This document shows, one piece after another, positions 1 through 43,169 of a DNA stretch of 43,169 nucleotides (the first letter of the stretch is position 1; every line of letters begins with the position of its first letter). This stretch comes from a virus. The stretch lies in the IMG/VR virus record IMGVR_UViG_3300025131_000092, positions 1 through 43,169 of that record, one strand, 5' to 3'. The notes beneath the pieces were generated by a model. It was given only the letters and a program-made list of their open reading frames with translations. It ran no database searches and was not told where the DNA came from. Position numbers and translations under genes: made by a program.

Positions 1-318
1 ACCAATATTTGTACTATCATTAAAAACAGCATAATGAAGAAGGTACGCCACAACAGTTGTAGATTTGCCCGTCTGTCTGGGCATCTTACAAATGTTAAAT
101 CGATTCTCGTGGAAATTTCTAATTAACTTCTCTTGAAAATGATAAGGTTTAAATGAAGTTAATCCTTCATCAAGAGAAACAATCTTAATATGGTTATTTG
201 CAAAATAAACAGGATCTTCCTTACATCTCATAAACTCAAGAACTTGATCTTGAGAAAATTCAATAGCAGTGTTGGCTTTTTTTAGATTGGGGTTGCCAAG
301 ATATACATCATCAAACAT
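1..318 (-). CDS. 17: Terminase large subunit gp17 (partial, N-terminus only)
   Basis: This is the first 106 codons of the large terminase, the ATPase/nuclease motor that packages DNA into proheads; the gene runs off the left edge. The start is the ATG at 318, 8 bases after the stop of the upstream DUF192 gene. The translation begins MFDDVYLGNPNLKKA and has the FKPYHFQEKLI segment typical of the adenine-binding region of gp17-like terminases. The Walker A loop RQTGKST is at residues 81-87, followed by the helix TTVVAYLLHYA. The Walker B, C-motif and nuclease domain lie outside the window. In T4 gene 17 directly follows gene 16; here about 6.8 kb of fibre genes separate them. Family identity is very secure from the Walker A context. 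Confidence 0.96.
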   Translation of the reverse strand, partial: MFDDVYLGNPNLKKANTAIEFSQDQVLEFMRCKEDPVYFANNHIKIVSLDEGLTSFKPYHFQEKLIRNFHENRFNICKMPRQTGKSTTVVAYLLHYAVFNDSTNIG

Positions 319-325
319 AATTCAC

Positions 326-1405
326 TCAGCAATTCCAACGTCTAAGATCTTTATTGATTCTGCTATCTGGATCTCTTGCAGTCTTAGCAGAAGTCAATCT
401 CTTTTTCATTCCTTTCATTCTGGAACAAAAGGATTTACGACGGTTTGCATCTTCAGTCTTATCTTTGCGGTTTTCTTTTTGCCAATCCTCTTTAATTCCA
501 GACATCACCAGAGGTTCTCCTGGTTGATAAGGAGTCATATCAAATCGTTGAACTTTAGCACCTGGATAAACCTTATCAATTGCACCCTGCACTTGTTCTT
601 TAGAAGGCCTTGAGAACTCTGGGAAGAAGATCTTCATCATCATGTACTTACCTCTAAAGATAAAAGATACACGATATATATTTCCATGTTGCTGACGAAT
701 TATCTTTGCTTCGGCAACCTCAGTCTTATTCAATGTATCACGACGTTTTTGTGTGATTTGCTTACATTTCTCATCGAGCATGTCACTGCCGATGCCTTTT
801 GTTGGTTGCAGAGGTTCTGGTGTGATGATGTCAGTTGATTCAATCTCTGTTGGTTTGAAGTCATCTTTCCAATTAGAAACTTCATACTCTTCTTTTTTGG
901 TGCTATTGCCACAGTTAGCGGCACCTACCTTACGACACTTTACAAGTACTCCAGATGCATATGCGGAAGGCCCTACACTATAACGAGACTTTACTTTGTG
1001 ATAGCAAGCATCTTTTGTACCACTTCCTTTTCCTTTCTTATCCTTTGCTTCATCAAGTTCTACTTCAATCTCATCTCCAACTTCAACGTTGTTCTCAGCA
1101 AACCATCCACGATTCACTTCTAATGCTGTCAGAACTTTGCCGTCAGAAGACACAGGATTTTCATCATATGGTTCTAATTCTTTAATACTATCAACAATTC
1201 CATCCTCAGTGATAAAAGCAATATCCAGAGGAATCTTTGTCTCGCTCATATGAAATGACTTTTGCCCTACTTCATCAAAGACAAACAACATTCCTTTGTT
1301 AAAGTCAAGACTTTCACGGAACATTAATCCAAGATTGAAATCCCTAATGTTATCTGGAATCTCAATCTCAAGAGGAAGAGTTACAAACTCAGTTGATTCT
1401 TTCAT
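326..1405 (-). CDS. DUF192-domain fusion protein, cyanophage conserved
   Basis: A 359-residue protein of unknown function. Residues about 10-115 match the DUF192 (COG1430) fold: LGLMFRESLDFNKGMLFVF, then FHMSETKIPLDIAFI, and LEVNRGWFAENNVEVGD near the end. Residues about 132-175 carry a second block (RYSVGPSAYASGVLVKCRKV) of a kind seen in many marine phage proteins. The C-terminus (about 325-359, SFCSRMKGMKKRLTSAKTA...DPDSRINKDLRRWNC) is a basic block that I recall in the same sort of phage protein. The middle (about 225-300) resembles another conserved cyanophage segment (YRVSFIFRGKYMMMKIFFPE). The gene sits directly before gp17 and overlaps a tiny gene at its start. The DUF192 call is solid; the biological role is unknown, and being in the late cluster suggests a virion or assembly role. 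Confidence 0.85.
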   Translation of the reverse strand: MKESTEFVTLPLEIEIPDNIRDFNLGLMFRESLDFNKGMLFVFDEVGQKSFHMSETKIPLDIAFITEDGIVDSIKELEPYDENPVSSDGKVLTALEVNRGWFAENNVEVGDEIEVELDEAKDKKGKGSGTKDACYHKVKSRYSVGPSAYASGVLVKCRKVGAANCGNSTKKEEYEVSNWKDDFKPTEIESTDIITPEPLQPTKGIGSDMLDEKCKQITQKRRDTLNKTEVAEAKIIRQQHGNIYRVSFIFRGKYMMMKIFFPEFSRPSKEQVQGAIDKVYPGAKVQRFDMTPYQPGEPLVMSGIKEDWQKENRKDKTEDANRRKSFCSRMKGMKKRLTSAKTARDPDSRINKDLRRWNC

Positions 1406-1493
1406 TTTTTTTCTTCCTAGGACTATCAGTCTTTACATAAGTGGGTTTTGCAGCGCCTGTCTTTTGTTGTTGTCCTGGAGGACACTTTTTCAT
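1389..1493 (-). CDS. Tiny basic Pro/Lys-rich protein (34 aa)
   Basis: A short reading frame fills the gap between the S74 fibre gene and the DUF192 gene. It encodes 34 residues: starting MKKCPPGQQQKTGAAKP and ending TDSPRKKKNERIN. It starts 23 bases after the fibre gene stop and its last 17 bases overlap the DUF192 start (ATG at 1405), which would couple the two. The composition is rich in Lys, Pro and Gln, with no predicted fold. I see no strong Shine-Dalgarno sequence upstream. Position and tight packing favour a real small gene, but random chance is possible at this length. Confidence 0.5.
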   Translation of the reverse strand: MKKCPPGQQQKTGAAKPTYVKTDSPRKKKNERIN

Positions 1494-1516
1494 GAAAATA
1501 AGAGATTTCTTTTTAT

Positions 1517-2857
1517 TTATGAATCGAGTGAGTCTAATCTAGATTTTAATTCATCAATTTGTGCTTGCTGACTCTTAACTGCCTCAATCAGATATCCAAT
1601 TAATCCGTTATAGTTAACAGATTTTAAGTCTCCATTGCTAACAAGATTTGGCAGAACTTTTTCTAAGTTTTGAGCAATAACACCTGCAGAATTCTTGCCA
1701 GTGTCTTTCCATGTAAAAGTAACACCCTCAATTCTAACGATTGATGCGAGAGGATCTTCAATTACTTGAATATTTTTCTTAACTGACGTATCAGATGTTG
1801 AGTTAAAGTCAGTTGCCGTACAAACACCAGTGATGTTTACACCAGTCTTAAACGTGGAGAAACCAGTAACATTAACTCCATTAGCAAGAATTTGAATACC
1901 CTGTTGGAACGTACCAATACCCAACACATCCATGTTGGTTACATCTTGGTATGTCAGAGTTCCTGCAATAGAAACGTTTCCAGATGCAGTAAGATCTCCA
2001 ATCGCAATATCAGGAGTACCAGAAAGTCCCTGTGCGTTCGTAGCAAGTGTTGCAGTAGCAGCGTTTCCAGAGGTATCTTGAGTTCCAGTTGCGTTAACAC
2101 CAGGAAGATTAATTGCAGCACTACCATCAAATGATACACCACCAATATTTCGTGCCGTAGCAAGGATTGTAGCAGTAGCAGCATTACCAGTACATGAACC
2201 AGATGAACCCGATGCATTACCAGTAACATTACCCGTTAATGGGCCAACAAAACTTGTAGCAGTAACAATTCCAGCAGTTATACCACCTGTAGGATGTATC
2301 GTTGCTGCAGTACCAACATTTACTTTGGCAACTGTTATTGTTGGACTTCCACTTAATCCAGCAGCAGTACCTGATGTATTCTGATTACCTGATTCATTTA
2401 CACCAGGAAGATTAATATCACCAGTACCGTCGAAAGAAACACCACCGATGTTACGTGCCGTTTCCAGAGTGGTTGCTGAATCAGCATTACCAGTTACATT
2501 ACCAGTTACAATTCCTACAAAACCAGTAGCAGTTACAATGCCAGTAGCATGAACTCCATAGGATCCTATAGTAACCGCTGTGCCTACAAAAACTTCAGAA
2601 CTAAATGTTGCCGCAGTACCTACAATGAAAGCGGTGTTTGCAATACCAGTGATTCCTGAACCATCACCTACAAAATTAGTGGCAGTTACAATGCCAGTAG
2701 CATGAACTCCATAGGATCCTATAGTAACCGCTGTGCCTACGCTGACACTGCTTACGCTACTAATACCTACACCAGTCAGATCAAGATTATCTCCACTGGG
2801 GAGTTCCTTGATTTTATTATTACTGCTGTCAAGAATTAATGGATATCTGTTTGCCAT
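1517..2857 (-). CDS. Tail fibre-like protein with S74 intramolecular chaperone domain
   Basis: A 446-residue repetitive virion protein. The first about 340 residues are low-complexity beta-repeats (TGIVTAT.FVG, TGNVTGNA, ARNIGGVSFDG, INLPGVN) typical of trimeric fibre shafts in cyanophages. Residues about 350-446 form a Peptidase_S74 intramolecular chaperone domain: the self-cleavage site has Ser355-Asp356 and Lys360 in TSDTSVKKNI, the five-residue Ser/Lys spacing of this family, and the C-terminus (SQQAQIDELKSRLDSL) is a short coiled coil. Cleavage before Ser355 would release the chaperone after trimerisation. A TYQDV...QQGIQILANG module near residue 310 recurs in the 1195-residue protein. 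The gene contains a 59-bp perfect direct repeat. It probably encodes a receptor-binding or accessory fibre. Confidence 0.88.
   Translation of the reverse strand: MANRYPLILDSSNNKIKELPSGDNLDLTGVGISSVSSVSVGTAVTIGSYGVHATGIVTATNFVGDGSGITGIANTAFIVGTAATFSSEVFVGTAVTIGSYGVHATGIVTATGFVGIVTGNVTGNADSATTLETARNIGGVSFDGTGDINLPGVNESGNQNTSGTAAGLSGSPTITVAKVNVGTAATIHPTGGITAGIVTATSFVGPLTGNVTGNASGSSGSCTGNAATATILATARNIGGVSFDGSAAINLPGVNATGTQDTSGNAATATLATNAQGLSGTPDIAIGDLTASGNVSIAGTLTYQDVTNMDVLGIGTFQQGIQILANGVNVTGFSTFKTGVNITGVCTATDFNSTSDTSVKKNIQVIEDPLASIVRIEGVTFTWKDTGKNSAGVIAQNLEKVLPNLVSNGDLKSVNYNGLIGYLIEAVKSQQAQIDELKSRLDSLDS
2529..2587. repeat. 59-bp direct repeat, copy A (inside fibre gene)
   Basis: The 59 bases 2529-2587 are identical to 2682-2740. 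The copies are 153 bases apart, an exact multiple of three, so recombination between them would remove or add 51 codons in frame. They encode VGTAVTIGSYGVHATGIVTAT twice near the fibre N-terminus. Confidence 0.92.
2682..2740. repeat. 59-bp direct repeat, copy B (inside fibre gene)
   Basis: Second copy of the perfect 59-bp repeat described at 2529-2587, lying nearer the 5' end of the minus-strand fibre gene. Confidence 0.92.
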
Positions 2858-2861
2858 TGTA

Positions 2862-3161
2862 CTAGGATACTGATGTTATGAATGATTGTAGTGGGGCTTC
2901 TAAGCCTGCTCTAGTGGTTACTGACATGCCAGAAATGGTAACTTCCGCGCCACTTCTATCTGGTACAGTATACGTATAATTTGATAATGACACTCTTGTA
3001 AAAGAATCGTCACGTTCACTAACAACTAAAACTGCGTTGATAGTAGTAACATTGCCTGTCGCTGGTGATGCCCAAAATTGAGAACCATCGGTATTGCCCT
3101 TAAGGACGTAACCATCAACTGCAGGTAGTGCTCTGTTCTTTGTACTAAGTAGTTTTCCCAT
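2862..3161 (-). CDS. Small putative virion protein (99 aa)
   Basis: A 99-residue protein beginning MGKLLSTKNRALPAVDGYVL. The N-terminal part (VLKGNTDGSQFWA) resembles the short attachment segment often found at the start of cyanophage fibre proteins; the rest is predicted to be beta-rich (VSLSNYTYTVPDRSG). Its start overlaps the stop of the 110-residue gene as TAATG, so the two are probably translationally coupled, and the S74 fibre gene follows after 4 bases. It could be a fibre adaptor or cap. The function is inferred only from location and composition. Confidence 0.75.
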   Translation of the reverse strand: MGKLLSTKNRALPAVDGYVLKGNTDGSQFWASPATGNVTTINAVLVVSERDDSFTRVSLSNYTYTVPDRSGAEVTISGMSVTTRAGLEAPLQSFITSVS

Positions 3162-3493
3162 TAGTTAGCAGTCTCCAAAACACTGAGTATTAATTTAAGT
3201 TCGCTGTTTGCAGCTGCTTGGACGGTAATGGTATCACTAGTCTCCATAACAAGTTTTCCCTCCAGAGGGATGTATGCATCGTTAGCAGGCACAGTCGCAT
3301 CAACGACGATTTCAGTCTCTGTGCCACTTCTATTGTGAAACATAGAGAATGTAGTCGATGCTGCTCCAACGTTCGTCACATGAGCATACAGAACAATACC
3401 AGTGTATCCTGTTGGTGCAGTATACGCAGTAGCTTTGTTGGTTGTTAAAGAGAAGGTTTCTGTTTGAAACCTATTCAGTGCTAATTGTGCCAT
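3161..3493 (-). CDS. Small putative virion protein (110 aa)
   Basis: A 110-residue protein beginning MAQLALNRFQTETFSLT. The sequence (TGYTGIVLYAHVTNVGAASTTFS, then VPANDAYIPLEGKLVMETSDTITV) has the pattern of a small beta-sandwich, similar to small structural proteins encoded beside fibre genes in T4-like cyanophages. It starts 1 base after the stop of the 1195-residue gene and ends in a TAATG overlap with the next gene, so it belongs to the same transcription and translation unit. A role as a minor virion protein is likely; the precise role is unknown. Confidence 0.75.
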   Translation of the reverse strand: MAQLALNRFQTETFSLTTNKATAYTAPTGYTGIVLYAHVTNVGAASTTFSMFHNRSGTETEIVVDATVPANDAYIPLEGKLVMETSDTITVQAAANSELKLILSVLETAN

Positions 3494-3494
3494 T

Positions 3495-6400
3495 TTAACT
3501 TAATGCAAGGATGAATGGTGTCATCTCTGAGAACAAACTCTTAGAGAATGATTTTCCACTAATTGTGCCTGTATTTTGATTGATTTGTAAATCATCACCA
3601 ATTCTGAAGTTGCCTGATTGGTCCGTACTGGTGTAAAGAACCTTACCCCCAGACTCAGTAACAACTTCATTTGCTTGAACTGTCACACCTCCACGTTTTG
3701 GTGTAGCATTAGCAATTAAATCACCAGCTCCAACATATTCAAATGTATGTGAACTAGCAATAATCTTACTAACTTCAAAGAAGTATGCAGTAGATCCAAC
3801 CCCAACTGTGTTGATGAGATTTTCATCAAGAGTTAATGTAGTTATTCCAGCCGTAACTGGAGTTGAACTATTTATTGTATAATAGATAGGAGCCATACTT
3901 GCTGTTGCGGTGGCAGTATTAATACCAACATTGGGGCCTCCAATAGTCACTGTAGGAGTAGATTCATATTGACTACCATTACTAATAATTGTAATAGAAG
4001 CAATAGATTCATTCTCTACTGTCGCATAAGCAGTAGCGGTTTCTCCATTAGGACCTCCAGGAGTTGCAACAGTTACAACAGGAGTAGAGGTATATCCAGT
4101 CCCTCCCGAACCCACAGCAATAGTTTCAACTGTATTATAAAGGGTATCAAAATAACATACTTGTCCATCATAAGGCCTATCAGTTTCAATTCTAGCAGTT
4201 CCTCCCGATGAATAAGTATGCGCTACAGTAGAGATACCTAAATTAGTTACAAATTTAGTAGTAGCAGGAATTGAATCTACTTCAAATACATAAGGCCTTC
4301 TATAAGGATACGTCTTACTACCATAACTACAACTAAAGACAATATCAGCAAGAGTAACTCCCATGCCTACTTGGAAATTATGGGCAGCAGATGTAGTAAC
4401 CGTTGCTACTCCAGTTTGATGTGTATAATCGACACCACTGATATTGTAACTAGGATTGGTGTTGGTTATATTAAGGACAATATTATCTTGAGCAGCAGAT
4501 GCAGAAGAAGTGACGATACCTGAATATTGTAAATCATTAACTCCTCTAGCCACTAATCCATAAGTACCAAAACTACAGTTACTGTTAGCAATATCTGCTT
4601 GTCCTCCTTTATCACAAGTAACCGCTTCATTGCAACAAATAGTGAAGAGAGATACTAATTGGGCAAATCCCCCATTAGTAACAGCAACACCTACACCCCC
4701 CTCATTATATTGAGTGAAGGCATCTACATTCATTGCTTTTAATAGTCTTGCTTGATTCCCATCGATTCTAATGCCCGTTCCAGTTGTAGTACTACTGGTA
4801 CAATTTTGAATGTAAGGTCCTTTCCATCTTCCACCACCTACGTTTTCTGCAATCTCTCCAGTGGGGAATCCCACTGCCGCTGCAGGTGCTACATGATTCT
4901 GGAATGTCATATTTGCCAACTTGACTCCCTTTCTCACGGAGAATATATCTTTATGAGTAATAGTTCCACTAACCTTTACGCTTCTTTGATCATCACCAAC
5001 AATAGAAACAAAAGCAGGAACTTCGATAGGGTTAGATTCTTGATAATTGCCAGATAAAACCTTAATAGTGTAACCAGAGGTAGCTGCACCAACTGCTCCG
5101 CCGATAGTCAAAAATGCATTATCAATGGAAGTACCGTTATTAGTGTCTATACCATCTTTAGCCACATACAATACATTAGGAGCAGAGTTAATACCTGAAG
5201 CAAATGCACTAATAGATACCCCTGCGCCAATATTAATATAGGAATCAGTAATGGTTACTGTATTACCAATACTAATAATATCATTATCACCATCAATTGT
5301 AATAGATGCTCTACCAACAGTAAATATACCAACAACTCTGGCATTACCATCAACGTATAGTGCTGTATTTCCTACACCACCTATGATTGTTGTGCCAGAC
5401 GTTCCGACAAATGTTCCAACTCCAGTGATATCAAGTCCATTTGCTAGAACTTGAATACCTTGCTGTGCTGTAATAATACCGACAGCATCAATGTGTCTTA
5501 CATCTTGATATGTAATCGTACCGCCGACAGTGACATTACCTGAGAATGTTGCAGCAATACCTGTAATAAAATCGGTATCAAGAGCAGCAGCGGTAATAAT
5601 ACCCGTAGTATTGATACTTCCTTCAGTACCAATACCGCCACCGCCGCCACCACCACCAAGAGCGGTGCTAGCAATACCAACCCACTTTGCTCCATTGAAA
5701 ATAAGGAGTTTTCCAGTGCCAATGCCAGCATCAAATTCAACGTCATCCAAATCTGGAATGCGTCCAGCGCCGCCGCCACCTACAGCAGACAGTTGAGATT
5801 GAATTCTATTGATGAAGATTTGATAGTGCTGTTTTAAATCTTTAAAAGTAGCAAACTTCTGATCGATAGGTGTTAAAGGATCTTGCGGCCCGCCAACACT
5901 TTGAGGTACATCATGAGGTTCTTCAAGTGCAACTTCATTTAGTTGCTTTAATTCTTCATTAAAACCCTTTTGAGATGATTTAATCTCCTCTACAATTTTT
6001 TGTAGTGCTTTAATTTCACCTTTTACATTACTAATATCCTCATCATAATATTTGACTTCAGGAAGTCCCGTAATTTCTTCTTTTAGTTCACTAAAATATT
6101 TGAGAAGTAACTCATCAGTCTTTACATTCTGTTCCGTGCTCTCTTTAATAGACTTATTGAGAGAATTCTTTAATTTATTGTATTCTCCAAGAATTTGTTT
6201 CTTTAACTTTCTATCATCATCTTTAAAAGTTTTGTGATGCTCCCAGATTTTCAAAGATGCATCACTAAGTTCTTTCCAAATCTTTTTCTTCTCTTCATCA
6301 ATTCTTTGATTGATTTTCTCAGCCTTACTATTGATATTAACATTAGTGTTAAAATCAGTAGTTTCAAATCTTTCTGCTAACGTATCAAAATCAGTAGAAA

Positions 6401-7082
6401 ATCTTGTCTTTAAGTTTTCAACAACATCGTTGATTTTGATGAAATCGTCATCAATGACACTGAAAGTCTTGCCAATCCAAGAGAAGTCGGGAACTTCATT
6501 TACTTCATTTACCCATTTAGGGAAAGTTGGAATCTCCGCTCTAATTTTGTCAATTGCCTCACAGATTGCAACGATTTCATCGTCATAATACTTGACTTCA
6601 TGAAGATTTGCTACCTCAGTCTGAAGATTGTCAATTCTATCTTCAATAGCATCGACTTGCTCATCATAATACTTGACTTCTGGCAGATCTTTAATTTCTG
6701 ATCTGACAAGATCAATCTGCTCACAGATTGCTTCTACTTCTTTCTCGTAATATCTTACTTCTGGAACTTCTGGGATCTCATTTCTGACTTGAGAGATCTG
6801 CTCAGCAAGTTGCTCTAATTCTTTGTCGTAATACTTAATTTCAGGAATATCAGGGATATCCCTTCTTACGTCGCTGATTAAACGTAATACTTCTGTAAGA
6901 TCCTCTGCTGTTTCTGCAGGTTCCTCTGTTGTTTCTTCTTCTATCTCTTCTTCTTCAGTCTCTATATAATCTTCTACTGATGGCAGAGACTCCTCCACCA
7001 TAAACTCTTTTACGGAAGGTAAATCCTCTCCAGAGTCGGTAAAATCATTAATAGAAGGTAGATTTTTATTATCTTCCGTCAT
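3495..7082 (-). CDS. Large fibre/virion protein: 27-aa coiled-coil repeats plus parallel beta-helix
   Basis: An 1195-residue virion protein. Residues 8-40 contain three LPS[IV]xx[FY] motifs in an acidic context. Residues about 77-190 hold four repeats of exactly 27 residues centred on EIKYYD, EVRYYE, EVKYYD and EVKYYD (at 81, 108, 135, 162), with a further copy near 345; these and the Lys/Glu-rich stretch up to about 400 look like coiled coil. A glycine run (about 475) leads to a TYQDV...QQGIQVLANG fibre module (about 520-560). Residues about 635-850 resemble a pectin-lyase-type parallel beta-helix (TIKVLSGNYQESNPIEVP, then IRIDGNQARLLKA). The C-terminal part has GGTGYTSTPVVTV repeats. It lies immediately after gp16 and probably forms a long tail fibre or whisker-like appendage. 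Confidence 0.85.
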   Translation of the reverse strand: MTEDNKNLPSINDFTDSGEDLPSVKEFMVEESLPSVEDYIETEEEEIEEETTEEPAETAEDLTEVLRLISDVRRDIPDIPEIKYYDKELEQLAEQISQVRNEIPEVPEVRYYEKEVEAICEQIDLVRSEIKDLPEVKYYDEQVDAIEDRIDNLQTEVANLHEVKYYDDEIVAICEAIDKIRAEIPTFPKWVNEVNEVPDFSWIGKTFSVIDDDFIKINDVVENLKTRFSTDFDTLAERFETTDFNTNVNINSKAEKINQRIDEEKKKIWKELSDASLKIWEHHKTFKDDDRKLKKQILGEYNKLKNSLNKSIKESTEQNVKTDELLLKYFSELKEEITGLPEVKYYDEDISNVKGEIKALQKIVEEIKSSQKGFNEELKQLNEVALEEPHDVPQSVGGPQDPLTPIDQKFATFKDLKQHYQIFINRIQSQLSAVGGGGAGRIPDLDDVEFDAGIGTGKLLIFNGAKWVGIASTALGGGGGGGGIGTEGSINTTGIITAAALDTDFITGIAATFSGNVTVGGTITYQDVRHIDAVGIITAQQGIQVLANGLDITGVGTFVGTSGTTIIGGVGNTALYVDGNARVVGIFTVGRASITIDGDNDIISIGNTVTITDSYINIGAGVSISAFASGINSAPNVLYVAKDGIDTNNGTSIDNAFLTIGGAVGAATSGYTIKVLSGNYQESNPIEVPAFVSIVGDDQRSVKVSGTITHKDIFSVRKGVKLANMTFQNHVAPAAAVGFPTGEIAENVGGGRWKGPYIQNCTSSTTTGTGIRIDGNQARLLKAMNVDAFTQYNEGGVGVAVTNGGFAQLVSLFTICCNEAVTCDKGGQADIANSNCSFGTYGLVARGVNDLQYSGIVTSSASAAQDNIVLNITNTNPSYNISGVDYTHQTGVATVTTSAAHNFQVGMGVTLADIVFSCSYGSKTYPYRRPYVFEVDSIPATTKFVTNLGISTVAHTYSSGGTARIETDRPYDGQVCYFDTLYNTVETIAVGSGGTGYTSTPVVTVATPGGPNGETATAYATVENESIASITIISNGSQYESTPTVTIGGPNVGINTATATASMAPIYYTINSSTPVTAGITTLTLDENLINTVGVGSTAYFFEVSKIIASSHTFEYVGAGDLIANATPKRGGVTVQANEVVTESGGKVLYTSTDQSGNFRIGDDLQINQNTGTISGKSFSKSLFSEMTPFILALS

Positions 7083-7130
7083 TAGACAAGGGTTATTAGT
7101 AAATACTACTGTAGGATTTCTCTCCTGTGT

Positions 7131-7571
7131 TTATTTAGTATCTTCCTTAAGTCCGTCTTTTAGCATTTTTGCAAGTTCTGCTGTAGATCCAACAAAAAGT
7201 GCATTATTGACAGTAGAGGGCCCTTTTGTTTCTTTTTCTTCGTTTACATCTTTCAATTTCTTTTGCAAATCAAGCAACTTATCGGTTGCATCTGCAACGT
7301 TTTTGATCAACTGTCCAGCAACTTCATATGCTCTAGGCATTTCACTTTCTTGAGCAAGTTCAAGAATACCATTAATTGCTTCTTGCCCCTTTTCAATTAT
7401 ACTGTAAAGATTACCTCTTGTATATTCGTAATCTTTTGTGATGTCATCACTTTGAGGTTTTGTTGGAGTTAAGTTTTCAGATTTAACTTCTTGAATCTCA
7501 GTAGAAACTACTTCACCTTCAACATTGAAGGTATCGTTTAAATCGTCAAACTTTTTTGTCATTTTAATCAT
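7131..7571 (-). CDS. 16: Terminase small subunit gp16
   Basis: A 146-residue protein matching T4-like gp16, the small terminase that recognises DNA and regulates the gp17 motor. The conserved core runs from DYEYTRGNLYSIIEKGQEA through helices (ILELAQESEMPRAYEVAGQL, then NVADATDKLLDLQKKLKDV) to the typical C-terminal VNNALFVGSTAELAKML. The length is close to T4 gp16 (164 residues). The start used here overlaps the gp15 stop as TAATG; a second Met at codon 4 (7562) is an alternative. The gene is thus coupled to gp15, whereas gp17 is displaced far downstream. Confidence 0.93.
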   Translation of the reverse strand: MIKMTKKFDDLNDTFNVEGEVVSTEIQEVKSENLTPTKPQSDDITKDYEYTRGNLYSIIEKGQEAINGILELAQESEMPRAYEVAGQLIKNVADATDKLLDLQKKLKDVNEEKETKGPSTVNNALFVGSTAELAKMLKDGLKEDTK

Positions 7572-8575
7572 TAGAATACTTCTCCATCAAAACCAAAGTC
7601 GTCTCCGACTTCGATTAAAGCATTATCTGCAGCAGTAATCAGTCCGATACCAGTTCCAGAGACGTGACTTGCCTTTGTTGTGTCATCCGTTCCTCTCTCA
7701 ACCTTGAGTTTAGTTCCAGAGATAATCTCAAGGATATACATCTGCTCATTGTCGATAACAATGTAACTTGCATCAGAAATTCCAGAGGTATCTGCAACTT
7801 CAAGATATTTTGCTGAATCACCAACATCTTGAGAGAGTGTTGTAATCTCATCTCCTGTGTAGTTTTTGACTGCCCTGGGAACGACAGAATAAGTAACGTC
7901 TCTTGTAGGAGTTTTTGTATCTCCACCTTCGACATATCCGACGCGAACCTTTTTGATGAGATCTTTGCTTGCAGAAGAAACAGGGCCAAACAGATATGTT
8001 TTTGCAGTGAATCTGACTGTATAATATAAAGATCTTCTAGTAGTAAAATCTCCCTCATAATCATCTTGCATTGTAATGCTTTCGATGACAACGGGAATAT
8101 CTCTCTTTTCTCCAACCTCTTTAACCAGATTGACTGATAAATTATATGCTGGTTGAAAATATGGAAGAATTTGCTCGACGATCTGAAGCATGTCGTCGTT
8201 CAATTTAGTGTAAACAGTTAACTCAAATGCCATATTATATGGCACTGGCATGTATGCTTTTTTTACCTCAGTTTTGTCATCTGTATCCGTAGTAACAAAT
8301 GTTTGAGTTGTTGTTACTTTTCTAGAACTGTCGTATTGTAATCCAACAAATTCAAATGACATTCTTGGAAGAGAAATTTGAGTTGACTTACTCAACTCTG
8401 CAGACTGCTCCAGTCTTGCTAAAAACTTTTGAGTAGGTCCATATGCAAGAGGTACTTTGATAACCTCAGTCACATCATCAGACGAATCAGTGTGCTTGAT
8501 TTCAATACCATTAAAAAGAGTACCGAAAGCAATAATTGTCTTTCTTAAAATTTCGTGATAAAAATACTCAAACAT
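7571..8575 (-). CDS. 15: Tail sheath stabiliser / tail terminator gp15
   Basis: A 334-residue protein matching T4-like gp15, which caps the completed tail sheath and tube and forms the joint to the neck. The N-terminus MFEYFYHEILRKTIIAFGTLF followed by EVIKVPLAYGPTQKFLARL, then ISLPRMSFEFVGLQYDSSRK is the diagnostic region. The length is somewhat above T4 gp15 (272 residues), with a C-terminal extension containing a small beta motif (SYIVIDNEQMYILEIISG...LKVERGTDDTT) that also appears in other virion proteins of such phages. A TATAAATA late promoter box lies 23 bases upstream of the start codon. Confidence 0.95.
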   Translation of the reverse strand: MFEYFYHEILRKTIIAFGTLFNGIEIKHTDSSDDVTEVIKVPLAYGPTQKFLARLEQSAELSKSTQISLPRMSFEFVGLQYDSSRKVTTTQTFVTTDTDDKTEVKKAYMPVPYNMAFELTVYTKLNDDMLQIVEQILPYFQPAYNLSVNLVKEVGEKRDIPVVIESITMQDDYEGDFTTRRSLYYTVRFTAKTYLFGPVSSASKDLIKKVRVGYVEGGDTKTPTRDVTYSVVPRAVKNYTGDEITTLSQDVGDSAKYLEVADTSGISDASYIVIDNEQMYILEIISGTKLKVERGTDDTTKASHVSGTGIGLITAADNALIEVGDDFGFDGEVF

Positions 8576-8598
8576 GGTAAATCTTAATCCTTAGTTAG

Positions 8599-8606
8599 TA
8601 TTTATA
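8599..8606 (-). promoter_or_regulatory. T4-type late promoter box upstream of gp15
   Basis: The minus strand reads TATAAATA, the T4 late-promoter consensus recognised by the phage late sigma factor. It lies directly after the gp14 stop codon and 23 bases before the gp15 ATG, the same spacing as the boxes before gp13, gp8 and gp25. Confidence 0.75.
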
Positions 8607-11123
8607 CTATGGAGTACCAAAAGGATTGACTTCGGTAAAATCTAAGATAGCATTCGCTTCATTTTGAATGTTATCATTGTCAGTATATGGATCAATAACA
8701 TCGTCTGTGTTAATTGTAAGAACAACTCTGCTTGCACCACTAGCTGATCCTAATAATGTTTCTCCAACGCTGAATGATCCAGAAATAATCTTCAATTCTA
8801 GAGTATTTGTTGTAGCATCCCAAGAATTAACATGTGCATTTGTTCCACTTACAGATCCAGTAATTACTTCATTGTACTCATATGATCCGGTTCCAACACC
8901 TATTGGAGATCCAACAGTGATTGTTGGTGGGATAATATATTTTGCACCACCATCAATTAATCTTATCTCTGTAACAATACCAGCATTTATGGCAGATACA
9001 CCTCTTGCGGTATGAACTCCAACTATCAATTCAACATAGTTTTTCTCTGAAGGATCATTAGATATTGTTACAGTAGGAGGTGTTAAATATCCACCTCCAC
9101 CATTTTGAATTAGAATTCCAGTTACAATTCCACATTGATCTATACCAAATTCAAATGATGTTGTAGCAATTCCTACACTTGTTGAATCTTCTGAAAGGAA
9201 TATAGTTCCGACACCAATAGAAGAGACATATGTTGTTGTAGAAATAAAGTTGTTTGAAACAATATTATCGTCATGATGGAAGGTAAGACGAACTCTATCT
9301 CCAGCAATAACACCAACTGTTGATATGCCAGTAATTTGATTTGATTCAGTAGATATAGTACCAACTGTTTTGATAGAATCAAATCTCATGGTAGCAATAC
9401 CAGTCGCTATAAATTCAGTATTAATTCCTGCAGACGCTGCAATTGTAACAGTTGGTATGGAATTAATATATCCAAATCCACTGTTAGCAATGCTTATTGA
9501 ATTTACTGTTCCGGCAGCAGAAACTGAAACAGTTGCTGTAGCAGTAACTGGAGATGGTGATGTGAAGCTTATGACTGGTGTAACAGTGTAACCAATACCA
9601 ATGGTAGCTCCACTACCAACAGCCCATGGATCTGCAGGATTGAAAGAAAGTCCCGTTATAATACCCGTAATGGGATTAATAGTTGCGATACCAACAGCAG
9701 TTTGATATGGAGTAACAGTTCCTGTTCCTAACCCAATGAGAGCACTCAGAGAAGAAGTGTATGCCCTTCCAGTGGTGCTAAACGCTAATGAAGAAGGGTT
9801 TAGTGATGATCCTGCTATTCCAATGGTTGCAGCAGCTGTACTACTAGATGGAGGAGAGATTGATACAATAGGTGCAGATGTATAAAATCTACCACCATCC
9901 GTTAAAGCAAGAGTAGCAACATTTCCCCCAGTTGTTTCAAAATCAGTAATAGTTGCAACTGCAGTTGCCACCTCTGAAGATCCAGTTGGCTCAGAAAATG
10001 TTACTGTTGGTACAGTTTTATAGAATACTCCACCAGTAGTACCTCCAGGGAATAAGAAAGCAGACGCACCAATGCTAATAGGAGCAGAGACAATACTTAC
10101 ACCATTTCCTACAATTGGTGTGTCGAGCACTGCAGTAGCAGCAGCTCCGACATGTTTCGGTGTTGAGAATGTAACAATTGGAGCACTAGTGTACCCGGAT
10201 CCACCCTCAGAAATTGTGTTAACTCCTACAACACCATCAGCAATAATAGTAGTCGCAGCTGCTCCCACACCTGTTTCCGGTACAAATACAACACCTGGTG
10301 CTACAGTATATCCACGTCCAGAATTTCGTAATTGAACACCCTGAACTTTTGATCCAACCTGTGTTCCGTCACTCTCATTGGTGAGTCCACCAAGCAACGT
10401 TGAAATACCAATTGCATTTAACCCACCAGAAGGTGCTGAAGAAATAGCAACTCTAGGTGCAACAGTGTATTTTTCACCTCTATTTGTTAGGGATATGAGT
10501 CTTATTCCACCATTTACAATTCCCGCAATTGCAGAAGTTGTAACAGCAGATCCCACCATAGTCAAGGTAATATTATATCCTTGATCTTGAATATTATCAT
10601 CTATTTCTTCAATATCAGTATCAATAACTTCGTTTTCATAGCGGAACAATTCACATGACAATTCATAAACATAATTTTTTTGTAATTGATAAAAGGGTTT
10701 TTCATGCTCAACAAATTTAATTTCAAAAAGTCTATCACCAAGCGGAAAATATATTAAATCACCTTCTTTTGGCCTGGTGGCAAGTTTAACGTTTGATAGA
10801 TTTCTAATCAGTGGCGTGATATATTCTTTAAAGCTTTCTTGAGAGATGATCAAATTAATTTCATTAGTTGCTTGAATACCGAACTTTGAAAGCAACTGCG
10901 TATTATCTCCATATCCGTCAAAATTATTAACATATGCTTCAATAGGATACGAATTATTAAACTCTGAAGTTATTACTTCTCTAATAATAGTATTTTGTGT
11001 TACATATTGCCTAGGAATATAATAAACCTCAACACCATACATCCTCAACTGTTCGTTGATCAAGTCTTGAACAAGACTTTGTTCTCCTTGAGAACCCTGC
11101 AGGAAAAAAGGATTTAATGCCAT
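8607..11123 (-). CDS. 14: Neck protein gp14, greatly enlarged by beta-repeats
   Basis: An 838-residue protein. Residues 1 to about 180 are clearly gp14, the neck component that joins head and tail: MALNPFFLQGSQGEQSLVQD, then YGVEVYYIPRQYV, AYVNNFDGYGDN and LIYFPLGDRLFEIKFVEHEKPFYQL. The final about 40 residues (DPYTDNDNIQNEANAILDF...NPFGTP) look like the gp14 C-terminus. Between them lie about 600 residues of repeats of the type GGSGYTSAPIVTFS / NSGRGYTVAPGVVFV / DGGRFYTSAPIVSIS. T4 gp14 has only 256 residues. The start overlaps the gp13 stop as TAATG. The extra repeats presumably form a projecting decoration on the neck, which is inference. Confidence 0.92.
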   Translation of the reverse strand: MALNPFFLQGSQGEQSLVQDLINEQLRMYGVEVYYIPRQYVTQNTIIREVITSEFNNSYPIEAYVNNFDGYGDNTQLLSKFGIQATNEINLIISQESFKEYITPLIRNLSNVKLATRPKEGDLIYFPLGDRLFEIKFVEHEKPFYQLQKNYVYELSCELFRYENEVIDTDIEEIDDNIQDQGYNITLTMVGSAVTTSAIAGIVNGGIRLISLTNRGEKYTVAPRVAISSAPSGGLNAIGISTLLGGLTNESDGTQVGSKVQGVQLRNSGRGYTVAPGVVFVPETGVGAAATTIIADGVVGVNTISEGGSGYTSAPIVTFSTPKHVGAAATAVLDTPIVGNGVSIVSAPISIGASAFLFPGGTTGGVFYKTVPTVTFSEPTGSSEVATAVATITDFETTGGNVATLALTDGGRFYTSAPIVSISPPSSSTAAATIGIAGSSLNPSSLAFSTTGRAYTSSLSALIGLGTGTVTPYQTAVGIATINPITGIITGLSFNPADPWAVGSGATIGIGYTVTPVISFTSPSPVTATATVSVSAAGTVNSISIANSGFGYINSIPTVTIAASAGINTEFIATGIATMRFDSIKTVGTISTESNQITGISTVGVIAGDRVRLTFHHDDNIVSNNFISTTTYVSSIGVGTIFLSEDSTSVGIATTSFEFGIDQCGIVTGILIQNGGGGYLTPPTVTISNDPSEKNYVELIVGVHTARGVSAINAGIVTEIRLIDGGAKYIIPPTITVGSPIGVGTGSYEYNEVITGSVSGTNAHVNSWDATTNTLELKIISGSFSVGETLLGSASGASRVVLTINTDDVIDPYTDNDNIQNEANAILDFTEVNPFGTP

Positions 11124-11983
11124 TAGCCGATCATGTCAAGAGGAGGAAGTTCGTAGGTGTTGAACATTTTCTCCATAATTCTTTCAATATCTTTTTCGCC
11201 ATCATCATAGATTTGTCTACCATTAAGTTCTACACCACCTGGAAGTTTAACACCCTGAAATTTCATCAAATTCTGTCCCCATTGACGTTTGATGATTGCA
11301 GTAAGATATGGTTTTAGAAAAGAATCATTATAAACTCTAGCATAATCTGCAGGATCAACTGTTCTCCAACAATCTATAATTAGAAAATCATCTTTTTTTA
11401 ACTGAGTCCAATCAACATCAAGATAAAGTCTATCTGATCTTTGATTAAATCTAATTTGCTTGTGAGTATTCAAAAGGAAATTAATCGTCTCAAGATAACT
11501 CATACTCATCGAGTATGTTAACAAATCAGTTCCACCGAAATAGTAAATATCGTTTAGGAACAATTGATATTTGAAACTAAAGAGATTGGAAAAACTTGCA
11601 GAACGTGATTCATCATATTGAAAAATTCTGGTGATTCCAATGACAGAGGGGGGGATTTGTAAATAATTGCTATTTTCGTGATATGTGAAAGTTACATCAG
11701 TTCCAACAATAGTTGTTTCTGCAGTTGAAGTAGTAATGCCTGTTTGATCTTTTCCACTTGCACCTGGAGGACGTGCTTCTCCTCTTTTTACATCATCGTC
11801 AGTTACTCTATACTTTAGATAAGTTTGTTGAACACCATCAAAATGCCTTTCATAAAAAATTTGCAGAGCATCATCAAGCAGATCTTGAATCTGCTCCTCT
11901 GCAACGTTGATTTCCAAAACTGGTGCTCCCAGTTTTCTCAGGCAATAATCAATTAGTTCTTGTCTAGTACCTGGTTGCGCCAT
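11123..11983 (-). CDS. 13: Neck protein gp13
   Basis: A 286-residue protein matching T4-like gp13, which closes the portal after packaging and forms the neck with gp14. Diagnostic segments are TRQELIDYCLRKLGAPVLEI and EEQIQDLLDDALQIFYERHF at the N-terminus, then SMSMSYLETINFLLNTHKQI, and IIDCWRTVDPADYARVYND with FLKPYLTAIIKRQWGQNL in the C-terminal half. Length is close to T4 gp13 (309 residues). A TATAAATA late promoter box lies 24 bases upstream. The gene ends in a TAATG overlap with gp14. Confidence 0.95.
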   Translation of the reverse strand: MAQPGTRQELIDYCLRKLGAPVLEINVAEEQIQDLLDDALQIFYERHFDGVQQTYLKYRVTDDDVKRGEARPPGASGKDQTGITTSTAETTIVGTDVTFTYHENSNYLQIPPSVIGITRIFQYDESRSASFSNLFSFKYQLFLNDIYYFGGTDLLTYSMSMSYLETINFLLNTHKQIRFNQRSDRLYLDVDWTQLKKDDFLIIDCWRTVDPADYARVYNDSFLKPYLTAIIKRQWGQNLMKFQGVKLPGGVELNGRQIYDDGEKDIERIMEKMFNTYELPPLDMIG

Positions 11984-12007
11984 TTAAACATATACCTCTA
12001 TACTAAG

Positions 12008-12015
12008 TATTTATA
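12008..12015 (-). promoter_or_regulatory. T4-type late promoter box upstream of gp13
   Basis: The minus strand reads TATAAATA, a perfect T4 late consensus, 24 bases before the gp13 ATG. It overlaps the last codons and stop of the upstream 134-residue gene. Confidence 0.78.
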
Positions 12016-12415
12016 GTGCTGGCGCAATACCAGCAGCTACCAATACATTTCCGTTTATAATATTGTAAATTGTGGCACCAGAACTTACCAAAACTTCATA
12101 TACATATCTTCCTGGTTTCAGATTTGCAGTGTCAGTAGAACTCAGAGAAAGTGTCATGACACCTCCTGCAGCACTTGTAAATCCAACCGAGAAAACAGTT
12201 GTAACTCCTAATGTAGCGCCAACAGCAACACTCTTCGACATTGCAGAAGATCCAGTCCAATTTCCACCATTTACTCCAGTGTCAAACCTGAAAGCAGTTT
12301 TATCTGGATTGACAATGGTAAACTTATCACTAAAAGTAGATCTGCCATAAATTTTTAAATTTACAGCATAAGGAACTCCTCCTGCTACATTATAAGTTAC
12401 GTTCTGATTAGCCAT
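12011..12415 (-). CDS. Small putative virion protein (134 aa)
   Basis: A 134-residue protein starting MANQNVTYNVAGGVPYAVNL. It is predicted to be a single beta-sandwich (VNLKIYGRSTFSDKFTIV, then GGVMTLSLSSTDTANLKPGRY, VYEVLVSSGATIYNIINGNV), the pattern of phage accessory virion proteins whose domain ends in a GRYVYEVLV-type strand pair. It overlaps the preceding 59-residue gene by 8 bases and precedes gp13. A structural role is likely from location; nothing in the sequence identifies the partner. Confidence 0.72.
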   Translation of the reverse strand: MANQNVTYNVAGGVPYAVNLKIYGRSTFSDKFTIVNPDKTAFRFDTGVNGGNWTGSSAMSKSVAVGATLGVTTVFSVGFTSAAGGVMTLSLSSTDTANLKPGRYVYEVLVSSGATIYNIINGNVLVAAGIAPAL

Positions 12416-12587
12416 TTAATCCTATTACCGACATTGTTTCTTGTTGCTTAAAATAAAGCTTAACAAATGACTTTGCGACATTTCTCAAAGTATCTCTATC
12501 ATCACAACTATCTATCTCAGATGCTAATTTAGTATATTCAAAACTTTTTGACAAATTACTTAATTCAATTGAATCAGGATCCATCAT
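12408..12587 (-). CDS. Conserved small cyanophage protein (59 aa)
   Basis: A short gene beginning MMDPDSIELSNLSKSF, with the helical end TLRNVAKSFVKLYFKQQETM. I recall similar short helical proteins in this position of T4-like cyanophage genomes. A good Shine-Dalgarno AGGAG lies 8 bases before the first ATG (12587); the second ATG (12584) is equally possible. The start overlaps the end of the upstream 75-residue gene by 14 bases and its stop overlaps the downstream 134-residue gene, so the chain is coupled. The function is unknown. Confidence 0.8.
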   Translation of the reverse strand: MMDPDSIELSNLSKSFEYTKLASEIDSCDDRDTLRNVAKSFVKLYFKQQETMSVIGLNG

Positions 12588-12801
12588 TTGCTAAACTCCT
12601 AAGTAACGTTTTTATTTCAAAAATATCTGATTTCATGTTAGCAACATCTGTCTCTAAATTCTGTAACTTTTGATTCTCTTCTTTTTTCAATGTCTTTTTT
12701 GACATATATTCGGCATATTGTGATGAATTTTTATTAATTATAGAGTTTGTTTTTGGATCTCTATAAAGATGAGAATGTCCTTCAACTTTCAAGTGTTTCA
12801 T
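12574..12801 (-). CDS. Conserved small coiled-coil protein (75 aa)
   Basis: A small protein starting MKHLKVEGHSHLYRDPKTN. The first about 25 residues (KVEGHSHLYRDPKTNSIINK) resemble the start of a small protein common in T4-like cyanophages, followed by a predicted helix/coiled coil (NLETDVANMKSDIFEIKTLL). I use the ATG at 12801, just after the stop of the DUF4815 gene, because the family begins with MKH; the frame is open 5 codons further upstream. The coiled coil suggests a protein-protein contact in the baseplate or tail, but this is speculation. Confidence 0.8.
   Translation of the reverse strand: MKHLKVEGHSHLYRDPKTNSIINKNSSQYAEYMSKKTLKKEENQKLQNLETDVANMKSDIFEIKTLLRSLANDGS
12596..12600 (-). 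promoter_or_regulatory. Ribosome binding site for the 59-aa gene
   Basis: AGGAG on the minus strand, 8 bases upstream of the ATG at 12587. It supports reading this short frame as a gene even though it overlaps its neighbours at both ends. Confidence 0.7.
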
Positions 12802-12802
12802 A

Positions 12803-15800
12803 TCAGGCAAGAGCAATAACTCGTAGATCTGTCATTCTTGGTACGTATACCTGAGAGGTGGATGTTGCGACAAGTTTGATTCTATAGGTTCTAAATGATG
12901 GCAGTTCGTCTGCCGTAAATGTATACTCTCTATAGTCAAGTTCATCAGATTCAAATCCCAAATTGTCAGTTGGGAAATTATATGTGTCAGGTAAACCATC
13001 ATTATTAGCAGGATCAATTACATTTCCTCTCTCATTGATATTGTTATATCCTGGGAAAGGACGATAGATTGGATTGAAGTTTTCATCTTCACTAATCGCA
13101 TAGAATGCTCTAATGGTAGAGTATGTATTGACATGGGCGTTAACAAGAATCTTCAGAGAAGTTGCTGGGTTCTCTAAAGTGATTTCCTTAGACAAATATT
13201 GGAATGCCGAAGGATCTTCAAAGATTGTGTTGACTCTATTGTCAGTTGCAAAGTTAGATACTGCGTTATTGACTCTATTAGAAATAAGAATCGCGCTAAC
13301 ACGTTGAGTATCAACAACAGGACTCAATCTAGAATCTACACTATTGAGGTTGACTTTAAGTCCCAGAGACTTATTGCCAGGTAATGTAGAAAGTTTATTA
13401 GTCTCATTAATCTTAGATGCGACTAATCTTGGAGATGTCAGATAATTTGTTTTATTCAAAGTAACATTTTCAAATCCAGCATTGGCATATGGAATTTCAG
13501 TTCCGCTGATGCTGGTAGCAGTTGTGCTTCTGAGTTGAGCACTGATTGATGTTCCTTGTACAGACATTGTTTGTACGGAAGGAGTAATCAGTTCAAACGG
13601 AATGTTTTGTGTTGCCCTTACTGCAGAACCACCAGTGGACTTAGTGTCTCCAACATACAGTTTGGGGAAACTTTCTCCAGTCGATCTTCCAACTCCGCTA
13701 GATCCCATGTCCAACTTAATGTTGTAGGAATCAAATGTAATTGGATCAGATGCAGTTACCTTATTCAGATTATGTGTTTTATTGATTCTTCTCAAAGATA
13801 TGCCACTGTTCTCATACTTGTAAACTTCAGTTCCAGCAGGATAAATTCTACCAGTTGAGGAATCAACACTTCTGGTGATTGTTCCACCAAGAGTGCCAGC
13901 AGCAGCAGTTGTGTAAGAGACGATTTCATCACCAATTTTAGCATAACCAAGGTTTGTTGTGCCAACACCAACACTTTCAAATTGCCCGAAGTTAGTTACA
14001 TCATCAATTTGAATTGGAGATGTTGATGTTGCATTCAGAGATACGCTCAGTCTGGTTGGAGTAATGTCAGACTTAACTTCAGAAAGAGTTACGAAGTTAT
14101 CGCTGAAGTTCATTCCATGGTTCTTATGGTTAACGACGAAGTGCATTCCGTCATTAACAACATCGATAGAACTAATTTGAACATTACCACCAGCAGCAGC
14201 ATTCAAGTCTGTTGTAATACCAGAGTTATTAAAGTATTGAACAGTTGATGCAGATCCTGCAATTATAAAATCACCTTGTACATTTTCGAGGATGAGTTGT
14301 GTAGTAGTAGAAATTGAAACAACGGAGAGTCTTGCTCCAGAACCAAGAGAATCATTCCCAATTGTACCAATACCAAGAACGTCGCCAATAACATATCCAG
14401 TTCCAGATTCAGAAATCGTTGCTGCTACTGCAACACCATTGTTGATTGTGATATTTGCCTTAGCATTTGAACCGCTACCAGTGATCGTTGTAAGAGGAAC
14501 ACCACCATACAAGAGAGTATCTTGAGATGGGGTATATCCAATACCGCTGTTAATTACCTGGAGAGTTCCAGTTGCAATACCAGCGTTTCCAACATAGTCA
14601 CCTGTTGCATTTGTTCCAAGTTGAGAAATAGTATTACCTAGTTGTAGATCTGTATCCTGGAGTGTGGATCCAATTCCGATTCTTGCAGTTCTAGAGGTAA
14701 ACTCAAGTGGATTAGTAAGCAACCTAGCAATTTCTCCATTTCCTTTGGAGAGTTCTGGGTTATAGAACTCAACGGATCCATTCCCTACAAAATCTGCTCT
14801 GTATAATGTGAACTTAAGATCTTCCCACTGACTTGGTTCCCAAGTTGAGGCATTTTGAGACTTAAACAGAGATCCAAGATATGGTTGGTTGGAGATAAAG
14901 GTTTGAGTGAGGATATCCTCTTCACCAATTCTAGAGATATATGCGCTATACTTAGTTGAGATAGAAGCAAGTGCGATTGCATATTCACTACCGCCCTCCA
15001 GATATACTGGAGAATTGAATGTAAATTTAGTTGGAACAGATCCATCTGCAGAAATGTTAACCTCATCAGGATCTAAAATAACCTCAGAGAATGGTACAAC
15101 TTTTTGAGTTGGAACCCCACCATTCATTGTTCTAATCTGGAAAGTGATGGGAATATCATTGTCGTCCTTAGATGCAAGGAAGACTTCACAACTTGTCAGG
15201 AAGATACCTGTTTCATCATCAACCAAGAAAGACTGTGCCAGAGGATCATACCACTGAGTAACAGTTATGTTTCTGTCTTGTGTAGAAATAACATTAGTTG
15301 CAACCAACTGAGTTCCAGTTGTTCTTGCAGTAGTTCTCTCTCCAAACTCCTGCTTATTTTCAATTCTTGCATTTCTAACAGAGATAATATTCTCTTGTAC
15401 AGTCTCTAGAGTTCCAGATGCTGTGAATGCTTCTTCTGCAATGGTATTTGCAGCACTCTGATCGTTGTTTTCATTATTAACCAGAGTAAATACTCTCTGT
15501 CCAGTCTCAAATCTTGGATTGTTTTGAGAGTTGGGATCGGGAATGTAGAAACTACCGATCAGAGTAGCACTAATATCGGATAGCAATCTGACTCTAGAAA
15601 TTCGTGCCTGAGCACCACTGGTTTGTCCAGTCAGATACATGTCAGCTGCTGTGTATCCTTCAAACGCACCCTCAGGTTGATTTGCCAGAGAGAAAGTATC
15701 AACATTCAGTACAGTTGAAGTAGATGAATATGTTGATGGGAGAGTTGATCCATCATATGGATTTTGTCTGAATACAGTCAGAGGAGCATTATATGGGCCT

Positions 15801-18800
15801 TCTTTGTGGTTAGAGGTGGCAACTCTGAAAGTAATAGATGGAGTAGAATTCAGAACTTCTCTTGCTTGCGCTCCTGGTGGAAGCATTCTTCCAGTTACAG
15901 TTTCGCTAACTTGGAAAGTTCCAGAACTCATGGTGATTTCCAAGAGTTTTGGTGTACAATACTTGGTTACGTCCTCTCCATCAAAGAATGCATACATTCT
16001 TGTAGAAGGTTTCATTCTCTTAGAAACAAACTGAATGTTTCTAGATCTCATGAACGAAATGAGATTTCTATTAACGACTCTATCACCAGCAGAGGTAGTA
16101 TCAAACTGCTCAGTAATAATAGTTCTGGTTCCACTTCTGGTTTGAATGCCAGTGTCTCTAACTTCTTTGAAAGTATCCTGAACAACAGTATCAGTGACAG
16201 TTTCTTGCCATCGTCTTTGTCTAGCTCTTCCACCAGGGCCTTGAACATTTCTGTTTCCGCCACCACGGATGATTCTTTCTGCTGATGTTTCAATAATTTC
16301 TTGTCCAGTCCACTCAGTTTCCCAAGCATTCCACACAGTAGGTGCAAATCCTGTTTGTGGATCAACATTCATAGTTCTGGATGCGATCTCCAGAGTTTCA
16401 GCGTAATTACCCTCAGTGTTGATAATTTTTGCTTCTAATCTTACAGTATCAGTCCATGTATCTGTTGCTGGAGTCAGTTCCATAGAACCATTCCAGAAAC
16501 TTACCAAGAATGGTGTGACACTCTCAGTTCTGGTAGCAAAAGTCTGCTTTAACCATTCAGTTTCAGTATAATCCAAAGTAATAATGTCACCAGTCTTACT
16601 AATGTTGCTTCCTTCTGGTACAGCAAACTGAAGATCTGCAGCAGGATCATTACCCTCTACAGGGCCTAGGATCAAGTCAATAGAATCTGTGTGGTGTTGT
16701 GGACGCAGTTCCTTATTCTTAATATCAATACTATTTTTGAATTCTACGAATTCTTCTTGCGCCAATAGATTGCTAAAGTTATCTACAAAGAATCCAGACT
16801 TGAATTTATTCAGTCCGCTAGCATCAGGAATGAAAAGATTGGCAGTATTAGTTTCAAGTAAAGAAAGTGCAGTATAATATTCAAGATTCTTGATTCTATT
16901 CTCAAGTTTCTTGATGTCAACCATTCTATATCTCTTGTGATTCAAGAAACTCAGAGATGCCTGAGAAACATCATAGAGATATGGCGGAAGATTGATTGTA
17001 GCAATCTCAAGAGCATCTTCAACAGGAGCTGGTTTTTGAGGTTTCTCAGATGGAGTTCCATACTTAACTTGCATGGTTCCACTCTTTGTTACATAAACTC
17101 TATCAATTCTACCAAGGTAGAATGAGAAGTCAGTAACAATAGACTCATTAGATGCTAAGATATTTGCCGCAGAGTTTCCAGATCCAGTAAATGTTCTTCC
17201 ATTAAACTCCAGAGGAGATCTTGCACCCTCACTAACAGTGTAGTCGGAGACTCTTGGGCGAATATCAATGAGATCCGTGTTTCTAATTCCATTTACAAAC
17301 TGAACATCTCTAGCAAAGTCAAATGTGTCATAAGATGCTACGGTTGTAACATCTCCTTCATCAGTTGACTGATAATATCCAGTTTCAAAGTAAACTTTGA
17401 GTTTTCTTATGGGTGCCTTAGCGTCTTTCTTTCTTGTTAAGAAACCATAGTCATAGAAAGATGTATTTTGTCCATTATCGAACGTAAATCCTGAAGAAAT
17501 TTCAAGACTAGGAATGGTAACATTTGCATTGACTGCTTGGATGTTAGATTCCTGGAAAACAATAACCTCACCAACTGCAAAATTAATATTATTTTTTGCA
17601 ATAAACTGAATTGTGGAATCACTATTTCTTTCTGCTACAATTGCAATAGATCCTGTCGCTTGTCCTACAAATTGCTCTCCAATAATCAAATCAGAGGTTT
17701 TTCCAGTAGGCCCAGTGATTGAACTTAATTGAATTGTAGGTGCAGATGGATCAGAATTGTTGATAGATTCATAAACTGCATGAATTCTGACGATATCTGG
17801 AGTATTCAGAGAAATATTTTCGTCTTGAACTCTGGTTCCGAAAGGATAATTGCCAAAAGTGAGTCCATCACCCAATGTGGTTGATCCAATACCCGAAGAA
17901 GACAAAGATGATTTGTCTACTACGATGCTAATGACTCTATTTTTTAACTTAACCTTAGATTTTGGCTTTAATTTCTTGAGAGTTGCTACAAGAGTTGCTG
18001 AAGTGTTGTTAGATCCAAGGTTTCTAATTTGGATTTGAGTATTTCCGTTAGTAAACTCAAATTTATCAGAAGTTAATACCTCAGTAGATCCATCGCTTCT
18101 AATTAATTGATATCTTTCAACGTCAAATGGTTCAAAAGTCTCCTTTGTACTTGCAGTAACCACAGAACCCAGTTCATTATCAACAATATTGACTGAGAAC
18201 GTTTTTCTAATGCTAATCGAAGCGTCAGTTAAGTCAATTTCAGCAATATTTTCCTTCGGCATCACTGTGTAGAAGGAATTATCGATAGATCCGTCAAGTG
18301 CAGATGCTACAACAGTGAAATCCGATACATTTAACTGAGTTGCTGGAAGTGCGCCATCGGTGACTCCAGTCACAGTGGTTACACCAGCAATATTGATAGA
18401 AGAACTAGCAACACTTACAACAGAAGCAAAAGTTGGATCATTTGATGTTGTATTTGTAAATCTTACAAGATTTCCGATCTTAATTCCACCGGGGAAAGAT
18501 GGATTTGTGCTCACTACAGTTGTAATGCCTGCAGGAGTGCCATCAAAATATGCAGCAGAAATAGATGCAACACCAACGCTGAAAAATGTGGATTGAATAG
18601 TATCTGCAGAGAAATATGTGATAGTTGATGCACTACCAGTAATTGCATGAACAGATTTTACATCTCCAATACCAAAAGAAGTGACTGAGGTTGCAACTCT
18701 GGTGTTTGCTACGCCATCAAAGATGAATGATTCATTTTTGATGAATTCACCTGTTTTTTCATATACCGTTAAAGCAACTCCAGCAGCAACTGAAGACTTC

Positions 18801-20296
18801 AAGAACGCTGTTGCTCCACTATTCTCACCTTTGACAAAAGTAGGTGTTGAAAGTGTGATTGGTTCATTCAGAGTGATTTCTGTAACAGTCTGAACATCAT
18901 ATAAAGAGATATCCCATTCGTTAATATTAGAATTTGCAGCATTATATGAACCAGAGTCTAACTTAAAGTCATAAACTCTTGCAAGTCCAATTTCTTTACC
19001 TTGTTCACTTGTTGCCGCAGTTCCAACTCTTGCACTTCTAAGACTTAAGACAAAAGTATTGCCAATTCCGACTGTGGGAGCACCAAAAACTCTGTTTAAC
19101 TTGAGTGTGGATCCGGTATTGTAATTGATTGCTTGATCTTCTAGAACTTTCAAAGTTCTAGGCTTCAATACATCAAGATATGTTGGACTAATAGTCTCAA
19201 TCTCATATCCTTTTACAAATGCCTTACCTGGAGAGACTTTATATAGTGCAAGATCCTCTGATGGGGAGGAACCCCCATAAGTTAATTGATTTGCGTTGAA
19301 TACACCTCTGTTTCCGAGGTTATCATTCAAAGAGTTCTTGACTACCAGATCAAAAGGAGTTACATAGTAGTCACCAGACTCTGCATATGTTCTTCTTGCC
19401 AGTTCATCCTGGATGAGAGCATAATCAGTAGACTGTTTTTTAGATCTCAGAATACCATTTGAAATGGTAGCGAGTTCAATGAAGTCATTATCGTTAAAAT
19501 CGTCAGGTTGCTTCTTAATTAAAAATGCTGTGATTTTAAGTCTATCCGCACCTGGTGCAGAAAAGTTGTTAAATCCGCCTGCATTATCATTTAAAGTTGG
19601 ATCAAGATCAGCATTGATGATTTCTTCTCTTAAAGTAAGTCCAATTCTATAACTTGGAGTAGAACCATACTGATCAAGAAGAATAGTCTGGCTATCTACG
19701 ATTACAAATGAACCTTTTGCGAAATAAACACCATTTTGGATCGAAAATGCTGATCCAGTAGCTGCCGCACCGATTGGAATAGTGGATGCAAAGGGTTCAC
19801 CAGCAGCAATGATGGTGTTTTCTGTAGCAATCGTCTCATTTGACGTTAAAAGTTCGCCATCAGAAAAAACTTGCGTTGTATTATTACTAGAATCTGATCC
19901 AAGGTAACTGATGTATAGTGTTGTATTTCCTGCTTCCGACTCAAAATCAACCAGAACCTTTTCTACTACTGCAGTTACTCCAGAAGTTTGTCCAGTGATT
20001 TTTGCGCCCATAAGGCGACTAACGTAATTGCTAACTGGTACACCAAGATAAGTGTTTACCAGTTGAACTGCAAAATAAGAAGTGTTATATGCCGTATTTC
20101 CTGGAATTACCTTAGCACCCTCTTTAAACAAGTGCTTGCCAAAAGTTTCAACCTGATTTTGCAGGATGGACTGGAGATTGTTTAATTCTCTAGCTTGTAC
20201 TGGATAACCAGGTTTGAATAAAACCTTGTAATAGTCATTATTCGCATCAAAATCGTCGAAATATGGCGCGACGTTAAGATTAGTTTCTTGTGGCAT
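12803..20296 (-). CDS. Giant DUF4815-type virion protein (2497 aa)
   Basis: A 2497-residue structural protein. The N-terminus (NVAPYFDDFDANNDYYKVLF, then YPVQARELNNLQSILQNQVE and FGKHLFKEGAKVIPGN) is characteristic of DUF4815 proteins, found at the baseplate of cyanophage myoviruses. The long body mixes beta-strand-rich segments with a region near residues 1080-1150 (KRYRMVDIKKLENRIKNLEY) that appears helical and a basic patch near residue 1330 (RGGGNRNVQGPGGRARQRRW). GxGY repeats (NSGIGYTPSQ, ESGTGYVIGD) occur near residue 1930. It starts 6 bases after gp8 and occupies the place of T4 genes 9-12. A baseplate-associated fibre or adhesin is the best guess. Confidence 0.85.
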   Translation of the reverse strand: MPQETNLNVAPYFDDFDANNDYYKVLFKPGYPVQARELNNLQSILQNQVETFGKHLFKEGAKVIPGNTAYNTSYFAVQLVNTYLGVPVSNYVSRLMGAKITGQTSGVTAVVEKVLVDFESEAGNTTLYISYLGSDSSNNTTQVFSDGELLTSNETIATENTIIAAGEPFASTIPIGAAATGSAFSIQNGVYFAKGSFVIVDSQTILLDQYGSTPSYRIGLTLREEIINADLDPTLNDNAGGFNNFSAPGADRLKITAFLIKKQPDDFNDNDFIELATISNGILRSKKQSTDYALIQDELARRTYAESGDYYVTPFDLVVKNSLNDNLGNRGVFNANQLTYGGSSPSEDLALYKVSPGKAFVKGYEIETISPTYLDVLKPRTLKVLEDQAINYNTGSTLKLNRVFGAPTVGIGNTFVLSLRSARVGTAATSEQGKEIGLARVYDFKLDSGSYNAANSNINEWDISLYDVQTVTEITLNEPITLSTPTFVKGENSGATAFLKSSVAAGVALTVYEKTGEFIKNESFIFDGVANTRVATSVTSFGIGDVKSVHAITGSASTITYFSADTIQSTFFSVGVASISAAYFDGTPAGITTVVSTNPSFPGGIKIGNLVRFTNTTSNDPTFASVVSVASSSINIAGVTTVTGVTDGALPATQLNVSDFTVVASALDGSIDNSFYTVMPKENIAEIDLTDASISIRKTFSVNIVDNELGSVVTASTKETFEPFDVERYQLIRSDGSTEVLTSDKFEFTNGNTQIQIRNLGSNNTSATLVATLKKLKPKSKVKLKNRVISIVVDKSSLSSSGIGSTTLGDGLTFGNYPFGTRVQDENISLNTPDIVRIHAVYESINNSDPSAPTIQLSSITGPTGKTSDLIIGEQFVGQATGSIAIVAERNSDSTIQFIAKNNINFAVGEVIVFQESNIQAVNANVTIPSLEISSGFTFDNGQNTSFYDYGFLTRKKDAKAPIRKLKVYFETGYYQSTDEGDVTTVASYDTFDFARDVQFVNGIRNTDLIDIRPRVSDYTVSEGARSPLEFNGRTFTGSGNSAANILASNESIVTDFSFYLGRIDRVYVTKSGTMQVKYGTPSEKPQKPAPVEDALEIATINLPPYLYDVSQASLSFLNHKRYRMVDIKKLENRIKNLEYYTALSLLETNTANLFIPDASGLNKFKSGFFVDNFSNLLAQEEFVEFKNSIDIKNKELRPQHHTDSIDLILGPVEGNDPAADLQFAVPEGSNISKTGDIITLDYTETEWLKQTFATRTESVTPFLVSFWNGSMELTPATDTWTDTVRLEAKIINTEGNYAETLEIASRTMNVDPQTGFAPTVWNAWETEWTGQEIIETSAERIIRGGGNRNVQGPGGRARQRRWQETVTDTVVQDTFKEVRDTGIQTRSGTRTIITEQFDTTSAGDRVVNRNLISFMRSRNIQFVSKRMKPSTRMYAFFDGEDVTKYCTPKLLEITMSSGTFQVSETVTGRMLPPGAQAREVLNSTPSITFRVATSNHKEGPYNAPLTVFRQNPYDGSTLPSTYSSTSTVLNVDTFSLANQPEGAFEGYTAADMYLTGQTSGAQARISRVRLLSDISATLIGSFYIPDPNSQNNPRFETGQRVFTLVNNENNDQSAANTIAEEAFTASGTLETVQENIISVRNARIENKQEFGERTTARTTGTQLVATNVISTQDRNITVTQWYDPLAQSFLVDDETGIFLTSCEVFLASKDDNDIPITFQIRTMNGGVPTQKVVPFSEVILDPDEVNISADGSVPTKFTFNSPVYLEGGSEYAIALASISTKYSAYISRIGEEDILTQTFISNQPYLGSLFKSQNASTWEPSQWEDLKFTLYRADFVGNGSVEFYNPELSKGNGEIARLLTNPLEFTSRTARIGIGSTLQDTDLQLGNTISQLGTNATGDYVGNAGIATGTLQVINSGIGYTPSQDTLLYGGVPLTTITGSGSNAKANITINNGVAVAATISESGTGYVIGDVLGIGTIGNDSLGSGARLSVVSISTTTQLILENVQGDFIIAGSASTVQYFNNSGITTDLNAAAGGNVQISSIDVVNDGMHFVVNHKNHGMNFSDNFVTLSEVKSDITPTRLSVSLNATSTSPIQIDDVTNFGQFESVGVGTTNLGYAKIGDEIVSYTTAAAGTLGGTITRSVDSSTGRIYPAGTEVYKYENSGISLRRINKTHNLNKVTASDPITFDSYNIKLDMGSSGVGRSTGESFPKLYVGDTKSTGGSAVRATQNIPFELITPSVQTMSVQGTSISAQLRSTTATSISGTEIPYANAGFENVTLNKTNYLTSPRLVASKINETNKLSTLPGNKSLGLKVNLNSVDSRLSPVVDTQRVSAILISNRVNNAVSNFATDNRVNTIFEDPSAFQYLSKEITLENPATSLKILVNAHVNTYSTIRAFYAISEDENFNPIYRPFPGYNNINERGNVIDPANNDGLPDTYNFPTDNLGFESDELDYREYTFTADELPSFRTYRIKLVATSTSQVYVPRMTDLRVIALA

Positions 20297-20302
20297 AATT
20301 CT

Positions 20303-21862
20303 TTAGAACTGCAAAATGACTTTAATATCTTCTTTTTGATTCACTGATCTAGTGATCGAGGGCCTATTATCTACATAAATGATGTTGCCTGAGTATTTCT
20401 CTACTTCAGGATTGGCAATTCCACTATCGAACTCTTGTCCAAGATAATATGTCTTATTATTTATTACGGTTGATAAACCTGTAAAGATTGTATCAATACC
20501 TAAAGTCACTGATCCACCAACAATATCAAACGATCCGCCAGTAACAGTATCAGCAGTAAATCTATTCAGAGAGAATCCATATTGTGGGGAAGTATCCTTG
20601 GTTCCATCGGTATTAAAACCTGCCATGGTTCTGTCTTGCCAATACTTCAAGACACCAGTTGTTTGATCATAAGAAACAACTTTTCCTACTGCAGTAGAAC
20701 CAATACCAATCGTTTGAGTGATTAAAACATCATCCTCAAAAGTAGCAGAACTATATCCAGTTCCAACCAATCTCAAAGCATATGTTGCCGCGGCTTTGTT
20801 CAGATCTAAAAGATCTGTAGATGAATATGCCTTTGGATTTTCTACAATACCAACTCTTGCAATCTGGTTTCCAGTGATAAAATCTGGGTTTTCAGTATCG
20901 TTTTCAATTCTAGAATAAACCAAAGAATTGAGTGCTCCCAACTCTTTGTAGACATTTGCGCCATGTCCATCCTGAGAAGGAATGATTACGTCAAAAACTG
21001 GAGTTGTAGTTCCTGTTGGAACATTTCCACCAACTAAATCAAGAGTTCCAAAAGTGTATCCACTACCACCATTTGAAACAGTGACGGACTCAATCTTAGA
21101 GTTGTTATTTACAACAACAGTTGCCTCTGCACCTCTTCCATCACCTTTGATGGGAACTCTGGTGTAAGTTCTATTTGCTGTTCCTAATCCAACACCTCTG
21201 TTAGTGACAGTTACAATCTTGATTTGTCCACTAGAAGAAGCATTGTTTCTAACTGCAGTAATATTTGCATCAGTAGTGGTTGTCCAGTCAGCAGGAACTG
21301 GTAAGAAGTTTGTGGAGTCAAACTTAGTGATGTCACTTGGACTGATCGTAAACAGATATTTCCAAATATATCCATCACCACTTGTACCTGCTTCTCTTGG
21401 TTCTAAATCAGTAAAAGTGGGTTCGTCAAGAGATGCTCTGCCACTTGGGTTCTCTGGATTAGTTCCATTTTGAAGACAAATATAAACTCTATAATCAGAG
21501 TTCATTACATAATAATTTGCTCCGTACAAAGTTGTGGCATTTGAAGGTTTTGATGGATTTTCTGCCTTAATGTCATTTCTATACATGTCATATGTGACAC
21601 CAGATGCCCAAGACACCTTTCTTACAACTCTCTTGATGTCAGAAGAACTAATCTTCTTGAGAGCAATCATTGTGTCCCAATAACTATTCTCCTCATTAAA
21701 ACTATCTCTAGGATCAGGCGGACTAGTATCCCAAGTTGATTTCACCTCTGTTGGATTTGGAAGTCCAACAAAAGTGTAATAAGAATTACTAGTCGATGCC
21801 ACACTGGCAACAAATTCTTTTGAATTTAGGATACGAAGTTGATCAGTTATGATTGCTGCCAT
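20303..21862 (-). CDS. 8: Baseplate wedge subunit gp8
   Basis: A 519-residue protein matching cyanophage gp8, a wedge component of the baseplate. Signature segments are GVTYDMYRNDIKAENPSKPS, YGANYYVMNSDYRVYICLQN, then LDEPTFTDLEPREAGTSGDG and YIWKYLFTISPSDITKFDST. T4 gp8 has 334 residues; the extra length is C-terminal and contains a GGSGYTFGTLDLVGG repeat of the type present in gp14. A GATAAATA late promoter box lies 21 bases before the start codon. It follows the gp7-position giant and precedes the DUF4815 gene, the usual cyanophage order. Confidence 0.95.
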   Translation of the reverse strand: MAAIITDQLRILNSKEFVASVASTSNSYYTFVGLPNPTEVKSTWDTSPPDPRDSFNEENSYWDTMIALKKISSSDIKRVVRKVSWASGVTYDMYRNDIKAENPSKPSNATTLYGANYYVMNSDYRVYICLQNGTNPENPSGRASLDEPTFTDLEPREAGTSGDGYIWKYLFTISPSDITKFDSTNFLPVPADWTTTTDANITAVRNNASSSGQIKIVTVTNRGVGLGTANRTYTRVPIKGDGRGAEATVVVNNNSKIESVTVSNGGSGYTFGTLDLVGGNVPTGTTTPVFDVIIPSQDGHGANVYKELGALNSLVYSRIENDTENPDFITGNQIARVGIVENPKAYSSTDLLDLNKAAATYALRLVGTGYSSATFEDDVLITQTIGIGSTAVGKVVSYDQTTGVLKYWQDRTMAGFNTDGTKDTSPQYGFSLNRFTADTVTGGSFDIVGGSVTLGIDTIFTGLSTVINNKTYYLGQEFDSGIANPEVEKYSGNIIYVDNRPSITRSVNQKEDIKVILQF

Positions 21863-21883
21863 TTTTAACAGGGCTTTTTTGGT

Positions 21884-21891
21884 TATTTATC
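21884..21891 (-). promoter_or_regulatory. Late promoter-like box upstream of gp8
   Basis: The minus strand reads GATAAATA followed by ACC, one base from the TATAAATA consensus and identical over 11 bases (GATAAATAACC) to the box before gp25. It lies 21 bases from the gp8 ATG. Confidence 0.65.
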
Positions 21892-21899
21892 TACTTAAA

Positions 21900-24800
21900 T
21901 TACAAGTAGTTTTGGAATTTTAAAGGTGAGGATCTGGTAATAACTGCTGACGTAGAAATTCCAGCAGAACCATTTAACGTATAAGAATTAAATGCCTGAG
22001 CATCAACTCTTGTACCTAAATCAATTCTTCCCCATGAATAGTTACCATAGAATTCTGTAAGTCCAATTCCAGTGATATCTCCCAAGTCTTGAACACTTAC
22101 AGTGACTCTTCTTACATATGTGATACCAACTCCTGCTACTGCGGTTGTTGCTGTAGAAACAGCAGCGACTTCATAAACACTATCTAGGAATTGTGTTGTT
22201 ACGCCAAGAACAGTATTATCTTGATAGAGTGATGTGACACCACTACCAACATTACTATTATTTACCACGAAATAATATCCTGTCTGAATACCACTAACAG
22301 TAACCGCAGTTCCTACAATATCAATGTCTCTGAGAGCCGAGTCAATGGGAATGAAGAAGTCAAATGTATATCCCGTCGATGCAACACCGACAGATGTTGA
22401 AGTTACTCCAACAATGGATCCAAAGTCTCCAGAATAAGAATCCGTGGTGTTATCTTCAGAGAGAGAATTTGCAACTTTAATAATTACGTCAGGAGGAGTT
22501 GCGGAAGTATACGCAGTTCCTGCTCTAGTAACAGTGATTGCAGAGACTGCATCCCCAGTTAAGGTTGCAGTTGCCGTTGCCGTTGTTCCCAAACCAACAG
22601 GGATATCACTACCATTGACAAATGTTGTCTTAGGTGCAGAATAAGCAAATCCAACTGGATCTGCAATTATAACTGTTGGTGCTGAAGTGTATCCAGTTCC
22701 ACCATAACTAACGACAATCTCAGAAATAGTTCCTGCGATAGAAACAACCGCAGTTGCTGATGCACCAACGATATTATCTTGTGAAGTTAAAGTAATCTTC
22801 TTAGTGCGTGCTTCAGTGTTATTTTCTTTGTCATTGTCGAAAAATGTTTTGACACTTTCGACGAATGCGATACCAGAAGAAACTCCTACAGGTTGAATAA
22901 GGAAGGTAGTTGGGAAGACAAGAGGTTCGACTTCTTTTCTACTCTTACTTACGACTTGTCCATCAATAATTTTGTCAGCCTTCTGCTTACACCAGTCAAC
23001 ACGACGTATGTTATCTGGATTAGAATCAATTCCAAATCCATTATATGCATTGGTATCTACAGAGTCGGTGGCAAATACTTCAGTTACCAGGCGCTTCTCT
23101 TGATCTTTAATTTGTAAGGTGTCGCCATCTTTAACAGTTTCAAGAATATCGCGGAACACAACGTCAACATCTCCACTTCCTTTATAGAAAAGAATCTTAC
23201 AAGTGTCTCCAGTATAATCAGTATCAGCACCTTTTGGAGCAGATGTGAATGTCAAAGTAGAACCACCATCTAAAGTGTAACCTTCACCGGGGACTTGGAG
23301 GATGTCATTCAGGAAAACTAACAGGGTGTCTTGGACAACAATATTAGAACCTGGAGCAGATCTGATAGTTACAGGTGCAGATGCAGTTTTAAGAGTAAAG
23401 GATCTCTTAACTCCATCAAACTGATCTTGAATAAGATCCAGAACTTGCAGTTCACCGAAGTGCCATGCAGAGAACGAATCAGATTCTATTGCACCAATAG
23501 TGATTTGAAATTCTTCAAACGTCTTGGTGGTATCTGTAGGAATCCCAGTCATTCCTCCGATAGGAACAGTAAGGACATCTCCTACTCCGTATCCATAACC
23601 ATTATTTTTAAATTCAAACTGAACTACACTAGATCCTTGTCCTACAACAATGTTTGCCTTTGCCTGAGTTCCGCCACCACCAGTCAAGGAGATATTGGAA
23701 TAAGAAACAGGATCATCAAATACTATATCTAAAGGTTTTGTAACTGTACCACCTCTAGCATAAAGATGTCCTCTAGTAGAAACACCTGAATTAACAACAA
23801 AAGAAGTACTATCAATAACTTTTGTTACTGGAGTTCCTCCTGCAGCAGGATCAGTTCCACTAGTAGAGAAATTAGCGGTTCTAGGAGCACGAATTGCTGG
23901 TATTACAAATCCCCCAGTTTTATGGAAAGTAGGAACAGTTGAAACACCAACGGGAATTACAAATTCAGTAGTGCTATTAACAGCAGTTACAGGAGAACCA
24001 GTATAATAAGGATCAGTAGTTCTAGGATACGTATGTACACCCACCCCAGCATCTAAGTCACAAGTCATTCCAATACCAGAAAGAATAACAAAACTTGATT
24101 TTCCAGTAGTAACTAAACCATGAGCAGATGAAGTAGTCACAGTCATAATACCAGCAGTATTATTGTAATCCACCGTACTAATAGCCACTGCTGGTGCATA
24201 TTCACAAGTCAATGCAATTCCAGAAAGTATAACTTCATCACCAACATTTAATTCATGAGCACTAGAAGTAGTAATAGTCGTAATTCCAGTTATAGAGGTA
24301 TATCCCACATTGGATACATCTCTCGTAATATAAAATACTTGTCCATTAGTAACGGCAACTCCCGTAATATGTCCATTTTCAATCTGTGCAGTACCAATAC
24401 CAGTTATATTAGGAAGTCCTGTACTAAAGGTTTGAATCCCAACATGGACAGTTTGAACACCTACTCTATATCCAGAACCACTATTTCCAATACTAACGGA
24501 TGTAATAGTTCCTGCTGAAGAAACAAGGGATGTACCTCCTGCTGCAACTAAAGGTTGATATCCAAATCCAGCAGTGGATCCAACAGATACGATGATTCCA
24601 CCAACAGGAATTGTTGCATTATTTGGATCAGATGCCAATGATGTTGCTGCACCAGTAAATGTAATCGTGGATATTCCAGATCCTTCAGAAAGGGTATAAT
24701 CCTGATTAGATGTCAATTGTCCAGTTGGACCCTGGAAGATATTACTGATCAGAACTGTTGCATTGTTGGTACTAAATCCAGTAACATTTTCACCATTAGA

Positions 24801-27800
24801 CTTAAGTGTGAATTCCTTAGTCGTAGCATTGAATCCATCCGAGATGTCATCAAAGACATAGTTGTTATCATAAGTTTTTGTAGAACCTCCTACAGATCCA
24901 GATCTTAAGAATGTTCTACCTTGGAATGTAGAGAATGTTGTGATTCCAGTAAAGTCTCTTTCGTCAGGTGAATTTGTTGTAGTACCGATAGGAGTTGGGC
25001 CTTGAGGTGCAGTGTAGAAGTTGATTGTGTTATCTACAATGTTGTAAGATCCATTCACCTTGGTAACAATAGCATTTTCTGTATGAATCGCTACAGTTGT
25101 TCCCATCCATCCTCTATCTACCAAGATAGCATTTGTGGTTCCGATACCGATAGTATTGATCTTCATGATCTCATTATCAATCTGAATCAAGTCTCCACCG
25201 AAGAATGATGTGATTCCAGACACCTTCATGATGTCCTCAGTGGTGAAGAATGTTGAAGTGATACCAGTGGTTGTTGCGGTAGCAACGATTGGAGACTGGA
25301 TCATATTATCCAGAGCAATCAAACACTTAGTGTTTTGATTTCTTGCAGTGAACGCATGTGCAGTACTAACACCAGCAGTAATAATACCAACAGGAACTGC
25401 AACTGATGCTAAAGCATTTTCAGCAGAAGATGCAATCTTAATAGTGGAGTCATTAACCTTAATAGCATAAAGTGGAACTCCATGCGTGGGTAAGAAGTCA
25501 GTAGCGCCAATTCCAGGGAACGTCGTATTCTCAATTCCAATTGGAGTAGACGCTTCTACATAACTATAGAGAATTTCCTCTCCACTAACAAAGAAGTGAT
25601 CAGGAACTACCAAAGAATCCTCAGAAAGAGAAATGATATCGGTATCAGAAGCATCAACATCTCTTCTAAAGATCTCTGATTCTCTATGTCTGAGTGTAAA
25701 TGCTCTCAGAACATTCGCTGAAGTGCCCGTGTAAGTTCCATAAGACGCTTCAATAATACCATTGTTCAATCTAAGTGCTGCATTACCAAAATCGGCTGGT
25801 GTTACTTGCTCAATCGCCATCTGGAAGACGCGAACTTGAGTTGCGGTGCTTGCAGGTGGAGTAAATTGTAAATGAGTATTAGTTGATGTCCTCAAGGCAC
25901 CAATGGTTCCGATTCCAGTTACAGTTGTTACATTACCATATTCTGTGACATAAACATCAGAAGAATCATTTACAACAACAACTTCAGAGACTTGATATTG
26001 ACTATTAGTCGTATCTTCAATACTTACAACATAGTATGCTGCTTGATAATCATTATCTGCAGTATGAGTGTAAGTTGCGATCGTATGGATTCCTGGGGTT
26101 CCAGAAGATGCAATCGTGGTTTGATGGGAATCAATCAGTCCAATACCTTCATCAGGGTTTCCAATGGCAATCGTGTTACCAATACCACCACCAGCAGCAG
26201 TTGGAAGGAAGATTCCAAATACTTGCGTTGTACATGCAGTGCCAGCGTTTGGAGTAAACGAAACATTTAAGTTCCCTCCACTAATATCACATTCATATGT
26301 TCCAAGTCCAACCGTACCAAAATTGCTGTAATTATTACTGGTAAGTTGATTATATTCAATGAGTTCTGCATCTGTTCCATCATGAATTAGATTTAGTTCA
26401 TCATATTCAAATACGCCTTCATCATTATTGATTTCGACAATTAAGTGAGCAGATCTGTAAGTCGAAGCAATAGAAACAATATTTGTTTCGGAACTGAAAT
26501 TTTCTTTTTGGAAAGTTTCGATTCTTGCAACATCTCCCAATGATGTTGATCCAACACCTGTTATGCTATTGTTAAGTCCAATATTGACAAACGAAACATT
26601 GAAGTTGTTGGCAGAGAATTTAGTTGGGAAGAAGAGAAGTTCTCCTTCAGTTCCAGAAGTTCTAAAGTCAAAGGAACCCATGTCATAACTGGTTTCTACT
26701 CTTCCATACTGAGAAATAAATGTTCTTACTCCATCCTGAAGAACAGAGACAAACATGGTTTGTCTTTCATCAGTAAATCTTCTGTCTTTAATGAATGTGA
26801 AGAACTTATTAACTCTTTGGTTAATAGAGAATTTACCAATCGCAGAGAATCTATCTACTCTTGGTTCATTATTAAATTGAGGACTGATATCATCGATGGT
26901 TAAAACTCTGTTTCCAACTGAATTAAAGTAGTCAGTAAGAATTCTAGACTTGAAATAGATCTGATCGGAAATCGTTTGAGTTCCAATAATCAGAGCGTTT
27001 TCAGTTACTAAGTCAAAGTCCGAATAGCATTGAACATCGATAACAGCGGGTACATCAGTAATAATGTCAATAGTTGATCCAGACGCCTTAGTGAATGCAC
27101 CTCTGAAGTTTTCATCTTGAGTCTCAATGACATGATCACTGAACTTAAGTAAACCTGTAGGGTGAGCAAGAGCACTTACTGCATCATTCCAAGTCTCATA
27201 TGAGACTTTAGATTTGAGAGAGTAAGAGAACTGCTGATAATAGTTGTTATCAGGAATTCTTTCTGTATGGAAGTTCAGGAATCCAGTCTCTTTTTGCCAT
27301 CCCTTTTGAACAGTGGATGTAGCATCAAGTCTAGATTGTGCATTGAAGTTGACAACCTCTTTTACAATACTCTGAGACTTGGAAGTTCTACCAGAAATTT
27401 TATCTCCGACTTGGAAATCAACCTTGGTGTTAATCTTAAGAAGTTCTACTTGAGCATTCCATCTTTCAACCGTTCCAATCTTGTCTCCTGAAGTAACAAC
27501 TTCACCTGTTAAGAAGGTAGGTTTCTTAATGATGGCATTAAATTCTGGGAAGTCTTTTTCTGGAATAATTCTTGGAGAGGAGTTCAGAACATCAAAGTTA
27601 CCTGGAATCTGTCCACTTGCAAGAAGATCAACCATGGTATAGGTTACAACACCAACTGAACCACCGAGAGGAATGTTTACATCAGTCAATTGGAATAAGG
27701 CATAATCATAATCAGAGGAGTTATATCCATTACCAGTTGTTCCAACTCCAACACTTACGCCTTCAACCAGAATCTTGTCACCAACAGAAAGTGGAGCACT

Positions 27801-30800
27801 GTCACTAAAGGCAGTTGCTAAACCAACAGTTACTGTCTTATCGCTATCATCATATGTAATGCTGTTGATGGGGATACCAGTAGAGTTATCTACAGGAATG
27901 ATTGTTGGTTGAACGTTGCTGATTCCTTTAGTATTTTTAAGAATCGTGACTTTGGTGTCACCAACTTCATAAGTTAAATCAACATCATCGATAATCTTTC
28001 CAGTGAGTCCATCAAGAACTACAAGATTTGGTGCGATAGTATAGTTCTTACCTGCAGAAGTAATACCAATTTCATCAAATACTACCAGAGGATCAACCAG
28101 AACAACTTCTGGCAGATTTAAGACAGGACGAAGAGTGTTGTCAGTAGGATAATCAAATCCAATGTCCTCAATAGTAGTCGATACGATCGATCCGATTTCA
28201 GTGCTGGATGGTTGTAAGATTGCTCCATCTCTAACTGGATTGGTAGATACTCCAACAATTGAAGATATACCAACGATGTAAGGATAACCAAATCCGTTGT
28301 TCTGGAATTCTATCTTGGAGATAGGGCCATAAGCAACACTAGAATCAGTCTCATAAGACAAAGTTGCATTAGAGGAAGTATAAGAAGCAATCTCAGGAAC
28401 TTGTTTGGTGTTGTATATAAACGTGTTTGTAGTCAGTCCTGCAATTCTATGAGTTCCAGAATACTTACTAGATTCAATTTTGATTAGATTATTGTTCAGA
28501 ACACTATCATCAACAACAATTTCTTTCTTGGTAGTAGGAATAAACTCTTCTACTACAGGAGTTGCTTTGTAATACAGTTTGGTAAGAACGTTGCTGTTGA
28601 TCTTTAATGTCAATGCAGCAGTTGTATCAACACCAACTCTACCAGTTTTCGTAACTTCAAAGGTATCAGAAGACTTACTTGTATCATACTCATAACTGAA
28701 GTCACTATCAGAATAAAGGTTAAAGTCAAATGCGGAATAGTTTACTCCAGAAACACTGAACGATAAAGAGGAGTCTGAAAGATCAAACTTAACAGTCTCA
28801 TTTGAGAAGACTGTTTTGTGAGGATTGATTGGAGAAATAGTTCCAGCAGATGCTGAAGTGATGCCTACAAAAGTAGGATCAACCTTAGTGACGTTATATG
28901 ATGTTGTTGCAAGTTTAATCTTATCATCAGTGAATGCAAAGACGTAATAGATCTTCTCATCCATCAATCCATCAGATGGTGTTGACGCAGTGTGAATTAC
29001 TTTATCACCAGTAACTAATCCGTGATCCGCAATGGTGATAGAGTTTTCTGCGGTGTCTACATTACCTGCAGTGAAATCTTTTGGATCGAATACAAATCTT
29101 CTATTGTGATCGTTATACTTGACAGAAACGCTTGTAGACACCCCAGAGATAGTGTTTACATAGACATTGTTACCCAGGGATAGTCCATGAGTTGATGCTG
29201 TAGAAACAGTAACAACATTCTTCTTGACACTAGCAGTTACAACATTATCTTTGTTAGTTGTAAAACTGTGTTGTTGTCCTGTGCCAATTCCAGTGAAGTA
29301 GAGAAGTCCGTCATTTGCAGTTGTAGTAGCAGCCCCAACAAAAGTTCCAGTGCTACCAAGTGAAATGGTTACTGTAGACAATCCAATACGATCCTTGGAG
29401 ATTCTAGCAACGTAAACTTTTTCTGGAATATCAAACTGATTAGAAGCACCGACAGTGGAAACTCCGATTGAAGAACCATCATACGAATTATATGTAAGGA
29501 TGTCTCCCGTATTCAGTTCATGGTTGGGAAGGAAGATTGCTCTTGTCTGTACAAACAGTTGAGTTTTTCCTGCTCCTGGATTAGAGAATGCCAGGGTAGT
29601 TCCAATACCAACGCCACTTTCATTTCCTAATGCTACTGCTTCGATAGGATTGAAATAAATTTCTTTATTCAGTTCAAACTTAACACTGGTTTCTTTCTCA
29701 CTAGTGGAGAATCTGAACTTTCTAGTTCTCTCTACTAATTGAGTCGTAGCAGTATGTGCAACAGATACTGTACCCTCCACAGATCTCTGAACTCTAACTC
29801 TAGAATTCAAAGCATCAACATTCAGAATTTTAATTCTTTCAGAACCAATATCATAAACATCATTTTCTCTGATGTTAAAGATGTTGGTAAGAATTTCGCC
29901 AGAAATACCAAAATAAGTTACGATTCCAGTAGCACCTGCAGTTCCAACTCCAGATGTTAATTTGAATAGAGAGGAAGTAATGCCAATAGCAAAAGATCCC
30001 TTCAGATAAGAACTAGAAGTGTTAATTCCTTCAATACTTACAATGTCAGCAGCAGAGAAAAGATTTGTTGCTGTAGAGAAAGCAACATACTGATTATCAG
30101 TGTCTAGTCTTAGTGGGATAATTTCAAGAGAATCAATGCTGCTTGATGCAACACTAACAGAATTAACTACTTTGCCACCAACTCTAGAAACTTTTGCAGA
30201 TGCAGGAGTTGTGGGATAATCATTAACAGTTTCAAATTCAATTTTGTCACCAACTTGATATCCATTTCCTCCAGTAACAATACCAATACTTTGAATCGTT
30301 CCTTTGCTGGTATTGTTAATGTTAATAGTTTGCCTTTTTACACTATCGGGTTGAAACAGATAGTTATAAGATGTGCCAGCAATATCAAGTTGATATGGAG
30401 AAGTGTTTCTGAGATACTCATAATTATTCAGATCAAAATTATCTTGATTGTTATCCTCAAAGTTAAATGAGTTTGGTTTAGAATAGTAGGTGTTACCAAT
30501 CAGATATGGGAACTCAGGTGATCTGAGTCCTTTGAAAGGCCCACTGCTATCAAGATTAGTGGGATCAATAGTTGCAAAATATGCATAAACTCCATTTGGA
30601 TAATCTGGGGTAATGCAGAAACGTCCATTATGTTCATCCAGATCTCCATTATCAAGGAAAACATAGTCATTAACAAAAAAACCATCAGTAAACAAATCAG
30701 GACGGTTTGCCAGATTTGTTTGCAGTTCATATCCAGATTTCATAGATCTGACTGATCCACCAGTAGGAGTGTCATATCCATATGGGCCATAGATTGGATT

Positions 30801-33800
30801 TCCATCATATGCCCAACCAATGATTGGTGAGTGATATTCAGATTCAATTTCTAAGTTGTTTAATCTGATAAGATCAGCAGTTCCATATCTAATTGCGTTT
30901 TCTTGAGACTTAGAAAAAACAGATTCTCTAATACTTCTTGGTGCATAAATGTGAGAATATTGAATTCCATAATTTTCATTTTGAGATAAACTCAAAATTC
31001 CGTCATCATCTGTCAACTTATCAAAATATTTTTGGAATAAGTTAATGTTCCACTTTTGTAAGTTAGAACTAAATCGTGCTCCAGATCCTGCAGGAATAAT
31101 TGTAATAGAGACATCATCTGTATAATCAGATCCAGAATTTTTTACGATTACTCTACTAATTTCTCCATTGTTCAAAACAGCAACTAATGTTGCATTTTTT
31201 CCAGAACCAGAAACAATCAGATCGGGAGGTGCATTATATCCACTTCCAGATTTGGTTACCAAAACTTCTTGAATTCTTCCATTACTTACAATAGGAAGAA
31301 GTTCTGCATTATGTCCACTAAAAACTGTTACCAGTGGTTGTCTATCAAAGTCAATGATATCGGAGGATCCATAACCAACTCCATTATCAGTTACCTGAAC
31401 ACTTTCAATCGTTCCTCTGAATACAGGTTGAACATCCGCTTCAAAATTTTGTCCAGTGAAAGTAGAAACTCCAATCTTACCTTGAACAGATACAGAGATT
31501 GGTTCATAGTTGAATGTATGATTACCAGATCCTACGGAGTTAAGATTAATGTACTGAGTGGTATCATAGAATAATGACTTCACTGTTGTTCCAACTCCAA
31601 CAGAAGACAGGGCAAAGTTGTTCTCATCAACTACGGTGACATAATATGATGTATCTGCATTTAGTCCCAAAATTTGAGTGTCACTAAACGTATAACGAAC
31701 TAACTCTCCAGAAGTGTACTTATGATTTGGAATATTGATGTAATTGAGAGCAGTATTGATTCCAGATACACCTGCTGTTCTTTCTTTGCTTTCATAATTA
31801 GATCCTGGTTCTACTGCAGTGATATTAGAAATAACTCTTTTCTTTTCAACTGCTTCTAATCTATGAATACCCGTACCAATTGCAGTTAAATCTAAAGTGT
31901 TTGTATTTAAAACTGCATCATCTTTCGTTGGATGTAGAGATACTGTATGCGAATCAACAGTTCTTACATAATACTTTGCATCAGTTACAATTCCAACAAT
32001 TCCAGTCTGATTGTCTGTTCTATAAATGATTTGTTCGGAGTTTCTAAACTTGTGGAAAGTAGAGAATCCAATAGTATTAGAAGAGATACCAATAGTAACA
32101 GAATCCGCTGCATTAAATGATTCTACATGAGCAATCATATTGGTATTGATCTGTGCTACAGCACCAATACCATTACCACCAGAGATTGTAATAATGGGTT
32201 CCTCAACATAGTCAAATCCACCATTAATAACTTCAATTCTCTTGAGAGAACCTTTTACGTTACAGTCTCCAGTCGCACCTGTTCCAACACTATCATTAAT
32301 AACCAATGTGGGAGGATTGATTACATCGTATCCATCTCCCGAATTTGACACAATGATATCTTCAAGTCTTCCATAATAGACATAGTTTCCAGACTTATAA
32401 TTTAAAATTTCTACGCCATTAATTAAGATACCAGTTTTACCAGACTCAGTGATATATGTTCCACTTTCTTTAACTGGTTTAGAAATTCTCCTGAAAAGTT
32501 TCTGATGCTCAATGTCTTTGGCATAAAAATCAGCAGGAATTAGAGTATTTGAAGTTACAATTCCAGAAACAGATACATATTTTTCTCCCGAAAGATTTGC
32601 CTGACTGATTGATATCTTAAACTGATCACTGTCAATTCTTCTAATATAGTAAATTCCCTCAGATAAATTATCAAATCCACTGATAGTTTCTACTGATTCA
32701 CCTTCAACTGTTGATGTTGTTACATTTTTTTTATAGTAAACAGAATCTCCAGTAAAGTATCCATGGTTAGTAAAGGTAAATGTGTCTCCATCAAAAGAAC
32801 CACTTAAATCAACCTGCCTTGTGATTGGTTGTAGTGCATTTTTGGAATAATATGGAAGGGAAGAAGATGCAACCAATAAGTTACCATCAAAGTCTGCATA
32901 TGTATTAGAAACATCAGAGGTATAATTTTCAATATATCCAAACTTGGATACCGAAGAAGATTTTAAGTTTGGATTTGTCGTTACTCTCTGTACAGTAATG
33001 GTGTTACCAACAGGAATAACAGATCCAAAAGCTGCAGAAAAAGTTTTGGCGTTTAAAACACTATCAACATTTGCAAATAACTCAGTGTTTCCTGCAATAA
33101 CAACAACCCGAGTTCCTATTACAAAATTATGTGGTGCTAAACAGGTAATTCTGTAAGATTTATTACTATCATCAATTAGTTCAGTTGCATCAACACTAAA
33201 AGAGGGAGATATATTATAAATCCAACTGTAAGCAGCAGGACTACTAGTTGTAATACCAAGAGATTTAATTCTTGCTGTATCTCCATCAGCATAGTAATAA
33301 GTTTTGGGAGAATTAATTTCAACATCAGATAAAACTGATCCAATTCTCAAGTCAATTCTAGTTGTGGTTCCTACACCAACATATGCATATGAGGTGCAAT
33401 TGATTCTAATATCAGACTCTCTAGATGTGGTGCTTGTAACACCGTCAACTTTTAAGAACTGATTGATAGTCTTTTCAGTATAAGTTACAATACCAGATCC
33501 TACAACCAGTTCACCAGAATCTGGGAATCCGATAGTTGAATCTACATCAATTGTAGTTGCACCAATTGAAATTTCATTAACTGCTTTTGTTTTGGGATGA
33601 ACAGAAAAGTCTCCAAGAATACTTCCACTTCTATCAGTGTCCTTTGCATAACCAAAGTCAAGAGAAATTTTATAATAGTCTTTTCCACCAAGAAATAACT
33701 TTTCAACATCAGCAATAGTTGCAGATGCTCCTTCAATCCCATAATCTGCTCTTGCAATGCCAGTTGTTCCAATAGCAACATTTGTAAAATTATCTTGAAA

Positions 33801-34631
33801 TATTGTTTGATTTTTTAAATCTAAAGGAGTTCTAACTCCACTATCTAAATTAGTTCCTGTGGCGGAAATAAAATCAACTACAAGATCTTTGGTAACTCTA
33901 TATTGAGCATCAGATGGTTTGAAAAGAAACTCTTCTGGACGAATAACTTCTACAGTTTCTCCATAGAGAGCACCAAAAAGAATTTCAAATGCTCTATCAG
34001 TTCCTTTTGACTTATAGAAAGAACTTGACTCAGAAACAAACAGTTTTTCATTGAGATTAGTAAAAAGATCTCTTTGATCAAATCCAGGAATGAACTGTTT
34101 CTTAATCTTGAGTAAGAACTCATTTAATAATAACGCACTGAGATTGACAACTGTCGATCCAGAAATATGACTATCTTGTTGTGATTGTGTGAAAGTTAAC
34201 TTATCCGTTTTATCTAAGTTGTGATATGAAGTAACTCCACTAAATCCTCTGATACACCCAGTAAATGAATTGGGAGTCTTTTCTGTATAGAGAATGATCT
34301 CATCATCAATTTGAATCAGTCCATTTTTATCGGGGAACTGATACGTTCCAAGAACATTATTACTAAGATCAAATTCAATACTGATTGTATCGTCACCGAT
34401 ATCTAAAAATGCTGAAGTCTTAGTTGTATCAGTATTATTAGTTAAACTCTCCAGCTTAAGATATTGATCAATGTTGTTGAGTAAATCAACAGATGCTCCA
34501 GGATATTCTTGAGAAACATAATACTGTTTTAAAAACTCTCCAACCAGAGGAAAGTCATCCCTAACGTAAGATGGTAGTTGACTACTAACTACATCTTGAA
34601 TTTGAACTCTTTGAAGATCTGTAGATATCAT
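21900..34631 (-). CDS. Giant baseplate protein in the gp7 position, with YHYH domain (4243 aa)
   Basis: The largest gene in the window, 12.7 kb, between gp6 and gp8, so by position it is the equivalent of T4 gene 7 (wedge subunit, 1032 residues). The N-terminal 250 residues (IQDVVSSQLPSYVRDDFPLV, EFLKQYYVSQEYPGASVDLL, FEILFGALYGETVEVIRPEE) are the conserved part I recognise from cyanophage counterparts. Around residues 1265-1370 there is a YHYH-type domain (IIGWAYDGNPIYGPYGYD, later NGRFCITPDYPNGVYAYFAT). GxGY repeats (NSGDGYDVINPPTLVI, KSGSGYNAPPDLIVSG, YGGTGYTSAPTVII) and VGTT-rich beta modules fill the rest. It likely forms baseplate arms and peripheral spikes. The gp7 identity is inferred from synteny rather than from sequence. 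Confidence 0.82.
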   Translation of the reverse strand: MISTDLQRVQIQDVVSSQLPSYVRDDFPLVGEFLKQYYVSQEYPGASVDLLNNIDQYLKLESLTNNTDTTKTSAFLDIGDDTISIEFDLSNNVLGTYQFPDKNGLIQIDDEIILYTEKTPNSFTGCIRGFSGVTSYHNLDKTDKLTFTQSQQDSHISGSTVVNLSALLLNEFLLKIKKQFIPGFDQRDLFTNLNEKLFVSESSSFYKSKGTDRAFEILFGALYGETVEVIRPEEFLFKPSDAQYRVTKDLVVDFISATGTNLDSGVRTPLDLKNQTIFQDNFTNVAIGTTGIARADYGIEGASATIADVEKLFLGGKDYYKISLDFGYAKDTDRSGSILGDFSVHPKTKAVNEISIGATTIDVDSTIGFPDSGELVVGSGIVTYTEKTINQFLKVDGVTSTTSRESDIRINCTSYAYVGVGTTTRIDLRIGSVLSDVEINSPKTYYYADGDTARIKSLGITTSSPAAYSWIYNISPSFSVDATELIDDSNKSYRITCLAPHNFVIGTRVVVIAGNTELFANVDSVLNAKTFSAAFGSVIPVGNTITVQRVTTNPNLKSSSVSKFGYIENYTSDVSNTYADFDGNLLVASSSLPYYSKNALQPITRQVDLSGSFDGDTFTFTNHGYFTGDSVYYKKNVTTSTVEGESVETISGFDNLSEGIYYIRRIDSDQFKISISQANLSGEKYVSVSGIVTSNTLIPADFYAKDIEHQKLFRRISKPVKESGTYITESGKTGILINGVEILNYKSGNYVYYGRLEDIIVSNSGDGYDVINPPTLVINDSVGTGATGDCNVKGSLKRIEVINGGFDYVEEPIITISGGNGIGAVAQINTNMIAHVESFNAADSVTIGISSNTIGFSTFHKFRNSEQIIYRTDNQTGIVGIVTDAKYYVRTVDSHTVSLHPTKDDAVLNTNTLDLTAIGTGIHRLEAVEKKRVISNITAVEPGSNYESKERTAGVSGINTALNYINIPNHKYTSGELVRYTFSDTQILGLNADTSYYVTVVDENNFALSSVGVGTTVKSLFYDTTQYINLNSVGSGNHTFNYEPISVSVQGKIGVSTFTGQNFEADVQPVFRGTIESVQVTDNGVGYGSSDIIDFDRQPLVTVFSGHNAELLPIVSNGRIQEVLVTKSGSGYNAPPDLIVSGSGKNATLVAVLNNGEISRVIVKNSGSDYTDDVSITIIPAGSGARFSSNLQKWNINLFQKYFDKLTDDDGILSLSQNENYGIQYSHIYAPRSIRESVFSKSQENAIRYGTADLIRLNNLEIESEYHSPIIGWAYDGNPIYGPYGYDTPTGGSVRSMKSGYELQTNLANRPDLFTDGFFVNDYVFLDNGDLDEHNGRFCITPDYPNGVYAYFATIDPTNLDSSGPFKGLRSPEFPYLIGNTYYSKPNSFNFEDNNQDNFDLNNYEYLRNTSPYQLDIAGTSYNYLFQPDSVKRQTININNTSKGTIQSIGIVTGGNGYQVGDKIEFETVNDYPTTPASAKVSRVGGKVVNSVSVASSSIDSLEIIPLRLDTDNQYVAFSTATNLFSAADIVSIEGINTSSSYLKGSFAIGITSSLFKLTSGVGTAGATGIVTYFGISGEILTNIFNIRENDVYDIGSERIKILNVDALNSRVRVQRSVEGTVSVAHTATTQLVERTRKFRFSTSEKETSVKFELNKEIYFNPIEAVALGNESGVGIGTTLAFSNPGAGKTQLFVQTRAIFLPNHELNTGDILTYNSYDGSSIGVSTVGASNQFDIPEKVYVARISKDRIGLSTVTISLGSTGTFVGAATTTANDGLLYFTGIGTGQQHSFTTNKDNVVTASVKKNVVTVSTASTHGLSLGNNVYVNTISGVSTSVSVKYNDHNRRFVFDPKDFTAGNVDTAENSITIADHGLVTGDKVIHTASTPSDGLMDEKIYYVFAFTDDKIKLATTSYNVTKVDPTFVGITSASAGTISPINPHKTVFSNETVKFDLSDSSLSFSVSGVNYSAFDFNLYSDSDFSYEYDTSKSSDTFEVTKTGRVGVDTTAALTLKINSNVLTKLYYKATPVVEEFIPTTKKEIVVDDSVLNNNLIKIESSKYSGTHRIAGLTTNTFIYNTKQVPEIASYTSSNATLSYETDSSVAYGPISKIEFQNNGFGYPYIVGISSIVGVSTNPVRDGAILQPSSTEIGSIVSTTIEDIGFDYPTDNTLRPVLNLPEVVLVDPLVVFDEIGITSAGKNYTIAPNLVVLDGLTGKIIDDVDLTYEVGDTKVTILKNTKGISNVQPTIIPVDNSTGIPINSITYDDSDKTVTVGLATAFSDSAPLSVGDKILVEGVSVGVGTTGNGYNSSDYDYALFQLTDVNIPLGGSVGVVTYTMVDLLASGQIPGNFDVLNSSPRIIPEKDFPEFNAIIKKPTFLTGEVVTSGDKIGTVERWNAQVELLKINTKVDFQVGDKISGRTSKSQSIVKEVVNFNAQSRLDATSTVQKGWQKETGFLNFHTERIPDNNYYQQFSYSLKSKVSYETWNDAVSALAHPTGLLKFSDHVIETQDENFRGAFTKASGSTIDIITDVPAVIDVQCYSDFDLVTENALIIGTQTISDQIYFKSRILTDYFNSVGNRVLTIDDISPQFNNEPRVDRFSAIGKFSINQRVNKFFTFIKDRRFTDERQTMFVSVLQDGVRTFISQYGRVETSYDMGSFDFRTSGTEGELLFFPTKFSANNFNVSFVNIGLNNSITGVGSTSLGDVARIETFQKENFSSETNIVSIASTYRSAHLIVEINNDEGVFEYDELNLIHDGTDAELIEYNQLTSNNYSNFGTVGLGTYECDISGGNLNVSFTPNAGTACTTQVFGIFLPTAAGGGIGNTIAIGNPDEGIGLIDSHQTTIASSGTPGIHTIATYTHTADNDYQAAYYVVSIEDTTNSQYQVSEVVVVNDSSDVYVTEYGNVTTVTGIGTIGALRTSTNTHLQFTPPASTATQVRVFQMAIEQVTPADFGNAALRLNNGIIEASYGTYTGTSANVLRAFTLRHRESEIFRRDVDASDTDIISLSEDSLVVPDHFFVSGEEILYSYVEASTPIGIENTTFPGIGATDFLPTHGVPLYAIKVNDSTIKIASSAENALASVAVPVGIITAGVSTAHAFTARNQNTKCLIALDNMIQSPIVATATTTGITSTFFTTEDIMKVSGITSFFGGDLIQIDNEIMKINTIGIGTTNAILVDRGWMGTTVAIHTENAIVTKVNGSYNIVDNTINFYTAPQGPTPIGTTTNSPDERDFTGITTFSTFQGRTFLRSGSVGGSTKTYDNNYVFDDISDGFNATTKEFTLKSNGENVTGFSTNNATVLISNIFQGPTGQLTSNQDYTLSEGSGISTITFTGAATSLASDPNNATIPVGGIIVSVGSTAGFGYQPLVAAGGTSLVSSAGTITSVSIGNSGSGYRVGVQTVHVGIQTFSTGLPNITGIGTAQIENGHITGVAVTNGQVFYITRDVSNVGYTSITGITTITTSSAHELNVGDEVILSGIALTCEYAPAVAISTVDYNNTAGIMTVTTSSAHGLVTTGKSSFVILSGIGMTCDLDAGVGVHTYPRTTDPYYTGSPVTAVNSTTEFVIPVGVSTVPTFHKTGGFVIPAIRAPRTANFSTSGTDPAAGGTPVTKVIDSTSFVVNSGVSTRGHLYARGGTVTKPLDIVFDDPVSYSNISLTGGGGTQAKANIVVGQGSSVVQFEFKNNGYGYGVGDVLTVPIGGMTGIPTDTTKTFEEFQITIGAIESDSFSAWHFGELQVLDLIQDQFDGVKRSFTLKTASAPVTIRSAPGSNIVVQDTLLVFLNDILQVPGEGYTLDGGSTLTFTSAPKGADTDYTGDTCKILFYKGSGDVDVVFRDILETVKDGDTLQIKDQEKRLVTEVFATDSVDTNAYNGFGIDSNPDNIRRVDWCKQKADKIIDGQVVSKSRKEVEPLVFPTTFLIQPVGVSSGIAFVESVKTFFDNDKENNTEARTKKITLTSQDNIVGASATAVVSIAGTISEIVVSYGGTGYTSAPTVIIADPVGFAYSAPKTTFVNGSDIPVGLGTTATATATLTGDAVSAITVTRAGTAYTSATPPDVIIKVANSLSEDNTTDSYSGDFGSIVGVTSTSVGVASTGYTFDFFIPIDSALRDIDIVGTAVTVSGIQTGYYFVVNNSNVGSGVTSLYQDNTVLGVTTQFLDSVYEVAAVSTATTAVAGVGITYVRRVTVSVQDLGDITGIGLTEFYGNYSWGRIDLGTRVDAQAFNSYTLNGSAGISTSAVITRSSPLKFQNYL

Positions 34632-34732
34632 TTTACGTCAGTTAGTAGGAATATCCGCTGGAGGGGTTTGAAGAGGGCGTAGACGGGGTGCTAGAGGTGC
34701 TAGATACTGGCAGTTGTGTGATATGGCAATTA
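34632..34732 (-). other. Gap between gp6 and gp7-position gene with open +1 frame
   Basis: This 101-base gap contains no late promoter box. On the minus strand it is open in the +1 frame relative to gp6, from the CAAAAATAATAAT at the gp6 stop to a TAA at 34642-34644. It would add about 31 residues, including VSSTSSTPSTPSSNPSSGY, in keeping with the Ser/Thr-rich end of gp6. It may be a frameshift product, a decayed tail, or coincidence. Confidence 0.4.
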
Positions 34733-36814
34733 TTATTTTTGACACGAACAAGGTGCAGTATATGTTGTCCTAGTGGTGGTGGTTGATGTTGATGTTATAG
34801 TATTATTTACTGCAGTCGCCGAAACCGTTCCTGGTGGGCCTACAATTTCATTTGCCAAAAGAACTGGTCCGCGAACTAAAGAACCATTTGCAAAACTAGG
34901 ACTTACAATGTAGTTACTTCCCGAGATATCATTACCTGAAGAAATGTTATCTGGTTTTGATGTTACAGTTGTATATCTCATATCAAGTTGGATATACAAA
35001 TCTTGAAGTCCAATTACATCATTTGAATACGGAACTGCACTAACCTGAATAAGAGGGAATCCCTCATTCATTGTTGTACTAGTAATCATCAATGGACTTA
35101 ATTTTACTTCGCCTTTAATGTAATCAACCATTCCACAATTTGATTTTACAACTCTTGCTTGCGTTGGAGAATCAAGTTGAATTAAGTTGACAACTCCAGT
35201 TTGAAGATCACTGTTTGGGAAATCTGCAAGATAAACTGTACCAACAATACCACTTACACTAAATCCTGAAGATTTAATATTGTAACCGATCTGTCCACCA
35301 TGAGTTCCGTGTCCATGGTTTTTAATGTAAAATCTATTACCAAAACAGAGCTCGTATTCAGCAAAACTATTTAACACAGGCCTCAAATCCCTTCTCATCT
35401 CAACTGATGTGATGTTTGAGGTAATTGAATCTGCGCTGTCGTCGATAATTTTTAAGAACTTACTGTACTTAAATCTTGCACCAAACTTATTGACTTCTTC
35501 AGAATCAGCAAATCTTTCAATATTCCTTGTTACGACATCAGTAACAGATGATGCGGACTTTGCAATGTTACTGTTATAATATGCATTAACAGTTGGTTCA
35601 ACATAAAGATATTTCAAATCAATAATTTTTGGTATGATACCAGCAACAGAATATTTCTTAACGTCAGAAATTAAGTTCTGTTTGATACTAGATGATAAGA
35701 ATGCACCATTGATTGGTTTAATCGTAATAAAAACTTTTCCAAACTGTGGAGGATCTAACTCCTCTCCACCAAAAGCAGCAACAGATTCTGCTTCAGGATA
35801 GATTGTTGGAATGATTGCTTCATAATCAGATGCAGTTACTGCTCTATTTTGAGAAGCATAGATTCTGGTTGAATATTTTTTAATCGATGAGACACTCTCA
35901 ACTTCTTGTCCACCAAATGCAATTGTATTCACAGTAACTGGTGAGATACCACCAGTGATTGCAGTTGAAAATCGGAGATCCGCTGCATTTCTAGATGTGG
36001 TTAATTTACCAATAAAGCTAAATGTGCTGTTTCCATTGGCAAGTGGGCCATTTGTAACCAGATAAGATACTTCGATTGTAGATGGCGATTCTAATTTAAT
36101 GCCATATACACCATCACCGAAGATTAGTTCATATCGCTCGTCTTCGATCTCCTGCACCCAATACACGGGTGATGAAGGGGTAACATTGAACAAACTATCA
36201 GACTGAGTGTATTTCCTGCTAATTTGCGATCCAGAGGATGGTTTAACACTTACTCTAATAGTTGCAGTGTCAATATTTGCATTAGGTAAGATAAATCTCT
36301 GATTGGGATCAAATGAATCTACAGTAAAGGTAGTATTAATATATGTTCCTTGTACAATGGCAATATTATCGAAGTTTGCTACTTTATCATTAACTATAAC
36401 TGTAATATCATCTAAGACATTAAAAGTATAACTATTTCCGCCAAAAATCTCTGATGTTGCCATCGGGCCTTTGTTCAAAGTGATAACTTCTGGTTGCGAT
36501 GAAAGTCCAGAGGTATTAACAAAAAATGAAATATTTGCTTTCGATGCTCTTCTACTTCTTGGAACATATCCAATATTTCTTGCAAGTGATACAACATTCT
36601 CTCTTAATGTTGCACTATCAATGAATACCTCATTCGACAACATGTTAGCGTTGTATGAGGTTATATACGTATTATACGCTAAAACGTCAATAATTGTTGA
36701 TAGGTTAGATCCTTCAAAATCATAATCCGTAAAATTAGAATTAGATCTTAAATAATCTTTGATAGATGTTTTGATCTGATCAAAATCGAGATCAGAAAAG
36801 TTGACTAATGGCAT
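34733..36814 (-). CDS. 6: Baseplate wedge subunit gp6
   Basis: A 693-residue protein matching T4-like gp6, the wedge component that forms the inner baseplate ring. The N-terminus is diagnostic: VNFSDLDFDQIKTSIKDYLR, then GSNLSTIIDVLAYNTYITSY, NANMLSNEVFIDSATLRENV and SLARNIGYVPRSRRASKANI. Further on, TASDYEAIIPTIYPEAESVA belongs to the baseplate J-like part. Length is close to T4 gp6 (660 residues). The start overlaps the gp25 stop as TAATG. The C-terminus is Thr/Ser-rich and ends CSCQK; a different reading frame continues with a further Ser/Thr/Pro-rich tail in the 101-base gap before the next gene. Confidence 0.95.
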   Translation of the reverse strand: MPLVNFSDLDFDQIKTSIKDYLRSNSNFTDYDFEGSNLSTIIDVLAYNTYITSYNANMLSNEVFIDSATLRENVVSLARNIGYVPRSRRASKANISFFVNTSGLSSQPEVITLNKGPMATSEIFGGNSYTFNVLDDITVIVNDKVANFDNIAIVQGTYINTTFTVDSFDPNQRFILPNANIDTATIRVSVKPSSGSQISRKYTQSDSLFNVTPSSPVYWVQEIEDERYELIFGDGVYGIKLESPSTIEVSYLVTNGPLANGNSTFSFIGKLTTSRNAADLRFSTAITGGISPVTVNTIAFGGQEVESVSSIKKYSTRIYASQNRAVTASDYEAIIPTIYPEAESVAAFGGEELDPPQFGKVFITIKPINGAFLSSSIKQNLISDVKKYSVAGIIPKIIDLKYLYVEPTVNAYYNSNIAKSASSVTDVVTRNIERFADSEEVNKFGARFKYSKFLKIIDDSADSITSNITSVEMRRDLRPVLNSFAEYELCFGNRFYIKNHGHGTHGGQIGYNIKSSGFSVSGIVGTVYLADFPNSDLQTGVVNLIQLDSPTQARVVKSNCGMVDYIKGEVKLSPLMITSTTMNEGFPLIQVSAVPYSNDVIGLQDLYIQLDMRYTTVTSKPDNISSGNDISGSNYIVSPSFANGSLVRGPVLLANEIVGPPGTVSATAVNNTITSTSTTTTRTTYTAPCSCQK

Positions 36815-37218
36815 TATCGTGTCGGTTGTAACGCGAACGTCAGTTGTTGTTGTGTATGAGCTTCAATTCCAACGATATTATATTGAATAGTAACGTTCAA
36901 TTCTCCATTATTAAAGTCGGGAAGAGCAGTAACTTCCTGTAAATCGACTCTAGGTTCAAAGGTATTAATCACATATTCAATTTCATCCCTTACTTCTGAA
37001 GCAATAATATCGTCTAATGGTTCAAAAAGTAATGAATTTACTCTAGATCCCAGTTCAGGGTTAAAAAATCTTTCTCCTGGATCGGTAAGAACTAAATTTT
37101 TTACTGATCTAGCAATCGCATATTCATTTTTAAGCGCCAAAAGATCATAAGTTAGTGGACTAACCTGAAAACTAGGCAAAATGTCTTTGAATTGCTTACT
37201 TTGGCGCTGTACAGGCAT
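36814..37218 (-). CDS. 25: Baseplate wedge subunit gp25
   Basis: A 134-residue protein matching gp25, the small wedge protein with a lysozyme-like fold (GPW_gp25 family) that links the sheath to the baseplate. Key segments are ARSVKNLVLTDPGERFFNPE, LGSRVNSLLFEPLDDIIASE and VRDEIEYVINTFEPRVDLQE, including the conserved ER.f.P..G pattern. T4 gp25 has 132 residues. It has its own GATAAATA late promoter box 22 bases upstream and ends in a TAATG overlap with gp6, so it heads the baseplate operon. Confidence 0.96.
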   Translation of the reverse strand: MPVQRQSKQFKDILPSFQVSPLTYDLLALKNEYAIARSVKNLVLTDPGERFFNPELGSRVNSLLFEPLDDIIASEVRDEIEYVINTFEPRVDLQEVTALPDFNNGELNVTIQYNIVGIEAHTQQQLTFALQPTR

Positions 37219-37240
37219 TACATATAGTACTCTATATGGT

Positions 37241-37248
37241 TATTTATC
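37241..37248 (-). promoter_or_regulatory. Late promoter-like box upstream of gp25
   Basis: The minus strand reads GATAAATA followed by ACC, the same 11 bases as the box before gp8, ending 22 bases before the gp25 ATG. It overlaps the last codons of the broken gene upstream. Confidence 0.65.
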
Positions 37249-37472
37249 ACTAAAATCTGAAGAAATTTCTTCAATTTCACGTTCTTTTACAGTTTTCCAG
37301 AAATATTCGTCTTCTTTATCCATTCCAAGACGTTCAAATCCATTTTTAAGTTCAATTAAGTTATGAGGTGGGTAAATATGTCTCAAAATAAAAAGTGCGT
37401 CCAGGTATCGACTTATCCGATATCCAAACGCCTTTTATGAATTCTCCATGTCCACTTTGATGATCTGTTAAA

Positions 37473-37494
37473 TCACACTTCCATCACACTTCCA
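37473..37494. repeat. 2 x 11-bp perfect tandem repeat
   Basis: The 11-base unit TCACACTTCCA occurs twice in direct tandem on the plus strand (37473-37483 and 37484-37494). The premature TGA of the interrupted gene is at the junction. Confidence 0.9.
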
Positions 37495-37605
37495 TTGATG
37501 GAGGATTACAAATAAGAGCATCCATTGTGAATTAATGTATCTGCTTCTATGTATTTAGAAAATCCTAGAGATTTCCGCTCAAAGCATACAAAGGTATGTA
37601 TATGT

Positions 37606-37773
37606 TTAGCGATTTTGAGGCATTGATGTAGCATAAAGAATAGTTGCAGATGGCATATCTGCTTCAAACAATCGTTTTGCTTCTGCCTGACATGCTGCTT
37701 CTACTTTCTTATTAAATCTTTTATTACCAAAACTCTTTAGTTTATAGGTAACTTGATAAGGATATTGTTTCAT
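37606..37773 (-). CDS. Small conserved-looking protein (55 aa)
   Basis: A short gene starting MKQYPYQVTYKLKSFGNKRF and ending with SATILYATSMPQNR. Its pattern (beta strand, then helix KVEAACQAEAKRLFEADMPS, then strand) suggests a small alpha/beta protein. The start ATG overlaps the stop of the 44-residue gene as ATGA, and AAGG elements precede it (GGACAAGGTAAATG), so coupled translation is likely. I cannot name the function. Confidence 0.78.
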   Translation of the reverse strand: MKQYPYQVTYKLKSFGNKRFNKKVEAACQAEAKRLFEADMPSATILYATSMPQNR

Positions 37774-37904
37774 TTACCTTGTCCTTGATATGCTTTCTTA
37801 CGTCCATTACGAGAGGTTGGACTGAGTTTAGTATATTGTGATTTACCTTGACGAGTTTTCTTCGGTGTACTCTGAATATAACATCCGCCCTTCATTATTA
37901 CCAT
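37770..37904 (-). CDS. Small basic protein ending KKAYQGQGK (44 aa)
   Basis: A 44-residue very basic protein: MVIMKGGCYIQSTPKKTRQG, then SPTSRNGRKKAYQGQGK. A strong Shine-Dalgarno AAGGAGA lies 6 bases upstream. The Y.GQGK/R ending is one I recall in tiny basic proteins of T4-like cyanophages. A second Met at codon 4 is an alternative start. The gene overlaps the end of the 70-residue gene by 62 bases in another frame and the next gene by 4 bases. Its charge suggests nucleic acid or ribosome binding, which is inference. Confidence 0.75.
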   Translation of the reverse strand: MVIMKGGCYIQSTPKKTRQGKSQYTKLSPTSRNGRKKAYQGQGK

Positions 37905-38055
37905 GGTTAATCTCCTTTAATTCAATAAGTTCTGGATTTAAATCTTCTCCCGAGAAAAAGCGTTCGGAATAAGTTTGTAAGATCTCAGCACATTCTTCAT
38001 GACTGAGATCTGTATGGATCAATCGTCCTTCATAAAGTACGTTAAAACGTCCCAT
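37843..38055 (-). CDS. Small conserved-looking protein (70 aa)
   Basis: A 70-residue protein starting MGRFNVLYEGRLIHTDLSHE and continuing ECAEILQTYSERFFSGEDLN, PELIELKEI. This part resembles a short cyanophage protein that I remember as ending soon after an E[LI]xEI segment. The last about 21 residues (after KEI) overlap the 44-residue gene in a different frame and may be a lost-stop extension. The start overlaps the glycosyltransferase stop as TGATG. Function unknown; it may act with the adjacent enzyme. Confidence 0.75.
   Translation of the reverse strand: MGRFNVLYEGRLIHTDLSHEECAEILQTYSERFFSGEDLNPELIELKEINHGNNEGRMLYSEYTEENSSR
37911..37917 (-). promoter_or_regulatory. Strong ribosome binding site for the 44-aa gene
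   Basis: AAGGAGA on the minus strand, 6 bases before the ATG at 37904. It is the best Shine-Dalgarno match noted in this part of the window and lies inside the C-terminal coding region of the 70-residue gene. Confidence 0.75.
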
Positions 38056-38822
38056 CAGATAATACGAGTTTTTTCATGTCCAACTCGAATCCGAGGATCA
38101 CACCAAATTTGATAACCTTCCTCAATAGCATCAAGACAGAATGAGACATCCTCACCACACATGTCCTGAACTTCACCAGATTCAAAGACTTGCATCTTAG
38201 GAGCAAACCAAGGATATGGGAGTTTCTCAAATACACCTTTCTTAATTAGTATCCAACCAAACCCACTGTAATCAACAGTGAAAGGTTTACGACGTTTCGT
38301 GATAGAATCGACATTTTCGTGATTCATCACTCCGCCATTCTTACGAAAATCATCTTCTTCTAACCAGTGTGCGACAGAAGTTGTGTGTCCATCTTCTGTG
38401 CAATACCACCCAGCAGCAATCTCCTTTTCTGTGCCGTCTGCAGAGATTGCCATATCACACAACTGCCAGAACTTGTTCGTGTCAAAAACAATGTCACTAT
38501 CAATCCACAGTTGGTAATCATATTCTAACTTGCCATCCCAAGGTACTTGATCACGTCCACGTAGTACATTTGCACCCAAACATTTACAACGTGCAAAGTT
38601 AACCATAGAAGAATAATCTTGACTAATCTGAATACTCATTCCATTCTGTACCATATCAAAGCACAGTTGTACAAAATTCTTCAGAAAAACAAAACTACAT
38701 CCACGTCCAGGTAAACAGAATACAATACTCTTACCGTTCATTCGTGCTTTAATTGCATTATAATCCCAATCCTCAGTCTTCTGCTTCGGTGGGACAGTCT
38801 TAACCGTAAATCCTTTTGCCAT
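38055..38822 (-). CDS. Glycosyltransferase-like protein (GT-A fold), 255 aa
   Basis: A 255-residue protein resembling family 2-type glycosyltransferases carried by T4-like cyanophages. Features are an N-terminal strand KSIVFCLPGRGCSFVFLKNF, the segment FARCKCLGANVLRGRDQVPW, a DxD-type metal/nucleotide-sugar motif in YQLWIDSDIVF (Asp108 and Asp110), SGFGWILIKKGVFEKL, the acidic GEDVSF (223-228) where the catalytic base often lies, and a terminal WCDPRIRVGHEKT with a possible metal-binding His249. It is preceded by a sigma70-type promoter and followed by a coupled 70-residue gene. The substrate is unknown; modification of virion or host surface sugars is possible. Confidence 0.82.
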   Translation of the reverse strand: MAKGFTVKTVPPKQKTEDWDYNAIKARMNGKSIVFCLPGRGCSFVFLKNFVQLCFDMVQNGMSIQISQDYSSMVNFARCKCLGANVLRGRDQVPWDGKLEYDYQLWIDSDIVFDTNKFWQLCDMAISADGTEKEIAAGWYCTEDGHTTSVAHWLEEDDFRKNGGVMNHENVDSITKRRKPFTVDYSGFGWILIKKGVFEKLPYPWFAPKMQVFESGEVQDMCGEDVSFCLDAIEEGYQIWCDPRIRVGHEKTRII

Positions 38823-38845
38823 GTTTTTGAAATTACTTCAGTTCA

Positions 38846-38874
38846 ATTATAGTGTGTAAATTAGTATTCGTCAA
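38846..38874 (-). promoter_or_regulatory. Sigma70-type promoter for the glycosyltransferase unit
   Basis: The minus strand has TTGACG (38869-38874), a 17-base spacer and TATAAT (38846-38851), located 24 bases before the ATG at 38822. The -35 box abuts the stop of the 66-residue gene. It should drive the glycosyltransferase and the three small genes behind it. Confidence 0.75.
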
Positions 38875-38875
38875 C

Positions 38876-39076
38876 CTAAAAACTAGGAGAACCAGTAGAT
38901 GAATCATCTTCCATTAAATTATATACTTCCTCATATGACAAATCTTCAATTACATAATCAGTCCTCATTAAACCAACCATTCCTTGAAGTTCTTGCCAAA
39001 TCTTTTTAAACTCTGCTTCTTTCAATGAATGAAAGATAACTTGATCCTTTGCATAAATGTGATAAACCTTATCCAT
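38876..39076 (-). CDS. Small conserved-looking protein (66 aa)
   Basis: A 66-residue protein starting MDKVYHIYAKDQVIFHSLKE and continuing AEFKKIWQELQGMVGLM, then DLSYEEVYNLMED. The VYHIYAKD..(I/L)..L.E.EF..W pattern is one I recall in small cyanophage proteins. It has no signal peptide or membrane segment. It lies between a small membrane protein gene and the glycosyltransferase promoter. The function is unknown. Confidence 0.8.
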   Translation of the reverse strand: MDKVYHIYAKDQVIFHSLKEAEFKKIWQELQGMVGLMRTDYVIEDLSYEEVYNLMEDDSSTGSPSF

Positions 39077-39112
39077 ATGGATTTTATTTCTCCGGGATTT
39101 TTTTTCTCATTA

Positions 39113-39259
39113 CTAATTCGTTACAGCCTTATATATAATCACTATTAAAATACCTAGCAATATTCCAAGGGGGCGGATAACTTTACCTGGATATCGTATT
39201 AACCAACCAGCAAAAACTACTCTCCAAAATCCCCAGTACCTATCACCCTTTTTAATCAT
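39113..39259 (-). CDS. Small membrane protein (48 aa)
   Basis: A short gene starting MIKKGDRYWGFWRVVFAGWL. After an amphipathic, Trp-rich N-terminus and the basic IRYPGKVIRP, residues 31-43 (LGILLGILIVIIY) form one membrane-spanning segment. A protein with this GFWR.V.AGW...P...RPLG pattern occurs, to my recollection, in other T4-like cyanophages. It follows a long leader from the promoter at 39415-39443 and is followed by the 66-residue gene. Function unknown; an inner-membrane role during infection is possible. Confidence 0.78.
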   Translation of the reverse strand: MIKKGDRYWGFWRVVFAGWLIRYPGKVIRPLGILLGILIVIIYKAVTN

Positions 39260-39414
39260 GATTTTTTGCGCGGAAATTTTTTATGAAAGTGAAATAGAGA
39301 TAGCGTTTTGTCACCTCTGTAGGTTAGGGTAGTTTGCTTTTTTATAATCGGGCATCGCGCCACGCCACAACATCACACAAGGGCGCAATCACTGTCGATA
39401 CGGTATTATACTGC
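39260..39414 (-). other. Leader region of the 48-aa gene, no gene seen
   Basis: No reading frame here looks protein-like on either strand. On the minus strand it forms the leader between the promoter at 39415-39443 and the ATG at 39259. It includes a GC-rich stretch (GGCGTGGCGCGATGCCC) followed by TATAAAAAA, which could be a second weak promoter (TTGTGG, 18-base spacer, TATAAA). Confidence 0.5.
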
Positions 39415-39443
39415 ATTATAATATTAAACCCCCACACAGTCAA
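39415..39443 (-). promoter_or_regulatory. Sigma70-type promoter embedded in a hairpin
   Basis: The minus strand has TTGACT (39438-39443), a 17-base spacer and TATAAT (39415-39420). The -35 box lies in the loop of the hairpin 39427-39454. It would transcribe the 48- and 66-residue genes after a leader of about 150 bases. Confidence 0.65.
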
Positions 39444-39454
39444 GTACGGGGGTT
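39427..39454 (-). terminator. Hairpin terminator-like structure after the 37-aa gene
   Basis: AACCCCC and GGGGGTT form a perfect 7-bp stem with a 14-base loop; on the minus strand it is followed by TAATATT, a weak U-rich tail. It lies 14 bases after the stop of the 37-residue gene. It may terminate that unit, while its loop carries the -35 box of the next promoter. Confidence 0.55.
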
Positions 39455-39468
39455 ACAGTTGTTAACAA

Positions 39469-39582
39469 TCAATCTGCACTATTTTCATCAATCAAACTAT
39501 CAATGTACTCAAGCATTTCGTTGCCTGTGTTACACTGTGAGAGAGCAAATAGTACAACTTCAGTGTTAGTAACGGTTGACAT
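39469..39582 (-). CDS. Tiny protein with CNTGNEML motif (37 aa), paralogue of the 51-aa gene
   Basis: A 37-residue frame: MSTVTNTEVVLFALSQCNTG then NEMLEYIDSLIDENSAD. It shares the pattern L..(C/G)NTG.E.L..(I/L)D..I with the 51-residue protein at 40251-40406, and I recall similar very short genes in cyanophages. The two copies may have arisen by duplication. It is predicted to be two short helices. It is the last gene of the unit started by promoter repeat 1. Function unknown. Confidence 0.65.
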   Translation of the reverse strand: MSTVTNTEVVLFALSQCNTGNEMLEYIDSLIDENSAD

Positions 39583-39618
39583 AATGTGGTGCTGTGTGTT
39601 AGAATGTGTGTGTAATTG

Positions 39619-39654
39619 TCTGGGACTTACCGATGCATCGCTAACGTGCCCAGA
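39619..39654. other. Hairpin/palindromic element between two small genes
   Basis: TCTGGG (39619-39624) pairs with CCCAGA (39649-39654), extended by AC/GT across a bulged G, around a perfect 10-bp palindrome CGATGCATCG (39631-39640). There is no U-run on either strand, so it is not a standard terminator. It lies between the 82- and 37-residue genes and may be an RNA processing or regulatory structure. Confidence 0.5.
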
Positions 39655-39675
39655 ATGTAACTTAATACTGACTCC

Positions 39676-39924
39676 TTAGAGTTCTTCAATCATTTCATTT
39701 AGTTCATCGATATCTAACTCTGGACTGTCGTACTTTGCGCCGTCAGGTGTTGCACTAGAGGCAAAACCCATACGCTCGACAAAATTAGGATAGGAATAAC
39801 ATTTACGTGCTTCTCTATACAAATACTCATCATTTCCTATCCACAGAGCAACATTCCAAGTTTCCCAATTTGTCCACCCATTATAGGTTTCATTTGTGAG
39901 ATTTGTCTGAAAAGTCGTTGTCAT
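39676..39924 (-). CDS. GWTNWETW-motif protein (82 aa)
   Basis: An 82-residue protein. After a variable N-terminus it has the motif YNGWTNWETWNVALWIGNDE followed by YLYREARKCY, a Trp-rich signature found in small proteins of many cyanophages and other aquatic viruses, as I recall it. The C-terminus (SPELDIDELNEMIEEL) is an acidic helix. It is transcribed from promoter repeat 1, whose -10 region is about 20 bases upstream of the ATG. The molecular function is unknown. Confidence 0.82.
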   Translation of the reverse strand: MTTTFQTNLTNETYNGWTNWETWNVALWIGNDEYLYREARKCYSYPNFVERMGFASSATPDGAKYDSPELDIDELNEMIEEL

Positions 39925-39943
39925 AGTGTTGTTTGAGTTGTGG

Positions 39944-39980
39944 TTATACTAGAGAGGACATTTGAGGGTAACTAACAATA
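39944..39980 (-). promoter_or_regulatory. Promoter-like repeat, copy 1
   Basis: Minus strand: TATTGTTAGTTACC, then CTCAAATGTCC, ending with TAGTATAAC about 20 bases before the ATG of the 82-residue gene. It belongs to a family of five near-identical intergenic elements in this segment. Confidence 0.75.
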
Positions 39981-40008
39981 ATACCCCTTAATACCCCTAG
40001 AGATTAGG

Positions 40009-40212
40009 TTATATCTTGTTGATTAAATCATCAAGTTGCTCATCACCGTGCATTTCTTTTATCTCCTCTAGTAGTTCACCTTCATTATAATCTTCTAGGT
40101 TCTCGTAGATAGTATCAAATACAAATTCATCCATAGTTTTGTAATCCATGCACTCAGTATTGAGTCTTGCATATTCTCTTTTTAACTGGTCTAATTGTGT
40201 GTTAGTTAGCAT
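40009..40212 (-). CDS. Acidic small protein (67 aa)
   Basis: A 67-residue acidic protein starting MLTNTQLDQLKREYARLNTE, then MDEFVFDTIYENLEDYNEGE and LLEEIKEMHGDEQLDDLINK. It is predicted to be nearly all helix, with strongly negative charge, a trait of phage early proteins that mimic nucleic acid or block host enzymes, though no family is recognised. It follows the 51-residue gene by 38 bases and precedes promoter repeat 1. Confidence 0.7.
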   Translation of the reverse strand: MLTNTQLDQLKREYARLNTECMDYKTMDEFVFDTIYENLEDYNEGELLEEIKEMHGDEQLDDLINKI

Positions 40213-40250
40213 TAGTTTGCAGATACAATACGATAGTTACTGACAATCAA

Positions 40251-40406
40251 TCAAACTGCAGACTGAGCGCTGATAGATGCATAATACTCAGCGCAGTCGT
40301 TGATATTTTCCTGCGTAAAGTCCTCCACGATAACATCTAGGATCTGAAGAATCTCAGCGCCAGTGTTGCCCTGCTGGAGCATACCGAGCGCAGTTGAATG
40401 AGTCAT
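40251..40406 (-). CDS. Small protein with GNTGAEIL motif (51 aa)
   Basis: A 51-residue frame: MTHSTALGMLQQGNTGAEIL then QILDVIVEDFTQENINDCAE. The motif QGNTG.EIL.ILD.I is one I recall in tiny cyanophage proteins, and the 37-residue gene at 39469-39582 is a shorter paralogue. The gene is preceded by promoter repeat 2 and, further upstream, a sigma70-type promoter. Function unknown; predicted helical. Confidence 0.75.
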   Translation of the reverse strand: MTHSTALGMLQQGNTGAEILQILDVIVEDFTQENINDCAEYYASISAQSAV

Positions 40407-40423
40407 ATTTTGAAGTAGTGCTT

Positions 40424-40458
40424 ACATTATAGAAGACATTTGAAGGTAACTAACAATA
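40424..40458 (-). promoter_or_regulatory. Promoter-like repeat, copy 2
   Basis: Minus strand: TATTGTTAGTTACC, then TTCAAATGTCTTC, then TATAAT. The start of the 51-residue gene is about 20 bases further on. Member of the five-copy family. Confidence 0.78.
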
Positions 40459-40482
40459 TTGCCACTGTGAATTTACTCTAAT

Positions 40483-40511
40483 ATTATACCATAAGATTGT
40501 CTATCAGTCAA
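40483..40511 (-). promoter_or_regulatory. Sigma70-type promoter upstream of copy 2
   Basis: The minus strand has TTGACT (40506-40511), a 17-base spacer and TATAAT (40483-40488), a near-consensus host-type promoter. It lies just upstream of promoter repeat 2, giving a tandem arrangement before the 51-residue gene. Confidence 0.75.
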
Positions 40512-40684
40512 CGCAAATCCTGTCAGAATTTCTATACGGGGGCCCTTGACATTTTAGCGCGAGTGTGATAGCCTGCGCGCCAAGATCACTACGCCACAGA
40601 AGATTTATAAGCACCTTATTTGTATGCTTATCTAATACTTTAAACAGACACTTATGAGCACCTTGGAGCATACTTATCTGACAG

Positions 40685-40728
40685 TTTTCCACACCTTTAT
40701 AACACTTTTCCACATACATTGTGGATAA
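40685..40728. other. Cluster of three DnaA-box-like 9-mers
   Basis: Plus strand TTTTCCACA at 40685-40693 and 40706-40714, and TTATCCACA on the minus strand at 40720-40728. TTATCCACA is the classical bacterial DnaA box, and TTTTCCACA is, from memory, the form described in Synechococcus. The first two are exactly 21 bases apart, about two helical turns. Confidence 0.6.
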
Positions 40729-40748
40729 CGTATAAACAACACATATAC

Positions 40749-40769
40749 ATTAAAAAAACCTTTTTTAAT
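40749..40769. repeat. AT-rich perfect palindrome next to the DnaA-box cluster
   Basis: ATTAAAAAA and TTTTTTAAT form a perfect 9-bp inverted repeat around ACC. It lies 20 bases from the nearest DnaA-like box. It could be an unwinding element, a protein-binding site, or a weak bidirectional terminator. Confidence 0.6.
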
Positions 40770-40825
40770 TGATTTTTTGCATAATCTTTATGTATATAAG
40801 GCAAAAACGCTCGTAAAGTAGGCAT

Positions 40826-40853
40826 AAAAAGAGAGGGAATAAAACCCCTCTCT
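40826..40853 (-). terminator. Intrinsic terminator after the membrane protein gene
   Basis: AGAGAGGG and CCCTCTCT form a perfect 8-bp stem with an 8-base loop; on the minus strand the stem is followed directly by TTTTT. It lies 55 bases downstream of the 71-residue gene and should end the unit begun at promoter repeat 3. Confidence 0.85.
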
Positions 40854-40907
40854 ATGTGTTACTTAGTATCATGAATATACAAAGAAGATAGTATTCATTA
40901 ATCATAT

Positions 40908-41123
40908 CTATAGTGCTAATTTAGATGATGAAATGATTAATAAAAATCCTAACATTACCACAACATCCCATGATTTTGTTCTTATAAAATATGGAATTGA
41001 AATAGCATCAGCAACAAATTGCATTAGGACTCCCATTGTTATGTTAATATGTAAGATAACAAAATAAGCACTAACTACCAGGAATGATCCGATAATCCTA
41101 CCCATAATGTCAACATGTTTCAT
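40908..41123 (-). CDS. Two-helix membrane protein (71 aa)
   Basis: A 71-residue protein starting MKHVDIMGRIIGSFLVVSAY. Two hydrophobic stretches (about residues 9-27, IIGSFLVVSAYFVILHINI, and 53-67, VVVMLGFLLIISSSK) are probable transmembrane helices; between them is the conserved-looking FVADAISIPYFIRTKSWD. A protein of this pattern occurs in T4-like cyanophages, to my recollection. A TATAAT box lies about 15 bases upstream without a clear -35. A strong terminator follows. Function unknown. Confidence 0.82.
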   Translation of the reverse strand: MKHVDIMGRIIGSFLVVSAYFVILHINITMGVLMQFVADAISIPYFIRTKSWDVVVMLGFLLIISSSKLAL

Positions 41124-41134
41124 AAGTGTCTGTA

Positions 41135-41446
41135 TTATAACATCATTCCAGAAAAGAATGGAGTATCAATAGATCTAAAAAACCATTTAAAGTTCTTTTG
41201 AAATACACAATCACCACCACTTCCATTCTCTGCTAGTATAGCATTAAGACGTGATTTAGTAGTGTTTGATTGCCAACCACCATCAAATAGTTGAATGAAT
41301 GTATCACCAATGATTGCAATTAAGTTGCCATGAAGATAAACATTTGAGGTATCATCTTCCTCATTAAATTGAACTGTTGTATTTGAATTAGACCAGTTCT
41401 TTGAGAGGCGAATTGCTGCATTCATTTGGCGTTCAATCTTTCGCAT
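41135..41446 (-). CDS. Conserved protein with VYLHGNLIA and VFQKNFKWF motifs (103 aa)
   Basis: A 103-residue protein found in T4-like cyanophages and, as I recall, in some other bacteriophages. Signature segments are MRKIERQMNAAIRLSKNWSN, SNVYLHGNLIAIIGDTFIQL, WQSNTTKSRLNAILAENGSG, and VFQKNFKWFF. It is predicted to be a helix followed by a beta-sheet. The gene follows promoter repeat 3 and ends 12 bases before the membrane protein gene, with which it forms a two-gene unit. The role is unknown. Confidence 0.88.
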   Translation of the reverse strand: MRKIERQMNAAIRLSKNWSNSNTTVQFNEEDDTSNVYLHGNLIAIIGDTFIQLFDGGWQSNTTKSRLNAILAENGSGGDCVFQKNFKWFFRSIDTPFFSGMML

Positions 41447-41467
41447 GGTACTGAAAAATGTGTGTGT

Positions 41468-41504
41468 TATACTAATGTGGACTTTTGGAGGTAACTAACA
41501 ATAT
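41468..41504 (-). promoter_or_regulatory. Promoter-like repeat, copy 3
   Basis: Minus strand: TATTGTTAGTTACC, then TCCAAAAGTCC, then TAGTATAAC about 22 bases before the ATG of the 103-residue gene. The repeat itself supplies the last codons and TAG stop (41495-41497) of the upstream 50-residue gene. Confidence 0.75.
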
Positions 41505-41647
41505 AAGGCGAGAAGAGAAAGCATTTTACTCATCATAGATTCATAGATATCAGACTCTTCATCAGATTCAATGTGATCCTGATATTCACTCAATGCTTGA
41601 TCAATCATCATTAATTCAGCATCAGTGAAGTTTATTTTGTTTATCAT
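41495..41647 (-). CDS. Small acidic protein (50 aa)
   Basis: I choose the ATG at 41647, giving MINKINFTDAELMMIDQALS, then EYQDHIESDEESDIYESMMS. The frame is open further upstream to 41713 but that would overlap the previous gene by 50 bases. It is predicted to be two acidic helices. The last residues (YC) and stop lie within promoter repeat 3. It is the second gene of the unit started by repeat 4. Function unknown. Confidence 0.68.
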   Translation of the reverse strand: MINKINFTDAELMMIDQALSEYQDHIESDEESDIYESMMSKMLSLLALYC

Positions 41648-41660
41648 AGTTTGTTGAGTT

Positions 41661-41819
41661 TTAATGTCTGTCTGAGATATTCCAAGTACCGTAACCTTTG
41701 AATGCATTACCATACTTCAATCGTGCCTCTCTTTCACACTTCTCCTGTGCAATAGCATCAGCAGCAATTTGTGCTAGAAAATCATTACTCGCATGGATTC
41801 CGTTTCCGTAGTGTCTCAT
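41661..41819 (-). CDS. Small protein (52 aa)
   Basis: Starts at the ATG at 41819 (MRHYGNGIHASNDFLAQIAA, then DAIAQEKCEREARLKYGNAF). The frame is open from an earlier ATG at 41843, but that codon is part of the TATAAT/ATG edge of promoter repeat 4, so it would lie at or before the transcription start; the internal Met gives a leader of about 20 bases like the other units. It has a Glu/Arg/Lys helix and a Gly/Tyr-rich end (GYGTWNISDRH). No family is recognised. Confidence 0.7.
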   Translation of the reverse strand: MRHYGNGIHASNDFLAQIAADAIAQEKCEREARLKYGNAFKGYGTWNISDRH

Positions 41820-41841
41820 ATTGTTCTTTGAATTTGTGTTC

Positions 41842-41876
41842 ATATTATAGGGGACATTTGGGGGTAACTAACAATA
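41842..41876 (-). promoter_or_regulatory. Promoter-like repeat, copy 4
   Basis: Minus strand: TATTGTTAGTTACC, then CCCAAATGTCCCC, then TATAATATG. It has the best -10 box of the family and starts immediately after the stop of the 60-residue gene. Confidence 0.8.
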
Positions 41877-41877
41877 A

Positions 41878-42060
41878 CTACAAATTTTTCTCCATTAATT
41901 TACAGTGAATGTCATAAGTTGTATAGTTTCTAATATCTCTTTCATATGCATCTAGTTTATCACCATTCCTCTCAATTGAGTCCCTAAGTTTACATAACCG
42001 CTCTGCCATTATTTCTTTGATTACATCAAACTCGTGTTGCTCCAATGTTAGTTTCTTCAT
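41878..42060 (-). CDS. Small helical protein (60 aa)
   Basis: A 60-residue protein starting MKKLTLEQHEFDVIKEIMAE, then RLCKLRDSIERNGDKLDAYE, ending with IHCKLMEKNL. It is predicted to be two long helices and highly charged, and could be a small helical regulatory protein; no family is recognised. It lies 21 bases after the 81-residue gene and is the last gene of the unit that begins at promoter repeat 5. Confidence 0.75.
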   Translation of the reverse strand: MKKLTLEQHEFDVIKEIMAERLCKLRDSIERNGDKLDAYERDIRNYTTYDIHCKLMEKNL

Positions 42061-42081
42061 GATGATTGTGTTTGTTGTTGT

Positions 42082-42327
42082 TTAAGATTTATGACTAAGT
42101 TGATCATCTATACTATCTTGAATTGTAGTGTAAATCCAATCAGTATATACTACATTATGCAACACATCTTCAACTATCTTATTATCTTCAATCTCAACTT
42201 CATTTCCGTTAACATCATATTGTACTACATCTTCTTTAGTATAGATGAATGCAGCAACTGGTGAATCTTCTCCTTGATCTTCAATTAGTTTGTCAATTCG
42301 TTGCTTGAGTTGTGATAGTGTTGTCAT
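42082..42327 (-). CDS. Small acidic protein (81 aa)
   Basis: I choose the ATG at 42327, giving MTTLSQLKQRIDKLIEDQGE and then DSPVAAFIYTKEDVVQYDVN; an in-frame ATG at 42348 is possible but would overlap the preceding gene. A helix is followed by beta strands and an acidic region (EVEIEDNKIVEDVLHNVVYT). The VAAFIYTKEDV pattern is reminiscent of small cyanophage early proteins. No function is known. Confidence 0.75.
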   Translation of the reverse strand: MTTLSQLKQRIDKLIEDQGEDSPVAAFIYTKEDVVQYDVNGNEVEIEDNKIVEDVLHNVVYTDWIYTTIQDSIDDQLSHKS

Positions 42328-42337
42328 GATGAGAGAA

Positions 42338-42514
42338 TTATGTAGCATAGGTTTGGTTGATTGTATCAGACTTAAATCGTCTGCATAACTTAAACAAGAG
42401 TTTTAAGTCATCACAAATCACATATCTGAAGGAAGATGATTCAATAATAAACTTGTCATCTTCAATCCAGATTTGTGGTAGTTTCTTCTTGTAGATTGGA
42501 AAATCAGTTGGCAT
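42338..42514 (-). CDS. Small protein (58 aa)
   Basis: A 58-residue frame starting MPTDFPIYKKKLPQIWIEDD and continuing KFIIESSSFRYVICDDLKLL, FKLCRRFKSD. It is predicted to be beta strands followed by a basic helix. The start overlaps the end of the 38-residue gene by 11 bases and the stop is 10 bases before the next gene, so translation is probably coupled. The protein-like composition supports a real gene. Family unknown. Confidence 0.7.
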   Translation of the reverse strand: MPTDFPIYKKKLPQIWIEDDKFIIESSSFRYVICDDLKLLFKLCRRFKSDTINQTYAT

Positions 42515-42620
42515 GATGATTAGGAATTAAGGTGATTTCTTTCCACTCATGAGGATAGATTTTGTTTGCTATCTGATCATGAAGTTTGAAAGCATTGATT
42601 ACTTTTCTTATCAGTTCCAT
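42504..42620 (-). CDS. Tiny protein (38 aa)
   Basis: Reads MELIRKVINAFKLHDQIANK then IYPHEWKEITLIPNHHAN. An AGGA lies 1 base before the ATG. An alternative frame starts upstream at 42651 (MIYNIRIEFRNGTDKK) and the two together could be one frameshifted gene; however, that upstream ATG is part of promoter repeat 5, which favours this start. First gene of the unit. Function unknown. Confidence 0.6.
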   Translation of the reverse strand: MELIRKVINAFKLHDQIANKIYPHEWKEITLIPNHHAN

Positions 42621-42649
42621 TCCTAAACTCAATGCGAATATTGTAAATC

Positions 42650-42684
42650 ATACTATAGAAGACGTTTGGAGGTTACTAACAATG
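42650..42684 (-). promoter_or_regulatory. Promoter-like repeat, copy 5
   Basis: Minus strand: CATTGTTAGTAACC, then TCCAAACGTCTTC, then TATAGTATG. It is the most divergent of the five copies and starts a few bases after the stop of the ArdA-like gene. Confidence 0.72.
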
Positions 42685-42688
42685 TCAC

Positions 42689-43030
42689 TTAAAAATGTCT
42701 TGAAAAGAAATGTGTTTGATCTTGAGATTCAATAGTAATATAATCGTGCCTTAATTCACAATCCCAAACCTCTTGCCAATCAATGTGACTAGTTAAGAAG
42801 TCAGGAATATCTGATTCTTCACTAAGATAACCCAAATCATCCATCAATTGCTCTGTAAATTGTGCCTCAACATCTATAGATGTGGGCATACTGCATACAT
42901 AAGCATCTTCCCATTGATCTACATTCTCAACACCCAACTCAGCAATATCTTCAAATAGTTTTTCATCAATGTCAGGAATGTCCTCCTTAATATACTCAAA
43001 AAACTCTTGCTGTTGTTGATCTCTAGTCAT
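42689..43030 (-). CDS. ArdA-like antirestriction protein, C-terminal domain only (113 aa)
   Basis: A 113-residue strongly acidic protein. Residues about 38-100 resemble the C-terminal part of ArdA antirestriction proteins, DNA mimics that block type I restriction enzymes: WEDAYVCSMPTSIDVEAQFT, then EQLMDDLGYLSEESDIPDFL and the HIDWQEVWDCELRHDYITIE stretch, which corresponds to ArdA IP..L..YIDYE.F.RDL. Full ArdA has about 165-170 residues, so the N-terminal domain is missing. The ATG overlaps the stop region of the upstream gene (ATGACTAG). Cyanophages carry similar short forms, as I recall. The antirestriction role is inferred. Confidence 0.7.
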   Translation of the reverse strand: MTRDQQQQEFFEYIKEDIPDIDEKLFEDIAELGVENVDQWEDAYVCSMPTSIDVEAQFTEQLMDDLGYLSEESDIPDFLTSHIDWQEVWDCELRHDYITIESQDQTHFFSRHF

Positions 43031-43169
43031 TATCAGTTACTCCCGCATTGTGATAAAGATAACCGCCGGTATATTCAGCATTTTCATATAACCATTCGCG
43101 CTCCTTAATGATGCGAAGATCAAACCTAACTCCTTTTGCAGGTGATGACCAACTAGCAGGTTTATATAC
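43023..43169 (-). CDS. Partial gene at the right edge (C-terminal 48 aa)
   Basis: The last 48 codons of a gene that continues beyond the window. The end reads VYKPASWSSPAKGVRFDLRI, IKEREWLYENAEYTGGYLYH, NAGVTDND, stop TAG at 43023-43025. The stop region overlaps the ATG of the ArdA-like gene (ATGACTAG), so the two are translationally coupled. No family can be assigned from this fragment. Confidence 0.72.
   Translation of the reverse strand, partial: VYKPASWSSPAKGVRFDLRIIKEREWLYENAEYTGGYLYHNAGVTDND

Follow-up and report, generated by a model that had tools for sequence, protein, structure and literature searches.

The window is a 43,169-base viral record; the named phages closest to it are T4-like cyanophages of the Kyanoviridae, among which SynMITS9220M01 ranks first. 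It contains five copies of an intergenic repeat which belongs to a genuine, conserved, phage-specific promoter-like family. This family, here called the block class, is a new form of the cyanophage early-element theme. The reading we prefer, with a probability of about 0.7, is that the repeats are the block form of a Kyanoviridae early promoter module: the block would be read by a phage factor, transcription would start at or just after a TATA-like box, and the genes behind the copies would form an early-gene regulon. The copies lie on one strand, in front of genes, only in phages and in lineage-specific versions, and they front genes which in other Kyanoviridae stand behind an inverted-repeat element. 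The promoter activity, the early timing and the start site are predicted from this pattern.

A repeat search of the window grouped the five copies as one 53-nt family, and all five copies were present where the preliminary description had placed them. When a 36-nt consensus was compared with the window, at least 28 positions matched at five places, all on the minus strand, with a best match of 33. The best chance match in 100 Markov shuffles of the window was 25, and none of the 100 reached 28, which rules out a chance origin of the five copies. The sequence GGTAACTAACAATA is exact in four of the copies and has two mismatches in the remaining one. Elements are numbered from the A of ATTGTTAG, so that the block spans positions 1-26 and the TATA box positions 27-32, followed by a purine at position 33. 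The minus strand is also the strand of the neighbouring genes, and each copy precedes a small gene, with 19-31 nt between the end of the box and the assumed start codon; the 20-31 bases given earlier are close to this.

The elements and the genes behind them are listed in the table. As had been proposed, the gene upstream of copy 3 takes its stop codon from that copy (the TAG within GTTAG, 41497-41495), and several elements in related contigs likewise provide the stop codon of the preceding gene. The repeat was also thought to settle the start of the gene behind copy 4 at 41819, but it leaves that choice unsettled, as the element itself contains an in-frame ATG, at 41843.

Block-class elements in the window and the genes that follow them
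Feature	Coordinates	Strand	Details
Element copy 1	39941..39979	(-)	positions 1-39; box TCTAGT 39953-39948; upstream of gene 39924-39676 (DUF7249)
Element copy 2	40419..40457	(-)	box TATAAT 40431-40426; upstream of gene 40406-40251
Element copy 3	41464..41502	(-)	box ATTAGT 41476-41471; upstream of Kyano_Gp96 gene 41446-41135
Element copy 4	41837..41875	(-)	box TATAAT 41849-41844; in-frame ATG 41843-41841 abuts box; second in-frame ATG 41819
Element copy 5	42645..42683	(-)	box TATAGT 42657-42652; box ATG out of frame; upstream of small gene from 42620
Gene after copy 1	39676..39924	(-)	DUF7249 (PF23907)
Gene after copy 2	40251..40406	(-)	51 aa; homologue in SynMITS9220M01 also element-led
Gene after copy 3	41135..41446	(-)	Kyano_Gp96 (PF23790)
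Gene after copy 4	41661..41843	(-)	phrog_10986; 60 aa from 41843, 52 aa from 41819
Gene after copy 5	42504..42620	(-)	38 aa from ATG 42620

Relatives were searched for the consensus, as had been suggested, and the repeat was found to be conserved in related cyanophages and marine viral contigs. An exact-pattern scan of IMG/VR found the window-type element in 41 stretches, none with more than seven copies, and 66 distinct elements in all, and further scans found 110 SynMITS-type, 58 S-SM2-type and 6 P-TIM68-type stretches. Together, the marine viral contigs and named Kyanoviridae yielded 433 distinct block-class elements in four sequence versions, and the spacing from block to box is constant in 411 of these. 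The invariance of the window-type block at most positions is partly imposed by the search pattern; the TATA box, its spacing and the RTRAnCA that follows lie outside that pattern and are conserved in the 66 elements all the same.

In the named phages, recurring 30-mers were sought in the small-gene region upstream of gp25, and a repeated element was recovered from every phage examined. The versions are AATRTTACTCACCTCTAAAGTGTYYCTATAGT in SynMITS9220M01 (12 copies), AAGGGGGGTCGCCTAAAGCGTCCCTATAGT in S-SM2 (12 copies), ATGTTAGTTACCTCTAAATTGACnTnTTAATGTAA in P-TIM68 (13 copies) and AATTACTCACCTCCAAAGGTCCGCTATAGT in S-B43 (2 copies). Whole-record searches of SynMITS9220M01, S-SM2 and P-TIM68 (190-197 kb) placed every copy on the coding strand, within a single region of 9-16 kb. 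The 5' halves of the block differ between lineages and are unrelated, at fixed spacing. The version of one phage rarely matches in another, and then weakly: four copies of SynMITS9220M01 are three mismatches away from the P-TIM68/window pattern, and P-SSM2 has one reverse-strand match. The window has the contiguous block, the AAA at positions 17-19 and the constant spacing to a TA-n-T-R box which mark the class, and also its layout of one coding-strand copy per gene within one region.

The core pattern had 4 matches in 257 Gb of prokaryote genomes, none of them cyanobacterial, where by a rough estimate about 30 were expected by chance. The lack of any cyanobacterial match in this set rules out a promoter borrowed from the host. 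A search of Rfam gave no match for the element, which rules out a known RNA family. A matching motif was absent from the literature searched, a search that did not take in the Syn9/P-TIM40 start-site study. The suggestion that the copies form a promoter-like regulatory family is thus borne out: they are kept in relatives, in one small-gene region, on one strand, and are not found in cyanobacterial genomes.

The Kyanoviridae examined split cleanly into two promoter classes. The window, SynMITS9220M01, S-SM2, S-B43 and P-TIM68 have the 26-nt block followed by TATAGT, while Syn9, P-TIM40, P-SSM2, P-HM2, Bellamy and S-SRM01 have an inverted repeat, TGTGnCA-N9-11-TGnCACA, which precedes an ordinary -10 by about 52 nt. 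In P-SSM2, S-SRM01, P-TIM40 and P-HM2 the repeat is followed by a TATAAT-like hexamer, which mostly begins 52-55 nt after the start of the repeat. In Syn9 and Bellamy a conserved TATTCT/TATTAT stretch follows the repeat at a similar distance. There are 3-8 inverted repeats per region in the six phages of that class and none in the regions of the window and the four other block-class phages, so no region has both types. In a gp25 tree the one grouping that bears on whether promoter class follows phylogeny is that of P-SSM2 and S-SRM01, both of the inverted-repeat class, as sisters.

The two types front the same genes. Kyano_Gp96 orthologues stand behind the block in the window, SynMITS9220M01, S-SM2 and P-TIM68 and behind the inverted repeat in Syn9 and P-TIM40, and the small genes behind the window copies, upstream of gp25, are orthologous to those behind the Syn9 and P-TIM40 elements (Kyano_Gp96 and other families). 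Because orthologous genes carry either type, the two are probably equivalent in function, and both probably act as early promoters. Doron et al. (2016) are reported to have described a new early regulatory element in Syn9 and P-TIM40, which is probably the inverted repeat found here in those phages. Equivalence with these elements is the one ground on which early timing is predicted for the element-led genes of the window.

Several known systems resemble the block elements in part. The early element of Syn9 and P-TIM40 is likewise repeated before small genes of the same region, orthologues included, and probably has the same early role, but its inverted repeat stands about 52 nt upstream of the -10, whereas the block is contiguous and abuts the box. 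In T4 middle promoters (MotA box and -10) a phage-specific motif also replaces the -35 upstream of a TATAAT-like box, but the block is far longer and reaches the box. Cyanomyoviruses are reported to lack motA and asiA (PMC2984593, PMC5780444), and T4-like cyanophages to lack T4's alt, modA/B, motA and asiA. The promoter early stem-loops (PeSLs) of T4-type phages (Arbiol 2010, Comeau 2014, as cited in PMC4503421) are multi-copy early-promoter cassettes between small variable genes, which the window's repeats, as putative early promoters, resemble. The window region has three terminator-like sites, and no PeSL-type stem-loop was found at any element. Promoters of single-subunit (T7-like, mitochondrial) RNA polymerases are contiguous and of fixed length, with a TATA next to the start and a lineage-specific upstream half. 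The block elements share with them the fixed length, the TATA by the (predicted) start site and the lineage-specific upstream half, but are longer than the T7 promoter, and a T7-like polymerase was not found in five relatives. The intergenic repeats of halovirus HF2, which carry promoters as tested by reporter genes (PMC8707807), are also multi-copy and viral, but belong to an archaeal virus with an unrelated sequence and polymerase.

The start codons bear on where transcription starts. Position 33 is a purine in 433 of 433 block-class elements, and 99.8% have a pyrimidine at position 32. In 168 genes (41 of 101 gene families) the start codon comes immediately after the box, at offset +6 from the start of the box; it lies at +20 to +32 in 55 families, at +7 to +19 in 7 and farther than +32 in 21. 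Positions 33-35 read ATG in 175 elements and GTG in only 14. Where they are not ATG the consensus is GTA, from which ATG differs at both variable bases, as if selected. Position 33 is strongly associated with position 35 (p ~7e-38), and of the 32 families that have a further in-frame start, 29 have the box ATG in frame (p ~2e-11); both p-values overstate independence because the copies are related. In SynMITS9220M01 a Shine-Dalgarno-like motif precedes 0 of 8 element-led annotated starts, compared with 39 of 111 others.

With transcription assumed to start at position 33, the median leader is 17.5 nt, compared with 18 nt in the inverted-repeat class (p 0.86); with a start at position 39 it is 11.5 nt, shorter than in that class (p 8e-6). 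The inverted-repeat promoters in this comparison were hand-picked, and their leaders were measured from the canonical start. What speaks against position 33 is that no -10-like hexamer is found 6 nt before it. P-SSM2 has one promoter that looks leaderless with the canonical spacing, TATAAT-AGCAGT-ATG. In relatives, about 40% of the copies have a start codon abutting the box, and the leader lengths fit a start there, not 7 nt on. The sequences thus favour a start directly after the box, at position 33, and in that case the box would not be a sigma70 -10 and the mRNAs whose start codon abuts the box would be leaderless. The earlier view of the repeat as promoter-like is supported, and a reading of its TATAAT/TAGTAT box as an ordinary sigma70 -10 is doubtful. 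The start codon built into many copies suggests an unusual way of starting messages.

What reads the block was approached through the genomes of relatives. No phage-type RNA polymerase (PF00940) was found in five related genomes, the window's own genome being incomplete, while the positive control P-SSP7 was recovered at E 2.7e-69; a T7-like polymerase was therefore set aside for these five relatives. Sigma70 region 4 gave nothing above threshold in the five relatives and one sub-threshold match, in Bellamy only. An ECF-sigma reading of the CGTC near the -10 was rejected, as no AAC-type -35 is suitably spaced from it. The genes common to SynMITS9220M01 and S-SM2 and missing from Syn9 and the sampled regions of the inverted-repeat phages form a long, unfocused list, because only parts of most genomes were compared. 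At 26 nt the block is, as first noticed, longer than a sigma70 -35 region, which makes a dedicated factor a sensible idea. That a single factor may read the whole block is suggested by its length, its lineage-specific 5' half and the constant spacing. A phage-specified factor seems likelier than a host factor because the versions differ between phages and the pattern was not found in cyanobacterial genomes; such a factor is a conjecture, and to serve the first genes expressed it would need to be carried in by the virion.

In the preferred reading, the contiguous 26-nt block, ATTGTTAGTwACCyyCAAAnGTCynC, would be recognised as one unit by a phage-specific factor, which would bring RNA polymerase to the element. 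TATAGT or a variant of it would then melt, and transcription would start at or just after the box, most likely at the invariant purine at position 33. The products would be leaderless mRNAs beginning with AUG, or mRNAs with short leaders of about 15-20 nt. Each copy would serve a single small gene or a few genes in a row, and the set would therefore be a regulon of probable early host-takeover genes. A bolder form of this, in which the promoter lacks a sigma70 -10 altogether, a phage-delivered factor or an unrecognised polymerase reads the lineage-specific block and starts transcription at the purine behind TATAGT, about 40% of messages are leaderless, and entire regulons have changed over between the block and the inverted-repeat systems, seems rather improbable.

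The copies could instead be ordinary host sigma70 early promoters, a possible explanation which we consider unlikely. TATAGT would be the -10, transcription would start at the conserved CA ending at position 39, the block would be a constrained -35 and spacer, and genes whose ATG abuts the box would be translated from read-through mRNA of upstream promoters. TATAGT/TATAAT does fit the -10 consensus, C38 and A39 (C in 57%, A in 76%) form a typical start dinucleotide, and the dense same-strand genes make read-through likely. One S-SRM01 promoter, TATACT-GTAAGC-A, resembles the box region and sits at the inverted-repeat distance, which backs an ordinary -10. However, there is no TTGACA-like -35 with a 16-18 nt spacer: a scan of the window for host sigma70 consensus promoters gave 21 sites against 20.3 expected and called none of the five copies. 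The SynMITS-type consensus is TAGTAGT, not TATAGT, and the leaders which this explanation predicts are the short ones noted above. Read-through also leaves unexplained why start codons occur precisely at +6 but hardly ever between +7 and +19. The conservation of the whole block has no explanation either.

Two further explanations do without a promoter as the main role. An RNA-level element (a leader, processing site or translation signal), transcribed within an operon and cut or bound for translation of the next gene, would suit a sequence that lies directly between stop and start codon, on a single strand only, and contains start codons. It is very unlikely given the negative Rfam search, the unrelated 5' halves at fixed spacing and the DNA-type -10 at fixed distance in the equivalent inverted-repeat element; moreover, the ACCTCC in the block cannot serve as a Shine-Dalgarno. 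Slightly less probable again is the idea, put forward for PeSLs, of mobile promoter cassettes or sites of recombination by which small genes are shuffled, with the promoter role secondary. Such cassettes would look much as the copies do, with one to each gene in a variable small-gene region and most of them starting at the preceding gene's stop codon, but the copies have no stem-loop or terminator-like site, the constraint on single bases such as position 33 would be meaningless for recombination, and orthologous genes retain an element though its sequence type changes.

It is poorly understood how T4-like cyanophages activate their first genes inside marine cyanobacteria, which are abundant hosts. 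In the present case two unrelated promoter-like designs stand before the same genes, and for one of these designs the largely exclusive sequence versions of different phages point to a fast-changing recognition partner. The built-in start codons offer a sharp and cheap test of a possibly non-canonical start mechanism, and the elements flag candidate early takeover genes in any cyanophage contig.

Coordinates of the features discussed, in the window unless stated otherwise
Feature	Position	Strand	Remark
Open frame, very long, 4243 aa	21900-34631	(-)	
255-aa protein	38055-38822	(-)	similar to phrog_34859, phage glycosyltransferase family
Strong terminator-like hairpin, then T run	40830-40853	(-)	
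113-aa protein	42689-43030	(-)	adjoins element copy 5
SynMITS9220M01 protein	34369-35427 (SynMITS9220M01)		~90% identity to S-SM2
SynMITS9220M01 protein	45937-46479 (SynMITS9220M01)		~90% identity to S-SM2

Around the hairpin, an extended region without genes (about 40460-40905) lies upstream of the promoter-like element copy 2. The 113-aa protein weakly matches phrog_36653, a phage anti-restriction family (E 0.0016), and the glycosyltransferase-like protein is kept beside gp25 in several Kyanoviridae. In SynMITS9220M01 the gp7-like baseplate protein occupies the position that corresponds to the 4243-aa frame.

Whereas the two tabulated SynMITS9220M01 proteins share about 90% identity with S-SM2, most other proteins shared by these phages are far less similar. 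Neither of the two has a match in Syn9 or in the compared regions of the inverted-repeat phages.

A TGTGnCA...TGnCACA inverted repeat, followed by TATAAT-like boxes, is found before small genes in P-SSM2, S-SRM01, P-TIM40, P-HM2, Syn9 and Bellamy. In P-HM2 both strands of this region carry genes, a layout which would make this phage a good setting for testing promoter direction.
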